Positions 1 to 64,000 of a DNA stretch of 64,000 bases are shown piece after piece; position 1 is the stretch's first letter; the number at the start of each line of letters is the position of its first letter. The DNA is from Deltaproteobacteria bacterium (GTDB lineage Bacteria > JAMCPX01), in assembly GCA_023382265.1 (NCBI GenBank), contig JAMCPX010000039.1:1-64000 (forward strand), read 5' to 3'. Made by a program: the position numbers and the translations under genes. The notes below the pieces were generated by a model that was given only the letters and a program-made list of their open reading frames with translations, ran no database searches and was not told the DNA's origin.

Positions 1-1
1 T

Positions 2-70
2 GAAATCTTTGGTATGAAAGTATATATCAAGAACAAGAAAGGAGAGCTTATTACCCAACCCCATGATTAG
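2..70 (+). CDS. C-terminal end of an unidentified protein (5' cut by window edge)
   Basis: An open frame enters from the left edge and ends at a TAG at 68-70, giving a basic 22-residue tail (EIFGMKVYIKNKKGELITQP then HD). It lies outside the neighbouring minus-strand gene. The remaining bases to 226 hold no other frame I can support. The T-rich stretch after the stop could be the end of a mobile element, but I cannot name a family from so short a tail. Confidence 0.3.
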   Translation, partial: EIFGMKVYIKNKKGELITQPHD

Positions 71-226
71 ATTTCTGGATGACAAGATGATACCTATTTC
101 GGTTAGATTTTTACATGACTTGACAGGGAAATAAAAAACCGAAGTTTCATGAGCTTTAATCCGGAGCTGAAGACCAGCAGAAAATCATCAACTTTAAGTA
201 GAATTAAACGATAGTAAATGATTTTA

Positions 227-1255
227 TCACTCAAAATACTGTTCAAAGAATGATCTCCTTTTTTTCTCAGTCTTTGTGTTCTTTTCCCTGTAAAGATCAA
301 TATAATTGATATTTTCCGGAATGAATTCTGTTTTTTTATCAATAGACAAATAATCTAAATGTTCCGCACTCTCGTTAAATCTCGAGAACAATATTTCGGA
401 TACGGGTGTTTTAAGCCAAATTTTCTTGTCTTCTTTTATTTCTTTTTTAAATCGGTCGATGTCTTTTTTTATGATCGTTTTTCTTCTAAGAAGATCCTGT
501 AAAGAATTAACGAGCATGTCTACAGAATAATTAAAATTATTTACGAGGTTCATTCCCACATTTACAACAGCATCATAATCTATATACATGCCCTTATATA
601 ATACAATAGCTGCCTGAAAATAATTGTATATGGGGATCACGCGATTTCCGTAATGGTTAAACCGATATGGAGGTGTTCTCTTTTCAAGATGAATAAATAT
701 ACTTTTTACCGGATCGGCCGTTTTTACTTCTTCATATAATTTTAAAATATTGTTTTTTATGTGTTCATATATGTTTGCTTCATGCAGTACATGCTCAACC
801 ATATCCTTACTAACTCTGCGTGCAATAATGTCTGCGTACATTGAATAAACGAATGCATCCGTTTCCGCATCGTCTCCCAGGAGCACCTCGTCTACTTCTA
901 CAGGTGTGATCCTCCTCTGTTCTAATAATACGGGCAGTTTGTAGCCTATCTGATCTTTTAAAGCACGGAATTTTGCATGCAAGAGGTTCCTCAGGTTCGG
1001 CTTTAAAACAAAATTGTCCCATTTTATACCGTCGATCTTGAGCTTTACCTCAAGCACGTGTCTCATCTGTTCAGGACTGCCCGATATAAAATAAACAGAA
1101 TTGTTTTTATCCTTCTCTATTTCTTTGATAAGTGCAGATGCTCCGGGGACGTTTTCTTTCTCTTCGGGTTTTTGTAATACAGTTTTTATAAGCCCCTTAA
1201 GGGTTTCAAAATCCGTTTTGATGTAGGTCTTATCAAGATCCCACTTATAAATCAT
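227..1255 (-). CDS. App1/HAD-like phosphatase-type protein (DUF2183-related)
   Basis: This 342-residue protein has no signal peptide or membrane segment. Its N-terminal half carries HAD-type motifs: DLDKT at residues 6-10 (motif I, nucleophile D6 and D8), SGSP at 58-61 (motif II) and GDDAETD at 127-133 (acidic motif). This arrangement is typical of the catalytic domain of App1-type phosphatidate phosphatases (DUF2183). The C-terminal half (about 150-342) is helical and charged and matches nothing I recognise. The likely role is a phosphomonoesterase, possibly on a lipid phosphate, but the substrate is inferred only from family. It lies 29 bp downstream of plsX, a phospholipid-synthesis gene in the same orientation, so co-transcription is plausible. 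Alternative: another HAD phosphatase. Confidence 0.65.
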   Translation of the reverse strand: MIYKWDLDKTYIKTDFETLKGLIKTVLQKPEEKENVPGASALIKEIEKDKNNSVYFISGSPEQMRHVLEVKLKIDGIKWDNFVLKPNLRNLLHAKFRALKDQIGYKLPVLLEQRRITPVEVDEVLLGDDAETDAFVYSMYADIIARRVSKDMVEHVLHEANIYEHIKNNILKLYEEVKTADPVKSIFIHLEKRTPPYRFNHYGNRVIPIYNYFQAAIVLYKGMYIDYDAVVNVGMNLVNNFNYSVDMLVNSLQDLLRRKTIIKKDIDRFKKEIKEDKKIWLKTPVSEILFSRFNESAEHLDYLSIDKKTEFIPENINYIDLYREKNTKTEKKRRSFFEQYFE

Positions 1256-1284
1256 AAATGTTTATTTAATAATTTTAAAGAACG

Positions 1285-2307
1285 TTATTTAACATGTGCC
1301 TGCATGGTTGATACTATTTGCTCAATAAGTTTGCCTCTCACTGCCTTCGCGGCAACCTTTATTGCATTGGATGTAGCTCTTGCTCTTGATCTCCCATGTG
1401 CCTTTATGAACAGATGATCAAATCCAAGCACAGGAGCACCTCCGTATTGTTCCCAATCCGTGATCTGTTTCAACTGTGAAATGGCACCCTTAAGCATAAA
1501 CAAACCGAGTTTCCATGCGATATGCTGTTTGTAAGCATATCGCGCTAGCCTGATCATTGTTTCAGAAACGCCTTCAAGCATCTTAAGCACTATATTACCG
1601 TCAAAACCATTGCAAACGACAACGTCGGCAGTGCCTTTTGGAATGTCAACACCTTCTATATTCCCGATAAAATACATGCAATTACACTGCTTCAGCATGC
1701 CATAGGCTGCAACAATCTCTTCTCTGCCTTTTATCTCTTCAACCCCATTAGAAAGAAGTGCAACCTTTGGATCGGGATTCTTGCTCACGATTCTTGCATA
1801 AGCACTTCCCATTACCCCAAACGCAAACAGATCTTGAGCCGTTACATTAAGTGTTGCACCAACATCAAGGATCAAAGAAAACGGGTCGTTCTTTTCACCT
1901 CTCCTTAATTCTGTTGGATAAACTGCCGCAAGAGCAGCTTTTGATACTCCCGGCAGTTTTTTAAATGTCTTTGCACATGCAAGTATTGAAGCGCCCGTAT
2001 TCCCTGCACTAACAATCGCATCTGCTTTACCATCCTCTACAAGTCTTGCTGCTACAAGAATTGACGAATCGGGCTTTTTATCAATAGCCTCTTTTGGATG
2101 CTCATCCATGTTAACGCGCTGTGTGGCATGATAAACAGATACATGTTCGGGGTTATACTCAAGTTCGCTTAATCTTTTTGATATAAGCTGTTCATCCCCT
2201 ACAATGATAACATTAATATCCGTGTCCAGACTTATCCATGCAGCTCCCTTTAAAACATCGTCAGGCGCAAAATCGCCGCCCATTACGTCAAGTGCGATTG
2301 TTGTCAT
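1285..2307 (-). CDS. plsX: Phosphate acyltransferase PlsX
   Basis: PlsX converts acyl-ACP to acyl-phosphate, the acyl donor for PlsY in the first step of phospholipid synthesis, as a peripheral membrane enzyme. The protein has 340 residues, the usual length. It opens with the family hallmark IALDVMGGDFAPDDVLKGA, then has DEHPKEAIDKKPDSS, AIVSAGNTGASILA, and NGFDGNIVLKMLEGVSE, all characteristic of PlsX. The ATG at 2305-2307 gives the expected N terminus. The usual partners rpmF (upstream) and fabH (downstream) are absent. Instead an App1-like gene follows on the same strand, and a 540-bp gene-poor stretch with an IS110 remnant lies upstream. Confidence 0.95.
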   Translation of the reverse strand: MTTIALDVMGGDFAPDDVLKGAAWISLDTDINVIIVGDEQLISKRLSELEYNPEHVSVYHATQRVNMDEHPKEAIDKKPDSSILVAARLVEDGKADAIVSAGNTGASILACAKTFKKLPGVSKAALAAVYPTELRRGEKNDPFSLILDVGATLNVTAQDLFAFGVMGSAYARIVSKNPDPKVALLSNGVEEIKGREEIVAAYGMLKQCNCMYFIGNIEGVDIPKGTADVVVCNGFDGNIVLKMLEGVSETMIRLARYAYKQHIAWKLGLFMLKGAISQLKQITDWEQYGGAPVLGFDHLFIKAHGRSRARATSNAIKVAAKAVRGKLIEQIVSTMQAHVK

Positions 2308-2549
2308 GGTAAAGGATTTGCATATCTCTACGGTATTGTCAAGATGGGCCTGTTCCCGACCGGTACCTGATGCGGGAGAATCCGGAAACGGGCTAAACGC
2401 AAAGGGATCAGAATTGATTTTAAGAAATCAATAACAAAAGAAAGTATGAAAATTTAATGGAAGCCATCACAAAAATTTGACATTTACTAATTGGAGGTTG
2501 ACAAAGCTTTTCAGAGGAGGTCTTTGGTTTTAGCAACCCCAATAACGGT
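2308..2549. other. Gene-poor stretch upstream of plsX
   Basis: Together with the remnant at 2550-2693 and the bases to 2846, this makes a 540-bp gap between plsX and the GH31 gene. I see no convincing promoter, RNA gene or intact reading frame here. A short self-complementary piece occurs around 2370-2390 (CGG...CCG) but is too weak to call. Confidence 0.4.
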
Positions 2550-2693
2550 TCACCGTATCAATATATATAATAGCACCTCCGATTTAATTTCATCATACTT
2601 TTTGTACCAAACTTCCGCAAATCGTTCTATCTGTCCTGTCTCAAACATGATCGTCAATCCCAGTATCTTGCCGGCTCGCAATATCGTGTGATC
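2550..2693 (-). pseudogene. IS110-family transposase remnant (Transposase_20 region)
   Basis: On the minus strand an open segment of 47 codons between stops contains GKILGLTIMFETGQIERFAE. This closely resembles the C-terminal Transposase_20 domain of IS110/IS1111-type DEDD transposases, which typically read G-x-G-K-I-L-x-L-T-I-x-x-E-T-G-D-I-x-R-F. The similarity fades after this block and the frame ends at a TGA (2550-2552). There is no N-terminal RuvC-like catalytic domain within the 540-bp gap and no obvious element ends. It is therefore a decayed fragment, not an active element. The family assignment rests on one recognised block, read by eye. Confidence 0.5.
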
Positions 2694-2846
2694 CTACTTT
2701 CCGCTCGAACTATGAAAGTTTATGTGATAATTCCGTGTTCATAAAAAGCATCTCACGAAGCTTAATAAAAGCACGAACTACACAAAGATTAACTTTTATA
2801 ACATGCTGTTTTTTTCAAATGCATTGTTTGGATGAAGGCAGTGTGT

Positions 2847-5267
2847 TTAAAAGACCTCTATTCTATAGGTTGTATTTGTAAAAGCCGATGTCCCCTGCAA
2901 CGTGAAAATAGTGTTTCCGTTAAAACTGCCGTTAATATCGAAACTCCCATTCACCACACCGCATCCTACTGCACCGGTGTCGGTGCTGCTGCATGAACCA
3001 ATAGGACCCCCGCTCTGTGTGCTCAATACAACGCCCGCTCCCGGATTTAACCCGTTTATTCCTGACGCCAATGTAAAAGATGAGCCGTCATAAACAGTAA
3101 AACTGCCGTTTGCACCCGGATATACCCTTATGGTTTGTGATGTTATTTCCCGGGCAAGGGTCGTTACTGTTGGATTATTGACCGATATGAGTGTATCAGG
3201 TATGTTTGTAAGCATTGGTATTACTGAACCTGCTTTGATAAACACAGGTATGATATCCATAGGTGCCGGTACCGTAACACTAACGCCGCCTGCGACAGCA
3301 TTGCCTCCATCAAATGGATACCAATTCCCGTTCGGAAGATACACGGCCCTTTGTTTTGCGCCCTGGATTATAACAGGTGCAACAAGCATATCATCTCCAA
3401 ACAAATACTCGTCATCTACAGTTGCGGTATTTGGATCATAGGGATACTCGAGCCATAATGCCCGCATAATAGGTGTACCGTAATCGTGTGCCCGATTCAT
3501 ATAGGTATAGATGTACGGGAATAAAGCGACGTGGAGGTTTGCATACTTTTGAAACATGTTTATCGTATCCTGATCGCTGTTCCAATTCCAATTGGAATAC
3601 AGGTCATATCCGTTGTGTGTTCGCATAACGGGTGTGAAGCACCCGAGTTCTGTCCATCTAAAATAGAGTTCTTTTGTGGACGGGGGACATGACAAACTTA
3701 TATAACCTGCTATATCGCTTGTGACGATAGGTACGCCTGAGATGCCCATGTTTAAATTGGCAATTATTGCGGTGGGAAAACCAAACTGTGTATCAAAATC
3801 TGTGTTCTGATCTCCTGCCCATATAACAGGTTGATATGGCTGTGAACCAAGATAACCTGATCTCATAAAGAATACAAAATCACCCGATGGTATAACCGAT
3901 GACATCAGTTCATAATTTGTTTTTGCCCAAAGTATAGGGTATTCATTGTGCATAACGGCTCCGGTCCCTGCTTTCATGTATGCATCGTAAGGTAGCCATT
4001 CTCCAAAATCTGCCATCCAGCCGCTAAAACCGAGACCTATTGCATTACTCAGATATCCCTGAACCCATGTTGTTGCAGATGGATTAGAAAGATCTACCAT
4101 ACTCTGATTGCCCTGAATACTAAAAAATGTAAAAGGAAGACCAGTAGATTGTGTTATAAGATAGCCGTTTGTTACTGCTGTGCTCCATTGATCCTGAGAT
4201 TCATCGACAAAGCTGTTAAAGTAAGCCATTGCTTTAAATCCTAACGAGTTGAGCGTCATATTGACACCGGCCATCTCGGGATAAAGTGTAAAATCGGGTG
4301 TCCAGTGATAAGGCAGATCATATCCGTTACCTGAACTTTGACCGCCTACCCAGTCCTGGTACCATATAGCGGAGGAAGGGATATCGTCTGAACGGAGCTG
4401 ATATGCGGTATTTAACAGTACAGAACTACCGCCTTCTATTGAGATCCATGGACCTATTACCCATGGAGGTGATAAGGGCTGTCTGCCTACAATAGATGTA
4501 AAATCCTGGACAATGTTTAAGGGCAATTTATCTGAAATGAGTATTATATGCATGCTGCTGTCCCATAGTTTTATTCTTACCTGCTTTGGGTTTGTACTGC
4601 ATAGATCAAACTTGCTGTATGAGGTAGAGCTAATCAGCACACCCGCCGGCGCACTTGTCAGCATAAACGGCTCCGGAAAATATGCTGGATGCAGTGCCAG
4701 TGCTAACCGGGGAGCATCGGGGATATCCTGCAAATACCCATGATCCTGAGCCCAGATCCCAACGATATTTCCCCGCTGGTCGAGGCTGTTAAATTGTTCA
4801 CCAAGACCGTAAAAGTGATCGTTTTTATTACATGCAAACCCCAATGATATCCTGTTTATTGGTTGGACTGATGGTGCTGAGATGTTTAAGCCGAGCATAT
4901 TATTATTAATAGGACTTATCGTCATATAACCATCACCCGCATTTGAACTGATCTTTAGGATTAGCACATCTGGAGACGATTCAATAACATTAAAGGCGCT
5001 GGTTTGCACCCATGATGATGTGTCTGTAATCTCAAAAGAACCCAGCATTTCCTGTACATTAGCCTTGCCATTGCCCCATTCTATGCTGCTCTGGGGTAAG
5101 ATTACTCTATCATATTGATCCACCACGGTTAATACAGGCCCGCTGCCGTTAAGTTGTATTGTAAATGAACCGACCTTGTATGATTTGCTATTGGATGAGC
5201 TTGCACATCCTGATGCCGTGATTACAGATAATAGGGCTATCGAGCATATATAAAGTATTCTTTTCAT
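2847..5267 (-). CDS. Glycoside hydrolase family 31 lipoprotein, sulfoquinovosidase-like (YihQ clade) but substrate uncertain
   Basis: This 806-residue exo-acting alpha-glycosidase is predicted to be anchored on the cell envelope. The N terminus is a lipoprotein signal with a lipobox ending in C21 (ITASGC). The catalytic domain has IWYQDW (301-306), the nucleophile block GWMADFGEWLP (D420) and the acid/base block WAGDQN (D486), then TSDIAGY and FTPVMRTHNG, in the order of GH31. The WMADFGE form and the flanking sequence are closest to bacterial YihQ-type sulfoquinovosidases. However, counting from the shared QDW, the positions equivalent to the sulfonate-binding Arg301 and Trp304 of E. coli YihQ (recalled, aligned by eye) are D317 and Y320, so sulfoquinovose is doubtful. 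The C terminus is beta-rich. RBS AAAGGAG precedes the ATG. The gene stands alone, without a yih-type cluster. Confidence 0.85.
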   Translation of the reverse strand: MKRILYICSIALLSVITASGCASSSNSKSYKVGSFTIQLNGSGPVLTVVDQYDRVILPQSSIEWGNGKANVQEMLGSFEITDTSSWVQTSAFNVIESSPDVLILKISSNAGDGYMTISPINNNMLGLNISAPSVQPINRISLGFACNKNDHFYGLGEQFNSLDQRGNIVGIWAQDHGYLQDIPDAPRLALALHPAYFPEPFMLTSAPAGVLISSTSYSKFDLCSTNPKQVRIKLWDSSMHIILISDKLPLNIVQDFTSIVGRQPLSPPWVIGPWISIEGGSSVLLNTAYQLRSDDIPSSAIWYQDWVGGQSSGNGYDLPYHWTPDFTLYPEMAGVNMTLNSLGFKAMAYFNSFVDESQDQWSTAVTNGYLITQSTGLPFTFFSIQGNQSMVDLSNPSATTWVQGYLSNAIGLGFSGWMADFGEWLPYDAYMKAGTGAVMHNEYPILWAKTNYELMSSVIPSGDFVFFMRSGYLGSQPYQPVIWAGDQNTDFDTQFGFPTAIIANLNMGISGVPIVTSDIAGYISLSCPPSTKELYFRWTELGCFTPVMRTHNGYDLYSNWNWNSDQDTINMFQKYANLHVALFPYIYTYMNRAHDYGTPIMRALWLEYPYDPNTATVDDEYLFGDDMLVAPVIIQGAKQRAVYLPNGNWYPFDGGNAVAGGVSVTVPAPMDIIPVFIKAGSVIPMLTNIPDTLISVNNPTVTTLAREITSQTIRVYPGANGSFTVYDGSSFTLASGINGLNPGAGVVLSTQSGGPIGSCSSTDTGAVGCGVVNGSFDINGSFNGNTIFTLQGTSAFTNTTYRIEVF

Positions 5268-5298
5268 GCGGATCTCCTTTTATTGATTAAGTTTCAAT

Positions 5299-5664
5299 TT
5301 AACGTTTTGCTATTATGTCAAGCAATTCTTTTTTATTTATCGGCTTGGTTATAAAATAATCACAGCCGCTTTTTATTGCCCGTTCCCTGTCTTCTGAATT
5401 GCCGTGAGAAGTTATGATTATCACCTTTATGTGTTTGAGATCTTCACTGCTTTTGATAAACCTGCATATCGCATCGCCGTTCATTTCCGGCATCACCAGA
5501 TCCAGCAGCGCAAATCTTGGTTTTTCGAGTTGGACTCTTTTAAGAGCCTCTGTCCCTGTTTTGGCCTTTAAAATATCATAACCAGTTTTTTTAAGTAAGA
5601 TCTCTTCAAGCATAAGAACTGTCGCGGTATCATCCGCTATAAGCAGCTTTTCTTTATCAGGCAT
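5299..5664 (-). CDS. Single-domain response regulator (CheY-like receiver)
   Basis: This 121-residue stand-alone receiver domain has the acidic pair D11-D12, phospho-acceptor D55 in LLDLVMPEMNG, T85 in IITS and K107 in ITKP, so all conserved receiver residues are present. There is no output domain. It presumably takes phosphate from a histidine kinase and acts by protein contact; no kinase is adjacent. It sits 31 bp upstream of the GH31 lipoprotein gene on the same strand and may be co-transcribed with it. Alternatives include a diffusible phosphorelay intermediate or a chemotaxis-type regulator. Confidence 0.85.
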   Translation of the reverse strand: MPDKEKLLIADDTATVLMLEEILLKKTGYDILKAKTGTEALKRVQLEKPRFALLDLVMPEMNGDAICRFIKSSEDLKHIKVIIITSHGNSEDRERAIKSGCDYFITKPINKKELLDIIAKR

Positions 5665-5791
5665 GAGCCCTCCTCATTGTATTGTAAAAAAGTTATGCAC
5701 AAAACCAATAACAGTATCTATAGACATATAGACACTTTGATTTTTTATATCACATATATTTATAATATCAATTGTTGTGAAGTGTTGTGTT

Positions 5792-6700
5792 CTACAGGAC
5801 AGAAATCATACGCTCAAGGGAGAGGCGTGCTTTTTCAATGATTTCCTCCGGCAGGGTAATCTCGTATTGATTCTTCTCTAACGCGGATAGAACGTCGCCA
5901 AGCCTTGTCCTCTTCATATTGGGGCAAACGAACCCGTGCGACGCTATTATAAACTCTTTTGCAGGATTTTCTTTTTTCAATCTATGAATTATGCCTTCTT
6001 CCGTGCCTATGATAAATCTCCCGTGATTGTCCTCTCTGACAAACCTTAGAATGCCGGAGGTTGATGCAACCTTATCCGCAATCTCAACCACTTCCGGTCT
6101 GCATTCGGGATGGCATACAAAAACAGCATAAGGATATTTGGTTTTAAGCGCTTTTATTTCTTCGGGATATACGTGATGATGGGTAGGGCAATAGCCTTTC
6201 CAGATAATCATTTCCTTTTTCACAAACTTTTTAACATAATTCCCGAGATTCTTATCCGGGACAAAGATAACCCGGTCAGACGGTACTGCTTTTACAATAT
6301 CTATTGCGTTCGATGATGTACAGCAAACATCCGTCATAGCCTTTACATCCGCATTTGTATTAACATAGCTTACTACCCAGGCATCGGGGTAGGATTTTTT
6401 AAGCTGAGAAAGCTCTTGTGCAGTTATCATATCGGCCATAGGACACCCTGCGTTGATGTTTGGCAATAGAACAGTCTTTGAAGGGGACAGGATTTTTGCC
6501 GTTTCAGCCATAAATCTTACGCCGCAAAAAACTATTATATCTGCGTCCGTTTTTGAAGCCTTTACGCTGAGCTCATATGAGTCGCCTACGAAATCAGCAA
6601 CATCCTGTATCTCCGGTCTTTGATAATTGTGCGCCAGCATTACGGCACGTTTCTCTTTTAATAATGCCCTTATGCGATTTTGTAATTGCGTATTTTCCAT
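5792..6700 (-). CDS. nadA: Quinolinate synthase NadA
   Basis: NadA condenses iminoaspartate with dihydroxyacetone phosphate to make quinolinate for NAD synthesis, using one oxygen-sensitive [4Fe-4S] cluster. The protein is 302 residues, the short form typical of anaerobes and thermophiles. It has LAHNYQRPEIQDVADFVGDS near the N terminus and three likely cluster cysteines: C86 (NAGCPMAD), C170 (WKGYCPTHHHV) and C258 (HGFVCPNMK). Nearby family motifs (CGVRFMAETA, VTSTSNA-like CCTSSNA) are intact. nadB and nadC are not in the window. The gene is monocistronic, reading away from the divergent Fe-S oxidoreductase gene. Confidence 0.96.
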   Translation of the reverse strand: MENTQLQNRIRALLKEKRAVMLAHNYQRPEIQDVADFVGDSYELSVKASKTDADIIVFCGVRFMAETAKILSPSKTVLLPNINAGCPMADMITAQELSQLKKSYPDAWVVSYVNTNADVKAMTDVCCTSSNAIDIVKAVPSDRVIFVPDKNLGNYVKKFVKKEMIIWKGYCPTHHHVYPEEIKALKTKYPYAVFVCHPECRPEVVEIADKVASTSGILRFVREDNHGRFIIGTEEGIIHRLKKENPAKEFIIASHGFVCPNMKRTRLGDVLSALEKNQYEITLPEEIIEKARLSLERMISVL

Positions 6701-6819
6701 AACTTCTCCTCAGTTTATTTTAAGCATTGAAAATTAAAATTACAAACCCAATTACGAATTTAAAAGACCATTTGATAAAATGGTTGAAAGAATATTTAAA
6801 ACACCATAGGTTAAAAGTC

Positions 6820-6825
6820 TATAAT
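6820..6825 (+). promoter_or_regulatory. Possible -10 element (TATAAT) for the Fe-S oxidoreductase gene
   Basis: A perfect TATAAT lies 15 bp before the ATG at 6841, with AGGA as a possible ribosome site between them. No good -35 hexamer is found at 16-18 bp, so the call rests on the -10 alone. Confidence 0.3.
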
Positions 6826-6840
6826 AGTAGGATGAATTGA

Positions 6841-8022
6841 ATGGAGCTTTTAAAAAAATATAAAAGGGAGATAGAGTACTGCACTTTCTGCCCCAGATTG
6901 TGTAGGTTTGAATGTCCTACGGCAATAGCAGAATCAAATGAAACATATACTCCAACGGGTAAGATGTCGCTTGTTTATCTGGTTGAGATTGCAAAGGCAG
7001 ATCCTGAAAAGGTTAAAGACGCATTTTATATGTGCGTTGATTGTAAGCATTGTATAACACCATGCCTGCATAAGATTGATGTCCCTAAGGTGCTTATTGA
7101 AGCAAGGGCAAAGGTTTATGAATCAGGGATATCCGATCAGAACATAAAAAAGTTTGCAGGTTTACTTGAAAAGTACGACCATCCTTATAGCCATATAATG
7201 GAGGACAACCTGAAAGAGGTGGTCTCCGGTTTGCACAGTCGTTATAAGGAACAGAAGAAAACCAATGGCATGCCTCCACTTGCCGCTCCTTATCAAGGAG
7301 AGGATCACGAGAAGCCGTCCCTTGATAGGGGGAGGGTGTTTTATTTCCCCGGCTGCACTGCACTTAGGTTTTATAAGGATACCGTGAAAGGTGTAAGCCG
7401 GTTGCTTACCGTACTTGATATAGATTTTGATATTATGGATGAGCCCACGTGTTGCGGCTATCCAGGCTATGCTGCTGGCGTAAAGGACTGGTTCCAAAAG
7501 ACTGCTGCCAAACTTAAAGGAACACTTGATAAATATGATACAGTTATAAGTACATGTCCTACATGTATAAATACATTCAAAAACATCTACAGGAGAAACG
7601 GCATTGAGCTCAGGGCAAACCCGATGCACATACTTGAGTTTATCGCACCAAAAATAAAACAGTTGTTAAAACAAATCACAAAGACCGATGCGGTTGTTGC
7701 TTATCATGATCCATGTCATCTCGGCAGGCATCTTGGCAATTATGATACGCCGCGAGAAATAATCGATCTGATTTATGAAAAGAGGGTTGAATTTCAATGG
7801 TCAAAAGAAGAGGCAAACTGCTGCGGCGGAGGCGGCGCAGTACCTTTGACTAATCCTGATACATCCTCAAGAATAGGTAAAAAGAGGATGGAAGAGTTCA
7901 AAATTACTGGTGCTGATAAACTTTTAACAGCATGCCCGAGCTGTGTAAGATGGCTTAAAAAGGCTGACGAGAGAGTAGAGGTTATCGATATAGTGGATGT
8001 TCTCGTAAAAAAGCTTGTTTGA
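6841..8022 (+). CDS. (Fe-S)-binding oxidoreductase with two CCG domains (GlpC/HdrD-like)
   Basis: This 393-residue soluble iron-sulfur protein resembles the electron-transfer subunits GlpC, LutA/GlcF and HdrD. The N terminus has two ferredoxin-like cysteine sets, C14-x2-C17-x3-C21-x3-C25 and C65-x2-C68-x2-C71-x3-C75, the second followed by P-C-L. Two CCG (DUF224) domains follow: TCCGYPG about 202 with STCPTC about 239, and NCCGGGGAV about 327 with TACPSC about 364. CCG domains usually bind a cubane or non-cubane [4Fe-4S] cluster and mediate electron transfer to a quinone or disulfide. No flavoprotein dehydrogenase or membrane subunit is adjacent, so the partner is unknown. A region rich in Pro, Gly and charged residues (about 135-165) links the halves. 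Confidence 0.88.
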   Translation: MELLKKYKREIEYCTFCPRLCRFECPTAIAESNETYTPTGKMSLVYLVEIAKADPEKVKDAFYMCVDCKHCITPCLHKIDVPKVLIEARAKVYESGISDQNIKKFAGLLEKYDHPYSHIMEDNLKEVVSGLHSRYKEQKKTNGMPPLAAPYQGEDHEKPSLDRGRVFYFPGCTALRFYKDTVKGVSRLLTVLDIDFDIMDEPTCCGYPGYAAGVKDWFQKTAAKLKGTLDKYDTVISTCPTCINTFKNIYRRNGIELRANPMHILEFIAPKIKQLLKQITKTDAVVAYHDPCHLGRHLGNYDTPREIIDLIYEKRVEFQWSKEEANCCGGGGAVPLTNPDTSSRIGKKRMEEFKITGADKLLTACPSCVRWLKKADERVEVIDIVDVLVKKLV

Positions 8023-8047
8023 CAAATTCATAATCTGCAAGTATAAA
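8019..8047 (+). promoter_or_regulatory. Sigma70-type promoter for the beta-barrel gene
   Basis: TTGACA at 8019-8024 and TATAAA at 8042-8047 are separated by exactly 17 bp. The -35 overlaps the stop codon of the upstream Fe-S gene. It places the start of transcription near 8054, just before the strong ribosome site GAGGAGG and the ATG at 8076. Confidence 0.7.
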
Positions 8048-8075
8048 TTCTATCATAAAAGAGGAGGAAATAGAT

Positions 8076-8696
8076 ATGAAAAAGATGGTTTTAAGTATTA
8101 CGACTTTGTTTATCATGCTTGGTTTGACGATCAGTGCGTTTGCCGATAATATCGGGGGGGCAGGAGGATCACAATTCACTTTATTACCCATCAAGATAGG
8201 TGTGGGATTCAACAGGCAAATGTATGTTATTCCATCTACGCCGGAGCAGCTAACCTTACCCGGGGGGACTATACAATTACAGCCAACCGCTCCTGCCGAC
8301 ATTTCTATAAGAGTACTTGCAGGACCTTTTGGTGGGGAGTTTGATATCGGGGGAAACCAATATGCTATTACGGGTATCGGAGATGTTAATGTGTTTGATG
8401 TTGGGTTAAAGGCTTTTTATGCGATCATATCCAAGCCCTATGTAAAATTCAATGGAGGTATAGCATTAATGTACACGGATTTAGACGGTAAAAATATGGG
8501 AGCACTAATAGGAACAGGTTTTGACTTCATTGCTGGCCCTGAATTCTTTATTCCACAGATTCCTGAGCTCGGATTCAATATAGAGTTAGGGCTTGGGTAT
8601 CACTCATACTCCTTTAGTGGAGACCATTTTGCAGGTGATGACCTTGGTTTCCGGAATGCCGACTTTCTGCAGGCGGGTATGCATTATTACTTTTAA
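8076..8696 (+). CDS. Secreted outer-membrane beta-barrel-like protein
   Basis: This 206-residue exported protein has a clear signal peptide (MKKMVLSITTLFIMLGLTIS, cleavage likely after AFA, about residue 23). The mature part is glycine- and aromatic-rich, with alternating hydrophobic stretches (FDVGLKAFYAII, YVKFNGGIALMYTDL, FNIELGLGYHSYSF). It ends in HYYF, a C-terminal Phe as in many BAM-inserted proteins. I infer a small 8-strand-type barrel; no specific family is recognised. It has its own promoter (8019-8047), a strong GAGGAGG ribosome site and a hairpin just after the stop, so it is probably monocistronic and well expressed. A second protein of this type lies at 53497. Confidence 0.65.
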   Translation: MKKMVLSITTLFIMLGLTISAFADNIGGAGGSQFTLLPIKIGVGFNRQMYVIPSTPEQLTLPGGTIQLQPTAPADISIRVLAGPFGGEFDIGGNQYAITGIGDVNVFDVGLKAFYAIISKPYVKFNGGIALMYTDLDGKNMGALIGTGFDFIAGPEFFIPQIPELGFNIELGLGYHSYSFSGDHFAGDDLGFRNADFLQAGMHYYF

Positions 8697-8710
8697 TGTG
8701 TGATGGCTTT

Positions 8711-8737
8711 AAGGGATGGGTTATTTCCCCATCCCTT
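8711..8737 (+). terminator. Hairpin after the beta-barrel gene
   Basis: AAGGGATGGG (8711-8720) and CCCATCCCTT (8728-8737) form a perfect 10-bp stem with a 7-base loop, 15 bases after the stop codon. The tail (AACTTATTTAT) is only partly T-rich, so termination may be incomplete, or the structure may protect the mRNA 3' end. Confidence 0.6.
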
Positions 8738-8754
8738 AACTTATTTATAACAAC

Positions 8755-11013
8755 ATGAATCAGCTCCTAATCAACATAAAGCCCTATTTTGCTTATATTG
8801 GACATTCGATTGTTAATTATACGGGCAAGATCATGGATCCGGGCACACAGATATTGTGGGGAGTGATAATCATTTTAGGTGTATTGTTTATTATTGTACA
8901 CAAAATGCATAGAGCAAGAAAAGCGGATATTAATGGAGAGATCCAAGCTTTAGAAAAAAAAGCAAGCAGACTTTTAAAGCTCGGCAGATTTGTTGAAGCT
9001 GCAAAGCTTTATGAAAGAGCTAACAAAATTCATGAGGCAGCGGACGCTTATTATAATGCGGGTGCAATTTATTATGCGGCGCAGCTTTATAAAAAGCTTG
9101 GAATAAAAGATAAAGAAGCAAGGGCATTAGAACAGCTCGGCTTCTACAAAGAAGCCGGGGAGCTTTACAAGGAGCTCCCCATGTATGATAAGGCGGTAGA
9201 GAACCTGCTTAAAGCACATGAACTGCTGCAAGCAGCAACTATGCTTGAAGCAACAGGCAATATTGAAAAAGCAGCCAAAACATATATGTCCGCTGGATTT
9301 AATATCAAGGCAGGTGAGCTTTTTCATAAACTCGGGAATAATGCAATGGTGGCAACTGCTTATGAATCCGGAGTTGTTTTGCCAAAAGGTAATATCATAC
9401 CGAGGGCAATATCAAATTATGCACTAAAATCCGCACTGGCTTATAATGCAACAGGCAATATTGAGAAGGCTGCTCAGGTTACTGAAAGGTCAGGGCTTTT
9501 CAAGCAGGCTGCAGCGCTTTATTACAAACTTGATAACTTTGCAAAGGCGAGTGAATTGTTTTTATCAGCGGGTGATAAAAAATCCGCTGCTAAGATTATG
9601 GAAAAAGCAGGCTGGCAGGATAAAGCGGCGCTTGTTATGGCTTCATACTATGAAGAAAAAGGTATGAAGCGCGAAGCAATAGAGCAGTATGAGAAGCTTG
9701 GCAGGTTTGAAGAATCAGCAAAATTATACGAGACACTTGGAGAAAAACTTAAAGCAGCAGACCTGTATGTAAAAGCAGACAAACATGTTCTTGCGGCATC
9801 AATATACAGGGATATGGGCTATGTGGATAAATCATTATCAATACTCGAATCAGCATCAGAAAAAGATAAGCAGACAGAAGAAGCCGCGGCATTAAAACTC
9901 GATCTGTTCCTTGAAAAGGGCATGTACAAAGACGCTGCTGCGATTATAGAGCAGGGACTGGGCGGACGCTCTCCGAGTACAGCAAATATAAACCTTTATT
10001 ATAAGCTTGCGAATATCTATGAAGAAGAAGGCAGGGTAAAGGACGCTATAACCATCTATAACAAGCTCGTCAAGATCGATCAAGGCTACCTTGACATTAC
10101 AGAACGTATAGAAAAAATAAAAAGGCTTACAGAAGCGCCCTCACCATCCGTTATTGATCAATACGCAAAAACCGTTCTGCTCTCGGACACGGGTGAAGGG
10201 GTATTATCAAAAAGGTATAGGCTTATCACCGAGCTTGGCAGAGGGGGCATGGGCATCGTGGTAAAGGCACAGGACATTGTCCTCGGGCGGGTTGTTGCTG
10301 TAAAGCTAATGTCCGCGGGTAGTGCAACAGATCCAAAGCGTATAGACGCTTTTATTAGGGAAGCACGGACATCTGCATCTCTAAATCATCCGAATATCGT
10401 TACAGTGTATGATGTTGGAGAGGATAGGGGTGCATTTTACATCGTAATGGAATTCGTAGACGGGACCATACTAAAAAAGCTACTCGAAGATTATCCAAAA
10501 GGTATGGACATTATGCTTTGCATTTTTGTCTCTGCACAAATACTGAAGGGTCTTGCTTATGCACATGAAAAGGGCATAATCCACCGGGATATAAAACCTT
10601 CGAACATTATGTGGACGCCAAAACGCGTTGCAAAACTTATGGACTTCGGGCTTGCAAAAGCGATTGAAGAGATCAAACATGGCGAAACAATTCTTGGGGG
10701 CACACCACTTTATATGTCACCGGAACAAATTCTCGGAGAGAAAACGGATGCAAGAACGGATATTTATTCATTCGGCTGTACACTGTATGAAATGCTCACA
10801 TCAAAGCCGCCATTTATACAGGGCGACATAGGCTATCATCATGTTCACACAGAGCCACCCCATTTAACCGATATTAATACACAAATCCCTGCATGGCTTT
10901 CAGATGTTGTGCTTAAATGCCTTAAGAAGCAGCCTGAACAAAGGTATCAATCTGTAGAGCAGTTATTTAATGATATGCAAGCGGGCTATAAAACAATGAA
11001 GGGCACGGCATAA
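8755..11013 (+). CDS. Membrane-anchored TPR-containing serine/threonine protein kinase
   Basis: This 752-residue protein has an unusual domain order. A short N-terminal segment is followed by one membrane span (about 33-49, GVIIILGVLFIIV) and then HKMHRARK, which by the positive-inside rule puts the rest in the cytoplasm. Residues about 60-460 are TPR-like helical repeats rich in the pattern A-x-x-Y-x-x-x-G-x-x-x-K-A-A. The C-terminal Hanks-type kinase (about 483-745) has the Gly loop LGRGGMG (about 491), VAVKLM, HRDIKPSN (catalytic D612), DFGLAKA (D630) and GTPLYMSPEQ, so it should be active. The TPR part probably senses or holds a partner. No phosphatase or FHA protein is adjacent. rdgB follows after 21 bp and may be co-transcribed. 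Confidence 0.9.
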   Translation: MNQLLINIKPYFAYIGHSIVNYTGKIMDPGTQILWGVIIILGVLFIIVHKMHRARKADINGEIQALEKKASRLLKLGRFVEAAKLYERANKIHEAADAYYNAGAIYYAAQLYKKLGIKDKEARALEQLGFYKEAGELYKELPMYDKAVENLLKAHELLQAATMLEATGNIEKAAKTYMSAGFNIKAGELFHKLGNNAMVATAYESGVVLPKGNIIPRAISNYALKSALAYNATGNIEKAAQVTERSGLFKQAAALYYKLDNFAKASELFLSAGDKKSAAKIMEKAGWQDKAALVMASYYEEKGMKREAIEQYEKLGRFEESAKLYETLGEKLKAADLYVKADKHVLAASIYRDMGYVDKSLSILESASEKDKQTEEAAALKLDLFLEKGMYKDAAAIIEQGLGGRSPSTANINLYYKLANIYEEEGRVKDAITIYNKLVKIDQGYLDITERIEKIKRLTEAPSPSVIDQYAKTVLLSDTGEGVLSKRYRLITELGRGGMGIVVKAQDIVLGRVVAVKLMSAGSATDPKRIDAFIREARTSASLNHPNIVTVYDVGEDRGAFYIVMEFVDGTILKKLLEDYPKGMDIMLCIFVSAQILKGLAYAHEKGIIHRDIKPSNIMWTPKRVAKLMDFGLAKAIEEIKHGETILGGTPLYMSPEQILGEKTDARTDIYSFGCTLYEMLTSKPPFIQGDIGYHHVHTEPPHLTDINTQIPAWLSDVVLKCLKKQPEQRYQSVEQLFNDMQAGYKTMKGTA

Positions 11014-11034
11014 GCCCGTTTAATATTTTCAAGA

Positions 11035-11640
11035 ATGACTTTTCAAAAAAGGCTTTTACTTGCTACACAGAACCATGCAAAGTTCTTAGAGATAAAATCG
11101 ATAATAGAACGGTATGCACAATCGCATAAGATTACGATTTTAACGCCTGACAGAAGTCCGATTGCCGATATTAAAGAAGGTATCCAATCCTATGAGGCAA
11201 ATGCTAAGGCAAAAGCCATGTATTTTACAGAGCGGTTCCGGGTTGATTCGCTTGGGGAGGACTCCGGTATAGAAATCCCCGCTCTTAATGGATTCCCTGG
11301 TGTTGTCTCGGCAAGGTTTGTAAAGGGCAGTGATATGGATAGAAACAATGCATTGCTTGAAAGAATGAAGCATCTGGAAGGGCATGACAGGCATGCCTTA
11401 TTCAAGGCTTACGTTGTTATAGCCTGTACGAATGGATCTTTTTTTACAGGATACGGTGCATTAGAAGGGCACATAACGGAAGCCCTGTCAGGTTCCAACG
11501 GTTTTGGATATGATTCCATATTTGTACCCGACGGTTGTGATATTACACTTGCTAAGCTCAATCCTGAAGAAAAAAACGGGATCAGCCATAGAAAAAAGGC
11601 GATCATGTCGGTTATAGAGGAATACCTGAGGTCAGGTTAA
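11035..11640 (+). CDS. rdgB: XTP/dITP diphosphatase (RdgB/HAM1 family)
   Basis: RdgB hydrolyses non-canonical purine triphosphates (XTP, dITP, ITP) to monophosphates and keeps them out of DNA and RNA. At 201 residues it has the normal length. It carries LLATQNHAKFLEI (like the family TxNxxK), SYEANAKAKA, the metal and substrate block GEDSGIEIPALNGFPGVVSA with SARF, then SNGFGYDSIFVP and SHRKKA. It lies 21 bp after the TPR-kinase gene. Its TAA stop (11638-11640) overlaps the stop codon of convergent nrdJ within a shared TTAA. Confidence 0.94.
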   Translation: MTFQKRLLLATQNHAKFLEIKSIIERYAQSHKITILTPDRSPIADIKEGIQSYEANAKAKAMYFTERFRVDSLGEDSGIEIPALNGFPGVVSARFVKGSDMDRNNALLERMKHLEGHDRHALFKAYVVIACTNGSFFTGYGALEGHITEALSGSNGFGYDSIFVPDGCDITLAKLNPEEKNGISHRKKAIMSVIEEYLRSG

Positions 11641-13961
11641 GAGCATTTAGAAAACCCACAGCTCTGGCAGGTGTAGCATCCTTCCGACGGCATCATTACA
11701 CTGCCGCATTCAGGACATGTTGGATAAAGCATGTCCCCTTCAAGCACATAGGGTGTTTCCTTTATATTGTGTTTTGTACTACTCCCAGAAGTAGCTATTG
11801 TAAGGGTGAAAGCCGGCTTTGATTCGGTATTCTGTATGCCTTTTTTTTCCTCAAGATATCTTTCAATAGCCTTTGCAATGGCATCCGCACAGGAGAGTAT
11901 AATACCTCCTCCCTTTTCCCTTGCAGGTGCAGGACATCTTACGCCTTTTAATTGTTTTATGATCGTTTCCTTATCAAGGCCTGATCTGAGAGAAAGTGAT
12001 ACAAGTCTCGATATTGCCTCTGTTTGAGATGCGCTGCACCCTCCTGCCTTACCCATTGCGGCAAATACCTCAAAAGGGCCTTCTGGATCCTCATTTATAG
12101 TAACATACAGATTTCCACATCCCGTTGTCATACGTCTTGTCAATCCTGCAATAACCTCCGGCCTTGGTTTCGGCGCCTTTGGGACATTCGGAGGTACGTC
12201 TTTTTCTGTTTCTTTTTTATCATTAATGCTGATCGATAACACCTGATTTTCACGGCTCCCATCCCTGTATACTGTAACGCCTTTGCATCCAAGCCGGTAT
12301 GCAAGCCAGTAAACCTCTTCTATATCGTTTTCTTTTGCATCTTTATGAAAGTTTACTGTTTTGCTAACCGCATTATCAACATACTTTTGAAAAGCGGCCT
12401 GCATTTTTATATGCCAGATAGGAGTTATGTCATGTGCAACCCCAAAAATACCCTGCCATTTTTCAGGCACATCATCAATACCCCTTACGCTACCGTGATT
12501 AAGGATCTCGTTCACAAGCTTTTCGGAATAAAAATGTTCCTGTTTTGCCTTATCAAAAAACAAAGGATGAAGTTCCGGCAGCTTTGCATTATCAAGTACA
12601 TTTCTAACATAAGCAAGTGCAAATACAGGTTCTATGCCGCTTGATACACCGGCAATGATACTGAGTGTGCCTGTTGGTGCAATTGTCGTAATGGTTGCAT
12701 TTCTCAGAGGAGTATTGCCAGGTTTATCATACACACTGCCTTTAAAGTTTGGGAATGCGCCTCTTCTCCCTGCGAGTTCATGCGACATTTCTTTACCATG
12801 CTCAAGTATGGTTTTCATGACTTTTGAACCAAGCTCAATAGCCTCTTCCGAATCATAAGGTATTTCAAGCTTAACGAGCATATCTGCAAACCCCATTACA
12901 CCAAGGCCTATTTTCCTATTGGCCTTGGTCATCTGTTCAATAGCATGCAAAGGGAATCTGTTTGCATCAATCACATTATCAAGGAAGTGCACCGCATCGA
13001 TAGTAGTCTTTTTAAGTTTCTCAAAATCAACGGATCCATCCATAACCATGTTTGAAAGGTTTATAGAGCCAAGATTACAGGACTCATAAGGAAGTAACGG
13101 CTGTTCACCGCAAGGATTTGTGCTCTCTATTGTACCAATATTGGGTGTTGGATTATCGAGATTGATCCTGTCTATAAATATGATGCCGGGCTCACCGGTA
13201 AGCCATGCCTGATGTATAATCTTATTAAATATATCACGCGCATTCAATCTGCCGGCAGGTCCTTTTGTTCTTGGATTGATCAGCCCATACTCTTCATTGT
13301 TATCAGCAGCCTTCATAAATGCCTCTGTAATCGCTACTGAGATGTTAAAGTTATTTAATTTATCCGTTTGTTCCTTTGAATGAATAAACTCCAGTATGTC
13401 AGGGTGATCCACGCGCAGTATCCCCATATTGGCGCCCCTGCGGGTTCCACCCTGCTTTATTGTCTCTGTTGCAGCATCAAACACTGTCATAAAGGATATT
13501 GGACCGCTTGATATGCCTTTTGTGGATAGAACAACATCATTTTTTGGTCTTATGCGGGAGAAAGAAAAACCTGTACCACCTCCGCTTTTATGTATTAATG
13601 CTGTATGCTTTATGGTTTCAAATATACTTTCCATTGAGTCCTCTACAGGCAAAACAAAGCAGGCAGAGAGCTGACCAAGCTCCCTGCCTGCATTCATTAA
13701 AGTCGGGGAGTTTGGTAAAAATTCAAGATTAGCCATCATATCATAGAACCTATATGCAAGTGCTTCTATATCAGCAGCAGGTTCATAATCACCGTCTATC
13801 TTTGCTATGTTATAAGCAACACGGAGAAACATTTGGTCCGGGGTTTCAACCGGCGTACCCGTTTCATCTTTTTTTAAATATCTTTTTGCAAGCACCTTTT
13901 GTGCATTATCAGTAAGCTTTACTGGAAAAGGTGGTGTAAGATGGCTAATATTTGTTTTCAC
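11637..13961 (-). CDS. nrdJ: Adenosylcobalamin-dependent (class II) ribonucleotide reductase
   Basis: This enzyme reduces ribonucleotides to deoxyribonucleotides using a B12-generated thiyl radical, without oxygen. The 774-residue chain has the N-terminal region with LSACFVLP (C101), the catalytic block NPCGEQPLLPYESCNLGSIN (about 280-300), APTGTLSIIAG, and a C-terminal TSCPD-type domain (MTTGCGNLYVTINED). It ends in a Zn-ribbon-like tail with CPECG and CQSCG and a final Cys pair, likely used for re-reduction by thioredoxin. The start is GTG at 13959-13961, chosen because AGGAGG lies 5-6 bases before it. Two NrdR-box-like palindromes and a good promoter lie directly upstream. Its stop overlaps that of rdgB. 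The nrdR gene is not in the window. Confidence 0.95.
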   Translation of the reverse strand: MKTNISHLTPPFPVKLTDNAQKVLAKRYLKKDETGTPVETPDQMFLRVAYNIAKIDGDYEPAADIEALAYRFYDMMANLEFLPNSPTLMNAGRELGQLSACFVLPVEDSMESIFETIKHTALIHKSGGGTGFSFSRIRPKNDVVLSTKGISSGPISFMTVFDAATETIKQGGTRRGANMGILRVDHPDILEFIHSKEQTDKLNNFNISVAITEAFMKAADNNEEYGLINPRTKGPAGRLNARDIFNKIIHQAWLTGEPGIIFIDRINLDNPTPNIGTIESTNPCGEQPLLPYESCNLGSINLSNMVMDGSVDFEKLKKTTIDAVHFLDNVIDANRFPLHAIEQMTKANRKIGLGVMGFADMLVKLEIPYDSEEAIELGSKVMKTILEHGKEMSHELAGRRGAFPNFKGSVYDKPGNTPLRNATITTIAPTGTLSIIAGVSSGIEPVFALAYVRNVLDNAKLPELHPLFFDKAKQEHFYSEKLVNEILNHGSVRGIDDVPEKWQGIFGVAHDITPIWHIKMQAAFQKYVDNAVSKTVNFHKDAKENDIEEVYWLAYRLGCKGVTVYRDGSRENQVLSISINDKKETEKDVPPNVPKAPKPRPEVIAGLTRRMTTGCGNLYVTINEDPEGPFEVFAAMGKAGGCSASQTEAISRLVSLSLRSGLDKETIIKQLKGVRCPAPAREKGGGIILSCADAIAKAIERYLEEKKGIQNTESKPAFTLTIATSGSSTKHNIKETPYVLEGDMLYPTCPECGSVMMPSEGCYTCQSCGFSKCS

Positions 13962-13966
13962 ATATC

Positions 13967-13982
13967 CTCCTATATGTAGTAT
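13967..13982. promoter_or_regulatory. NrdR-box-like palindrome, proximal
   Basis: CTCCTATATGTAGTAT matches about 11 of 16 positions of the NrdR consensus (ACACWATATATWGTGT, recalled). Its core CTATATGTAG also contains part of the ribosome site of nrdJ. Its centre lies 31 bp, or three helical turns, from the second box, the spacing known for NrdR box pairs. Confidence 0.55.
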
Positions 13983-13997
13983 AATGATTTATATGAT

Positions 13998-14013
13998 TGT
14001 CTATATATAGTTA
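13998..14013. promoter_or_regulatory. NrdR-box-like palindrome, distal, over the -10
   Basis: TGTCTATATATAGTTA has the perfect 10-bp palindrome CTATATATAG at its core and matches about 11 of 16 consensus positions. It covers the predicted -10 of nrdJ, so a bound repressor would block RNA polymerase. Confidence 0.65.
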
Positions 14014-14029
14014 TTGTCAGCCGTGTCAA
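14002..14029 (-). promoter_or_regulatory. Promoter of nrdJ
   Basis: Read on the minus strand, TTGACA (14024-14029) and TATATA (14002-14007) are 16 bp apart, about 40 bp upstream of the GTG start. The -10 lies inside the distal NrdR-like box. Confidence 0.65.
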
Positions 14030-14341
14030 TAGAAATTTTTTATAATAAAATAAGCCTTTTTTTACAATGGGTTACGATCTTTGAATAAATCCAAAAAATG
14101 CAATAGAGTTGGAGCGGCTGGTCTAAACCCCGCCCCTGCTTCTCACTTTATCCGGTGTAGTCTATACATCTGCTGCCGGGTGCAATCGTGGTTGAGTAAA
14201 AATGAAGTTATGGTAATAGACATTGAAGGGCATGATGAGGTTTATTAAACCCAATATCGTCACACTCGCATACAGCCTGTTTATAGGATTCAATAGACTT
14301 ACCTGTCCCGAATCATGGATAAAACACACAATATAATTTCC
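14030..14341. other. Gene-free stretch between nrdJ and tatA
   Basis: These 312 bases form the core of a 488-bp gap. I see only short frames broken by stops and no tRNA, riboswitch or repeat. In particular I do not recognise a cobalamin riboswitch box, although nrdJ is B12-dependent. Confidence 0.4.
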
Positions 14342-14355
14342 ACCTGTTAACAGGT
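14342..14355. promoter_or_regulatory. Perfect 14-bp palindrome upstream of tatA
   Basis: ACCTGTTAACAGGT is a perfect palindrome centred on GTTAAC, 39 bp upstream of the possible -35 of tatA. Its length suits a dimeric repressor site, but no known box is recognised. A second GTTAAC-centred palindrome occurs at 53370-53389. Confidence 0.4.
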
Positions 14356-14394
14356 ACTAATTTTCTAAATCGGAATTTGGAATTAATATTTAAC

Positions 14395-14423
14395 TTGAAA
14401 AATAAATTTGAAAGGCTTACACT
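14395..14423 (+). promoter_or_regulatory. Possible promoter of tatA
   Basis: TTGAAA (14395-14400) and TACACT (14418-14423) are separated by 17 bp, 27 bp before the ATG, with AAAGGAG as ribosome site. The -10 is a weak match. Confidence 0.35.
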
Positions 14424-14449
14424 ATAAACTAAGATAAAAGGAGAGTATT

Positions 14450-14674
14450 ATGTTTGATATCGGTATGCCAGAGCTAATAGTGATATTCGTAATTATCCTT
14501 GTGCTTTTTGGCGGCAAAAAACTTCCTGAGGTTGGGAAAAGCCTTGGAGAAGCAATAAAAAACTTTAAAAAGGCTATGAATGAAATAGAGGCAACTCCTA
14601 AAAACGATGAAAAGAAAGAGCTTGAATCAGGTAAGCAGGAAGAAAAAAAGTCTGACAGTACACATACAAATTAG
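14450..14674 (+). CDS. tatA: Sec-independent translocase protein TatA/TatE
   Basis: TatA multimerises to form the membrane passage of the twin-arginine export pathway for folded proteins. The 74-residue protein has the standard layout: a short N terminus with PEL (8-10), one membrane helix (about 8-23), the hinge FGGKKLPE (about 24-31), an amphipathic helix ([16 protein letters not shown]) and a charged, low-complexity tail. The ATG has an AAAGGAG ribosome site. No tatB or tatC is next to it, so it is a solitary tatA. It converges with the O-antigen ligase gene, 6 bp away. Confidence 0.93.
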
Positions 14675-14680
14675 GGTATA

Positions 14681-17014
14681 TTAGTGTTTTCTTTTCGGAA
14701 CCCTGCGGGGCAGCACGAATGCTTTGCCTGTGAGAAGTTCTTTCATTTTTGGTCTGCCAAGTAATTTAGAAAATATACTGTCATTTACCACCGTAATTTT
14801 AAAGGATGTGTTTATCTTGAAAAGGGTGGCAAGTGCATCAAGGGCAGCTCCCTCATTTTTTACAAGCATATATCCCTGGGCAAGTTTATACCATGCAACG
14901 GGGTTGTGCGGCTCAATCTTTGTCAGTTGCAAAGCATACTTTAATGCATCGTTGTAAGCATTTGTTTTTTGCAAACATTCTGTAAGGTTTAATATAGCTT
15001 TAAAATCAGATGGGTTTTCTTTTGTAGCTTCTTTCAGGTAATTGATCGCATTCTGATAGTCAGCTTTCATATAATACGCAGTACCAATAAGGAAATCGTA
15101 TACATCTTTATCCCCGTTGTTCTTTGATAAAGATAAGGCAAGCGCAAGGGCATCATTGACATTATTTGTATTTAGATACGCGCTTATCAGATAAGGACCG
15201 ATTTCTTTGACAGATAAAGGCTGAAGGTCTATTGTTTTTTTAAATTCACTTATGGCTCCAGAAAAATTGTCCTGCTTGTAGTATAAGAAGCCAAGCAATT
15301 TATGACCATAATAGAAGTACGGGTTAAGTCTTAAAACCGTTTTTGCATCTGATATGGCATCGGCATAATCGCGTGTTCCAGCCTCTGCTCTCGAACGATT
15401 GTACAGAATTATGTAGTCATCCGGAGCAAGATTGTAAGCCTTGTTCAAAAGGTTTCTCGCCTTTTGAGGCATCTTAAGGTCTATATAAGTTTCTGCTTCT
15501 GTATTATAGATGTCTGCAAATGCCTGTTTATAAGAAAACCCGGCAAGGTTGCTCAATAAAAATACTATGATTATTAACAGCCCCGTGTAGAATACGGAAA
15601 GGAAGTAGTTATGAGTCATCCCGATTTCAAAATCATACTTCCATCGCCATTTAAAACTTGTTAGTTTTTTTAAAGTAGATATAAAACCGTACTCATCCTC
15701 AAAATATCGGTACTTTCTTTTCCCCACAATGAGCCCTGCAAAAAACCAGAACATAATAGAAGAAGCAGGATTCTCAAGATTGAATGTGAAAAATGCAGTT
15801 ATCAGTGCAGCGACAATACCTGTAGAGAGTGCTATCATCCATAGTATATTCTGGGTATCATCTTTTGCATCCTTTATACTTTTAAAGGCAGTAATAAATA
15901 TCTCTATTATAAACCAGAGGAATAGCAGTAAACCCACAATACCGAGTTCAAACAAGATTTGCAGGTATTCATTGTGCGCATTGTTGAGGTATCTCAGTTC
16001 AAGCCAATCTGTATTTTTTAGTGCTTTTACCTCATAAAGAGGTATATTGATCTCATAATTGCCTATGCCAACACCCAATAAAGGGTTATCTTTAAGTTCT
16101 TTTAAAGTGCTGTCCCATACCAGAATTCTGAAAGAATTAGATGGATAGCTGCTATTGAATATGCTTTCACCTCTATAAATAAGTTCTCTGCCCTGTTTTG
16201 TGAATGCAACACTAATAAGCAGAATAGCAGCTATACCTGTTAATGTATAAAGTATAATCCGTTTTATTTTTCTATTAAACAACGAATGCACTTTATATAT
16301 ATTAAGCAGGCTAACAAAATAGATAGCTGCAAATACAAGTGCTACCCAGCCGGCACGATTCTTACCTATGAGTACGTAGGAGAGGGATAGTATGATCCCT
16401 AAATAGGTAATGTATTTTATTATAGCCTTCGATTCAATAAAGAAAAGCGATATTAAAAGAGGCATTACCATCACGATATAATCTGTTGTAAAATTTGTTA
16501 GTCCCATGGTGCTTGCCGGATTTGGCCTGCCATAAAGATCCAGAGGTGATGAAATTATTTTGGAAAATTGCAGCAACCCATATGCACTTACAATCAGTGA
16601 TACTATCACTATGATTATGCTAACCGTCCGAAGCTTAATATTGTTTGCATAATAAATAGCAAAGAAGAACAAGCCTTGATAGGCTATCTGTTTTGCTATA
16701 AACTGAAATGAGAGATGCGGATTGTAAGAATTAAACACCGATAAAAGTACTGCGATATCAAGTAAAATCAATGGGATTAAAACAGGGGCATAAAAAAATT
16801 CTATTTTTTTGTACAGTATCGATCTTAAAAAGTAAGCTATTAGCACAGGAAAGAAAAATACATAAATTACAAATACCTTTGTCCAGACGTATTCATATCT
16901 GTAAAAAGTAATCGGGACAAAAAACAGAAGCATCAAAAGACTCACCACACTTATGTAATCAAGTCTGCTTGCAGTTTTATTTGTATGATTAATTAAAATC
17001 TTATTCTCACTCAT
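14681..17014 (-). CDS. O-antigen ligase-type (Wzy_C) membrane protein with C-terminal TPR repeats
   Basis: This is a 777-residue polytopic inner-membrane protein. Residues about 15-490 contain around 12 hydrophobic spans with the Wzy_C/O-antigen ligase region, including the large loop and NNAHNEYLQILFELGIVG near residue 345, typical of WaaL-like ligases and PglL-like glycosyl or polymer transferases. Residues about 500-750 are TPR repeats (for example ALKYALQLTKIEPHNPVAWY). The likely role is transfer or polymerisation of a lipid-linked glycan in the periplasm, with the TPR part contacting an acceptor or partner. The substrate cannot be told from sequence. Its start overlaps the end of the radical SAM gene by 8 bp, so the two are translationally linked. 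It could also be an O-oligosaccharyltransferase acting on proteins. Confidence 0.8.
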   Translation of the reverse strand: MSENKILINHTNKTASRLDYISVVSLLMLLFFVPITFYRYEYVWTKVFVIYVFFFPVLIAYFLRSILYKKIEFFYAPVLIPLILLDIAVLLSVFNSYNPHLSFQFIAKQIAYQGLFFFAIYYANNIKLRTVSIIIVIVSLIVSAYGLLQFSKIISSPLDLYGRPNPASTMGLTNFTTDYIVMVMPLLISLFFIESKAIIKYITYLGIILSLSYVLIGKNRAGWVALVFAAIYFVSLLNIYKVHSLFNRKIKRIILYTLTGIAAILLISVAFTKQGRELIYRGESIFNSSYPSNSFRILVWDSTLKELKDNPLLGVGIGNYEINIPLYEVKALKNTDWLELRYLNNAHNEYLQILFELGIVGLLLFLWFIIEIFITAFKSIKDAKDDTQNILWMIALSTGIVAALITAFFTFNLENPASSIMFWFFAGLIVGKRKYRYFEDEYGFISTLKKLTSFKWRWKYDFEIGMTHNYFLSVFYTGLLIIIVFLLSNLAGFSYKQAFADIYNTEAETYIDLKMPQKARNLLNKAYNLAPDDYIILYNRSRAEAGTRDYADAISDAKTVLRLNPYFYYGHKLLGFLYYKQDNFSGAISEFKKTIDLQPLSVKEIGPYLISAYLNTNNVNDALALALSLSKNNGDKDVYDFLIGTAYYMKADYQNAINYLKEATKENPSDFKAILNLTECLQKTNAYNDALKYALQLTKIEPHNPVAWYKLAQGYMLVKNEGAALDALATLFKINTSFKITVVNDSIFSKLLGRPKMKELLTGKAFVLPRRVPKRKH

Positions 17015-19529
17015 CTATAAACTCTACATCAACCTTTTTTAACGGTACATTTATAATCTCGTGATACGGGATTGCAAGTCCTTTTTCAAGTATGTCTATC
17101 GGCCCTATGATTCTATTGTTAACCTTTTTTATAACAATAACAAGCTTACCTGATGGATCTATAAACATTCGATCTATAAATTGTCTTACATCAATATCCT
17201 TTTTCTTATCTTTTTGTCCAGACGTTATTATAAAATTATCACTTTTTAAAATAAGATCTATTCCGGTGCTAAGTACAGACATATTGCAGCTATTGATTGT
17301 TTCAAGTAAAAGTTCATAATGAATAGTCCTTATCATATTATTAACAGGTTTTGAGCCATAAGGTAAAATCTTAACCTCAAGAAATCTCAGACCTTCATAC
17401 TCTACTGTCTTAAGCATTTGTAACACATACTCGGATTTTACTTCTCCGTATAGATTCAAATCCATATATTCTGCTTCACTCTCAATCCCTACCTGTAATG
17501 GATCACAAAAAGAGAGCCGCGGCTTTGGATGAAAGCCTGATGTGTATGCAACGGGAAGTCCTGCCCTATGGATGGATCGCATTAAAAAATCAATAAATTC
17601 AAGATGACTTAAAAACCTTAACATACCTGTCTTGGTGTATCTTATACGGATTATCATTGACCAATTAACAGCATCCTGCTGGATTTTTTTATTGTGATCG
17701 ACAGGCTTAAAAGACAAAATCTTTGATACTACAGGTTCAATAAGCCTGAAATCACATACGCCGCAATCATAGCATGTCGACTGAAAACAATCCGGTGTTA
17801 AAGCACGTTTCTGTGATTTTATCAGTTCATCAATCAAAAAAGATTTTGGTATATATGTATCGATGTGATCCCATGGTAACGGTTCTTCTAACCCGCGCTC
17901 TCCAATAAACTCTTCTATATTAAATCCCTGTTTTGATATTTCATTAACCCATAGATTATAGTTTATTGATTCCCCCGTTCCGTCATATATCTCCTCATTC
18001 CCGCTTACCTTTTCAATAACACCGGCAAGTCTTCTGTCTCCGGCAGAAAGTATTGCTTCTATGTGACTTACTTCCGGTGCCTGCCATTTTATACTCACGT
18101 CCGTTTTTTTTATTAGCTGTCTTATCAGACCCAGTCTTCTTCGATACTCATCTATAGATATGATCCCAGACCATTGAAATGCCGTATGAGGCTTTGGGAT
18201 AAACATTGCAATGCTTGTATTGATCTTTGTTTTTTTATGTTGTTTTCTGACAATATCGTGTATCTTTAATAAAAGTTCGCCGAGCCCCTTAATGTCTTCA
18301 TCCGTCTCATACGGCAAACCAATCATGAAGTACAGCTTGATTGTCTGCCACCCAAGTTTAGAAGCAATCTCCACACTTGTTAAAATATCCTGTTCTGTGA
18401 TGCCCTTGTTTATTATATCCCTTAACCTCTGTGTTCCTGCCTCCGGCGCAACCGTAAATCCGCTTTTCCTTACCTTTTTAATCTCTTCAAGCATTTCCAT
18501 TGTAACCGTATTTGTCCTTAATGATGGTAGGGATATAGAGCATCTGTCATCCTTATATATCTGCATAAATGCCTTAAGCAGTGGCATAAGATTTGAATAG
18601 TTTCCTGCGCTCAAAGACAGAAGGCTTATGTCCGAATAACCGGAGGATTGTACATTTTCCTGAATTTCTCTGATTACCACTTCTGCATCTTTTTCACGCA
18701 CGGGCCTATAGATCATGCCCGCCTGACAGAATCTGCAACCTTTTGTACACCCTCTTGCTATTTCTATGATAAGCCTGTCATGGACGGGCTTTATATAAGG
18801 GATTATGGTACGTTTAATCGTGCTTTTATTGATATCAGAAACTATCCTTCTCTTTATCTTTTTTGAAGATTGATTAACAGGCACTATGCCTTTAAACGTG
18901 CCGTTTTCATCATAGACCTGTTTGTAAAGGGCCGGGACATACACACCCTGTATATCGGCAAGCATTTCAAGACATACATCTTTTGATTGATTCCTGTCCT
19001 TACTTATTGCAAAGGCATCAATAATCTCTTTAATGACATCTTCACCATCACCAACAATGATTGCATCAAAAAACGGGCTGACAGGCTCCGGGTTAAATGC
19101 ACAACTGCCTCCTGCTATTATAAGCGGATACGGTAAGGCTCTATCTTTACTGTACAGATTCAGTCCTGCGAGTTTAAGAAGATTAGGAATATTTATGTAA
19201 TTAAGTTCTGTTTGAAGTGTGATACCTATAATATCAAATCGATCCAGCGGAGTGTCTGTTTCTATGCTTGCAAGTCTCACGAGGTGTTTTTTTAACAATG
19301 TCTGCATATCCCATGCAGGCAAATAAGCCCTTTCTGCAAGTGCGTAAGGCAGCTCATTAATTACCTGATAGAGTATCTTAAGCCCAAGGTTTGGAAGCCC
19401 AACTTCATAGAGATCGGGGTATACGAGTGCCACCTTTATCTTAACCGAATCATGTCGTTTTACGACAGCATTAGACTCGGGTCCAATGTATCTTGAAGGT
19501 TTTCTTAAGAATGGTAAAAGTTCTCTCAT
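17007..19529 (-). CDS. Radical SAM protein fused to a DUF2344 domain (TIGR03960/TIGR03936 type)
   Basis: This 840-residue protein has three parts. Residues 1-230 are a B12-binding-like N-terminal region (KIKVALVYPDLYEVGLPNLG). The radical SAM core has the cluster motif CTKGCRFCQAG near residue 261 (C-x3-C-x2-C). A C-terminal DUF2344 domain starts with RIRYTKTGMLRFLSHLEFID (about 630) and contains YTSGFHPKPRLSF. A Cys-rich patch CYDCGVC (about 590) may bind a further cluster or zinc. In many bacteria this gene precedes rng/rne and rplU, and a role in tRNA or ribosome-related modification has been suggested but not shown. Here it precedes the O-antigen ligase gene with an 8-bp overlap. The reaction is unknown. 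Confidence 0.88.
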   Translation of the reverse strand: MRELLPFLRKPSRYIGPESNAVVKRHDSVKIKVALVYPDLYEVGLPNLGLKILYQVINELPYALAERAYLPAWDMQTLLKKHLVRLASIETDTPLDRFDIIGITLQTELNYINIPNLLKLAGLNLYSKDRALPYPLIIAGGSCAFNPEPVSPFFDAIIVGDGEDVIKEIIDAFAISKDRNQSKDVCLEMLADIQGVYVPALYKQVYDENGTFKGIVPVNQSSKKIKRRIVSDINKSTIKRTIIPYIKPVHDRLIIEIARGCTKGCRFCQAGMIYRPVREKDAEVVIREIQENVQSSGYSDISLLSLSAGNYSNLMPLLKAFMQIYKDDRCSISLPSLRTNTVTMEMLEEIKKVRKSGFTVAPEAGTQRLRDIINKGITEQDILTSVEIASKLGWQTIKLYFMIGLPYETDEDIKGLGELLLKIHDIVRKQHKKTKINTSIAMFIPKPHTAFQWSGIISIDEYRRRLGLIRQLIKKTDVSIKWQAPEVSHIEAILSAGDRRLAGVIEKVSGNEEIYDGTGESINYNLWVNEISKQGFNIEEFIGERGLEEPLPWDHIDTYIPKSFLIDELIKSQKRALTPDCFQSTCYDCGVCDFRLIEPVVSKILSFKPVDHNKKIQQDAVNWSMIIRIRYTKTGMLRFLSHLEFIDFLMRSIHRAGLPVAYTSGFHPKPRLSFCDPLQVGIESEAEYMDLNLYGEVKSEYVLQMLKTVEYEGLRFLEVKILPYGSKPVNNMIRTIHYELLLETINSCNMSVLSTGIDLILKSDNFIITSGQKDKKKDIDVRQFIDRMFIDPSGKLVIVIKKVNNRIIGPIDILEKGLAIPYHEIINVPLKKVDVEFIDE

Positions 19530-19571
19530 ATAATGAAAACGCTTAATTAAAGCACAAAATAAGAATTTTGT

Positions 19572-19913
19572 CTATAAAGGATTATTATTGCGGGATATGT
19601 GATAAGACTTTATCAAGTCCCATACAAAACAAGATGTGAGTGGTTCCTTATTATGCATCTTTCTCCAGTGGAGAATTCGCCCGCCTAAAAATTGCCCGAT
19701 AAAAAACGAAGAGATCATGATGGGAAATGTTATGAAATGCCATCCCAATCCTGATAAGAGCCTCAAAGCGATAATAAATGGCACAGGGATGTGCACTGCT
19801 AAAAACCAGCCCCTTGAGAACTTTTTCTCATTTGCCCGCCAGTATCCGAACGGCATGTTGAGTATAACAACAACTATCGATACAATAAAAAATTTTGTAA
19901 CCGTCTGTTCCAT
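19572..19913 (-). CDS. Small conserved-type membrane protein, unknown function
   Basis: This 113-residue protein is not recognised. It has about three hydrophobic segments (residues 7-24, 38-56, 60-78) and a basic, His/Trp-rich C terminus (RILHWRKMHNKEP). It contains no catalytic motif I know. It lies between the HAD phosphatase (91 bp upstream) and the radical SAM gene (42 bp downstream), all in one direction, so it may belong to that transcript. Confidence 0.6.
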   Translation of the reverse strand: MEQTVTKFFIVSIVVVILNMPFGYWRANEKKFSRGWFLAVHIPVPFIIALRLLSGLGWHFITFPIMISSFFIGQFLGGRILHWRKMHNKEPLTSCFVWDLIKSYHISRNNNPL

Positions 19914-20004
19914 GTTTTTGTTAAAAAATTATCGCTCCTAAAAAGAATAAGCTCTCCTGATTTATAAGTCAATACTTTAAAATACTGATCCGAAAGATAC
20001 ATTA

Positions 20005-20769
20005 CTACGATTGCTTCACAACCTTGCCTGTTTCCTTAAATACATTTCTTGACCTAATCATTTCTGCAAATTCTATAAAGCCATACCCCTGCTCATTATC
20101 CATAATCCACCTTGGATGATACTTCATAAACTTAAGATATTTTTTAATATTTGCCACTCCAACCGACAGTGGGAATATCGCAGGATTAAACATTGATTCA
20201 TCATTTATAGAATCGCCTATCGTTATGGTTTTACTTTTCTTAACAATTTTCTTAAGTGTGGATGCTTTATTAAAGCCTGGCGAAATTATATGTGTCTGTA
20301 TAGAGCTTATAGTTATCATAAGTCCATACCCGATTGCTATCTTTTTTATTTTATTTATTGCACCATCAGGAACAGAAGTATTTTCTATTGACATATCGGT
20401 AAGTCTAAATTGGTTATCCTGTGCCGGCACAACAGACGGGAAAATACTTCTTATATCATTAAAACATTTATTTAATCTCTCCCGATGATCCTTTGGCAGC
20501 TTTACGGTTGCAAGATCATGCTTTTTTATAATCACGCCGCCGTTTTCTGCTATAACACTTGCAACCGGAAGATACTGTGCTAATGTTGTACATGCACCCC
20601 CTGATCTGCCCGTGACAAGGATAATCTTTTTTCCTATCCTGTTTAGAAGCTCCAGTGTATCAAGTACACCGGATGTTAATATACCATTTATTGTTAAAGT
20701 ATCGTCAACATCGGTTGCGATGAATTCTATATGCTTTGCCCTGCTTCTGATTTCATCTAAATTATTCAT
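20005..20769 (-). CDS. HAD-superfamily hydrolase, Cof/SPP-like
   Basis: This 254-residue phosphatase is of the HAD IIB (Cof, sucrose/mannosyl-phosphoglycerate phosphatase) type. Motif I is ATDVDDTLTING (nucleophile D20, general acid D22). Motif II is ILVTGRSGG, and the acidic motif is TIGDSINDESMF near residue 184. The cap between motif II and the acidic motif is short. Likely substrates are sugar phosphates or similar; the sequence does not decide. It follows accC by 23 bp on the same strand. The C-terminal tail after residue 230 is basic. Confidence 0.82.
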   Translation of the reverse strand: MNNLDEIRSRAKHIEFIATDVDDTLTINGILTSGVLDTLELLNRIGKKIILVTGRSGGACTTLAQYLPVASVIAENGGVIIKKHDLATVKLPKDHRERLNKCFNDIRSIFPSVVPAQDNQFRLTDMSIENTSVPDGAINKIKKIAIGYGLMITISSIQTHIISPGFNKASTLKKIVKKSKTITIGDSINDESMFNPAIFPLSVGVANIKKYLKFMKYHPRWIMDNEQGYGFIEFAEMIRSRNVFKETGKVVKQS

Positions 20770-20792
20770 TTATAGTTTAATGCCATGTCATT

Positions 20793-22283
20793 TTATCTAT
20801 TTATAGCCATTTGCCTGCCTGTTAGCCTCCATTTTGATTGATCATTCGTTGATGTTGTTTGTGGAGATATAGAGCTATTTATCTCATTTATAGCAGCGCT
20901 TATTGCGGCAACTATCCATAGTTGTGATGTATCTTTTACGAATTTATCCATCTCCTGTTCAAGGAAGCTGGTACCGAGGTCACCCTTAATAAATCTTTCA
21001 TGCCTGAATATCCATCTATATAGTGGAATGCTTGTTGAGATCCCCAGTATTCTGTACTCATCAAGTGCACGGCGCATTTTTTCAATGGCTTCGTTTCTTG
21101 TTTTACCGTACGATTGTATCTTTGTAATTAAAGAATCATACCAGCCAGGCACATCAAAGCCTTCATAAACACCGCTATCAACCCTTATCCCTGCACCCGA
21201 TGGCTCATGAAGATAAACGATTTTACCGGGGGTTGGAGAAAAATCATTCATAGAATCTTCTGCAACTATTCTACATTCTATGGCACTACCAGATATAGTT
21301 ATATCTTCCTGTTTATACCTTAACCTTTCACCCTGTGCTATACGAATTTGTTCCTTTACGATATCTACACCTGTAACGAGTTCTGTTACCGGGTGTTCAA
21401 CCTGGAGCCTTGTATTCATCTCCATAAAGTAAAGTTTCTCATTTTGATCCATAATAAATTCCATTGTCCCTGCATTATAATATCCAACCGACTTCGCAAT
21501 ATCAATAGCCATTTTGCCGTATCTTACGCGTTGTTCTGCACTGATAACCGGCGACGGGCTTTCTTCTATAAGCTTCTGATGTTTCCTTTGAATCGAGCAT
21601 TCCCTTTCATTAAGGTGTATCATATTGCCATGTGTATCTCCAATGATCTGAAATTCTATATGTCTGGGATTCCTTATAAATTTTTCAATATAAAGCTCTC
21701 CGTTCCCAAACGCAGACTCTGCCTCCGACCTGGCCCTTTCAAAGCTGTTATGTATATCATCTCCGCTCTCCACCAGCCTCATACCTTTACCACCTCCGCC
21801 GGCAGCCGCTTTAATCATAACAGGATAACCAATCTCTTTTGCTATCCTGCTTGATTCATCAGCATCTTTTACAGGATCAATAGTACCGGGAACAATAGGT
21901 ACACCGGCATGCTTTGCGATCCTTCTTGCGTTAATCTTTCCGCCCATTGCATTTATAGCTTCCGGTGATGGACCTATAAATATTAGCCCATTTTCTTTTA
22001 CCCTTTTTGCAAAGGTCTCATTCTCTGCAAGAAAGCCGTATCCCGGATGAATCGCATCCGCCGAGCTTGCCCTTGCAATACCGATGATTTTATCCATGTT
22101 GAGATAACTTTCCATTGGCTGCGGGTTTCCGATTGAATAAGCCTCATCAGCCATTCTTACATAAAGAGCATCTCTGTCCGCATCAGAGTAAACAGCAACA
22201 ACGGAAATTGACATCTCGTGACATGCCCTTATGATCCTTACCGCTATTTCGGAACGGTTTGCTATAAGTATTTTTTTAAACAT
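20793..22283 (-). CDS. accC: Biotin carboxylase subunit of an acyl-CoA carboxylase
   Basis: This subunit carboxylates biotin on a carrier protein with ATP and bicarbonate. The start was set at ATG 22281-22283, where FKKILIANRSEIAVRIIRAC begins; a longer frame runs back to a TTG at 22328 but adds 15 unconserved residues. The protein is 496 residues. It has the N-terminal Rossmann-like domain, the ATP-grasp motif GGGGKGMRLVE, FMEMNTRLQVEHPVTE and GSAIECRIVAED. An extra 50-residue tail ends in SKWRLTGRQMAINR, as in some propionyl-CoA or pyruvate carboxylase A subunits rather than E. coli AccC. No biotin carrier or carboxyltransferase gene is in the window, so the acyl substrate is open. Confidence 0.92.
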   Translation of the reverse strand: MFKKILIANRSEIAVRIIRACHEMSISVVAVYSDADRDALYVRMADEAYSIGNPQPMESYLNMDKIIGIARASSADAIHPGYGFLAENETFAKRVKENGLIFIGPSPEAINAMGGKINARRIAKHAGVPIVPGTIDPVKDADESSRIAKEIGYPVMIKAAAGGGGKGMRLVESGDDIHNSFERARSEAESAFGNGELYIEKFIRNPRHIEFQIIGDTHGNMIHLNERECSIQRKHQKLIEESPSPVISAEQRVRYGKMAIDIAKSVGYYNAGTMEFIMDQNEKLYFMEMNTRLQVEHPVTELVTGVDIVKEQIRIAQGERLRYKQEDITISGSAIECRIVAEDSMNDFSPTPGKIVYLHEPSGAGIRVDSGVYEGFDVPGWYDSLITKIQSYGKTRNEAIEKMRRALDEYRILGISTSIPLYRWIFRHERFIKGDLGTSFLEQEMDKFVKDTSQLWIVAAISAAINEINSSISPQTTSTNDQSKWRLTGRQMAINR

Positions 22284-22343
22284 AAAATTCTTATTTTCCC
22301 TGATACTCTCTTTAACACAAAAATACAATAAGAAAATTTGGTT

Positions 22344-23163
22344 ATGAGCAGTACAGGGATCACCACATTATCTCTTATAATTGACTATCAGGGTGGAAAG
22401 CAATTATATCACGCATGGCGCACTGCAATTGTTGCCAAATACCTGTCCGATGAAATCAATATTGGCGATTCCCAGTGGCTTTTTTATGCGGGCTTACTGC
22501 ATGATATCGGGATAACAGGTATGGGTAACCATCCCGCTTAAACTAAAAGAACTGTTAGAGGAACTGCCCTACACAAAACATTTTAATGGAGTTTTTCCAA
22601 TGCAATTTTACATTCTTATTTGGGGAATACAGGCTTAAAAGTATTCGGCATCGTAATAGATGCAAAGCATACTTATACGGCAGGACATTCGGAAAGGGTA
22701 AGGGATTATTCAATAATATTATCAAGACGGCCCGGACTTAATAAAAGAGAAATAAAAAAAATAGCAATGGCTGTATATCTTCACGATCCTGGAAAGATCG
22801 CTATACCTTTATCCATACTTGATAAACCAGGACCATTAAGTAAGTCGGAATGGAAAATAATGAAAAAGCATACCGTGTACACAATGGAGCTTATAGATTC
22901 TGTAGATATACTATATGACCTTGGCCAGCTGGCGGGATACTCACAGGAGAAATTATGATGGTAAAGGATACCCTGATGGGCTGAAAGGAAAAGAGATACC
23001 GGTCGGTTCATGAATAATAGCGGTTGCAGATGCAATGGATGCAATCAAAACAAAAAAAGCGTATAAGAAAGCCCTTAGCTGGAAAACCGTTATAGGAGAG
23101 CTTAAAAAAGCTCCGGGAACAGATACGATCCGGAAATCGTTTACAAAACTGTCGCTTATATAA
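22344..23163 (+). pseudogene. Decayed two-domain HD / HD-GYP phosphodiesterase
   Basis: Three pieces together make up a c-di-GMP-phosphodiesterase-like protein. The first (22344-22541) has an HD domain with LLHDIG. After a shift the frame continues as IPLKLKELLEELPYTKHFNG (from 22531) and shifts back by about 22620. The second (22620-22958) has the HD-GYP start AGHSERV and LHDPGKIAIP, where the usual I of HDIGK is P. The third (from about 22940) has NYDGKGYPDGLKGKEIPVGS, a TGA at 23011, then IIAVADAMDAIKTKKAYKKA to TAA 23161-23163. At least three frame changes and one in-frame stop show it is inactive. It diverges from accC. Confidence 0.85.
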
Positions 23164-23216
23164 AAGAAGAGCAGTTGTATTGAAAAATCGGCTAAAAAGC
23201 AGAGCGGCAGTGATCG

Positions 23217-24812
23217 TTAAGTATCAAACGGCCTGACCATATATGCGAGTTGAGAAACAATCCGTCTTAGCCCGCTGACAATCTCTATGTGTAATGCACT
23301 TGTATCTATGGATTCCTCATACCCTTTATTGAGTCTGTTCAAATGAGATCTGAGAAGAACAAGCTCAGTCTGTGCAAGCTGATTTTTCTTTTCTATGCAC
23401 TGCTTCATTAAATTCTTATCATCTTTTTCAACAGCATTAAGCACATCAGCAAAAAATCCAATCACGCCGTAGAAAAAATTTTTTATCTCCTGCCATCCCT
23501 CTTCCGAAAGCCTGTGTTTCTCAACGGTTTTTTTCTCTATATTATTAGAGAGGTTCTGACCGATTATGTCTGATATAACCTCAAGGTTCTTTAAGTAATT
23601 AATAAGCTCAAACTGTCTTGATGTTTCATCCGATGACAGCTGCAATGAAGTAGAAACATGGGTTAAATAAAGTTTTATTTGATATGAAAGTTCTTCAACA
23701 GCTTGATTCTGTGCCTTTAACTCATTGATACCCCATAAGTTATTTGCTGAAAGTGCTTTATAAGAGTTTTCGAGCATCTCTTTAACATAGACGCCAAGCC
23801 TTACAATCTCTTTTAATGCATAATCGTACGCAATATCCGGGGTTGCCAATGCCGACATATCAAGATATTTCGGTTTACTGGGCAGTTCTACTTTTTTACC
23901 GGCTTTTACATAGCGTTCAAAAAAACCCGATATGGGTTTTGCAAGCGGTGCAAAAAATAAGGTAATAACTATATTGAATAACGTGTGAGCATTAGCTATC
24001 TGGTGCGTAACGCTGTGTGCGCTCAGCCTTACAATGTCAATAAACGGTTTATAGAGTAAAACGATTATTAAAACCCCCGCTATCTTAAATGCAAGATGCA
24101 TAATAGCCACCCTGCGACCCTGCTCATCAGCCTTAAACATTGCAAATACGGCGGTTGAACATGTACCCACATTAGCACCAAAAACTATCGGTAAAGCCTG
24201 TGAAAGATTTATAGTGCCACCGTGTACCATGGATATAGCAAGACCTATAGTGGCAGCGCTGTTCTGTATAACGGTTGTAAGCGCAAGAGATGAAAAAAAA
24301 CCGATCAAAGGATTGCGGATGAATATTTCTATTATTCTGTTACCGGGTGTAATATTCTTTGAAACATTTGTTAACAGCATCATGCTGAAAAATATAAAAC
24401 CGAACCCTGTCAAGAACCTTGATAATGCCTGCACCCTTTGTTCCTTTATGAATACTCCGAGAACAAACCCTGACGCTATAAACCATATGGCATAACCGTA
24501 TAAATTGAATGAAATAATCTGAACTGTAAGTGTTGTACCCATATCAGCCCCGAGGATAATACCTATAGCACCTTTAAGATCGATCAATCTTGATGTTGCA
24601 AAACCCATGAGCATAACAATCGGAGTATTGCTGTTCTGTATAAGGATCGTTACAACCCCACCGATAATAACTGCCCACAAAATATTTTTTGAAGCACGCT
24701 GTAAAAGTTCTTTTATTTGTTCCCTGAATAATTTATTAAGGCTTGAATTTATAAGGTCAATGCCGTATAGAAAAAGTGCGAGACTTCCTATAGAAGTTAT
24801 AAGTAGGATCAT
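23217..24812 (-). CDS. Na+/phosphate cotransporter-like (NptA/PNaS) protein with PhoU-type C terminus
   Basis: This 531-residue protein has two inverted repeat halves of a Na/Pi cotransporter (membrane spans within about 1-310), then a helical PhoU-like cytoplasmic domain (about 335-531). Each half carries the signature region: QNSNTP (59-64) with GADMGTT (88-94), and QNSAAT (about 183) with GANVGTC. In studied NptA proteins these loops read QSSSA; here the second residue is Asn in both. It probably imports phosphate, though some bacterial members have no proven transport. Its start overlaps the GDPD stop by 4 bp (ATGA type), and it is last in the smc-ftsY run. Confidence 0.88.
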   Translation of the reverse strand: MILLITSIGSLALFLYGIDLINSSLNKLFREQIKELLQRASKNILWAVIIGGVVTILIQNSNTPIVMLMGFATSRLIDLKGAIGIILGADMGTTLTVQIISFNLYGYAIWFIASGFVLGVFIKEQRVQALSRFLTGFGFIFFSMMLLTNVSKNITPGNRIIEIFIRNPLIGFFSSLALTTVIQNSAATIGLAISMVHGGTINLSQALPIVFGANVGTCSTAVFAMFKADEQGRRVAIMHLAFKIAGVLIIVLLYKPFIDIVRLSAHSVTHQIANAHTLFNIVITLFFAPLAKPISGFFERYVKAGKKVELPSKPKYLDMSALATPDIAYDYALKEIVRLGVYVKEMLENSYKALSANNLWGINELKAQNQAVEELSYQIKLYLTHVSTSLQLSSDETSRQFELINYLKNLEVISDIIGQNLSNNIEKKTVEKHRLSEEGWQEIKNFFYGVIGFFADVLNAVEKDDKNLMKQCIEKKNQLAQTELVLLRSHLNRLNKGYEESIDTSALHIEIVSGLRRIVSQLAYMVRPFDT

Positions 24813-25585
24813 GTCCCCGGGTTGTTTAAACCAATATCATGTTGAATTGCGGCAATAGCTCTATCGGGATAATTGGTAAAAAAACCATCAACGCCGTTAT
24901 GAAGTAATTCTATTATCAGATCATCGTTGTTTACTGTAAACACATTTCCTTTCAGGCCATTCGCATGCAACTTACTTATCAGTTGTTTATCGGCATAAGA
25001 ATAAAGCATATTTATACATCCCGCATTTAATTCTGATGCGAGCTTTATATAAAATCGTAATGAATTTTCAGCAGACTCATCGGCTGTATTTATACTCTCC
25101 GCAAGCACCCCAAGCCTTATGTCCTTTGACAGCATCCTTACCTCTTTTAAGGCATTGATATTAAACGATGAAATGATAACATATTTTAGCAAATCATATT
25201 CTCTTATTAATCCGTATACCTTTTTGCACAACAATCCTGCTTTTGAATCCTTACCATCCTCTAATTTAAGTTCTATATTTATTGTGATTTTGTGGCCGAT
25301 GGCTTTAAAAATATCTTCGAGCGACGGTATGCGCACATCGCGATCAGCATCAAAAACATATTGACTTAATTCAATAAGCCTTAATTCCGAAATCCGTTTA
25401 TTTACATTAAAAAGCCTGTTGAGACTGAAATCATGAAATACAATAACTTCTTCATCCGATGTAAGCTGAGCATCAAGTTCAACTGCATCGGCATTCATTT
25501 TTACGGCGAGCTGAAAAGATGGAATCGTGTTTTCGATCTCATAGCCCGATGCACCTCTATGTCCAAATACGATTGGCCTGTTCAT
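24809..25585 (-). CDS. ugpQ: Glycerophosphodiester phosphodiesterase
   Basis: The enzyme hydrolyses glycerophosphodiesters to glycerol-3-phosphate and an alcohol. The 258-residue protein begins with VFGHRGASGYEIENTIPSF, the GDPD metal/catalytic block (H-R-G...E-N-T). It then has DAVELDAQLTSDEEVIVFHD with the second catalytic His, and INIELKLED. There is no signal peptide, so it acts in the cytoplasm. It overlaps ftsY by 4 bp upstream and the Na/Pi transporter by 4 bp downstream. Release of glycerophosphate next to a phosphate transporter is metabolically coherent. The gene symbol is by family only. Confidence 0.9.
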   Translation of the reverse strand: MNRPIVFGHRGASGYEIENTIPSFQLAVKMNADAVELDAQLTSDEEVIVFHDFSLNRLFNVNKRISELRLIELSQYVFDADRDVRIPSLEDIFKAIGHKITINIELKLEDGKDSKAGLLCKKVYGLIREYDLLKYVIISSFNINALKEVRMLSKDIRLGVLAESINTADESAENSLRFYIKLASELNAGCINMLYSYADKQLISKLHANGLKGNVFTVNNDDLIIELLHNGVDGFFTNYPDRAIAAIQHDIGLNNPGT

Positions 25586-26415
25586 GCAAAAAGTGACTCG
25601 ACAAATTTATTTTTATCAAATAGCATAAAATCATCAATCCCTTCCCCCGTTCCCATCCCTACGATAGGGATTTTAAGCTCTTCGCATATGGTAAATATAA
25701 TGCCCGCTCTTGCGGTTCCGTCAAGCTTTGTAATGATAATTCCATCCACGCCGATATTCTCATTAAACAGCTTTGCCTGTTGAAAGGAGTTCTTCCCAAT
25801 TGTTGCATCTAAGGTAAGATAAGTTACAAGTTTATCTCCTGCCATTGCTCTATGCATGACAGATTTAATCTTTTTAAGCTCATTAATCAGGTTAACATTT
25901 GTGTGTAGCCTGCCTGCTGTATCGGCTATAACAACGTCTTTACCTCTTGCAATGTAAGCACTAACAGCATCATGAATTACCGATGAGGGATCGACCTTTG
26001 GCATGGCTTTAACGATATCAAAACCTGCTCTTTCCACTACAATGATAAGCTGCTCTATTGCTGCTGCCCTGAACGTATCTCCTGCTGCTGCAATAACGCT
26101 ATATCCTTGATCACTATACCATTTTCCAAGTTTACCTATTGTGGTTGTTTTACCTCCGCCATTGATACCTATCATCAGAATTCCACATCTCGGTTCACAT
26201 AACTGTGATGATATTAGTATATCTTTCATCCTGTTTTTTAAATCTTCAACGCCGGTATGCCCTTGCTTGAAATCGCCTAAAAGCCTATCAATAACGGATA
26301 GACTCATATCCATACTCAGGAGTTCTTCTGTGTATTTATCCATATCAATGGACGCGGTATTGTTATCAGGAAACCTTGAAAAAACAGATGCTAACCTTGA
26401 AAATAATCCAGGCAT
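25582..26415 (-). CDS. ftsY: Signal recognition particle receptor FtsY
   Basis: FtsY docks SRP-ribosome complexes at the membrane for co-translational insertion. The 277-residue protein is essentially the N and G domains and lacks the long acidic A domain of E. coli FtsY. G1 is GINGGGKTTT (83-92, K89), followed by GDTFRAAAIEQL, DTAGRLHTN (G3), TKLDGTARAG (G4 region) and VGMGTGEGIDD. The N-terminal FSRLASVFSRF could form the membrane-contacting amphipathic helix. It follows the roadblock-like gene by 4 bp and overlaps GDPD by 4 bp, within a run headed by a TPR protein and smc. Confidence 0.95.
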   Translation of the reverse strand: MPGLFSRLASVFSRFPDNNTASIDMDKYTEELLSMDMSLSVIDRLLGDFKQGHTGVEDLKNRMKDILISSQLCEPRCGILMIGINGGGKTTTIGKLGKWYSDQGYSVIAAAGDTFRAAAIEQLIIVVERAGFDIVKAMPKVDPSSVIHDAVSAYIARGKDVVIADTAGRLHTNVNLINELKKIKSVMHRAMAGDKLVTYLTLDATIGKNSFQQAKLFNENIGVDGIIITKLDGTARAGIIFTICEELKIPIVGMGTGEGIDDFMLFDKNKFVESLFA

Positions 26416-26419
26416 GATC

Positions 26420-26758
26420 TTATAGTGAATTTTTTATAAAGCTTATTAACTCATTCACTCTTGATCTGTTTATTACCTCTTCATAGGAAGAGATGTAAAG
26501 AACAAGTAAAAAATAATCTTCCGTGATTCTGTACATACCGAGCAGGTAAGGGTGCATTGTAATAATTATAGAATGAGGGATAGAACCAAAATTTTTGAGT
26601 GTATTAAAGAATATGCTGAAATGTGCCCCTATAATCTTTAACTCGTTCTCATCCATATTTGCCGCCCAATCTATAGCCTCGCCCTCTGCATCTACAAATA
26701 TTATACCGCTTATACCTTTTGCGGTTTCAATAACGTCCCGCATTGTATCTCTATTCAT
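26420..26758 (-). CDS. Roadblock/LC7-like small protein
   Basis: This 112-residue soluble protein has an alternating helix-strand pattern (GISGIIFVDAEGEAIDWAA, then a long helix and the strands SIIITMHPYLLGMYRI and YFLLVLYIS). This resembles Roadblock/LC7 (MglB-like) domains, which dimerise and regulate small GTPases. It lies 1 bp after smc and 4 bp before ftsY, itself a GTPase gene. The fold assignment is inferred from pattern, not from a diagnostic motif; a profilin- or longin-like fold is possible. No mglA gene is nearby. Confidence 0.55.
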   Translation of the reverse strand: MNRDTMRDVIETAKGISGIIFVDAEGEAIDWAANMDENELKIIGAHFSIFFNTLKNFGSIPHSIIITMHPYLLGMYRITEDYFLLVLYISSYEEVINRSRVNELISFIKNSL

Positions 26759-26759
26759 A

Positions 26760-29700
26760 TTAAACGGCTTCTCTCTTCAATTTTACAGATATGACTTTTG
26801 AAACGCCGGGCTCCTCCATCGTTATGCCGTAAAGTGCATCTGCGATCTCAATCGTTTTTTTGTTATGTGTGATTAAAATAAACTGGGTATTTTTTGACAA
26901 TTCCTTTATAACGTTATTCAGCTTTACCACACTTGCATCGTCAAGAGGCGCATCAATTTCATCAAGTAAGGCGAACGGACTCGGTTTGACCATAAACACG
27001 GATATAAGTAATGCAATTGCGCCTAGAGCTTTTTCCCCTCCCGATAATAGACTTATGTCCTGTAGCCTCTTACCCGGCGGCTGAATAATAATCTCCATTC
27101 CACTCTCGAGAAGATCCTGTTCGTCGGTAAGGATCAGTTCACCTCTACCTCCATCGTAGAGTTTTGGTACCACCTGCTTAAAATTTTCATTTACCTTATC
27201 AAAAACATCCCTGAACAGTTTTCTTGATTCTCTATTTATGGAGTTGATTATTCTTTTCAGGTCTTCTATAGCCTTATCGAGATCCTGTTTCTGTTTTTCA
27301 TAGAAAGAAACCCGCTTCTGTAAATCTTCGTACTCGGTTATAGCTCCTAAATTTACATCTCCCATTTTTGCGATTTTTTCCGACAAGACTAAAACCTTAT
27401 CCCTGGTATTTTTTATATCATTCTCCGGCAATATCTCGGTTTCAAAATGTTCAAGTATAATATTATACTTATCCTTTGCCGTATCTGCTATATATCCAGC
27501 TTTCATTGTCAGCTCAGCTAACTCAATCGATTGAGCTGATTCTTTCTCTTTAATTGTGTTGAGTTCTTTCTCTATTTCTTTTATTTCTTTCTCGATCTCG
27601 GAGTACTCTTTATAATCCCGGTCATAAACAGTTTTGGAATCTACAAGCTGATTCTGAAGCAGCACGAGGTCTTCGTTTTTAGAGCTAAGTTTACCATTAG
27701 ACGTTATGATTTCCTGTTCTATACTGTCAAGTTTGGTTTTATTATTCGCTTCTTCTTGATGTGCCAGAGAGATGGACTGTTTTACACTTTCGTAATCGTA
27801 TTCCATCCTTTCTATTTCACGCATCCTGGTATTCGATCTTTCCTTTAGTACGGCTATTTTTGAATTATAATCCGATACTGCCTGTTTTTTATCTTCAAGC
27901 TGGGATTCCATGTTGGTCAACCCCTCTCTGAGTGAATCTATCAGATTTACATTTGTGCCGCTGTCCTCTTCATAAATGGCCTTCTTTTGTCTTATATCCG
28001 CTACTTCCTCATACAATTCCGATTCGTTTTTTCTCAATTCTTGTTGTTCTATGTCGATAGCAATTATAGCCGATTCGTGATTACCTATCTGTTCATTAAT
28101 ATTCTGAAGCCTTGCAGCTATCCCCAAGCCCTGTCGTTCTGTCTCCTGGCGACTGCTTATTATGGAAGATAGCTCTGCCCTGTGATTATCAATTTTATCT
28201 GCAAGTTCCTGCTTTTTTAATTCAGCCTGTGAGATCTCCTTTGATAATAACTCAAGTTTTTCTTTAAGTTCATCGGCCTCATGCCTTCTATAAATTATTC
28301 CGCCCTTAATGGCATTATTCGATCCGCCGTAAACGATACCCGGTTTAACTAGATCCCCGTTAACGGTAACCGCGAACCTTCCACTTTTTGCATGAGCAAA
28401 AGCGTCTTTTAAGTTATCAACAACATATACATCGTCAATCAATGCTTGTACCAATGGTTTTACGTGCTCATCGGTAATTTCAATGACATCCGCCAGTAAG
28501 ATTCCATTTTTTTCTTTTTGCTTTTCGCCTATTTTAATATCCGAACCGATAATAAATATAGCTCTTCCGCTATCACCTTTTCTTAATGCGTTTATAATCT
28601 GTTCTACCTTCTCATAATCAGATGTAATAATTCCCTGAACCACATCATCCAATGCAGACTGGACGGCAAGCTCATACCCTGGACTTACTTTTATATAATC
28701 TGCTACAACTTTATCAATATCGAATTGCTCTTTCTGTTTAATTATAAATCTTGCTCCGTCTGAATAACCATCAAGATTTTTTCTTAAATCCTCGAGTGTT
28801 GCACATCTTGAGCGGACACCTTCGTGCATGTTCTTCTTCTGTTCTATAATTCTATTGATATCTTCTATTTCAACGGAAAGCGACTCTATGAGGTCTTTTA
28901 AATCCTTTATTTTGCTGTCCAGCAAAGACTGCTTTACCTCGATCGACTTTTCGTCTCCCTCAAGATGCTTTTTTTCTTCTTTATTGGCTATTATTTTTTG
29001 TTCGATTACACTTCTGTCGTGCTCCAGCTTTTCAAGCCTGTATGTTACACTCTTTACTTCATGTTCTATTGAGAGGATCTGATTATCAATCTCCGTGATC
29101 TTTCTTGCCCTGTTGAACTCATTGTCCTTTTCTTCTTCTAATCTGTTTTTTAATTCATTAACCTGTTCAAAGAGCTCATCCTTCTGCCGTTCTAAAGCCT
29201 TGAGTTCCTCCTGAAATGTTATAAGTTCTTTATGCTCAACCTCGATGTCTTTCTTAATTTTTGCAATTTGTTCTCTAGTCGACAGCTCCTTTTTTTGCTG
29301 TTCTTCAATAGAAGAATGGATTTTTTGGTTTTCAATATGTATCGCTTCCTTGAGCCTGTTTGATGATTCTATCCTTTCCTTTAATACCATACTTTCACTT
29401 GTCAGATTGTTAATTTGCATTTGTTTCTCGGAAATATCGGAAGCCTGTTTATCAAGCCTGCCTTTAAATCTTTGATAATCGACATATCTTGCGGATGATC
29501 TTGATGATAGTTTTGCGATCTCAAATCTTATCTGCTCGAGTGAAGACTTTTTATTCTCATTTTCGGAAATGATTTTGGCATGATCTGTTTTCATTATTCC
29601 GATATCAAGATTTTTATATTCATCCTTCATTGTTTTGTAATCCTGAGCTATCTTTACCTGCCTGCCAACCTGACTCAGCTGTCTCTTTAGCTCTGAAAGC

Positions 29701-30290
29701 AGATCAACTATGCGAGCCATGCTGGTCTTTGTGATTTCTATCTTATCGATAGCTATTTTCTTTCTATTCTTGTACTTAAGGATACCGGCTGCTTCTTCAA
29801 TAACATATCGCCTCATCTCCGGCTTAACATTAATAATTTCACCGATTTGCCCCTGTTCTATGATAGAGTAAGCCTTTGAACTTATTCCTATATCAATAAG
29901 CAATTCTATTATATCCTTTAGCCTGCGGACTTCTTTATTGATATAATACTCACTTTCACCATCCCTGTACGCCCTTCTCGTAACTGCAATTTCAGAAAAA
30001 GATGCATATTCAGACGGTACATTCCCGCCATTGTTCTCAAAAATAAGAGAAACCTCTGCCATACCCACTGGTTTACGATGCTCCGATCCATTAAATATCA
30101 GATCAGACATTTGAGATGCTCTTAATTGCTTGGTTCCCTGTTCACCCATACACCATTTTATTGCATCGACAATATTACTTTTGCCGCTGCCGTTTGGGCC
30201 GACAATAGCGATAATAGGGTAACCAAAACTAAAATTCACAGGTTCAATAAAAGATTTAAATCCATGTATCTCGAGTCTTTTTAACTGCAT
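26760..30290 (-). CDS. smc: Chromosome segregation protein SMC
   Basis: SMC is the ATPase core of the bacterial condensin, which loads near the origin and organises the chromosome. The 1176-residue protein has the full architecture. The Walker A is GPNGSGKSNIVDAI (31-44). A long coiled coil leads to the hinge (about 507-660, with YSDGARFIIKQ and VVQGIITSDYEKVEQ), and a second coiled coil follows. The signature LLSGGEKALGAIALL is near residue 1073 and the Walker B FALLDEIDAPLDD near 1110. scpA and scpB are not in the window. It sits in a tight operon between the Zn-ribbon/TPR gene (18-bp gap) and the roadblock-like gene (1-bp gap). Confidence 0.97.
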   Translation of the reverse strand: MQLKRLEIHGFKSFIEPVNFSFGYPIIAIVGPNGSGKSNIVDAIKWCMGEQGTKQLRASQMSDLIFNGSEHRKPVGMAEVSLIFENNGGNVPSEYASFSEIAVTRRAYRDGESEYYINKEVRRLKDIIELLIDIGISSKAYSIIEQGQIGEIINVKPEMRRYVIEEAAGILKYKNRKKIAIDKIEITKTSMARIVDLLSELKRQLSQVGRQVKIAQDYKTMKDEYKNLDIGIMKTDHAKIISENENKKSSLEQIRFEIAKLSSRSSARYVDYQRFKGRLDKQASDISEKQMQINNLTSESMVLKERIESSNRLKEAIHIENQKIHSSIEEQQKKELSTREQIAKIKKDIEVEHKELITFQEELKALERQKDELFEQVNELKNRLEEEKDNEFNRARKITEIDNQILSIEHEVKSVTYRLEKLEHDRSVIEQKIIANKEEKKHLEGDEKSIEVKQSLLDSKIKDLKDLIESLSVEIEDINRIIEQKKNMHEGVRSRCATLEDLRKNLDGYSDGARFIIKQKEQFDIDKVVADYIKVSPGYELAVQSALDDVVQGIITSDYEKVEQIINALRKGDSGRAIFIIGSDIKIGEKQKEKNGILLADVIEITDEHVKPLVQALIDDVYVVDNLKDAFAHAKSGRFAVTVNGDLVKPGIVYGGSNNAIKGGIIYRRHEADELKEKLELLSKEISQAELKKQELADKIDNHRAELSSIISSRQETERQGLGIAARLQNINEQIGNHESAIIAIDIEQQELRKNESELYEEVADIRQKKAIYEEDSGTNVNLIDSLREGLTNMESQLEDKKQAVSDYNSKIAVLKERSNTRMREIERMEYDYESVKQSISLAHQEEANNKTKLDSIEQEIITSNGKLSSKNEDLVLLQNQLVDSKTVYDRDYKEYSEIEKEIKEIEKELNTIKEKESAQSIELAELTMKAGYIADTAKDKYNIILEHFETEILPENDIKNTRDKVLVLSEKIAKMGDVNLGAITEYEDLQKRVSFYEKQKQDLDKAIEDLKRIINSINRESRKLFRDVFDKVNENFKQVVPKLYDGGRGELILTDEQDLLESGMEIIIQPPGKRLQDISLLSGGEKALGAIALLISVFMVKPSPFALLDEIDAPLDDASVVKLNNVIKELSKNTQFILITHNKKTIEIADALYGITMEEPGVSKVISVKLKREAV

Positions 30291-30308
30291 ATTCCTCCAT
30301 CCACTTAT

Positions 30309-33300
30309 CTATATTAATTCACTCAATTTCTTTTCTGCCTGATTCTCAAGCCCGTCCGGCAAACCAAGCTTTATAGCCTTTTTCAACGCATTTTTTGCTC
30401 CGCTGTTGTCTCCAACATTGGCAAGAAGCATACCAAGTTTGAAATATGCATCTGCGGGCTTGCTCATAAACTCTGCCGCTTCCCTGTAGGCTGTTATTGC
30501 CTTATCGTATTGCCCCTCGGATTGGTAAAGAGCTCCGATTGCCTCATAAGCATCTCCATAATGGGGATCAATTCTTATGGCTCTTAAATAAAATTGTATT
30601 GCTCTTTTGTTATCCCCATTCTGGTAATACGCATTACCAAGTCCAACCATCGGCTTTGGGTTATTATAAGACAGATCCAATGCCTTCATAAATTGTTTTT
30701 TTGCACTATTAATGTCTCCAACATAGTTATAGACAATGCCGAGTTTGTAGTGCACCTCGGGATCCTGCGGTGCTATTTTTAAAGCACTTTTTAGATAATC
30801 TATAGCTGCATATGTTTCTTTATTATGATAGTAGTAATCAGCAAGCGCGACAAGGTATTTTGATTCTTTAGGTGCATATTTGATCGCATTTTTAAGATCG
30901 CTTACAGCAGCAAGATCATTTCTGCCCAAGATATTCATCTCACCCCTTTCATAATAAGCCTCAGCCATAGTACTGTCTATATCTAATGATTTACCATATT
31001 CACCAATTGCAAGCTGTATATCACCCATATCCTTATAAACATTACCAAGCATATAGTGGTACAATGCATTTGCAGGATTGAGCTTTATAGCATTTTCAAG
31101 TGATTGGATAGCTTCTGTAAATGTTTTACCCACCGAATAAACCTGTGCGAGTTTATAAAACACATCTGAATCATACGGTTGTGATTTAATGGATTCTTTA
31201 TACGAATTTATCGCATCATTCCATTTGCCTTCATTAAAATAAATTTCTCCAAGCACCTTATAGGCAAATGCATCGTCCTTCATTCTATTAATCGCGCTTA
31301 AGGCGTATTTCTCTGCATCCTTATATCTCGAGAGCTTATTCAATGTATAAGCCATGTACGGATAACTATTATAGCTATTTGGAGAAAGCTTAATTGCTAT
31401 AGTAATCTGATTCAACGCATCATTATAATTTCCATTCCTATCAAGGACTATGCTGTATTCCGTATGCAGGGGCGCATAGCCGGGGAATTTTTGTACAGCA
31501 TCAGACAGTAAATCATAAGCGCCTTTATAATCACCGCTGTCGGCTAACAATTTGCCTTTCAGGGTTATGAATTCAGGATTGTCGGAAGAAATCTTTATCG
31601 CCTCATCTATTTTATCTAATGCATTTTTTATCTCACCGTTTTTATATCTGGCAAGTGACAATTCGTATAACATATAAGGATTGTTTCCCTGTATGCCCAG
31701 ACCCTTTTTATAATTCTCAATGGCATACACATATTTATTGTCATCATAATAAGCTTTGCCCAACCTAAAGTATGCTTCCGGCAGCTTATCATCCATTGAA
31801 GCAGCTTTACTGTATGCCTGTTCCGCTTTATCAAGCTCTTTATTTGTTACATATACATCACCAATCGCGATAAATGCACCATAAGAGGGTTCCATGCCTA
31901 TAGATTTGTTGAATGCATCAATAGCTAATGCGGCATTATTATTTTTGCTGAATAGCTTTCCAATGGTATAGTATATTTTACTTTGATCATAACGGGTCAA
32001 CTCTCCAGCACCTTTATTGAGAATGTTGTCAAGTTGTGAAATCAAGCTACTCGTGTCTGTTACTGTAATTGATTCTATTTTAGTAAATAGTATATTAGCT
32101 TTTACATTGTAGGGAGAGTCCTGGAGAGTATGCTCTAATATATCATTCGCCTCCGATATGTTACCCTGTTTATAATATATCTTTGCGAGCAAAAGTTGCG
32201 CCTGAGTCATATAGGGTTTAAGCTTTACTGCCTCGGTAACGAGAGATGCTGTATCCGACAACGGTTTCCCCTGTAAAAAATCAACAAAACCTTCATAGTA
32301 CAGTGCTTCAGGGAATTGAGGAGATTGTTTTAAAGCTGTGATAAATTCCAGCTTTGCACGATTAATATCGTTTTCTGCAAGATCCGCCATTCCGCTTACA
32401 AGATAATAATCACTGCTGCTATGTGTCATAACCTTTAACCGTTGTAAAAACCTGTTTATGTTTTTAAGTCCATTTCGATCTTTATGATCATAAGCAAGTA
32501 ATGCATAATCTTTTGCTATGCCAATATACCCATCAACAAGGTGATGATCCATAATAACAGCCTTTTTATAGAGACTGAGTGATTTATCATAATCGTTCGT
32601 TGTATCCTTCAGATAAAGTTCATCCGCTGATTTAACAAGCTCCGCTGCCTTATCCTTTTTACTCTCGGATACGGGAAACACGCTGTATGTCATCAAGGTG
32701 AGTTTGCTTAAATCAGGGTTAGACGGCGTGTACTCCACTAAATAGTAATAAAAACCCGCGATTAATGCAATAACCAATAGAATACCTATTCCTGTAAAGG
32801 TGATAGCTCTTAAGACAAACGGCTTTTTTAAAGGCAAAACATCTTTTTTTACTACAGGTGAATTATCAACTTCCGGAATTAATATTGATTCTTCATTCAA
32901 TAATGTCCCGTCCGGTGTTTGAGAAATTTTTTCGGCTTCCGGTTCTTCATGACGCTCTTCTATTGATAATGATTCCGGTATAACCTCAGCAGTGATCCCG
33001 TCTTTCACATTTGGTTTTGGTGTTTCATCCTGTATTTTTGTTGATTCAAGCCAGCCTGTATCAGTTTCTTCTGATAGTGAATCTACCGGTTTTTCGGGTT
33101 CTTCTTTTGTCTCTATTGACCCTACGGACTCATTAAGATCATCCATTGTAAATTCTTCAAACCCTTCTATAACATCTTCCTGGTTTTTCTCTGTAACCTC
33201 AGGCTCTTTCTGAACAGGTTTTACAGATGCATACGCTGATTGACCGGGTTGTTTACCATCATCTTCCGGTATTTTTTTGTCACCATCATCTATTGTCACG

Positions 33301-33620
33301 GGTGAAGTAAAGATGTCATCTGCTTTCGGTTCCTCTTCCTGAATAGGATTTTCGGGTTTTAACGGTTCTACCTCTTTTTTCTGTTCATCCATTGGTAGAT
33401 ACTGAAAAATATCTTCATACAATGGCTGTTCTGGAATCACACGTTCGGGTGAGTCCAAATCCTGCACACCCTTTGGTGCTTCTTTAGTTATAAAATCTGA
33501 AGGTAGCGATACTCTATTCTCATGATTACACTTTTTACATACAAACTTATAATCCTGAGCCTTCAACTGCGACTCTGTGAACATATACATCGTCTGACAA
33601 TTTTCACACTTGAGTATCAT
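30309..33620 (-). CDS. Large Zn-ribbon / transmembrane / TPR-repeat protein
   Basis: This 1103-residue protein starts with an MJ0042-type zinc ribbon (C5-x2-C8 and C28-x2-C31). A long acidic, low-complexity, Pro/Glu-rich linker (about 45-260) and one membrane span (about 265-290, GIGILLVIALIAGFYYYLV) follow. More than 20 TPR-like repeats run from about 330 to the end (for example AYYERGEMNI, AVSDLKNAIKYAP). The zinc ribbon is probably cytoplasmic and the TPR array periplasmic. Such MJ0042-headed proteins are common in deltaproteobacteria and serve as scaffolds; the partner is unknown. It is first in the smc-ftsY run, with ribosome site AGGGAGG before the ATG. Confidence 0.82.
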   Translation of the reverse strand: MILKCENCQTMYMFTESQLKAQDYKFVCKKCNHENRVSLPSDFITKEAPKGVQDLDSPERVIPEQPLYEDIFQYLPMDEQKKEVEPLKPENPIQEEEPKADDIFTSPVTIDDGDKKIPEDDGKQPGQSAYASVKPVQKEPEVTEKNQEDVIEGFEEFTMDDLNESVGSIETKEEPEKPVDSLSEETDTGWLESTKIQDETPKPNVKDGITAEVIPESLSIEERHEEPEAEKISQTPDGTLLNEESILIPEVDNSPVVKKDVLPLKKPFVLRAITFTGIGILLVIALIAGFYYYLVEYTPSNPDLSKLTLMTYSVFPVSESKKDKAAELVKSADELYLKDTTNDYDKSLSLYKKAVIMDHHLVDGYIGIAKDYALLAYDHKDRNGLKNINRFLQRLKVMTHSSSDYYLVSGMADLAENDINRAKLEFITALKQSPQFPEALYYEGFVDFLQGKPLSDTASLVTEAVKLKPYMTQAQLLLAKIYYKQGNISEANDILEHTLQDSPYNVKANILFTKIESITVTDTSSLISQLDNILNKGAGELTRYDQSKIYYTIGKLFSKNNNAALAIDAFNKSIGMEPSYGAFIAIGDVYVTNKELDKAEQAYSKAASMDDKLPEAYFRLGKAYYDDNKYVYAIENYKKGLGIQGNNPYMLYELSLARYKNGEIKNALDKIDEAIKISSDNPEFITLKGKLLADSGDYKGAYDLLSDAVQKFPGYAPLHTEYSIVLDRNGNYNDALNQITIAIKLSPNSYNSYPYMAYTLNKLSRYKDAEKYALSAINRMKDDAFAYKVLGEIYFNEGKWNDAINSYKESIKSQPYDSDVFYKLAQVYSVGKTFTEAIQSLENAIKLNPANALYHYMLGNVYKDMGDIQLAIGEYGKSLDIDSTMAEAYYERGEMNILGRNDLAAVSDLKNAIKYAPKESKYLVALADYYYHNKETYAAIDYLKSALKIAPQDPEVHYKLGIVYNYVGDINSAKKQFMKALDLSYNNPKPMVGLGNAYYQNGDNKRAIQFYLRAIRIDPHYGDAYEAIGALYQSEGQYDKAITAYREAAEFMSKPADAYFKLGMLLANVGDNSGAKNALKKAIKLGLPDGLENQAEKKLSELI

Positions 33621-33642
33621 AGTCCTCCCTATTTATTAGACT

Positions 33643-33648
33643 ATTATA
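33643..33648 (-). promoter_or_regulatory. Possible -10 element for the TPR-smc-ftsY run
   Basis: A perfect TATAAT on the minus strand lies 22 bp before the ATG at 33620. No good -35 is seen at the usual distance, so this is a weak call. Confidence 0.3.
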
Positions 33649-33705
33649 ATTTTGATTCGAGAGATACCATACTATTAATTATCTTTGCTACTTATTTATC
33701 ACAAT

Positions 33706-33745
33706 TCTATCCAGTGGTAAAGCAGTAGGTTTACCACTGGATAGA
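33706..33745. repeat. Perfect 16-bp inverted repeat upstream of proS
   Basis: TCTATCCAGTGGTAAA (33706-33721) and TTTACCACTGGATAGA (33730-33745) are exact reverse complements with an 8-base loop (GCAGTAGG). There is no T-run on either side, so it is not a standard terminator. It lies between divergent genes, 85 bp from the TPR gene start and about 140 bp from proS. A further 6-bp pair (ACGGTG 33745-33750, CACCGT 33785-33790) follows. It could be an operator, an RNA structure or the remains of a miniature element. Confidence 0.75.
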
Positions 33746-33886
33746 CGGTGAAACACCAGACTTGTTTAGATTAGCGTAGAAATCCACCGTTCGTATTGCA
33801 GAGCACATACTCAATTATAAGCATGTAAAAAAGGCATTGACTGAACTTTTACTTTTGCATTAAGAACTATGTCAAAGGAGAAGAAA

Positions 33887-35602
33887 ATGAGGTTTACCCA
33901 AACTTTTATACCGACATTAAAAGAAGCGCCCAAAGAAGCGGATATCATAAGTCACAAGCTTATGTTCAGAGCAGGATTGATAAGAAAACTTTCTTCCGGC
34001 ATATACACCTATCTTCCTCTTGGTCTCAAATCCATAAAAAAAATCTCTGATATCATTAGAAAGGGCATGGAAAAAGCCGCTGCAAGAGAAGTGTTGCTGC
34101 CTTTTGTTATTCAGAAAGAACTGTGGGAAGAAAGTGGAAGATGGAATGAGTATGGCAAAGAACTTTTGAGGTTTAAAGACCGCCACGACAGGGAATTTAC
34201 ACTCGGGCCCACACATGAAGAGGTTATTGTTGATCTTGTAAGAAACGAGGTTCGATCTTATAGGCAGCTTCCTCTTAATCTTTATCAAATAGCCGAGAAA
34301 TTCAGGGACGAGATAAGACCAAGATTCGGGGTAATGAGAAGTAGAGAATTTATCATGAAGGATGGGTACAGCTTTGACGCAGACAACGAACACGCGGATA
34401 TTACATACCAGAGGATGTACGATGCCTACAATTGGATATTCAAACAGTGCGGCTTGAACTTCAGGCCTGTTGAAGCAGATACAGGTACAATCGGAGGTAA
34501 ATTTTCCCATGAGTTCATGGTGCTTGCCGATACAGGCGAAGATGCCATTGCTTATTGTGAATCATGCGGATATACAGCAAATGTAGAAAAAGCTGAGATC
34601 GGACATAAGACTCAGAGACCTTCAAATGATGTCGCAGTAGAATTAAATAAAGTGCCAACACCTGCTAAGCATTCTGTAGAAGAGGTATCAAGTTTTTTAC
34701 ATGTTCCGTCTCAAAGCATTATCAAGACAATGATTGTAAAAACAGATAATGGATTTGTTGCTGCGCTTGTAAGAGGCGACAGGGAACTCAACCTGATAAA
34801 ACTGAAGAACGCAATCGATGCAAAAAATGTCGAACTCGCCGCTGATGCAGATTGCGTAAGGCTTACAGGTGCACATACAGGCTCACTGGGTACTATAGGG
34901 CTAAAACTAAAGACCATTGCTGACAATGAAATAAAGTATATGGGTAATATTGTTACCGGAGCAAATGAAGACAACTTCCACTATACGGGCGCATATCCAG
35001 GCAGGGACTTCAATCCTGATGTATTTGCGGATATACGCAATGCAGTGGCGGGGGATGCATGTCCGCGATGCTTCAAACCCTTGAGCATAACAAGAGGCAT
35101 AGAGGTAGGGCACATTTTCAAGCTCGGTACAAAATACTCAGAAAAAATGCATGCGGAATTTCTTGACGAGAAGGGTACGTCAAAACCGTTTATCATGGGA
35201 TGTTACGGGATTGGTGTTGGCAGGACTTTTGCAGCATCAATTGAACAAAATAATGATAAGGACGGGATCATTTTTCCATTAACAATAGCACCTTATGAAA
35301 TAGAACTTGCGGCAATCAATATGATGGATAAAGATATAACGGATACAGCGGAAACAATTTATAAAGAATTGGTTGAACGCGGGCTTGATGTTATTTATGA
35401 CGATAGGGATATATCACCCGGCATGAAGCTGAAAGATGCGGATTTGATAGGATTCCCGATCAGGGTTATCATAGGTATGAAATATAAAAGAGAAGGATTG
35501 CTTGAAATAAAAATAAGAAAAACAGGAGAGGTTATTACAGCAAAAAGGCATGAACTGCTTGATAAACTATTAATGATCAATGATCGGCTTATGCCAAAAT
35601 GA
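33887..35602 (+). CDS. proS: Prolyl-tRNA synthetase (bacterial type, with editing domain)
   Basis: ProS charges tRNA-Pro. The start was set at ATG 33887 because AAAGGAG lies 5-6 bases before it and the protein then begins MRFTQTFIPTLKEAP, as is usual. An earlier in-frame ATG at 33869 lacks a ribosome site and would add six residues. The 571-residue chain has the class II core (LPLGLKSIKKISDIIR, LGPTHEEVIVDL, FRDEIRPRFGVMRSREFIMKDGYSF). The YbaK-like insertion that edits Ala-tRNA-Pro (about 235-395) is present. GCYGIGVGR (motif 3) and a C-terminal anticodon-binding domain complete it. It converges with mtnA. Confidence 0.96.
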   Translation: MRFTQTFIPTLKEAPKEADIISHKLMFRAGLIRKLSSGIYTYLPLGLKSIKKISDIIRKGMEKAAAREVLLPFVIQKELWEESGRWNEYGKELLRFKDRHDREFTLGPTHEEVIVDLVRNEVRSYRQLPLNLYQIAEKFRDEIRPRFGVMRSREFIMKDGYSFDADNEHADITYQRMYDAYNWIFKQCGLNFRPVEADTGTIGGKFSHEFMVLADTGEDAIAYCESCGYTANVEKAEIGHKTQRPSNDVAVELNKVPTPAKHSVEEVSSFLHVPSQSIIKTMIVKTDNGFVAALVRGDRELNLIKLKNAIDAKNVELAADADCVRLTGAHTGSLGTIGLKLKTIADNEIKYMGNIVTGANEDNFHYTGAYPGRDFNPDVFADIRNAVAGDACPRCFKPLSITRGIEVGHIFKLGTKYSEKMHAEFLDEKGTSKPFIMGCYGIGVGRTFAASIEQNNDKDGIIFPLTIAPYEIELAAINMMDKDITDTAETIYKELVERGLDVIYDDRDISPGMKLKDADLIGFPIRVIIGMKYKREGLLEIKIRKTGEVITAKRHELLDKLLMINDRLMPK

Positions 35603-35636
35603 TTTTTAGAATTTAGAAGGAAATGCATTATTCGGG

Positions 35637-36677
35637 TTAAACTTTCTTGTAGAGTATTCTCTTGATTCCTGATTTGAATGGCGGATAGATTACAGATTTT
35701 TCTGTAATAATAGCATTAATATATCTTGCAGGTGTTACATCAAATGCAGGATTACGGACATTTATTCTTTTCGGTGCAATCATCCTGCCGCCTATGCACA
35801 TAACCTCTTTATAAGCTCTTTCTTCTATAACAATTTCATTCCCTGTTAATATGGATGGATCAAAAGTAGATGCCGGTGCTGCGACATAAAAAGGTATCTT
35901 ATGCGCATCTGCAAGCACTGCCACGCTGTATGTGCCAATCTTATTTGCTACGTCGCCATTTTTTGCTATACGATCCGCGCCAACGATACAGGCATCGATC
36001 AAATTATTTGCCATCATCCATCCTGCCATATTATCCGTGATCAATGTAACATCAAAGCCATCCTGCTTTAATTCCCATGCTGTTAGCCTTGCACCCTGCA
36101 AAAACGGTCTTGTTTCATCCACGAAAACCTTTATATCCTTGCCGGCTTCTTTTGCGGCTCGGAGTACTCCAAGCGCTGTCCCGTACCCTGCAGTTGCAAG
36201 AGCCCCGGCATTGCAATGTGTGAGTATTGACCAGCCGCCTTTTATGAGTGATTCACCATTCTTGCCGATTCGCTTATTGGTTTCTATGTCCTCTTTATAT
36301 ATCCGGATTGCCTCCTCATGCAGTCTGTCGGTGATCTCATCAGGGTGATCATATTCTGCCGCAATTTGTAACATCCTGTTTACAGCCCACGAAAGATTAT
36401 GTGCGGTAGGCCTTGCATTTATCAAATGTGCCCCAATGCGTTTAAGTTTTGCATAATAACTTCCGATGCTGTTAGTTTTGATCTGCTTTGAGCCGAGCCA
36501 CATACCAAACGCAGCAATAACACCTATAGCTGGAGCGCCTCTTATAGCCATGTGCTTTATAGCATAATACACATCCTGATATGTTTTTACTTTTATGTAA
36601 TGCATTTTTAAAGGCAAAAGCCTTTGATCAAGCACAAGCACGGCTTTTTCTTTCGGAATAAGTGTGTGGAATTCCAT
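35637..36677 (-). CDS. mtnA: S-methyl-5-thioribose-1-phosphate isomerase MtnA
   Basis: MtnA isomerises methylthioribose-1-phosphate to methylthioribulose-1-phosphate in methionine salvage. At 346 residues it has the normal length. It contains RGAPAIGVIAAFGMW, ILTHCNAGALATAGYGTALG with catalytic C155, DETRPFLQGARLTAWEL, and IVGADRIAKNGDVANKIGTY with catalytic D235; these match the Cys/Asp pair of the family. It is last in a tight minus-strand run after the AsmA-family gene (2-bp gap). The other salvage genes (mtnB, mtnC, mtnK, mtnP) are absent from the window. eIF2B-like paralogues exist, but the motifs favour MtnA. Confidence 0.94.
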   Translation of the reverse strand: MEFHTLIPKEKAVLVLDQRLLPLKMHYIKVKTYQDVYYAIKHMAIRGAPAIGVIAAFGMWLGSKQIKTNSIGSYYAKLKRIGAHLINARPTAHNLSWAVNRMLQIAAEYDHPDEITDRLHEEAIRIYKEDIETNKRIGKNGESLIKGGWSILTHCNAGALATAGYGTALGVLRAAKEAGKDIKVFVDETRPFLQGARLTAWELKQDGFDVTLITDNMAGWMMANNLIDACIVGADRIAKNGDVANKIGTYSVAVLADAHKIPFYVAAPASTFDPSILTGNEIVIEERAYKEVMCIGGRMIAPKRINVRNPAFDVTPARYINAIITEKSVIYPPFKSGIKRILYKKV

Positions 36678-36679
36678 AT

Positions 36680-39358
36680 TTATTTAAACAATTGCTCTAT
36701 TGCTTTTGAGCCTTTTTGCTGCAATTGCTGGATTTGTTTATTCTCATTGCCTTTTAATTCTTTATTGATCTGTTTATTAAGTTCCCGGATCACCTGCTTT
36801 TTTGCAAGCTCCTTCAGCCTTTGCGAATAAGCCTGTCTGTCAAGTGCGAATACTGGTTTTCTAATAGTACCTGTCAGCAAAAATGGTATTTCTACGCGGC
36901 CCTGCTCATTTTTTATGACCTGTCCTATCGTGCCGCCGATACCGTTTGATAAAGCCCTTGAAAGTATACTATTCCCATGAAAATTGAGATTCCCCTCGAG
37001 GTCAAAGTACCCATTGGACGTGATATCCATTTCATTACTAAGGAGTTTCAGATCATTAGTTGTAACCTTACCATGATTGATTACAGCGGTTAATTTGATA
37101 TTATTGAATCTTGTTGTCTGTCCCTTGCCAATAGTTGAAAGACTTGCTACTTTTAACAGTTCTGAGAGCGCTGAGAATGTTTTTATTTCTCCGTCTGTAA
37201 CTGTTATAATACCATTGCCTGAAACCGTATGTTTGAGATCCTTGATATCTCCATTCAGTGCCAGATCAGAAGCAAGTTTACCGGATAGAACATTTCCGTA
37301 TGTTGTAAAAGTGTTTAAAAGCTGCCCGAGTTCAAGCTTTGCCACATTAAGCTTTAAATCATAAGGCTGTTCATGTCTTAGGCCCACACTACCGTTTGCC
37401 GATATAATACCGGAAAACGCGTTTACATGAAACTGTTTTATCATTAATACGGCTTTTGTAAGCTGGATCAATGCATACAATGATTTGAACTGAGCTTTTT
37501 TAACTATACCCTTATCTACCCTTGCATCGACCGTTATATCGGCTTTATCTATGATGGACGGTTTATTGCTTTCTTTGTTAGTTACCTTTTCACTCGCCTG
37601 TTTTGTGGATGGCTTTGTTTTAGGCGTCAGCTCGTCCATATTAAGATACGGAGATACTATATTGATCCTGCCTTTTGGTGCAGAGAAATCGGAGATACTG
37701 CCGTTTGCTTTGATTATTGACTGACCAATGACCAGCAGCAACGATTTTAATAACAAACTATGCTTTGTAAATGCTGCATCCATATTGAGTGATTTTAAAG
37801 GCTGTGGTATTGATGCTATTTGTACTGAAACATCATTAACCTTGATACCCCCGTTGATGCTGAGTTCTTTTGGTTTTTTTAGTTCGCCCTTCGCCCGTGT
37901 TGTTATTGATAAATAGCCATGAGCATTGTACGTTTTGAGCATAGGCAATATGTTTTCAAGAGATGCCAGATTGATTCGATTTGTTTTCACACTAATGTCC
38001 GCCCTCATATCACCTGGTGTAAGCACATTACCTGTAAGCAATACATTTAGCTTATCAAGCACAAGATCAACATCTTTAAGATCAAACCGAGCTCCTTGTT
38101 TTAATATATGGTACGTGAGTTGGAACGGTATAGAAGATTGTTTAATAAATTTTTTGTCATAAGCTACCTTTGCGTCTGTAAAATCAACAACCCCATTTAT
38201 ATCGGTAGATCTGGGTGTCATAGATACGTCTGTTTTTATGCTCCCGTTACCGCTCAAAAGAAGCTCTTGGGGTAGTTTTTGTTTTAATGTACTATAAAAT
38301 GCAATCAGATTATTCAGTACTAATTCTTTTGATTCAAGGTGTACGATTGATACGTGCTTGTTTAAGTTTACATTTCCTTTAGCATCTATATTAATGCCGT
38401 CCGATTGTAATACGATATCGTTTATTTTTAATGATTTTTGGGCTGTTGTGAATTCAAGGTTATTCGTTATATCAAATGGTTTTATATCTGCATCGGTAAA
38501 TGCAATTCCTGATAATGAAACCTTTCCTGTGATATCCACAGTACCATGCATGGTAGATTTTAAAGTCTCATCTGCATCAACAATTCCTGATTTTAATATC
38601 TCTTTTTTTAAGCCCGCAAATTTAAGGATATAAGGGATATCTATATGATTAAACTTAGCAGTAAGATCATAGGGGAGCTTTTCTGCGGATACGTATTGTC
38701 CAATAGGACCAATCATGCCTTTTATCTCAAATCCTGTATCTTTAATCGCACCAAGGTTTGCAGTTAAATAAATACTGAACGGATTTTTTACATTAAAATT
38801 ACTAATCCCGAGATTGATATCTTTTACTATATACTCTTTAACCTTATTGTTCTCAACGGATGTTAATGTAACAGTACCATTATCAAGCAACAGCTTGCCG
38901 AGATAAAATCCTTCCGGTATGCTGGATGGCTTAGATGCGGATGCTTTTGTTTTTTCTGCCGGCTTTTTTTTAAGAAGATCCGAGAAGTTATACTTACCAT
39001 CAGGATACCTTATTAAATGAACGTTCGGGTCCAAAAGCTTGATACTGTTTATTGAGATCTCCTTTTTGAATAAAGGCAGGATATCAACGCCAACCTTTAC
39101 GTCATCAATATGTACAAACGGAGCGGATGATGCCGTTACGTCCGCTATTGAAACATCTTTCAGCTCAAGACCAAGTCCCGTTAAAATACTCAGTCTTATG
39201 TGTTTTATTGTTACCTGCCTCCCAATCGCTTTTGATGCCGGCACTGTGATCTTGCTTATGTAATTGTCAAGATTGATCACAAAAGGCAGCACCGCCAATA
39301 TTATAATGATAGTAACGAGTCCTATTACTGGATAGATTATGGTTTTTTTTATCTTCAT
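36680..39358 (-). CDS. AsmA-family inner-membrane/periplasmic protein
   Basis: This 892-residue protein has one N-terminal membrane anchor (residues about 7-27, VIGLVTIIIILAVLPFVI). It begins in the AsmA manner with LDNYISKITVPASKAIGRQVTI and then consists of long beta-strand-rich repeats, as expected of the TamB/AsmA/YhdP bridge-like group. The C-terminal AsmA_2-like region contains LNGDIKDLKHTVSGNGIITV and IPFLLTGTIRKPVFALD. Such proteins are thought to carry phospholipids between inner and outer membranes. The C terminus is Lys/Gln-rich. It lies 2 bp after gatB and 2 bp before mtnA, so it is co-transcribed with housekeeping genes. Confidence 0.85.
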   Translation of the reverse strand: MKIKKTIIYPVIGLVTIIIILAVLPFVINLDNYISKITVPASKAIGRQVTIKHIRLSILTGLGLELKDVSIADVTASSAPFVHIDDVKVGVDILPLFKKEISINSIKLLDPNVHLIRYPDGKYNFSDLLKKKPAEKTKASASKPSSIPEGFYLGKLLLDNGTVTLTSVENNKVKEYIVKDINLGISNFNVKNPFSIYLTANLGAIKDTGFEIKGMIGPIGQYVSAEKLPYDLTAKFNHIDIPYILKFAGLKKEILKSGIVDADETLKSTMHGTVDITGKVSLSGIAFTDADIKPFDITNNLEFTTAQKSLKINDIVLQSDGINIDAKGNVNLNKHVSIVHLESKELVLNNLIAFYSTLKQKLPQELLLSGNGSIKTDVSMTPRSTDINGVVDFTDAKVAYDKKFIKQSSIPFQLTYHILKQGARFDLKDVDLVLDKLNVLLTGNVLTPGDMRADISVKTNRINLASLENILPMLKTYNAHGYLSITTRAKGELKKPKELSINGGIKVNDVSVQIASIPQPLKSLNMDAAFTKHSLLLKSLLLVIGQSIIKANGSISDFSAPKGRINIVSPYLNMDELTPKTKPSTKQASEKVTNKESNKPSIIDKADITVDARVDKGIVKKAQFKSLYALIQLTKAVLMIKQFHVNAFSGIISANGSVGLRHEQPYDLKLNVAKLELGQLLNTFTTYGNVLSGKLASDLALNGDIKDLKHTVSGNGIITVTDGEIKTFSALSELLKVASLSTIGKGQTTRFNNIKLTAVINHGKVTTNDLKLLSNEMDITSNGYFDLEGNLNFHGNSILSRALSNGIGGTIGQVIKNEQGRVEIPFLLTGTIRKPVFALDRQAYSQRLKELAKKQVIRELNKQINKELKGNENKQIQQLQQKGSKAIEQLFK

Positions 39359-39360
39359 AT

Positions 39361-40791
39361 TTAGCTCCCTTTTAATAACTTTGTTAATATCTCATTTACC
39401 ATGCCAGGGTTTGCTTTCCCGTTAGTTGCCTTCATCACCTGACCTACAAAGAAACCGATCAGTTTTCCCTTGCCTGCCTTATACTGCTCAACCTCTTTTG
39501 GCTGCTTTTCAATAACCGATTTTACAACATCCATGATGATGCTCTGGTCAGAGACCTGTTCAAGCCCGAGTTCTTTTACAAGCGTGTCCGGAGACTTAGC
39601 TGTTTCTACCATTTTTTCATAAATTGTTTTTGCAATCTTTCCGCTTATTGTCCCATTGTCTATCAATTCAAGCAGCTCTGCTGTTTGTTCCGGCTTTACC
39701 TTAAAGTCTTTTATCTCTGTATCAATATCTTTTATGAACCTAAGCATCTCACTCATGATCCAGTTACTTATAACCTTTGGTTTATTGAAAAGTTTCACTA
39801 CACCTTCAAAATAATTAGCAAGGTCCTTAGCTGCTGTAAGGACATCTGCATCATAAGAAGGCAGGTTATAGTCTGCCGTAAATCTTTTCATTTTCATATC
39901 CGGCAATTCCGGTATGCTTTCTTTTGCGCGTTTCAGGATCTCTTCGTTAAGCTCGAGCGTAAGAAGATCAGGCTCCGGGAAATACCTGTAATCGTGCGCC
40001 TCTTCTTTTGATCGCATCGGCATTGTTGTAGAGGTTCCCTCATCCCACAACCTCGTTTCCTGAATAATCGTGCCGCCTTCCTCAATAACATCAATCTGTC
40101 TTTGTATCTCATAAGTAAGCGCCTTGTGTATAAATCTGAATGAGTTCATGTTCTTTAGCTCTGCTTTAACACCAAGTGTACTGGTGCCTTTGGGCCTTAC
40201 AGAAATATTCGCATCGCATCGTAAAGAGCCTTCCTCCATATTTCCATCACAAATGCCCAGATAGATCAAGATGGTCCTTAGTTTTTTAAGATACGCAACC
40301 GCTTCATCCGGGCTTGTCATATCAGGCTCTGATACAATCTCAAGTAACGGAACTCCTGATCTATTAAAATCCACAAAGCTTGTTCCATCCTGATTATGCA
40401 TTAGTTTTCCAGCATCCTCTTCAATGTGAATCCTGTTAAGATTGATAGCCCTGTTTTCATTATTAACCTGTACATGTATGACTCCATGTCTTGAAATGGG
40501 TAATTCATACTGTGATATCTGATATCCTTTTGGAAGATCAGGATAAAAATAGTTTTTCCTTGCAAACACGCTGCGTTTTGAAATTTCTCCACTCACTGAC
40601 ATTGCAAGCATACATGCGTACAGAACAACCTTCTCATTAAGCACAGGGAGTGCACCAGGTAAGCCTAGACATACTGGGCACACATTTATATTTGGATCCA
40701 GTGCGAATGTAGTAGAGCATGAACAAAATGCTTTTGTCTCCGTTTTTAACTGTGCATGTATCTCCAGTCCTATTACTGCTTCGTATTCCAT
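39361..40791 (-). CDS. gatB: Asp-tRNA(Asn)/Glu-tRNA(Gln) amidotransferase subunit B
   Basis: GatB activates the mischarged aminoacyl-tRNA (kinase-like step) in the GatCAB complex that makes Gln-tRNA and/or Asn-tRNA. The 476-residue chain opens with YEAVIGLEIHAQLKTETKAF and has a Cys pair (FCSCS and CPVCLG) as in zinc-containing GatB. It then has NFNRSG-like VDFNRSGVPLLEIVSEPD, SLRCDANISVRP and the C-terminal YqeY-like tail domain (GFFVGQVMKATNGKANPG). It follows gatA by 8 bp in the order gatC-gatA-gatB. Confidence 0.97.
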   Translation of the reverse strand: MEYEAVIGLEIHAQLKTETKAFCSCSTTFALDPNINVCPVCLGLPGALPVLNEKVVLYACMLAMSVSGEISKRSVFARKNYFYPDLPKGYQISQYELPISRHGVIHVQVNNENRAINLNRIHIEEDAGKLMHNQDGTSFVDFNRSGVPLLEIVSEPDMTSPDEAVAYLKKLRTILIYLGICDGNMEEGSLRCDANISVRPKGTSTLGVKAELKNMNSFRFIHKALTYEIQRQIDVIEEGGTIIQETRLWDEGTSTTMPMRSKEEAHDYRYFPEPDLLTLELNEEILKRAKESIPELPDMKMKRFTADYNLPSYDADVLTAAKDLANYFEGVVKLFNKPKVISNWIMSEMLRFIKDIDTEIKDFKVKPEQTAELLELIDNGTISGKIAKTIYEKMVETAKSPDTLVKELGLEQVSDQSIIMDVVKSVIEKQPKEVEQYKAGKGKLIGFFVGQVMKATNGKANPGMVNEILTKLLKGS

Positions 40792-40799
40792 TGCGCCCC

Positions 40800-42266
40800 T
40801 TATCCTGCCTTTAAAGATGGCTTTTGCTTATGCCACTGAACCGCATTCTCATAAGCATAAGCTGTATTAAAGATAGACTTTTCATCAAACATCCTGCCTA
40901 TCAATTGGATGCCTATAGGCAGCTTTTCTTTAGAAAAGCCTGCCGGTATTGCAATACCGGGCAGTCCGGCAAGGTTAAGCGGGATTGTAAAGATATCGGA
41001 CAGATACATCTTGAGAGGATCCTCAAGCTTTGACCCGAATTTGAACGCAGGGGTAGGACTTGTGGGAGCAAGGATTACATCACATTGCTTAAATGCATTA
41101 TCGAAATCGTTTTTTATAAGCCTTCTGGCCCTTTGTGCCTTACCATAGAATGCTTCATAGTATCCTGCTGACAGTGCAAAAGTTCCAAGCATAATCCTTC
41201 GCTTAACCTCTTTACCAAAACCCTGTGCACGCGTTTGTTTATACATGTTTAAAAGGTTTACATCCCTGTCTGTTCTGTATCCAAATCTGACCCCGTCATA
41301 CCTTGCAAGGTTAGAGCTTGCTTCTGAAGATGCAAGTATGTAATAAACTGCAACGGCATACTTTGTATGCGGCAGGCTGATATCCACGATCTGGGATCCT
41401 AGCCCTTTCATAACATCTATTGCATTATGAACAGCCTGTTCTACATCCTTATCCATACCGTCTATAAAGTATTCCTCAGGAACGCCTATTTTCATGCCTC
41501 TTATATCCTTTGTTAAAAGCGACGTAAAAGGCTCTACAGGAACATCCGCTGATGTTGAATCCAATGGATCAAAACCGGCTATTGCCTCAAGCATGGCGGC
41601 GGTATCGTAAACGGTCTTTGTCATTGTGCCGCCCTGATCAAGAGAAGAGGCAAATGCAATCATACCGTATCTGCTTACCCTGCCGTAAGTGGGTTTAAGT
41701 CCAACAATGCCGCAAAGTGATGCCGGTTGTCTTATTGAACCGCCTGTATCTGTCCCGAGTGCAGCATAAGCCATATCGGCACTCACTGCCGATGCAGACC
41801 CTCCGCTTGATCCTCCCGGGACCGCGTCAAGTGCATAAGGATTTTTAGCAGGACCGAAGTATGATGTTTCTGTTGATGATCCCATAGCAAACTCGTCCAT
41901 ATTCGTTTTACCTATAAAAACGGCCCCGTGTTTTTTTAATTTGCTTATAACCGTTGCGTCGTAAGGCGGGATAAAGTTTTCAAGGATCTTTGATGCACAC
42001 GTTGTTCTCATACCTCTTGTTGCAAAGATATCTTTTACCGCCACAGGTACGCCGCACAGTAGTGATGCGTCCTTATCTTTGAGCATTTCCATTGCATGGT
42101 CAGCCTGTTTTAACGCATACTCTTTATCAACCGTGATAAAGGCATTTAATGTTTTATTGAGCTTTTCAATTCTGTTTAAAAGGTTTAATACAACCTCTCG
42201 CGGGCTTACAGCTTTTTTTCTATAAAGTTCTGAAAGCTCGTTTATACTGATTTCATGTATCTCCAT
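40800..42266 (-). CDS. gatA: Asp-tRNA(Asn)/Glu-tRNA(Gln) amidotransferase subunit A
   Basis: GatA is the amidase that releases ammonia from glutamine for GatB. The 488-residue protein has the amidase-signature triad: K78 in [11 protein letters not shown]153 in [10 protein letters not shown] and nucleophile S177 in [11 protein letters not shown]. The spacing matches characterised GatA proteins (K79, S154 and S178 in S. aureus, recalled). It also has [15 protein letters not shown]. The ATG overlaps the gatC stop by one base (TAATG), a typical coupling. Confidence 0.97.
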
Positions 42267-42559
42267 TATTCTATTACCTTTGGAACTACGAAAAATCCGT
42301 CCTTTGCTTTTTGCACGTTTGAAAGTACCTCATCCCTCGTTAAACCATTATTTATATGTTTATCATCCCTAAACCGTTGTGATGATTGCAAAGGGCTTGA
42401 CATGGGCTCTACATTATTAAGTTCGAGCTCGTCTATCTGGCTTATATATTCAAGGATGTTTTCAAACTGCGAGCTAAACACCTTGAGTTCATCTTCTTTA
42501 AACTCAAGCCTTGCAAGCTCCGCCACCTTTTTTACATCTATATTTATTTTTCCCTGCAT
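42266..42559 (-). CDS. gatC: Asp-tRNA(Asn)/Glu-tRNA(Gln) amidotransferase subunit C
   Basis: GatC is the small belt-like subunit that stabilises the GatA-GatB complex. The 97-residue protein has the family pattern [38 protein letters not shown] and the C-terminal [20 protein letters not shown]-type tail. It overlaps gatA by one base and lies 23 bp after the DUF35 gene. Confidence 0.95.
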
Positions 42560-42582
42560 AAACGTTCTACCGCCCGTTAATG

Positions 42583-43119
42583 TTACTCAGCAAACACAAA
42601 ATACGCATCAGTCGGCTTAAACTTTGAATTTCTTTTAAACCTTGGCATTACCTTTTTACCCACAAGATCAAGCGATGCCTTAGAAGCATCGAAACCAACA
42701 AGCCTTGAAAGCAAAAGAGTTTTTGCTCCCTCAAATTCGACAAGGATTAGTATGAATGGGGTTTCTTTTAAAAACTCCTCGCTGCCAAAATAGCATACCG
42801 TAAATGTATGGATCCTTCCCTCTTTTGGAAGCTCTATCCAATCACACTCCCCGCCGCACTCCTGACAGTGCATTTTTGGTGTAACATGTATGTATCCGCA
42901 TTTTGTGCATTTTGTCCCAAGCAGTTTTCCATTCGCAAGCCCTGCAAAAAATGGTGAATCCTGCCCATAGCTTACAATATAATTAATGTTGTACTGCTGC
43001 AAATAGACTATGGGTGTTATGTCCTTAAGCTGTTTTATATCCTTTGGAAACGGCACGTTAAATAGAACGGTGCCGTCTTCTGTCTCCGGTATTGTAATGT
43101 TTTTGTTATCTCTATCCAT
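42583..43119 (-). CDS. Zn-ribbon/OB-fold DUF35 protein (thiolase partner)
   Basis: This protein of about 178 residues starts at ATG 43117-43119, chosen because AGGAGG lies five bases before it. A longer frame to 43143 would overlap the thiolase gene and has no such site. It has a rubredoxin-like zinc ribbon (CTKCGYIHVTPKMHCQECGG) followed by an OB-fold (GRIHTFTVCYFG, FILILVEFEGAKTLLLS). In archaea and many bacteria DUF35 proteins form a complex with thiolase and HMG-CoA synthase or with other thiolase-like enzymes, channelling acyl-CoA. It lies 10 bp after the thiolase gene, which supports the same partnership here. Confidence 0.9.
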   Translation of the reverse strand: MDRDNKNITIPETEDGTVLFNVPFPKDIKQLKDITPIVYLQQYNINYIVSYGQDSPFFAGLANGKLLGTKCTKCGYIHVTPKMHCQECGGECDWIELPKEGRIHTFTVCYFGSEEFLKETPFILILVEFEGAKTLLLSRLVGFDASKASLDLVGKKVMPRFKRNSKFKPTDAYFVFAE

Positions 43120-43129
43120 GATTGCCTCC

Positions 43130-44440
43130 TTATGCCTTTTCAAGTATAGATACTGTTACATAAGTGCCTGTGCCTGCATGGCTGTGTATGGCACCCCTTT
43201 TTGCATTTTTAACCTGTAAGGTATCATCGCCAAAATGCTTTTTAATTGAATGCTGGATCTGCCATAATGCAAATACGGCCTGCATTAAACCTGTTGCACC
43301 TACCGGATGCCCGCAGGCGATCAGTCCTCCTGACGGGTTTACTGGTATCGTGCCCTGTTTTTTAAGCTTTAAACCATAATCAAGGTTTGGCATAAAGGGA
43401 TTACCTTCTTCCACAAACTTTCCGCCTTCGCCGTACTTGCAAAGTCCCATATCTTCGTATGTCTGTATCTCTGACGATGTATACGCATCATGCAGCTCTA
43501 CAAAATCAATCTGTTTTAAAGGATTATCGATATTTGCCATTTCGTACGCAAGTTTTGTTGCCATTCTCCCTGCTCTAAATGAATGTATACCGGGGTAATC
43601 GAGATCTTTATAATCATCAGGGCTTTCATGTGGAAGCAGTATAACCTTGCCATGCGGCCTATCAGCCATTCTCATAGCATCGGTGCCCCTGCCGACAGCC
43701 GAGATCTTTACAGGATTGAGTTTTGTGCCTGAAGCCTTTTCCAGTTTTTTTAACCCTTTTTCATTTGCAAGCAATGCAACTGCTGCACCATCAGACATTA
43801 CACACACATCAAGCCTTGTTAATGGCCATGCAACCATTGGTGCGTTTCTTACATCCTCTATCGTAAGCTTCTCACGCTTTTGTGCATAAGGGTTATGATA
43901 TGCATTAATATGATTTTTCACAGACACCCTTGCCATTTGCTCTACCTTAGTTCCAAATTCTTTCATGTGTCTTACAACCATCATTGCATAGTAACCTGTA
44001 TAAAAACCTCCGACAGGATAATCAAAATTCATGTCTGATGCATTGGCTATAAACTCATTTCCCTTCCATGTGTTCACGTGTGACATGGTTTCAAATCCAT
44101 AAGCAAGACAAACATCCATTACTCCGGACGCGACGGACTTATAAGCCTCCTGGAAACATATGCCTCCTGTAGCCCCGCCGCCCTCTACCCTATGACTTGG
44201 TTTCGGTACAAGCCCGAGATAATCCTGAACCATGATCCCTGCCATAAGTTGTCTGGTGAAGTGGTCTGAGAAGTAAGAGGCTACAGAGCCGTCTATTAAA
44301 GGATATGCATCCTTATGTGTAAGCCCTATATCATTTAGTGCATAATCGTAAGCCTTCTTTACCATAAGCTGAAATGTCATCTCAGGATGAGCCTTTGCAA
44401 ATTTTGTTATACCGCCCGATACCATATAAACCGGTTCCAT
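43130..44440 (-). CDS. Thiolase-family acetyl-CoA acyltransferase (SCP2-like)
   Basis: This 436-residue thiolase belongs to the archaeal/SCP2-like group that pairs with DUF35 proteins. It has a likely acyl-accepting Cys in TGGICFQEAYKS (near residue 92), HDAYTSSEIQTYEDMG (about 313), and NPSGGLIACGHPVGATG (about 365-381) with the catalytic Cys/His region, then HSHAGTGTYVTVS near the end. It could run acetoacetyl-CoA formation or cleavage, or act on another 3-ketoacyl-CoA; the sequence does not decide. It lies 12 bp after the B12-binding subunit gene and directly before the DUF35 gene, so CoA-thioester metabolism is the shared theme. Confidence 0.87.
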   Translation of the reverse strand: MEPVYMVSGGITKFAKAHPEMTFQLMVKKAYDYALNDIGLTHKDAYPLIDGSVASYFSDHFTRQLMAGIMVQDYLGLVPKPSHRVEGGGATGGICFQEAYKSVASGVMDVCLAYGFETMSHVNTWKGNEFIANASDMNFDYPVGGFYTGYYAMMVVRHMKEFGTKVEQMARVSVKNHINAYHNPYAQKREKLTIEDVRNAPMVAWPLTRLDVCVMSDGAAVALLANEKGLKKLEKASGTKLNPVKISAVGRGTDAMRMADRPHGKVILLPHESPDDYKDLDYPGIHSFRAGRMATKLAYEMANIDNPLKQIDFVELHDAYTSSEIQTYEDMGLCKYGEGGKFVEEGNPFMPNLDYGLKLKKQGTIPVNPSGGLIACGHPVGATGLMQAVFALWQIQHSIKKHFGDDTLQVKNAKRGAIHSHAGTGTYVTVSILEKA

Positions 44441-44452
44441 AAATTCTCCTTT

Positions 44453-44854
44453 CTACACTTTTGATTTTATGTTATTTTTTACAAAGTTTACTATTTCTTC
44501 CATACTCGTACCAGGTGTAAATAAACCCTTTACACCTATGCCTTTTAAATATTTAACATCCTCTTCAGGGATAATTCCACCGCCAAATACGGTTATGTCA
44601 GTTAACCCCTTTTCTTTTAACAGGTCTACAACCTTTTTAAACAGGGTATTATGTGCACCCGAAAGTATACTCAAACCTATTGCATCAACATCTTCCTGCA
44701 GTGCAGCCTCAACTATCATCTCAGGGGTTTGGTGCAGTCCGGTGTATATAACTTCATAACCCGCATCTCTTAGTAGCCTTGCAATGATCCTTGCGCCGCG
44801 GTCGTGTCCATCAAGACCCGGTTTGCCGATTAAAATCCTAATTTTTTTAGGCAT
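44453..44854 (-). CDS. B12-binding subunit of methylmalonyl-CoA mutase type
   Basis: This 133-residue protein is a complete cobalamin-binding domain. The axial-ligand motif is [12 protein letters not shown] (D-x-H-x-x-G, His at about residue 16), followed by LSILSGAH (about 83) and [12 protein letters not shown] with the G-G loops of the B12-binding Rossmann fold. Free-standing domains of this type form the small subunit of split methylmalonyl-CoA, isobutyryl-CoA or related mutases. The large subunit is not in the window, so the exact mutase is open. It is first in a run that continues into thiolase, DUF35 and gatCAB; the RBS GGGAGG precedes the ATG. Confidence 0.92.
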
Positions 44855-45033
44855 AATACCTCCCGACTTGAACAGTAAATCATAAAAGTTTTTAAAAATG
44901 CAACATAACTTGAAGCCGTTGTTTATTTTTTATATCTACAAAGTCAAACCCCCAAATATACTCGGAGATAAACGAATATTATTCGGTATTTTATATAAAC
45001 CGGTTCTTTTGTCAAGGTGCTATTTTTTGCTGT

Positions 45034-46029
45034 TTAAACAGAAAATAACCCGGTAAGCAGTGCAAATATTATTGATATATAACCCGGCATCTTCTTTACA
45101 ATGAGTGATAGAATAAGCATAGCTGTCAATAGAATTGCAGAAAGCAGGGACGAAGATAAAATGAACCATATTGAAATGAAGAGATAGGTGTAGAGTAATT
45201 TCTTATTATGCTTGAGGTTTGAAATCATAGAGACCGTGAATATACCAAAGACAAACATATCAAGCGGACGAATAGAAATATCACGTTTTGTAATGACATC
45301 ATAAATAAACACACCCGATAATCCGATAAATACATTCAGTATGGGCAATAACGAGATAGATCTAATGCTCTCGGCTATAAGTTCTCTTCCGTCCTCTGTA
45401 AAAGGAAGAACAAACAGCATTGCTAAATTGAATACAACAGCAAGAAACAATTTACCCCTTTCATTGCTAAAATGCGCTGCAAGCCATAAAAAAGGCTTCA
45501 GAGTATCGGTACTTTTTAAAGCGACTGACAATACGTATATAAGTATCACAGCGAGAAGGCTTTTGAATAAGTTTTTTGTTCGTACAAAAGAATATATGAA
45601 TACAAGTAAAAGTATGATCGCGACTTCAAGCTTTATCCCAGGTGTGATGCCTGTTTTGCTATAAAAGAAAATGAGATTATGAAAAAAATGTAAAGAACCC
45701 GTATAATGATAGTATGATGGGTGGTGAAAAATATATTCGTCAAACACGGGCGGCATGATAATCAGCCAGAAACCGTATAAGAATAGATTGGATATGTTTT
45801 TGAGCGGTATGCTTGCAATTATCGAGACTATCGTTGTTCCAGCAAGAAATGCCAGCCAGAAATATGCAATAGCATCATATCTTAACATCAACGGGATGTT
45901 CATGTTAGCGGGATGAAAAATGCGAGCTTCAAACAATCCTCTTATCTCCGCATAAATTCCGACGACCAGATAAATGAACGGATAATAAAATCTGTCTTTT
46001 TCTAAAAATTTAAAAAAGCGATCAAGCAT
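45034..46029 (-). CDS. Polytopic membrane protein, unknown function
   Basis: This 331-residue protein has about nine hydrophobic segments and short loops. It is not recognised. The charged N terminus (MLDRFFKFLEKDR) and the motif EARIFHPANMNIPLMLRYDA precede the first long spans. A His/Tyr-rich loop (FHHPSYYHYTGSLHFFHN) lies in the middle and could bind a ligand or metal. It follows dapL by 28 bp on the same strand. A prenyltransferase-like or other lipid-modifying role is possible, but I see no diagnostic motif. Confidence 0.6.
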   Translation of the reverse strand: MLDRFFKFLEKDRFYYPFIYLVVGIYAEIRGLFEARIFHPANMNIPLMLRYDAIAYFWLAFLAGTTIVSIIASIPLKNISNLFLYGFWLIIMPPVFDEYIFHHPSYYHYTGSLHFFHNLIFFYSKTGITPGIKLEVAIILLLVFIYSFVRTKNLFKSLLAVILIYVLSVALKSTDTLKPFLWLAAHFSNERGKLFLAVVFNLAMLFVLPFTEDGRELIAESIRSISLLPILNVFIGLSGVFIYDVITKRDISIRPLDMFVFGIFTVSMISNLKHNKKLLYTYLFISIWFILSSSLLSAILLTAMLILSLIVKKMPGYISIIFALLTGLFSV

Positions 46030-46057
46030 CTTTTATTTATCCTTAACAAATTCCTTA

Positions 46058-47230
46058 TTATAGCATTGACTTTATGAACCCGTCTATTTTCTCACAAGCC
46101 TTTTCAAGCAGTTCTTCTTTATTTGTTACAGACATTCTGAAGTATCCTTCTCCCGATTTTCCGAAGCCGATACCAGGAGATACAACAACACCAGTTTGCT
46201 GTAACAGCTTCATCGTGAACGAGGTTGAGTCTATGCAGTCCGGCAGCTTTGTCCATATATAAAATGTAGCTGAATTATTGAACGGCTTGAGCCCTGATTT
46301 TATTAATTTAGTGGTAACCATATCCACACGTCGATGATAACACTCCCTCAATGGTTCTGATAATGCATCCCCAAGGGTTAATGCCTTTATTCCTGCCCAT
46401 TGAACAGCTTGGAACACGCCCGAATCTATGTTCGTTTTTATTTTCCCAAGCCCTGCAATAAGTTCATCATTGCCGCACGCAAACCCTATACGCCATCCTG
46501 TCATGCTGAATGTTTTTGACAGGGAATGGAATTCTATAGCCACATCCATAGCACCTGGATACTCAAGTATAGAGTGGGTCTTCTCTTTAAAATACATTTC
46601 GGAATATGCAGCATCATGGGCAACAATAATATTATGGACCTTCGCAAACTCTATTATCTTCTTAAAAAAGGTGTGATCTGCAACTGCAGACGTCGGATTG
46701 TTGGGATAGTTTATAAATAACAATTTTGTCTTTTTTAATACACGTTCGGGTATACTGTTGAGGTCCGGCAGGAAACGGTTTTTTTCAATAAGCGGTAACG
46801 GATACGGATTACCCCCTGCAAATATTGTTGAAGCAAAATAAACAGGATAGCCTGGCTCTGTGTACAATACCACATCACCGGGATTAACAAACGCAATAGG
46901 GAAATGTGCTATACCTTCTTTTGAGCCTATCAATGAAAGTATTTGTTTTTTATAATCAAGTTTCACATTGAATCTTTTATAAAACCATTCTGCTGCCACT
47001 TCCCTGAATCTATCCATGCCAGAATAGGATGGATAGATATGGTTTGCGGGATCTTCCGAGGCAATTTTAAGTGCTTCAACGATATCTTTTGATGTCGGGA
47101 TATCCGGATCCCCGACACCGAGGTCTATGACTTCCTTACCGCTCTTTATATATTCCGATTTGAGTCTATCGAGTTCTGCAAAAAGGTACGATGGTAAAAC
47201 ATATAGTCTGTCTGCGTATTTGAATGACAT
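46058..47230 (-). CDS. dapL: LL-diaminopimelate aminotransferase-type enzyme (class I PLP)
   Basis: This enzyme is expected to convert tetrahydrodipicolinate to LL-diaminopimelate in one step for lysine and peptidoglycan synthesis. The 390-residue protein has the fold-type I motifs LGVGDPDIPTS (N-terminal), IYPSYSGMDRFREVAAEW, NYPNNPTSAV, AHDAAYSEM and SLSKTFSMTGWRIGFACG with the PLP Lys near residue 237. The last block and the overall sequence resemble DapL rather than aspartate aminotransferase. Alternatives are a general alanine- or glutamate-type aminotransferase. A strong hairpin lies between this gene and the SDR upstream. RBS GCAGGAG precedes the ATG. Confidence 0.85.
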   Translation of the reverse strand: MSFKYADRLYVLPSYLFAELDRLKSEYIKSGKEVIDLGVGDPDIPTSKDIVEALKIASEDPANHIYPSYSGMDRFREVAAEWFYKRFNVKLDYKKQILSLIGSKEGIAHFPIAFVNPGDVVLYTEPGYPVYFASTIFAGGNPYPLPLIEKNRFLPDLNSIPERVLKKTKLLFINYPNNPTSAVADHTFFKKIIEFAKVHNIIVAHDAAYSEMYFKEKTHSILEYPGAMDVAIEFHSLSKTFSMTGWRIGFACGNDELIAGLGKIKTNIDSGVFQAVQWAGIKALTLGDALSEPLRECYHRRVDMVTTKLIKSGLKPFNNSATFYIWTKLPDCIDSTSFTMKLLQQTGVVVSPGIGFGKSGEGYFRMSVTNKEELLEKACEKIDGFIKSML

Positions 47231-47245
47231 AACATTCTCCTGCTT

Positions 47246-47273
47246 ATCGGGCAGGCATTACGGCCTGCCCGAT
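47246..47273. terminator. GC-rich hairpin between the SDR gene and dapL
   Basis: ATCGGGCAGGC (47246-47256) and GCCTGCCCGAT (47263-47273) are exact reverse complements with a 6-base loop (ATTACG). It lies 20 bp after the SDR stop and directly before the dapL ribosome site. No T-run follows, so it may act as attenuator, mRNA-stability element or dispersed repeat instead of a simple terminator. Confidence 0.6.
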
Positions 47274-47292
47274 ACAACTATTAACATAATCC

Positions 47293-48135
47293 CTATTCGG
47301 CTAATATTTTATCTATTTGGGATGCGATATCCTGAGGTGTCCACATACCTTCCGGCCTGGTAACACCCTCGGTCATCTTCATATAGAACTGATAAAGCTT
47401 TCTGCCTTGTACCCCAAAGATCTTGCCTGTAATGCCCTTTGCAAGGTCGGAGGATAGGAACACAACAACAGGAGATATATATTCCGGCGCAAGTTCTTTT
47501 TCCTGTCCTTGAAACATGGGAAGGTCTTCTGTGAGCCTTGTATACGCGATGGGCGCAATGGCATTTACCGTTATGCCTGCTTTCTCAAGTTCCATTGCGT
47601 CCGTTTTTGTCATAGAGTATATACCGCCTTTTGCAGCACTGTAGTTTGTTTGCCCAAAGTTTCCAAGCAGGCCCGCTATGGATGTTGTATTTATGATTTT
47701 ACCGCCCTGTCCCTGTTCTTTAAAAACCCTTGCTGCTGCCTGACTCATAGCGAATGTGCCTTTTAAATGAACCGATATAACGATATCCCATTCTGCTTCC
47801 GACATTTTCAATAATGTTTTATCTCGCAGTATACCGGCGTTATTAACGAGTATGTCGAGTCTACCAAAAGCATCAACGGCTGTTTTTACTATCTTTGCTG
47901 CACCTTCAATTGTTGCAACAGAATCATAATTTGCAGCAGCCTTACCACCCATCTTTTTGATCTCGTCTACTACCGTGTCGGCAAAATTCGTTGAAGTTCC
48001 CGACCCGTCTCTTGTGCCGCCGAGATCGTTTACAACAACCTTTGCCCCTTCTTTTGCAAGTGCAATGGCGTGCGACTTACCTATACCATTACCTGCACCC
48101 GTTACTATAGCTGCCTTTCCATCCAAAAGCCCCAT
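47293..48135 (-). CDS. Short-chain dehydrogenase/reductase, 3-hydroxyacyl-CoA dehydrogenase-like
   Basis: This 280-residue NAD(P)-dependent oxidoreductase has the nucleotide-binding loop TGAGNGIG (12-19), NDLGG, and NNAG in DILVNNAGIL. The catalytic Ser (TTSIAG, about 151) and Tyr/Lys are in NYSAAKGG (about 164-168). The sequence resembles the dehydrogenase domain of peroxisomal multifunctional enzyme 2 (HSD17B4-like), which acts on 3-hydroxyacyl-CoA. The long insertion after NDLGG (GTRDGSGTSTN) is typical of that group. The RBS is AAGGAGG. Substrate chain length is unknown. Confidence 0.86.
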   Translation of the reverse strand: MGLLDGKAAIVTGAGNGIGKSHAIALAKEGAKVVVNDLGGTRDGSGTSTNFADTVVDEIKKMGGKAAANYDSVATIEGAAKIVKTAVDAFGRLDILVNNAGILRDKTLLKMSEAEWDIVISVHLKGTFAMSQAAARVFKEQGQGGKIINTTSIAGLLGNFGQTNYSAAKGGIYSMTKTDAMELEKAGITVNAIAPIAYTRLTEDLPMFQGQEKELAPEYISPVVVFLSSDLAKGITGKIFGVQGRKLYQFYMKMTEGVTRPEGMWTPQDIASQIDKILAE

Positions 48136-48200
48136 AAAGCTACCTCCTTAAAATTTTGATAGATAAATCAATAAAGTCAATTGTTTGTTATGTCAATAAA

Positions 48201-48229
48201 TTGATAATGTATTGTTGAATATTTAGTAT
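48201..48229 (+). promoter_or_regulatory. Possible promoter for the alpha/beta hydrolase
   Basis: TTGATA (48201-48206) and TAGTAT (48224-48229) are separated by 17 bp and lie 65 bp before the ATG at 48294. Both hexamers are moderate matches. Confidence 0.4.
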
Positions 48230-48293
48230 AGTTAAACCTTTTTAGACCTTCTTCTTATTGTGCGATGCATAAAAATATGTTCTATTAAGTTTT

Positions 48294-49361
48294 ATGATTT
48301 ATCTGGCATTTTTATTTGCTGCTGTAGTATTGTTATTTGCATACACGCGAATCCTTTCAAAAAAATATGCAATCAAGACAATGTCCGATGAGATACATTT
48401 TATAAGTACATCGGATGATATAAAAATCGCGATTTTCAGGTACGTACCCAAAGGCGAACATACTCATAAAAAGCCGGTAATATTGTGTCATGGACTTGGG
48501 GCTAATATGCATAACTTTGATATAAGCGGAGGGTATTCATTAGCCCGGCACCTTTCAGAAGCCGGATACGATAGCTGGATATTGAATTTAAGGGGTGCGA
48601 ATGTAAAAGGCATCATAGAGTATGATAACTGGGATTTTAGTTATGACGATTACTTAAAAAAGGATATTCCAGCTGCTGTTAAATATGTTCTTAATAAGAC
48701 AGCAGAGGATAGGGTGTGCTGGGTAGGACACTCAATGGGAGGCATGTTATTGCATGCATTCCTTGTTACCGGTGGTGAGCAATTTGTAAAGGCAGGAGTT
48801 ACGCTTGGTTCGCCTGCCGCATTTAACAACGCAAGGTCACATCTTGTAAAATTGATACGATTAAGGCTATTGATGAAACTTACCGTAAAGCTGCGATTTG
48901 ATTCGTTTGCAAAACTCATCTCGCCTCTTACCGGTATACTTAATAGCTCGTTTGTAAAGTTTCAGATGAATGTAAAAAATGTTGATTATAACATCATCCG
49001 CACTGCTCAGTACAATGCTATAACACCGTTATCCACAAAGCTTCTCTTTCAGTTCGCATCATGGCTTAAACAAGGAGATATAAAGCTTTCAGACGGCACA
49101 AATGTAACAGCAAACCTTGATAAAGTTTCCATACCCATGCTCGTTATCTCCGGTGCAGAAGATATGATTGCACCTGTGAAAGATACCGTATTGGCTTATG
49201 AAAAATTCGCATCGGTTGATAAATCGTATATCGAACTTTCAAAATCTGATAAATTTTCTGCAGATTATGGACACATAGATATGGTTTTCGGCAAAAACGC
49301 TCCCAAAGAGGTTTATCCGGTAATAAGAAACTGGCTTGATTCAATAAATCAGTCCGGATAA
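48294..49361 (+). CDS. Membrane-anchored alpha/beta hydrolase (lipase/esterase-like)
   Basis: This 355-residue protein starts with one membrane segment (residues 2-18, YLAFLFAAVVLLFAYT). The alpha/beta-hydrolase core begins with ILCHGLGANMHNFD (oxyanion region). The nucleophile elbow CWVGHSMGGML (Ser near residue 147) is intact, with an acidic residue in SGAEDMIAPVKD and His in YGHIDMVFG completing the triad. Similar proteins act on lipid esters, polyhydroxyalkanoates or acyl-CoA-derived compounds, so the substrate is open. The gene is alone on its strand, divergent from the SDR gene. The ribosome site is weak. Confidence 0.83.
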   Translation: MIYLAFLFAAVVLLFAYTRILSKKYAIKTMSDEIHFISTSDDIKIAIFRYVPKGEHTHKKPVILCHGLGANMHNFDISGGYSLARHLSEAGYDSWILNLRGANVKGIIEYDNWDFSYDDYLKKDIPAAVKYVLNKTAEDRVCWVGHSMGGMLLHAFLVTGGEQFVKAGVTLGSPAAFNNARSHLVKLIRLRLLMKLTVKLRFDSFAKLISPLTGILNSSFVKFQMNVKNVDYNIIRTAQYNAITPLSTKLLFQFASWLKQGDIKLSDGTNVTANLDKVSIPMLVISGAEDMIAPVKDTVLAYEKFASVDKSYIELSKSDKFSADYGHIDMVFGKNAPKEVYPVIRNWLDSINQSG

Positions 49362-49418
49362 GATCCCGGATGAGCAAACGTCCTTCCATGTTGCACTTTT
49401 TTGTCCGTATCTTTATCC

Positions 49419-50834
49419 TCAACCCTTTGGAATCAATGAAAGTGTGTATTCCCATGCCTTGATGGTTTTATCGAGTGCCTCTTTGTCATGCTGCATGCAG
49501 GTGTACATCCTTGAGCCTGCAAGGGTAAAGATCCCCTGATCGATTATCACCATTTGATAGTCCTGGGCAATATGTCTCCGTGTCATAACCTCATTGAAGA
49601 CATCCGGATTATGAACGCTTACCGATAGCATGCCGGTTGTTTCATAGTGTATGATAGGACCAAAGTTAAATGCGAAAAACGGCAGGTCCTCCCTTGTGGA
49701 GAACAGAGTGTTCATCTCTTTTGTCAGTTTATCAGCATAGTCTGCTGCTTTCTGAACAGCATCGTTTTCTTCCATGAGTTTTAACGTATAATAACACGCG
49801 GCTGTTGATATCGGGTTTGCCGATAGGGTTCCTCCGATGTATGCCTTTTGACCTATACTGCCCACGCCCGAGCATATAGCCATAATGTCCTTTCTCCCGC
49901 CTATACCACCTGCTGCAGGATAGCCGTGTGCTATGATCTTCCCGAACACAACAATATCGGCATTAACATTGAAATATTTTTGTGCACCTGCCAGGCCAAG
50001 TCTGAACCCTGTAACAACCTCGTCAAAGATTAACAGTGCACCGTACACATCACACAGCTTTCTGATGGCATTGTTCCAGTCCGGGTGTACCGGGTGTGTG
50101 CCCGACTCACCGCCGATAGGCTCTACAATTACCGCTGCAATGCCGCCTTTGTTTTTATTTTCCTCAAATGCGGTCTTTAATCCTTCAAAATCATTGGGAA
50201 ATACATCTACCATGTTGTTGAAACAATCGGAAGGTATGCCTGCTGATTCAAGCTGGCCTGCACCGGGCACATGTAGTGAGTATACAACCTGGTCGCTCCA
50301 TCCGTGATAGCTGCCTCCGATCTTGATAATTTTGTCCTTCTGGGTGTATATCCGTGCAATACGCAGTGCCGCCATCACGCTTTCCGTACCCGACTGCAGG
50401 AACCTTACCATCTCGACGTTGGGCACGTGCTTTATAACTTCCTGTGCAGCGAGTATCTCGTACTCTGACGTGCATCCGGTAGAAGGACCCTTTTCTTTTA
50501 TGATGTCTATGATCTTGTTATCAAGAGGATCATAATGATGTCCGAGTATAATCGGCGCTCCGGACATCAGATAATCAACGTATTCGTTACCGTCTATGTC
50601 CCACATCTTGTAGCCCTTTGCCCCGTCCATAGTGATAGGGAAGGGCTTTTCAAGGCTGAGGTTATGCTCAACGCCTCCCGGGATTACTTCCTTTGCCTTC
50701 TCATACAATGCGGCTGACCTGCCGTGTTGTGCATAATAACGTTCCTTAATTTTTGATAAAGTGCCCTCTGGTATGGGATGTGTTGGTGTATCAACAATGT
50801 GTTTTAGCCTGTCAATAATCTCCTGATATTCCAT
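49419..50834 (-). CDS. Class III PLP aminotransferase, glutamate-1-semialdehyde aminomutase-like
   Basis: This 471-residue enzyme has the class III fold: VIPGGVEHNLSLEKPFPITM, GYKMWDIDGNEYVDYLMSGA, ESVMAALRIARIYT, IFDEVVTGFRLGLAGAQKYF and the PLP Lys in VFGKIIAHGYPAAGG (near residue 296). It resembles HemL but is about 40 residues longer and lacks the usual HemL opening GGVNSPVRAF, so a different amino compound is likely. There are no heme genes nearby. It is monocistronic, with RBS AGGAGG before the ATG. Confidence 0.85.
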   Translation of the reverse strand: MEYQEIIDRLKHIVDTPTHPIPEGTLSKIKERYYAQHGRSAALYEKAKEVIPGGVEHNLSLEKPFPITMDGAKGYKMWDIDGNEYVDYLMSGAPIILGHHYDPLDNKIIDIIKEKGPSTGCTSEYEILAAQEVIKHVPNVEMVRFLQSGTESVMAALRIARIYTQKDKIIKIGGSYHGWSDQVVYSLHVPGAGQLESAGIPSDCFNNMVDVFPNDFEGLKTAFEENKNKGGIAAVIVEPIGGESGTHPVHPDWNNAIRKLCDVYGALLIFDEVVTGFRLGLAGAQKYFNVNADIVVFGKIIAHGYPAAGGIGGRKDIMAICSGVGSIGQKAYIGGTLSANPISTAACYYTLKLMEENDAVQKAADYADKLTKEMNTLFSTREDLPFFAFNFGPIIHYETTGMLSVSVHNPDVFNEVMTRRHIAQDYQMVIIDQGIFTLAGSRMYTCMQHDKEALDKTIKAWEYTLSLIPKG

Positions 50835-51290
50835 TTAATACCTCCTGAGACATCATTTATATACACTTCATAAAACCATTTATCCGAAAAATGCAATAAG
50901 AAGATAGAGACGTACTGTATATAGCTCTACTGATGAATTCCTCAATATTTTCAATCGCCATGCACACCATCAATTCTCAATCCAGCATCCATGAATCTGA
51001 GCAGATGACAGGCTTGATAGGGAATTCAGAATCTCAAATTTTCCTTGTATCCGGTTAGCCCTTCTTATTTATATCGGAGTAATAGAAACAGTACATCTGC
51101 CCTGTCAATTATATATATCCACATACGGTATAAAGATCCAAGATAAGCTCTAAGTGTGGCACTTGCCGGTTGAATGTAGTTTAGTTAATAAAATTAGTTT
51201 GAATAAGATAGAGCAAAGAAATTTTAAATACGAAATCTGATAAATTTACGATTTTACTTTAGAGCGACCGTAAAAAGGAGACCAATCATT
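50835..51290. other. Gene-free stretch upstream of the class III aminotransferase
   Basis: About 456 bases without a frame I can support on either strand. I see no repeat, tRNA or clear promoter, apart from a good ribosome site (AAAGGAG) at the right end that belongs to the SDR fragment. Confidence 0.4.
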
Positions 51291-51398
51291 ATGGAACTTG
51301 GTTTAAATGGTAAAGTAATACTTATAACAGGGGCAAGCAAGGGTATTGGAGCAGCCATTGCCACTGCTCTTGCATATCATGGTGCAGCAGTGATTTGA
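51291..51398 (+). pseudogene. Truncated short-chain dehydrogenase (N-terminal end only)
   Basis: A well-placed AAAGGAG ribosome site is followed by a 35-codon frame that starts [20 protein letters not shown] and ends at a TGA (51396-51398) after GAAVI. This is the first beta-alpha unit of an SDR Rossmann fold with its TGASKGIG loop. The rest of the enzyme is missing, and the sequence after the stop is unrelated. It is a truncated gene, probably left by a deletion that joined it to the following fragment. Confidence 0.75.
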
Positions 51399-51749
51399 AG
51401 GATTTTGCCCTTAACTGTTACTTCGGCAAAATACTTCTTTACAATCCAAGTTCCCAGAGTTTTAATGAAATTTCTTTATATTCTGTAATACTGCAACCCG
51501 GTATTCTTGCAAGTACATGTGAACCGATATGGAATACCAATTCAAGTGCTCAGCGGAGATAAAATTGTACTTTATCCGGCTATTACGTCTGCCATCTTGC
51601 CGTGCGATGCTTATGGCCAAGCTGTGGATCCCTTAAGCTATGTATGGACTATAGGTGGTGTACCCATGTTTACCGGTTCGACTGCTGTATGGGATTCACC
51701 TGGGATACATAGGAATTACACAGTAAGTGTAGCGGCAAGAGCATTATAA
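51399..51749 (+). pseudogene. Fragment of a PKD/Ig-like repeat surface protein
   Basis: From a TAA at 51486, an open frame to 51749 includes LSGDKIVLYPAITSAILPCD, then AYGQAVDPLSYVWTIGG and WDSPGIHRNYTVSVAARAL. The pattern D-A-Y-G-Q...L-S-Y-x-W-x-x-x-G...Y-T-V-S-V is typical of PKD/Ig-like domains of cell-surface proteins. There is no start with a ribosome site and no signal peptide, so it is a 3' remnant fused next to the SDR fragment. The domain call is by pattern only. Confidence 0.4.
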
Positions 51750-51774
51750 AAACCGGACATTTTAATCTCAAAAA

Positions 51775-51847
<73 letters not shown>

Positions 51848-52028
51848 AGTAGATATCTATTATGTAGAAGAACGATTATAGTCAAGTTTTTTCTATCAGT
51901 CTCGGTTAATCAAAAAAACGAAATATTGATAATAAATCTGATTTAAAGAAGGGTATTGAGAGCAAACATATTCAATGAATACCTCGTGTAGGTAAAACGA
52001 GGTTCTTAGCAGATAACTTATAAATCCG

Positions 52029-52406
52029 CTATTTTATATTGAGGTATGTTTTTACAGTTTCAAGTACTTGTGATCCTGAGATAGGTTTGGTTACATAAGT
52101 ATTTGCACCCAATGCCATAGCGCGATCTTTATCTTCCTGCGCGCCCTCTGTTGTAATAATAATGATGGGTGTTTCTTTGTAAGTAGGGTCCTTTCTTACA
52201 AGGCTTACAAGTTTTAATCCATCCATTACAGGCATATTAATATCCGTTATTATGATATTAAAAGAATCTTGCGAGAGTTTTTTTAAGCCATCAACTCCAT
52301 CACTTGCTTCCACTATTCTTGAATTTTTAAGCCTCTTAAGTGCAAATGATATGAGTTGCCTCATTGTTGGCGAATCTTCAACGATTAAGATTTTATACTC
52401 TTCCAT
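52029..52406 (-). CDS. Single-domain response regulator (CheY-like receiver)
   Basis: This 125-residue receiver has the acidic pair E10-D11 (IVEDSPTMR), phospho-acceptor D55 (ITDINMPVMDG), T84-T85 in IIITT and K in VTKPIS. There is no output domain. The DSPTMRQ opening and MDGL resemble CheY-type regulators that interact with other proteins. It lies 16 bp after the GAF-domain gene on the same strand, so the two probably work together. Confidence 0.88.
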   Translation of the reverse strand: MEEYKILIVEDSPTMRQLISFALKRLKNSRIVEASDGVDGLKKLSQDSFNIIITDINMPVMDGLKLVSLVRKDPTYKETPIIIITTEGAQEDKDRAMALGANTYVTKPISGSQVLETVKTYLNIK

Positions 52407-52422
52407 GATCAGATCCCATTCT

Positions 52423-53259
52423 TTATTTTGTAAGCAGGTCTATAAAACCCTGAATAGTGGAAAGCTTTCTCTCCGACTCAGAGAAAAGCTTGGAACTAAA
52501 TATCGCCGTAGCTGCGTGCCCTGCAAGCAATGTAAACAATTCATGATCAAGCGGTGTAAAGGTTTTTTTCTGCTGTAGCAGTTTGTAAATCACTATTACT
52601 CCTATGACATGCTCTTTTATTTTTAACGGTATTGCTACCAGAGGATGTATCCAATCGATCTTTGCAGGATCCGAGATATCCTCCATGAAGTATGACTCCC
52701 CTGTCTTAGCTGCCCTACCTATAATACCCGAGCCGACATTTATCGACGGCACCTGCCCGTCGTCTATACCTTCTGATGCCATCATTTTAAGCTCGTGTGT
52801 TTTTTCATCAAGTAAAAATATACCAAATTCTTCAGCACCGACAAGGTTTATTATTATTTCAAGTATGATCTGCAGAACTTCTTTAAAATCAAGGGTTGAA
52901 TGAAGCTGATAGCTTGCTATATAAAGATTTGCAAGATTGTTGTTCTCTTCTTCTACTTCTATGTATCTTTGTGCAAAGTCTTTATTCTCATTTTCAATCT
53001 CTTTTATTCGTACGGCTATCTCTTCTTTTTCTTGTTTCAGCTCAGATATCTGCTGCATAAGTGTTTCGTACTGCTCGTTCTGAGCGGCAGGCGACTTTTT
53101 TATCGATTTATTGTCTTCTTCAAGCTGTAGTATTTTATATCTTAGCTTTTCATTCGTTTTTAAAAGCTCCTGAGTAAACTCCGCTCCCTTTTTAAATATC
53201 TGTAAAAACTCTTCAGCTCTATCAAAAATATTTCGTTCCTTCTCTTCTTTTTTGTCCAT
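52423..53259 (-). CDS. Coiled-coil GAF-domain protein
   Basis: This 278-residue soluble protein has a long N-terminal coiled coil (about 10-115, rich in Glu, Lys and Gln). A GAF domain follows (about 120-265, YIASYQLHSTLDFKEVLQII, EEFGIFLLDEKTHELKM, DWIHPLVAIPLKIKEHVIGV). There is no kinase, cyclase or phosphodiesterase domain, so it probably senses a small molecule and signals by protein contact. It is followed by a receiver-domain gene after 16 bp. The ligand is unknown. Confidence 0.85.
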   Translation of the reverse strand: MDKKEEKERNIFDRAEEFLQIFKKGAEFTQELLKTNEKLRYKILQLEEDNKSIKKSPAAQNEQYETLMQQISELKQEKEEIAVRIKEIENENKDFAQRYIEVEEENNNLANLYIASYQLHSTLDFKEVLQIILEIIINLVGAEEFGIFLLDEKTHELKMMASEGIDDGQVPSINVGSGIIGRAAKTGESYFMEDISDPAKIDWIHPLVAIPLKIKEHVIGVIVIYKLLQQKKTFTPLDHELFTLLAGHAATAIFSSKLFSESERKLSTIQGFIDLLTK

Positions 53260-53282
53260 GGTATAACCTCTGATTTAATTAG

Positions 53283-53311
53283 TTGATATGTTACAATACA
53301 AAAAATGTCAA
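53283..53311 (-). promoter_or_regulatory. Possible promoter for the GAF/receiver pair
   Basis: On the minus strand, TTGACA (53306-53311) and TATCAA (53283-53288) are separated by 17 bp, 23 bp before the ATG at 53259. The -35 is perfect and the -10 moderate. Confidence 0.45.
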
Positions 53312-53369
53312 TAAAAGTATTTTTCTTATTATACAGATACGATGATTCTCAATTAATTCTATCCATAAT

Positions 53370-53389
53370 CCATTATGTTAACATAATGG
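53370..53389. promoter_or_regulatory. Perfect 20-bp palindrome between the GAF and beta-barrel genes
   Basis: CCATTATGTTAACATAATGG is a perfect palindrome centred on GTTAAC, between divergent genes: 111 bp from the GAF gene start and 107 bp from the beta-barrel start. It is a good candidate operator for a dimeric regulator. It matches no regulator site I can name. Confidence 0.5.
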
Positions 53390-53496
53390 GTGTGATGGGG
53401 AAGTTTACTTGCGCGATAAATGGTATTTGTGTAACACCTGACTATATATCTTTATTAACTAGACTATATGTGATACAAAAAAATAAGGAGGTAGTT

Positions 53497-54306
53497 ATGA
53501 ATAAGGTTTTCTTGTTTTTTATGGTTACGATTACGACTATTATAAGTGTATCAGTATCTGCTAATGCAAGAGTGGTTGCAGATCCCCTTGATACACACGC
53601 AAGGCTTCTAATTGGTTTAGGCACAGGCAACTGGAAACAAAATACAAATAGCGTCTCCGCATCAAATATTCACAATTCAAGTTTCTCGGGATATCTTGAA
53701 GATGATTCAGAAGGTTTATACCTTGCGTATCATGTAATGCTTGATGGCGGCGGCCTTGGTTCTGTAACATTTTCAGACGGGACAACCACAAATAAATCAT
53801 TTATCGCAGATATCAATATGGATTTTCAGGGTGTCGTATACACAACAAGAGGTTTATCCATCATGGTTGGTCCCTACTTCGGGCTGACATCGGTCGGTAT
53901 AGGTGGGGCATCAACAAGCAGCCTGTCCTTAACAAATTCATCCTTCAAAGGCGATGCAGAGGCTATAATCATATCAAGCATTGGTGCATCATTAAGGGTG
54001 CACAGTTTTATTGGTAACCATATTGAGCTAACATTACTTGGTTATTACGGGTTCTACACACCTTATTCAAATATCACCACAATTTCTGCGGATACAAATC
54101 TGTTAACTACAAACACTTCAAGCAGAACCTACGGTTTTGATAATATATCGGATATTGGCATTGGGCTGCAGCTCGGTATAAGGATTATGAGACAGGTTGG
54201 AATATTTATCGCAGGTAAATACGCAAATACTACAGCATCAAATAACGGTATGAGTATAAATATTAACTCATTAAACGGAATCATAGGACTTGGACTTTGG
54301 TTTTAA
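53497..54306 (+). CDS. Secreted outer-membrane beta-barrel-like protein
   Basis: This 269-residue protein starts at ATG 53497 because AAGGAGG lies five bases before it and a signal peptide (MNKVFLFFMVTITTIISVSV) follows; the open frame itself extends 64 codons further upstream without support. Mature residues show alternating strands (ARLLIGLGTGNWK, GLYLAYHVMLDGGG, IELTLLGYYGFYTP) and the protein ends in GLGLWF with C-terminal Phe, as in BAM-inserted barrels. No named family is recognised. It is the first gene of a plus-strand run that continues into the sugar transferase 8 bp later. Confidence 0.65.
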   Translation: MNKVFLFFMVTITTIISVSVSANARVVADPLDTHARLLIGLGTGNWKQNTNSVSASNIHNSSFSGYLEDDSEGLYLAYHVMLDGGGLGSVTFSDGTTTNKSFIADINMDFQGVVYTTRGLSIMVGPYFGLTSVGIGGASTSSLSLTNSSFKGDAEAIIISSIGASLRVHSFIGNHIELTLLGYYGFYTPYSNITTISADTNLLTTNTSSRTYGFDNISDIGIGLQLGIRIMRQVGIFIAGKYANTTASNNGMSININSLNGIIGLGLWF

Positions 54307-54314
54307 TATAGAAT

Positions 54315-55700
54315 ATGAAACAATGGCTATTGAGAAGGACGCATTTTGTAATCCTCGTATCTGATGCCATACTGATATCCATATCATGGTTCGGAGCATA
54401 CTGGTTAAGAATTTTTATTGCACCGTTATTCGGCTATGAAATAAATTCTTTAAAAATATATTCCGAATTTTACCCAATCATGTTTTTGCTGTGGATCATA
54501 ACAAACAGCATATTCGGCATATACAAACCAAGAAAAATCAAAAAACCTCTTGAGGAATTTCAACTCATTATACGCGGGGTAACTCTATCCGCGCTTGTTG
54601 TAATGTCGGCATCATTCCTTATAAAGGAATATGATTTTGCCAGATCCGTTGTACTGATTTTTATTTCATTAAATTTTATACTAACAGGGATATCAAGGCT
54701 CATACTTTTCAGTGTTCATGAGAAATATATGAAACTTGGTTATGGTAATACCAAGTGTATTATAATAGGTGCAGGCACCACAGGTATAAGGGCACTCCAG
54801 AGGATATCGGATCACCCTGAAAAGGGTTATAAAGTAATAGGTTTTCTTGATGACGATATCAACAAATCAGGTATTTCCATATCAAATATACCTGTTCTCG
54901 GTACAGTGGACGATATAAGGGGGATAGTTGATAAACACAAAATAGAAGAGGTAATCATTGCAATTCCTTCTCTGTCACATAATAGGATAATGGATCTCAT
55001 AATGAGATGCGAGGGTGTATCGGTTGGATTCAGGATCGTATCGGATTTATTCGGAGTGCTTGCGCACAATGCTGACATAGAATTTATAGAAGATTTTCCT
55101 GTATTTGATCTTAAAGAAGAAAAGAACAACCTCGTTTATGAGATACTAAAAAGAGCTATGGATATAATCATTACCTCTATGCTTATCATATTGTCTTTGC
55201 CGGTATGGATAATAATTCCACTAATGATAAGGCTTGATTCAGAAGGCGGCATTTTTTTTATACACGAAAGAATAGGGATAAACGGAAGGCCTTTTAATAT
55301 ATATAAGTTTCGGACAATGCATTCTGATACGGCTCCTTATAACTACTCCCCGAGCAAAGGTGAAGATGCACGAATAACAAAGGTTGGCAAATTTTTGAGA
55401 CAAACAAGTATGGATGAGCTTCCAAACCTTATAAACGTAATCAAAGGGGAGATGAGTATTGTCGGGCCAAGACCTGAGATGCCGTTTATTGTAGAACAGT
55501 ATGAGGAATGGCAAAAAAAAAGACTCACCGTAAAACCCGGGATAACAGGATTATGGCAAATTCTTGGCAGAAAAGATATCCCTCTTCATAACAATCTTGA
55601 GTATGATTTTTACTACATAAAAAACCGTTCTCTTTTGCTTGATATGATCATTGTTCTACGCACCATTCCTGCAATCCTTTCCAGAAAAGGAGCATATTGA
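54315..55700 (+). CDS. Polyprenyl-phosphate glycosyl-1-phosphate transferase (WbaP/WcaJ-like)
   Basis: This enzyme starts a surface polysaccharide by moving a sugar-1-phosphate from a nucleotide sugar to undecaprenyl phosphate. The 461-residue chain has four N-terminal membrane spans (about 8-125), then a Rossmann-like CoA-binding_3 domain (KCIIIGAGTTGIRALQRISD). The C-terminal bacterial sugar transferase domain (about 275-461) has KRAMDIIIT, FRTMHSD, LRQTSMDELPNLINVIKGEM, SIVGPRPEMP and KPGITGLWQ. The sugar is not determined. It overlaps the glnD region closely, so it may be co-transcribed with it. Confidence 0.92.
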   Translation: MKQWLLRRTHFVILVSDAILISISWFGAYWLRIFIAPLFGYEINSLKIYSEFYPIMFLLWIITNSIFGIYKPRKIKKPLEEFQLIIRGVTLSALVVMSASFLIKEYDFARSVVLIFISLNFILTGISRLILFSVHEKYMKLGYGNTKCIIIGAGTTGIRALQRISDHPEKGYKVIGFLDDDINKSGISISNIPVLGTVDDIRGIVDKHKIEEVIIAIPSLSHNRIMDLIMRCEGVSVGFRIVSDLFGVLAHNADIEFIEDFPVFDLKEEKNNLVYEILKRAMDIIITSMLIILSLPVWIIIPLMIRLDSEGGIFFIHERIGINGRPFNIYKFRTMHSDTAPYNYSPSKGEDARITKVGKFLRQTSMDELPNLINVIKGEMSIVGPRPEMPFIVEQYEEWQKKRLTVKPGITGLWQILGRKDIPLHNNLEYDFYYIKNRSLLLDMIIVLRTIPAILSRKGAY

Positions 55701-55702
55701 TA

Positions 55703-58363
55703 ATGCAGAATGATATAAGGGAACAGCTTGATAAACTCCTCTTGCCGCTTATCGGTAGCATAACCGGCTCCAATAGAAATATGGTTACAAAAGAGTTCAT
55801 ATCAACATTGCGCGGAAAGCTGAGAGAAGCTCATAATTCAGGGCTTGGTGGGTACGAATTTTCGGTAATATTCAGCGATTTTATCGACGGGCTTATGAAA
55901 GCACTTTTTGCACTATCAAACAATAGATTACCTGAGAATACGGCAGTACTTGCACTCGGGGGCTACGGCAGAAGTGAACTAAATGCATATTCTGATATTG
56001 ACCTGCTCTTTCTTTACAAGGACATGCTGTCCGAGGCTTTTCAAAATAGCATACTGTATCCGTTGTGGGACACAAAGATCGAGATTGGACACAGTTCAAG
56101 AACGGTTGACGAATGTATAGAGGATGCTGAATCGGACCCAACAATACTTACTTCATTGATGGACATAAGATTTATAGCAGGCGATTACAGACTTTATGAA
56201 TCATTGCATATGAGATTTTTAAAGCTGGTTCGTGCAGGTGCTTATACCTTTTTTACGGATAGAGAAAAAGAGATAAGCAAAAGAAGGGAAAAGTATTCCA
56301 ATTCGGTTTATACGCTTGAACCAAACATAAAAGAGGGTCCCGGAGGCTTGAGAGATGTCCATAATATGGTGTGGCTTACAAAACTATTCAACGATATAAC
56401 CTCAATCAAAGATTTAAAAACTATTCCTTTCTTTGACAGGGAATCTTATGAACAGTTCATGTCAAGTTATAACCTGCTAATGAGGATAAGAAATGAAAAT
56501 CATTTTGAAAGTAATGTAAAGAATGATCGTTTGACGCTCGATATGCAAAAGCATCTATCAGACTTTTTACATTATGAGAATGAAGAAGATATACTTGGTG
56601 TTGAAAAGTTCCTGAGTGATTTTTACGGGGTTATGCATCAAATCCAGGAAGTGGTGGATGATTATATCAAGTATCTCAGGAACGTCAATTTCAATAAATC
56701 AGGCGAACAGGAAATTAAGAATATTGGTTCATCCTATATTGTCAAAAACGATCAACTCATGTTTGAAGATAATCATCCAGAATTTTATTTGAAACATCCC
56801 GAGGAGATCATAAGTACATTTAAAATACTTGCTTACAATAATCTGAGCGCAGATATAGCACTGAAGAATGCAATCAAACGGGCTCTAACAAAGCTTGAGC
56901 AGGATGATGAACTCGACAGAATCTATCCGTACTTTCTCAAGATATTCGCAGAAAAATCTTCCGCCAAAATCCTTCGCATGATGAATAATTATGGTGTTTT
57001 ATGCATAATCATAAGGGAGTTTAAAACAATAGCTTTTAGGGTTCAGTATGACATGTATCATATTTACACAGTTGGCACTCATTCTATAAAGGCCATAGAA
57101 CAGATAGAGAAGATTCCAAATGATGACGAGGATCCCTTTACAGAATCCATATACAATCAAATAAAGAATAAACAGATACTTATGCTTGCAGCGTTTCTCC
57201 ATGATATAGGGAAAGGTCATGGCAAGGATCACGCAAGAAAAGGCAGCGAGATAGCACATAGAATTGTATTAAGACTCGGTATCTCGCCAACAGATGCTGA
57301 TCTGGTAGCATTTTTAGTAAGGAACCATTTAATATTATCGGATACGGCACAGAGAAGGGATCTGAATGATGAAAAGCTTATATATGAATTTTCAAGCCTT
57401 GTAAAAAGAAGAGAAAATCTCAAAATGCTTTATATCCTTACAATAGCAGATCTCAAAGCCGTTGCCCCCGGTGTATGGACGGAATGGAAAGGTTCATTAA
57501 TAAAAGAGTTATTTAAAAAGTCCGAGGAGGCACTTGAACAGGGGCTGGATATGGCAAGGCTAACAACAGAGAGATATATTCGTGTTAGAGAAGAGGTAAC
57601 AAAAATATTATTAAGCACTATCGACAGCGGTATGATAGATGAATTCCTTGATGGCTTTAGGCCAAGATATTTTACATCCTATTCTTCCCAGGAGATAGTA
57701 GAGCACTTCGGTTTGATTGTTAAGTTTAAAATGGATGGCTCTTTGTCTGTGGCAAGTATGGTAAATTCACAACTTGGATACACAAAAATCAGTGTTTGCA
57801 CAGCAGATAAACCAGGGCTTTTTGCAACCATTGCAGGCGTTCTAACAGCTAATGGGGCAAATATCATGGACGCAAACATAATGGTTAGAACGGATGGTAT
57901 TGTAATAGACGTATTCAGGGTTGAGGACCTTGATAAGATTCACCCTTTTGCTGAATATAAATTTGATAAGTTTAAAAATGATTTGAGAGAATGCTTGTCG
58001 GGTAAATCGAATGTTGATATACTAATGACACAAAGATTTAAGCCATCCATACTGAAAGAAAAGGTTATAAACAAATTACCAACAGAGATTATTGTTAACG
58101 AAGATGTTTCAGACATATACACCCTTGTAGAGATTTATACGCAGGATAGACAGGGTCTTCTTTATGACATAACAAGCACTATATCAAAACTCAGTCTCAA
58201 TATTGCTATTGCAAAGGTTACCACAAGGGTGGATCAGGTGGCTGACATATTTTATCTTGAAAAGATAAATGGCGGGAAAACCTTAAATAAAAAAGAGACT
58301 GAGAACCTTGTCTACGAGCTTACACATGTGATAGATAAAAAAGGAAATGCAGTACCCAAATAA
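55703..58363 (+). CDS. glnD: [Protein-PII] uridylyltransferase/uridylyl-removing enzyme GlnD
   Basis: GlnD senses glutamine and adds or removes UMP on PII proteins, so controlling nitrogen assimilation. The 886-residue protein (a TTG at 55697 is also possible) has the nucleotidyltransferase motif GGYGRSELNAYSDIDLLF (about 86-103). The HD domain contains LAAFLHDIGKGHGKDH (about 497-512). Two C-terminal ACT domains follow (about 690-770 and 805-885, both with D-K/R-P/Q-G-L). All domains are intact and in the usual order. glnB is not in the window. It follows the sugar-transferase gene immediately (RBS AAAGGAG lies in that gene's end). Confidence 0.96.
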   Translation: MQNDIREQLDKLLLPLIGSITGSNRNMVTKEFISTLRGKLREAHNSGLGGYEFSVIFSDFIDGLMKALFALSNNRLPENTAVLALGGYGRSELNAYSDIDLLFLYKDMLSEAFQNSILYPLWDTKIEIGHSSRTVDECIEDAESDPTILTSLMDIRFIAGDYRLYESLHMRFLKLVRAGAYTFFTDREKEISKRREKYSNSVYTLEPNIKEGPGGLRDVHNMVWLTKLFNDITSIKDLKTIPFFDRESYEQFMSSYNLLMRIRNENHFESNVKNDRLTLDMQKHLSDFLHYENEEDILGVEKFLSDFYGVMHQIQEVVDDYIKYLRNVNFNKSGEQEIKNIGSSYIVKNDQLMFEDNHPEFYLKHPEEIISTFKILAYNNLSADIALKNAIKRALTKLEQDDELDRIYPYFLKIFAEKSSAKILRMMNNYGVLCIIIREFKTIAFRVQYDMYHIYTVGTHSIKAIEQIEKIPNDDEDPFTESIYNQIKNKQILMLAAFLHDIGKGHGKDHARKGSEIAHRIVLRLGISPTDADLVAFLVRNHLILSDTAQRRDLNDEKLIYEFSSLVKRRENLKMLYILTIADLKAVAPGVWTEWKGSLIKELFKKSEEALEQGLDMARLTTERYIRVREEVTKILLSTIDSGMIDEFLDGFRPRYFTSYSSQEIVEHFGLIVKFKMDGSLSVASMVNSQLGYTKISVCTADKPGLFATIAGVLTANGANIMDANIMVRTDGIVIDVFRVEDLDKIHPFAEYKFDKFKNDLRECLSGKSNVDILMTQRFKPSILKEKVINKLPTEIIVNEDVSDIYTLVEIYTQDRQGLLYDITSTISKLSLNIAIAKVTTRVDQVADIFYLEKINGGKTLNKKETENLVYELTHVIDKKGNAVPK

Positions 58364-58483
58364 CGCGTTTGAAGAAAATATGTATTTTATTATAGGGTTT
58401 GCCCTACGTGTGGATTACAGGTTTGCATGGTTTTATTAATCAGACCCCTGCCGGTATTGCACCTTTTGGAGGTATAAACTAAA

Positions 58484-59383
58484 ATGAATATAGATAATGC
58501 GGTAGACAACTTTATAAACTATATCGCAACCGAAAAAGGCTTATCAAACAATACGATTCTGTCATATAGCAGCGACCTGAAAAGATTTATAGAATATCTT
58601 GATAAATCATCCGTAACGGATACCCAGGATATAAAAACCGATATGATTGTACGGTTTTTAAAGATGCTGAAAAAGAATGGGCTGAGTCACACATCTGTTA
58701 TGAGATATCAGGTAACAATAAGAAATTTTTTTAAATTTCTTATGAAGCAAAGTGTTACTAAATCCGATCCGGCTCATATTCTTGAGCTGCCTAAAAGGGA
58801 TAGAAAACTTCCGGATACAATGAATGAAAACGAGATAAATCTTATTTTAAGCGCTCCTTCCATGCTCAAAGATAAAAAAAGATATTTCAGGGACAATGCC
58901 ATGTTTGAGACTTTATACGCAACCGGAATCCGTGTATCAGAACTCGTTGGTTTAAAACTCAATGATCTTGAAATGACTGCTGGCTATATTAAAGTAAAGG
59001 GCAAAGGCAGTAAGGAGAGACTCATCCCTTTTGGAGAAGCGGCAAAAGATGCAATACAGCAATACCTTGAGCATTCAAGACAATTATATCTCAAACATAA
59101 TGTAGACTATCTATTTTTAACAGAACGGCACAATCGTTTCACAAGACAGGGTTTCTGGAAGTTATTAAAAGAATATCTGAAGATACTTGATATAAAAAAA
59201 CACATATCACCTCATACATTAAGACACTCTTTTGCAACACACATGCTCGAACACGGCGCAGATCTCCGATCTGTTCAGCTTATGCTTGGCCATTCGGATA
59301 TATCAACCACACAGGTATATACCCATCTCAATACAGAGATTTTAAAACAGATGTATGACAAATTCCATCCAAGGAGTGGTTAA
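58484..59383 (+). CDS. xerD: Tyrosine recombinase XerC/XerD
   Basis: This 299-residue recombinase resolves chromosome dimers at dif. The N-terminal SAM-like domain (LSNNTILSYSSDLKRFIEYL) binds DNA. The catalytic domain has R150 (ATGIRVSEL), K174 (VKGKGSKER), H244 and R247 (HTLRH), H270 (MLGHSD) and Y279 (TTQVYTH), so it is complete. Length and motifs are those of the housekeeping enzymes, not of phage integrases. XerC and XerD cannot be told apart by eye, so the gene symbol is a guess. A GGAGG ribosome site lies about 12 bases upstream. The lipoprotein gene follows after 2 bp. Confidence 0.9.
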   Translation: MNIDNAVDNFINYIATEKGLSNNTILSYSSDLKRFIEYLDKSSVTDTQDIKTDMIVRFLKMLKKNGLSHTSVMRYQVTIRNFFKFLMKQSVTKSDPAHILELPKRDRKLPDTMNENEINLILSAPSMLKDKKRYFRDNAMFETLYATGIRVSELVGLKLNDLEMTAGYIKVKGKGSKERLIPFGEAAKDAIQQYLEHSRQLYLKHNVDYLFLTERHNRFTRQGFWKLLKEYLKILDIKKHISPHTLRHSFATHMLEHGADLRSVQLMLGHSDISTTQVYTHLNTEILKQMYDKFHPRSG

Positions 59384-59385
59384 TT

Positions 59386-61722
59386 ATGCTAATATCATTA
59401 AAATCAAAGTTGCTGTTCTTGGTAGCCATCATATCGTTATTTATAGGATGTTCAAGGAATGGAGCCGGGATTATGAAAGAACCATCCCTGGATAAGTATG
59501 GCGGTTTAACAGATATCAGCGGGAATAATCAATCAGGGTTCTTCAGAACACAGCTTATAAATAACAGATGGCTTTTTGTTGATCCGGATAATCATCCTTT
59601 TTTCTCACTCGGCATTAATCATGTCAGTTTTTATGGAGATGAATCGCCCTTATTAGGGTTTGCCGAGTATCCCCATAATTTATTATCCTTGTTCCCATCA
59701 TACTTTTCACAATACGCAACAGAGCAATGGGTGCAGGAGGTTATAAACAGGTACAAAGAACTTGGTTTTAACACACTCGGGGCATGGTCTGACAATGGGC
59801 TTACCACATTTCAAGATGAAATTCCGTATACAGTTATCTTAGGTTTTGCAAGTTCTGTTGAGGGTGGTTTTGGCTCTGATAACTGCCCATCTGTCAGTAA
59901 TGGTTTTTCATCAGATTTTCCCGACGTTTATGACCCCAGGTTTAAGAAGGATGCTTATACGTATGCGCAACAGGCAATCATGCCGGGTTTTATGAACGAC
60001 CCGTGGCTTGTGGGTTATTTCATCGATAATGAGCTATCATGGTTTGGCGGCGCCCAGTTAATATACAATCCTGCCCATACACTTGCCGATGATTTTATTG
60101 CACTGCCATCTACGTATGCCGGTAAACAGTACTGGGTAAATACTTTTCTACAACAAAAATTGGGGTATAGCCTTGATATGCTGAATCAGCTTTATGGTAC
60201 AACATTTACACGCTGGTCTCAATTACTCGATATTACCGGACTTCCCGATGATTCATCACATCCTCAGATACAATTGGATAAACAGGCATTTCTTTATGAT
60301 ATAGCACTTACATATTTTTCCGTAACAAACGCAGCGATCAAGTCCGTGGACCCGAATCATCTTAATTTATGTGCAAGGTTTGCATCTTATGCGCCCGATC
60401 AGGTAGTTGAAGCCGCATCTCAATATTGCGATGTCATAAGCGTAAATGATTACTATGCACTTGATAATTCCTTATCCAACATTGTCCTCGGAGATCCTGT
60501 TAAAAGATGGGAACACATGCTCTGGCTTTCAACTATATTTAACCCTTATTATGGTAAGCCTTTTATGCAGTCAGAGTTCGGGACAAGGGCAGAAGATTCA
60601 GGCCTGCCGAATTTAGACGGCGCCGGTTGGTCTGTTAAAACACAGAACGACAGAGGCCAATTTTACAGAGAAGACATTAATAGACTTCTATCTCTAAAGA
60701 TAAACGGTATTACATTCTTGGCAGGCTTTCATTGGTTCGAATGGTCGGATGAGCCGGCAACAGGCAGGTTTGATGGCGAAAACAGCAATTACGGCTTTGT
60801 TAATATAAAGGATGAGCTGTATGAAACCTTTTTTAATAGTATTATCAATACAACAACAATGCTTTTTGCTCAACTCGCAGATATCAATAACCCTGCATTG
60901 AATTCACCCGATTTCATAACATCAACATCCGGCAATAATGGCGGTATAGTTTTAGGCTGGGATGCTGTTAAAGGTGCCGATAGCTATACAGTTATCTTAT
61001 CTCCGTACAGGAGTATGCCTGAAAGGTTTACGTTGAGGTTTAACAACATATATGAAACGAGTTTTACGATTCCATATAACCTGCCTCAAGGACGGTGGTG
61101 GTTCAGTGTGAAAGCAGACGGCTTGAATAACATTCAAAGCGACTTCACCACGGTTACAGGTTTTGATATCACTGCACCGGATAATAGTGCAGTATCATGT
61201 ATGAGTATGAACAATCTAAGCTGCTTTACAAATAATATCGTGGACACATTTCCTCAACCCGACAACAGTATCGGCTCTGCTGTAATATTGCCGTCAACAA
61301 ATATCAGGGACATAGGCACACAATCGGGTAGAATTAGTTTTACACTCAATAGTCTTTCCCTGCTTGTGGCATTGAACAGTTTAACCGAAGTAACCTTATC
61401 TATGAATCAATCCATTCCTACAACAGGATTTAATACCTTGAGTTTTGATGTCTATCCGGAGGCTGTTTACACTCCATCAGGTCGCTACAGAAGTGCAACT
61501 GATTTTGTAAATGTGAGATTGACAAACAATGGAGTTGTTTTTTATGACTCAGCTTTACCGCAATCTCTACCCGCATTTCAATGGTCGACGATATCAATAC
61601 CTATTACAGGAACATATGTATTGGTTTCATTTTATGTAAACAAAAACACATCCGATATCCCTTATGATCAAAGGATCACATTTTACCTTGATAATATGAA
61701 TTTGACCCAAAAAATACGATGA
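59386..61722 (+). CDS. Secreted glycoside hydrolase lipoprotein (GH50/agarase-like, clan GH-A)
   Basis: This 778-residue protein has a lipoprotein signal with C22 (LFIGC). The (beta/alpha)8 catalytic domain (about 55-480) has RWLFVDPDNHPFFSLGINHV, DVYDPRF and WLVGYFIDNELSW with probable acid/base E216. The probable nucleophile E397 is in KPFMQSEFGT. These motifs resemble GH50 agarases and related GH-A enzymes, but the substrate cannot be settled. A fibronectin-like domain follows (about 505-600), and a C-terminal beta-sandwich, possibly carbohydrate-binding, runs to the end. It lies 2 bp after the xer gene, a likely co-transcript without functional link. Its stop is 13 bp from convergent gmk. 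Confidence 0.78.
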   Translation: MLISLKSKLLFLVAIISLFIGCSRNGAGIMKEPSLDKYGGLTDISGNNQSGFFRTQLINNRWLFVDPDNHPFFSLGINHVSFYGDESPLLGFAEYPHNLLSLFPSYFSQYATEQWVQEVINRYKELGFNTLGAWSDNGLTTFQDEIPYTVILGFASSVEGGFGSDNCPSVSNGFSSDFPDVYDPRFKKDAYTYAQQAIMPGFMNDPWLVGYFIDNELSWFGGAQLIYNPAHTLADDFIALPSTYAGKQYWVNTFLQQKLGYSLDMLNQLYGTTFTRWSQLLDITGLPDDSSHPQIQLDKQAFLYDIALTYFSVTNAAIKSVDPNHLNLCARFASYAPDQVVEAASQYCDVISVNDYYALDNSLSNIVLGDPVKRWEHMLWLSTIFNPYYGKPFMQSEFGTRAEDSGLPNLDGAGWSVKTQNDRGQFYREDINRLLSLKINGITFLAGFHWFEWSDEPATGRFDGENSNYGFVNIKDELYETFFNSIINTTTMLFAQLADINNPALNSPDFITSTSGNNGGIVLGWDAVKGADSYTVILSPYRSMPERFTLRFNNIYETSFTIPYNLPQGRWWFSVKADGLNNIQSDFTTVTGFDITAPDNSAVSCMSMNNLSCFTNNIVDTFPQPDNSIGSAVILPSTNIRDIGTQSGRISFTLNSLSLLVALNSLTEVTLSMNQSIPTTGFNTLSFDVYPEAVYTPSGRYRSATDFVNVRLTNNGVVFYDSALPQSLPAFQWSTISIPITGTYVLVSFYVNKNTSDIPYDQRITFYLDNMNLTQKIR

Positions 61723-61735
61723 CGCACTAATCCAG

Positions 61736-62308
61736 TTACTTCGCAGACTTCTCTGTTTTTTTTAAACGCATTATTTTGCTTAGCCTATCAACGGCATTAT
61801 CAAGATTATCATTAATAACCGTAAAATCAAAATTCGGATTTTCCTTCAGCTCCATCTTTGCCCTGTCTAATCTCATACTTACATGATCCTGCTCTCCCCG
61901 TTCTTCTAATCTCTGCTTGAGGGTATCCATGGTAGGTGGTTCTATAAAGATGGATAAAGAATCGGGATACTGTGATTTTATTGATTTTGCGCCGTTCACA
62001 TCTATAACGAGCATAGCATCCATGCCAGATGATACGATCCTTTCTATGCCTTGTTTTGGCGTACCGTATCTATGATTATTTACAACCGCCCATTCGGCAA
62101 GTTCATTATCATTTATAAGTTTTGAAAAGGCTGCATCATCCACAAACCAATAATCTTCGCCGTTTTTTTCATTTCCCCTTGGTTTTCTTGTTGTGTATGT
62201 GATGCACCTTGATAGATTTTTAACACTTTTAAGGAGCATATTAACAAGCGTTGTTTTACCAACACCAGATGGACCGGAGATAATAATTATTTGACCCTTT
62301 TTATCCAT
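61736..62308 (-). CDS. gmk: Guanylate kinase
   Basis: Gmk phosphorylates GMP to GDP. The 190-residue enzyme has the P-loop SGPSGVGKTT (11-20). The GMP-binding region is TYTTRKPRGNEKNGEDYWFV (about 39-58), followed by NNHRYGTPKQGIE and DVNGAKSIK. It follows yicC by 3 bp, the conserved order of these genes in proteobacteria, but rpoZ, which often comes next, is absent. Confidence 0.97.
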   Translation of the reverse strand: MDKKGQIIIISGPSGVGKTTLVNMLLKSVKNLSRCITYTTRKPRGNEKNGEDYWFVDDAAFSKLINDNELAEWAVVNNHRYGTPKQGIERIVSSGMDAMLVIDVNGAKSIKSQYPDSLSIFIEPPTMDTLKQRLEERGEQDHVSMRLDRAKMELKENPNFDFTVINDNLDNAVDRLSKIMRLKKTEKSAK

Positions 62309-62311
62309 ACA

Positions 62312-63178
62312 TCATTCAATATTTTGTGAAAGCTCTTTTATTCTTTCAACGAAGTTTTTCGCTTCTATAACATTGGTTGTTATGTCTGCAGAACTGGATT
62401 TTGAAGCTATGGTATTAAATTCTCGTATAAGCTCCTGTGTATAGAACTCCAGTTTCTTACCTATTGACCCTTTCGTTTCAAACAGATTTGATAGTGCCTT
62501 TATGTGAATCAAAATGCGTTTTACCTCCTCGTTGATATCTATTTTATCTATGTAGTTACCGATTATAGATTCAAAGCCCGGCATTACGCCTCCCTGCATT
62601 GTATTTATAATCTCTTTTAACTTCTGCTTGTACTGTTCTACAATAGAAGGAATTGTACCTTCTATGTTGCCGACAATTGTTTGAAGATTATTTGAAATAG
62701 TGTTTAATTCTTTTTTTATTGCTTCACCTTCCGTTTCTCTCAGTACAATAGCTTTTTTAACAGCCCCTTCAACGATATTGAGCAGATCATTCACAGCACT
62801 ATCTGAAACAGGCTTGTCATCTTTCAGAAAAAATTCCGGCGAGCTTGTAAAAATATCGATTGAGATTTTGCCCCTCAGTTTAAGTGCATATTTTAATTTG
62901 CGCAGGAGTTCTGTGTACAGTGCAGCTTTTTTGCTGTCTATTGTGAACGGCCATCGTTCTTTGTAACGATAATTCTTTATCAAAACATTCAAATATATGT
63001 TTCCCCTTGAGAACTTGCTTTTAAGCATGCTTATGAGAGGAACTTCAAATATTGATAGTTCTTTAGGCAGCCTGACATTTGTATCAAGATATTTACTGTT
63101 GAGTGTCTTTAATTCACAAAACAATTCAAAACCTTCTACCGCACCCTCCGATGTGCCATAGCCTGTCATACTTTTCAT
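62312..63178 (-). CDS. yicC: YicC-family protein (predicted endoribonuclease)
   Basis: This 288-residue protein begins MKSMTGYGTSEGAVEGFELF, the hallmark of the YicC family. The C-terminal DUF1732 region has GFESIIGNYIDKIDINEEVK and KLEFYTQELIREFNTIASKS, ending in VKNFVERIKELSQNIE-like sequence. E. coli YicC is reported to be a ribonuclease. It overlaps the phosphohexomutase gene by 4 bp (ATGA) and precedes gmk by 3 bp. Confidence 0.94.
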   Translation of the reverse strand: MKSMTGYGTSEGAVEGFELFCELKTLNSKYLDTNVRLPKELSIFEVPLISMLKSKFSRGNIYLNVLIKNYRYKERWPFTIDSKKAALYTELLRKLKYALKLRGKISIDIFTSSPEFFLKDDKPVSDSAVNDLLNIVEGAVKKAIVLRETEGEAIKKELNTISNNLQTIVGNIEGTIPSIVEQYKQKLKEIINTMQGGVMPGFESIIGNYIDKIDINEEVKRILIHIKALSNLFETKGSIGKKLEFYTQELIREFNTIASKSSSADITTNVIEAKNFVERIKELSQNIE

Positions 63179-64000
63179 AAATGCCTCCGGGTGATTTTCT
63201 CAAGCCTGCCTATAAATTCTTCAATCATGGTATTGGATTTCTGCACGTCGTTTAGCTCTGTGTATATCCTTAATACGGGTTCTGTGCCTGATGCCCTGAC
63301 CATAAGAAAACCTCCATCTTTAAATTGAAATTTGTATCCATCAAGGTCGCTCATCTCATAATCTCCGAAACCTTTTAACAGCTTATCTTTATTGCTTACG
63401 ATAAACTCACTTACATTCTTTGCATCACTCATATGCAGATCTTTTCTTCTGTAATAATATTTTCCTGTGATTTTGATCATATCGGAGATAAGCATATCAA
63501 GGGATTTTTTTCTTTTTAACATCATCTGGATTATAAGTATGGATGCAAGCAGTGGATCTCGTTCAGGAATGTGCGATGCAATACCAATGCCGCCGCTTTC
63601 TTCCCCGCCGATCATTACATCATTACTCTGCATGAGTTCACATATATACTTAAATCCAATCTTTGTTATGTGCAGATTTAATCTGTAATGTTTACACAAT
63701 TTATCGACCATCTCTGTCCCCGACACCGTTTTTACGACATCCTTACTTAAGTTAAGTTCTTCTGCAAGATACATAAGCAATAGACCAAATACTTTATGGG
63801 CATCAATGTATCTGCCTCTTGCATCCACGAGTGCAATCCTGTCCGAATCGCCGTCTAATGCGATGCCGAGATCTGCCTTTTTATCGATAACCGTTTTGAT
63901 AAGCGGCAGGAGGTTTTTTTCAACAGGTTCAGGGTTTGTTCCTGCAAAAGATGGGTTTATTGTATTTCTTATTTCTATGACATCATGCCCAATCGAACCG
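63175..64000 (-). CDS. Phosphohexomutase (phosphoglucomutase/phosphomannomutase family), 5' end cut by window edge
   Basis: The visible 275 residues are the C-terminal two-thirds. The frame stays open to the right edge, so the N-terminal domain with the phosphoserine loop is outside the window; a GTG inside it near 63828 is not a real start. Visible motifs are INPSFAGTNPEPVEKNLLPL, the metal-binding loop LDGDSDRIALVD, the sugar-binding loop GGEESGGIG and the phosphate-binding VRASGTEPVLRIYTE. The family interconverts hexose-1- and hexose-6-phosphates; glucose, mannose or glucosamine cannot be told apart here. Its stop overlaps the yicC start by 4 bp. Confidence 0.92.
   Translation of the reverse strand, partial: GSIGHDVIEIRNTINPSFAGTNPEPVEKNLLPLIKTVIDKKADLGIALDGDSDRIALVDARGRYIDAHKVFGLLLMYLAEELNLSKDVVKTVSGTEMVDKLCKHYRLNLHITKIGFKYICELMQSNDVMIGGEESGGIGIASHIPERDPLLASILIIQMMLKRKKSLDMLISDMIKITGKYYYRRKDLHMSDAKNVSEFIVSNKDKLLKGFGDYEMSDLDGYKFQFKDGGFLMVRASGTEPVLRIYTELNDVQKSNTMIEEFIGRLEKITRRHL

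Follow-up and report, generated by a model that had tools for sequence, protein, structure and literature searches.

A predicted lipid-anchored GH31 glycosidase with a sulfoquinovosidase-like build and a C6 pocket lacking basic residues

A gene in the analysed stretch of Deltaproteobacteria DNA (64,000 nucleotides, hereafter the window) encodes a protein that, on balance, we favor as a lipid-anchored, exported, retaining exo-alpha-glycosidase from a GH31 clade outside the sulfoquinovosidases (SQases), with glucose, or a neutral sugar close to it, as the predicted product. By the tests run, the protein is probably not an SQase, though it has an SQase-like build and probably the same chemistry. 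In both sequence and fold, the nearest characterised enzymes are SQases, and this counts against the non-SQase reading. However, the protein (hereafter the query) probably belongs to a separate branch in which the sulfonate site was never present and is not an SQase with an altered pocket, because its clade lies outside the SQase group in the tree, has kept a distal C-terminal domain, and the Arg-Trp pair of the sulfonate site occurs only within the SQase-containing group.

Gene, domains and lipid anchor

The gene starts with ATG and its frame is open to the end (ORF 2847..5267, minus strand). Its features are as follows.

2847..5267, minus strand: GH31 lipoprotein gene, 806 aa, stop included in the coordinates; dN/dS 0.05-0.18
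5205..5267, minus strand: type II signal peptide and lipobox, residues 1-21 (LSVITASGC), with Cys21 as the predicted lipidation site
3504..4478, minus strand: GH31 TIM barrel, residues 264-588 (PF01055)
4293..4358, minus strand: C6-pocket loop, residues 304-325 (Q304, D317, Y320, H321), equal in length to that of SQases, Arg/Lys absent
4317..4319, minus strand: D317, aligned with YihQ R301
4308..4310, minus strand: Y320, aligned with YihQ W304
4008..4010, minus strand: D420, predicted nucleophile, aligned with YihQ D405; invariant in 52 of 52 rows
3810..3812, minus strand: D486, predicted acid/base, aligned with YihQ D472; invariant in 52 of 52 rows
3702..3704, minus strand: Y522, aligned with YihQ Y508; Phe in 5 of 9 clade rows
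2850..3197, minus strand: distal C-terminal beta domain, residues 691-806, delimited by the ends of VIA-align matches and by tail lengths; absent from SQases

The query harbors three Pfam domains, all above their cut-offs: the GH31 TIM barrel (PF01055, 160.2 bits), the proximal C-terminal domain (PF21365, 95.3 bits) and the N-terminal mutarotase-like domain (PF13802, 37.2 bits), the first two of which, scoring above the curated cut-offs, place it in GH31. Its top sequence match in the PDB is E. coli YihQ (5aed, E 5.6e-100), spanning query residues 64-682. With 512.6 bits, the NCBIfam alpha-glucosidase equivalog PRK10426 (NF007746) stays under its cut-off of 553. A pseudogene is ruled out by the open frame and the low pairwise dN/dS, which shows purifying selection. 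Of the 36 clade pairs, the 28 in which dS is finite provide the dN/dS range, and dS is saturated in seven of the eight pairs involving the query.

The lipobox ASGC with Cys21 identifies a bacterial lipoprotein, in agreement with the signal described in an earlier note on this DNA. A crude pattern scan found a lipobox in all seven clade rows with a complete N-terminus, the other two of the nine rows being cut by contig ends. As to location, the sequence indicates lipid anchoring only, and the surface position proposed in the earlier note gains no support from it.

Catalytic residues and the C6 pocket

With the E. coli genome copy of YihQ as reference, the alignment maps D405 to D420, D472 to D486, R301 to D317, W304 to Y320, Y508 to Y522, Q262 to E278 and Q288 to Q304, so that the YihQ-type catalytic blocks and the residue numbers given earlier for D420, D486, D317 and Y320 are correct. 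The catalytic Asp pair sits at the conserved GH31 places, and neither residue varies in the 52-row alignment. YihQ Asp405 is described as a catalytic residue (PMC11968277).

The pocket loop of the query aligns without gaps to those of four SQases with solved structures, and the placement of the pocket residues is therefore unambiguous. We take R301, W304 and Y508 of YihQ to be its sulfonate contacts, with Y508 presumably the Tyr that holds the sulfonate-bound water. Where SQases carry Arg and Trp for the sulfonate, the query has D317 and Y320, a replacement that the earlier note had recognised; the loop has kept its length, and residues 304-325 include no Arg or Lys. A misaligned loop concealing an Arg is ruled out by these same two features. 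Y522 supplies the Tyr found at Y508 in SQases, although the residue, which the earlier note had read in its SDIAGY block as typical of the YihQ clade, does not serve as such a marker: Phe replaces it in the five clade rows listed above and in 36 of 87 rows overall.

Pocket pairs in the query clade are Asp-Tyr in seven of nine rows and Val-His in two. H321 is kept in seven of the nine, and the same position is Arg in 31 of the 78 other rows, while R469, R537 and R549 are retained in all nine. Position 301 (YihQ numbering) shows 13 states across 87 rows, the gap counted as one; it evolves fast, and no substrate can therefore be assigned from this position alone.

Phylogenetic placement and pocket types

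The best 80 of 95 relatives were used, and the alignment comprised 103 sequences, from which 16 were omitted for an 87-row tree (LG model): other GH31 types (L003, L013-L017, L021-L023, L025-L027, L029) and fragments (L030, L104, L105). A rooted tree of 53 rows, selected from these sequences with YicI added, was built under a mixture model with YicI, L012, L013, L014 and L020 as outgroup. Both are quick trees built without the pocket columns and carry SH-aLRT support only. ORFs of the relatives run from stop to stop, and some rows, such as L005, have false N-terminal extensions. L072 and L084 contain an internal stop in the matched range; the stop letter was removed for the 103- and 87-row sets, and both were excluded from the 52-row alignment. 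Among the clade rows, L009 and L010 are truncated by contig ends and L008 is without part of its C-terminus.

The query clade forms a separate branch in both trees. On the rooted tree, the SQase-containing group (29 rows) is united without the query at a support of 98, leaving the query outside it. When the query clade is constrained to join the Arg/Gln-Trp rows, the tree is worse by 34.4 log units (AU p 0.029), a modest rejection for a group defined post hoc from the tree itself. Which lineage stands nearest to the clade is uncertain; L011 takes this place at a support of 81, on a long branch. The GH31 phylogeny that the earlier note had proposed as a check does not place the query within the SQase-containing group, and the idea that the enzyme had moved off sulfonated substrates is not supported by the rooted tree, the AU result and the domain make-up.

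Residue pairs at 301/304 in the 87 rows are Gly-Tyr (24), Gln-Trp (17), Asp-Tyr (13), Arg-Trp (10), Arg-Glu (5) and others (18). Seven of the Asp-Tyr rows belong to the query clade and six lie elsewhere; together, Asp-Tyr and Gly-Tyr (37 of 87) are commoner than Arg-Trp (10 of 87). The Arg-Trp pair was found only within the SQase-containing group, and four of its ten rows are SQases of solved structure. The notion that Arg is confined to SQases was rejected, since Arg-301 occurs in 17 of 87 rows (ten Arg-Trp, five Arg-Glu, one Arg-Gly and one gap-adjacent). The Arg-Trp state requires at least five changes on the rooted 53-row tree, and it was therefore gained or lost repeatedly within the Trp group; the direction of pocket change cannot be proved from these changes. 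Taking the tree and pocket distribution together with the domain evidence, a clade that never had a sulfonate site is the simpler reading.

Compared with the GH31 SQases (E. coli YihQ 5aed/5oht, A. tumefaciens 5ohy, E. rectale SftG 6pnr and BmSQase 8r56), the query has the fold, the catalytic blocks, both catalytic Asps and the length of the pocket loop in common. In contrast, it carries E278 where SQases have Gln or Lys, in addition to D317/Y320 in place of Arg/Trp, and it has a lipoprotein signal and a distal C-terminal domain, while its charged residues are roughly half as frequent. Asp-Tyr or Gly-Tyr GH31 proteins from Myxococcota, Wallbacteria and others (among them L044, L045, L048, L051, L053, L059 and L060) resemble the query in having Tyr at the Trp position and no Arg, and several (for example L044, L045, L048 and L060) also have a lipobox by the crude scan. 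Unlike the query, nearly all of these relatives have Gln-Gln at 262/288, and they have no distal domain, carry normal charge and belong to the SQase-containing group. No pocket loop of SQase length was seen in the aligned GH31 outgroups (YicI, L012, L013, L014, L020). In an SQase family with NAD-dependent chemistry, which belongs to a different glycoside hydrolase family, one sulfonate-site position is likewise altered; however, the site is reported by the authors to stay intact in models, whereas that of the query does not.

Predicted structure and the distal C-terminal domain

An AlphaFold2 model computed from the 52-row alignment reached a mean pLDDT of 92.7 and a pTM of 0.92. A Foldseek search with the model returned SQase chains in its top 23 rows, with 5oht as the best (E 1.6e-62). 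Superposition on YihQ, another check suggested beforehand, gave a VIA-align Z of 49.8 at 2.2 A over 644 residues (5aee), and nine SQase entries span Z 48.5-49.8. The alpha-transglucosylase Agd31B of Cellvibrio japonicus (4ba0), which shares the GH31 architecture of the query including the distal C-terminal domain, matches the model at Z 47.4 and 2.4 A over 622 residues with 22% identity.

VIA-align matches to SQases stop at query residues 684-716, whereas the matches to several other GH31 enzymes, Agd31B and E. coli YicI among them, extend to residue 806, indicating in the query a distal C-terminal domain absent from SQases. The tail beyond residue 690 measures 81-117 aa in all nine clade rows, against 0-20 aa in all 57 rows with a Gln-Gln-Asp/Gly-Tyr, Gln-Trp or Arg-Trp pocket. 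Technical causes account for the shortness of five of these: three PDB rows comprise the aligned part only, and L070 and L110 reach contig ends. Full chains of solved SQases have 672-699 residues. Rows with Glu-288 are mixed, with tails of 84-123 aa in 14 of 18 and of 18-29 aa in the other four (L065, L073, L074, L079).

Charge depletion and genomic context

Charged residues make up 12.4% of the clade core (query residues 150-690) compared with 19.0-22.2% in the other groups, and Lys plus Arg 3.6% compared with 7.8-10.7%. Two further GH31 genes in the same genome both encode lipoproteins, with 13.3% and 12.5% charged residues, and a GDSL-lipase lipoprotein of this genome has 9.9%. Within the window, the exported-looking ORFs at 8076 and 59386 have 13.6% and 15.5%, whereas cytoplasmic-looking ORFs have 21-34%; low values also occur in membrane or unassigned ORFs (45034, 12.0%; 53305, 11.2%; 14681 and 23217, about 18%). 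Sample codes on related records (FK_Sedi, DBS2-1, DX4) presumably denote mine sites. The charge depletion of the clade is what would be expected of an acid-exposed protein. For acid-stable amylases, low positive charge is reported in PMC6172347, which also tells of one exception.

Orthologs at 60% identity or more are present in seven of the nine family genomes, its own included, and absent from G001 and G008. G006 and G007 carry two copies each, and the second copies (L018, L019) have a Val-His pocket and keep both catalytic Asps. A response-regulator gene lies on the same strand 31 bp before the GH31 gene, and a PlsX-like gene, named by eye, follows it. Pfam scans of seven neighbours found a phosphatase-like protein, a response regulator, an acyl-CoA dehydrogenase, two PQQ-type beta-propeller lipoproteins, a multihaem cytochrome and a LigB-type dioxygenase. 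Neither these seven nor the ORF lists, inspected by eye, revealed a sugar transporter or a glycan cluster, and the idea of a glycan-utilisation locus pointing to the substrate was rejected on this ground. When the first 16 kb of the window were compared with eight ortholog loci, only the GH31 gene (with its antisense frames) and one weak response-regulator match recurred. Nine proteins from the surroundings of four relatives whose pockets differ (aldehyde dehydrogenase, secretory lipase, isocitrate dehydrogenase, amidase-domain protein, methyltransferase, Band-7 protein, iron-sulfur protein and two unmatched) showed no shared pattern. Promoter-like sites were fewer than in shuffled sequences (9 versus 14.0), and terminator-like sites were similar in number (4 versus 3.2).

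Among the orthologs, an acyl-CoA dehydrogenase gene directly precedes the GH31 gene in L036, and likewise in L031 and L033 by N-terminal sequence; L033 and L036 also have in common a propeller gene before the acyl-CoA dehydrogenase.

E. coli yihQ sits in the yih cluster, whereas no sulfoglycolysis gene was recognised beside the query gene, among the neighbours listed or scanned. Searches of its own genome with E. coli YihS and YihT returned zero matches, in a comparison run without a positive control.

Proposed function and alternative explanations

The most likely substrate would be a neutral gluco-configured sugar, with the protein acting as an exo-alpha-glucosidase, as judged from its kinship, its shared residues and its pocket; we infer the catalysis, the roles of the shared residues, the glucose substrate and the acid exposure from such features. 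Lipidated at Cys21, the protein would face the periplasm or the cell exterior. D420 would attack C1 of a terminal alpha-glycoside with D486 as the proton donor, and water would then free the sugar with its configuration retained. A gluco-configured ring is proposed because residues common to SQases (among them W302, D305, W417, R469, W483 and H551) are present and should hold such a ring. In the C6 pocket, D317 and Y320 could form hydrogen bonds to an uncharged CH2OH, and a sulfonate would not be accommodated, the lack of basic residues arguing against it. Acting outside the cytoplasm, the enzyme would thus liberate glucose or a similar neutral sugar, the source being oligosaccharides or alpha-glucosides linked to a lipid or a polymer.

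Another neutral or amino alpha-glycoside is a less probable substrate that nevertheless deserves weight: an alpha-xyloside, alpha-galactoside, alpha-6-deoxyhexoside or 6-amino sugar, with D317 pairing with a C6 amine or lining an emptier pocket. Xylosidases, galactosidases and N-acetylgalactosaminidases all occur within GH31 (PMC9061262), YicI chains rank next after the SQases among the profile matches, and an Asp could pair with a cation. However, the invariant catalytic-domain residues are those shared with the gluco-configured SQases, in which they would bind the sugar, and Asp would be a poor cation binder at low pH, should the acid exposure be real. The cationic substrate raised in the earlier note found nothing in its favor among our results, and the Asp side chain would be partly neutral under acidic conditions.

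We consider it improbable that the protein is still an SQase, or binds another C6 anion, through different residues such as H321, which might be protonated in acid. All of the top sequence and fold matches are SQases, and the conservation of H321 in most clade rows, with Arg frequent at this position elsewhere, would suit such a site; on the other side stand the loop without Arg or Lys, the PRK10426 score below its cut-off, the failure to find YihS and YihT in the uncontrolled search of its genome, and the repulsion that an ionised D317 would exert on a sulfonate. Slightly less credible still is a true SQase ancestor that lost Arg and Trp in an acidophile, where acid-exposed proteins shed basic residues; the pocket change would then be compositional drift and the substrate whatever the remaining pocket accepts. 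The low Lys plus Arg content of the clade core fits this account, but Arg is also missing from groups of normal Lys plus Arg content (the 24 Gly-Tyr rows and the six Asp-Tyr rows outside the clade), the three arginines R469, R537 and R549 have persisted throughout the clade, and the tree and the C-terminal domain both set the clade outside the SQases.

Implications for the GH31 family

Pocket types across the clan surrounding YihQ include Arg-Trp, Gln-Trp, Asp-Tyr, Gly-Tyr, Arg-Glu and Val-His. We tentatively suggest, with rather less assurance than for the function of the query, that this clan may be a large radiation, a good share of it exported enzymes, in which the C6 pocket was rebuilt many times and the sulfonate site is one late outcome, with the query clade as a separate acid-adapted branch that has its own substrate and is already splitting into Asp-Tyr and Val-His forms after gene duplication. 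A literature search retrieved no earlier description or assay of altered-pocket GH31 proteins in the titles and abstract openings of its best matches, and a search on two pocket motifs gave chance word matches only, again among the best matches.

Annotation by best hit would label the query and its relatives as YihQ-like alpha-glucosidases or SQases. The Arg-Trp pair and the distal domain tell likely SQases from the wider exported set, which matters for counting sulfolipid degraders. The charge-depleted clade offers glycosidases with possible activity at low pH, and the pocket series provides a natural set of proteins for testing the origin of sulfonate recognition on a glucosidase scaffold. 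The interest of the query lies chiefly in the broad range of exported YihQ-like enzymes to which it points, in which the C6 pocket has been rebuilt.

Genomic setting of the GH31 lipoprotein and its relatives

The genome that carries the Asp-Tyr GH31 lipoprotein gene (window 2847..5267, minus strand) encodes two more GH31 lipoproteins, both of them also charge-depleted, that is, with a low share of charged residues:
7549-10011, contig C30 (locus L112), GH31 lipoprotein gene
7050-9089, contig C11 (locus L113), GH31 lipoprotein gene

The C30 protein shares with the window protein a C-terminal sequence ending in YRIEVF. Two charge-depleted lipoproteins of other types are found in the same genome, one of which, in the window, is distant from the GH31 gene, while the other, with 9.9% charged residues, lies approximately 4 kb ahead of the C30 GH31 gene:
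59386-61722, plus strand, window, lipoprotein with a weak match to a GH42-like barrel (22.3 bits against a cut-off of 21)
1646-3421, plus strand, contig C30 (L112), GDSL-lipase lipoprotein

In three related genomes, the GH31 gene is immediately preceded by an acyl-CoA dehydrogenase gene:
2828-4114, locus L031, N-terminal likeness
4694-5965, locus L033, N-terminal likeness
6044-7300, locus L036, Pfam match

Pocket pairs in relatives and second copies

Relatives from Leptospiraceae and other spirochaetes that lie near the sulfoquinovosidases carry Gln-Trp instead of Arg-Trp (L082, L089-L092, L095-L098, L100 and L103, 11 of the 17 Gln-Trp rows), and in all 11 an Arg directly follows the Trp. Relatives from Myxococcales and Deltaproteobacteria (L042, L043, L046, L047 and L069) combine Arg at position 301 with Glu at 304 (YihQ numbering). 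Second GH31 copies in two related genomes (L018 and L019, the same as L035 and L037) retain both catalytic Asps, with Val-His in the pocket rather than Asp-Tyr. The specificity of the second copies may have changed following duplication.
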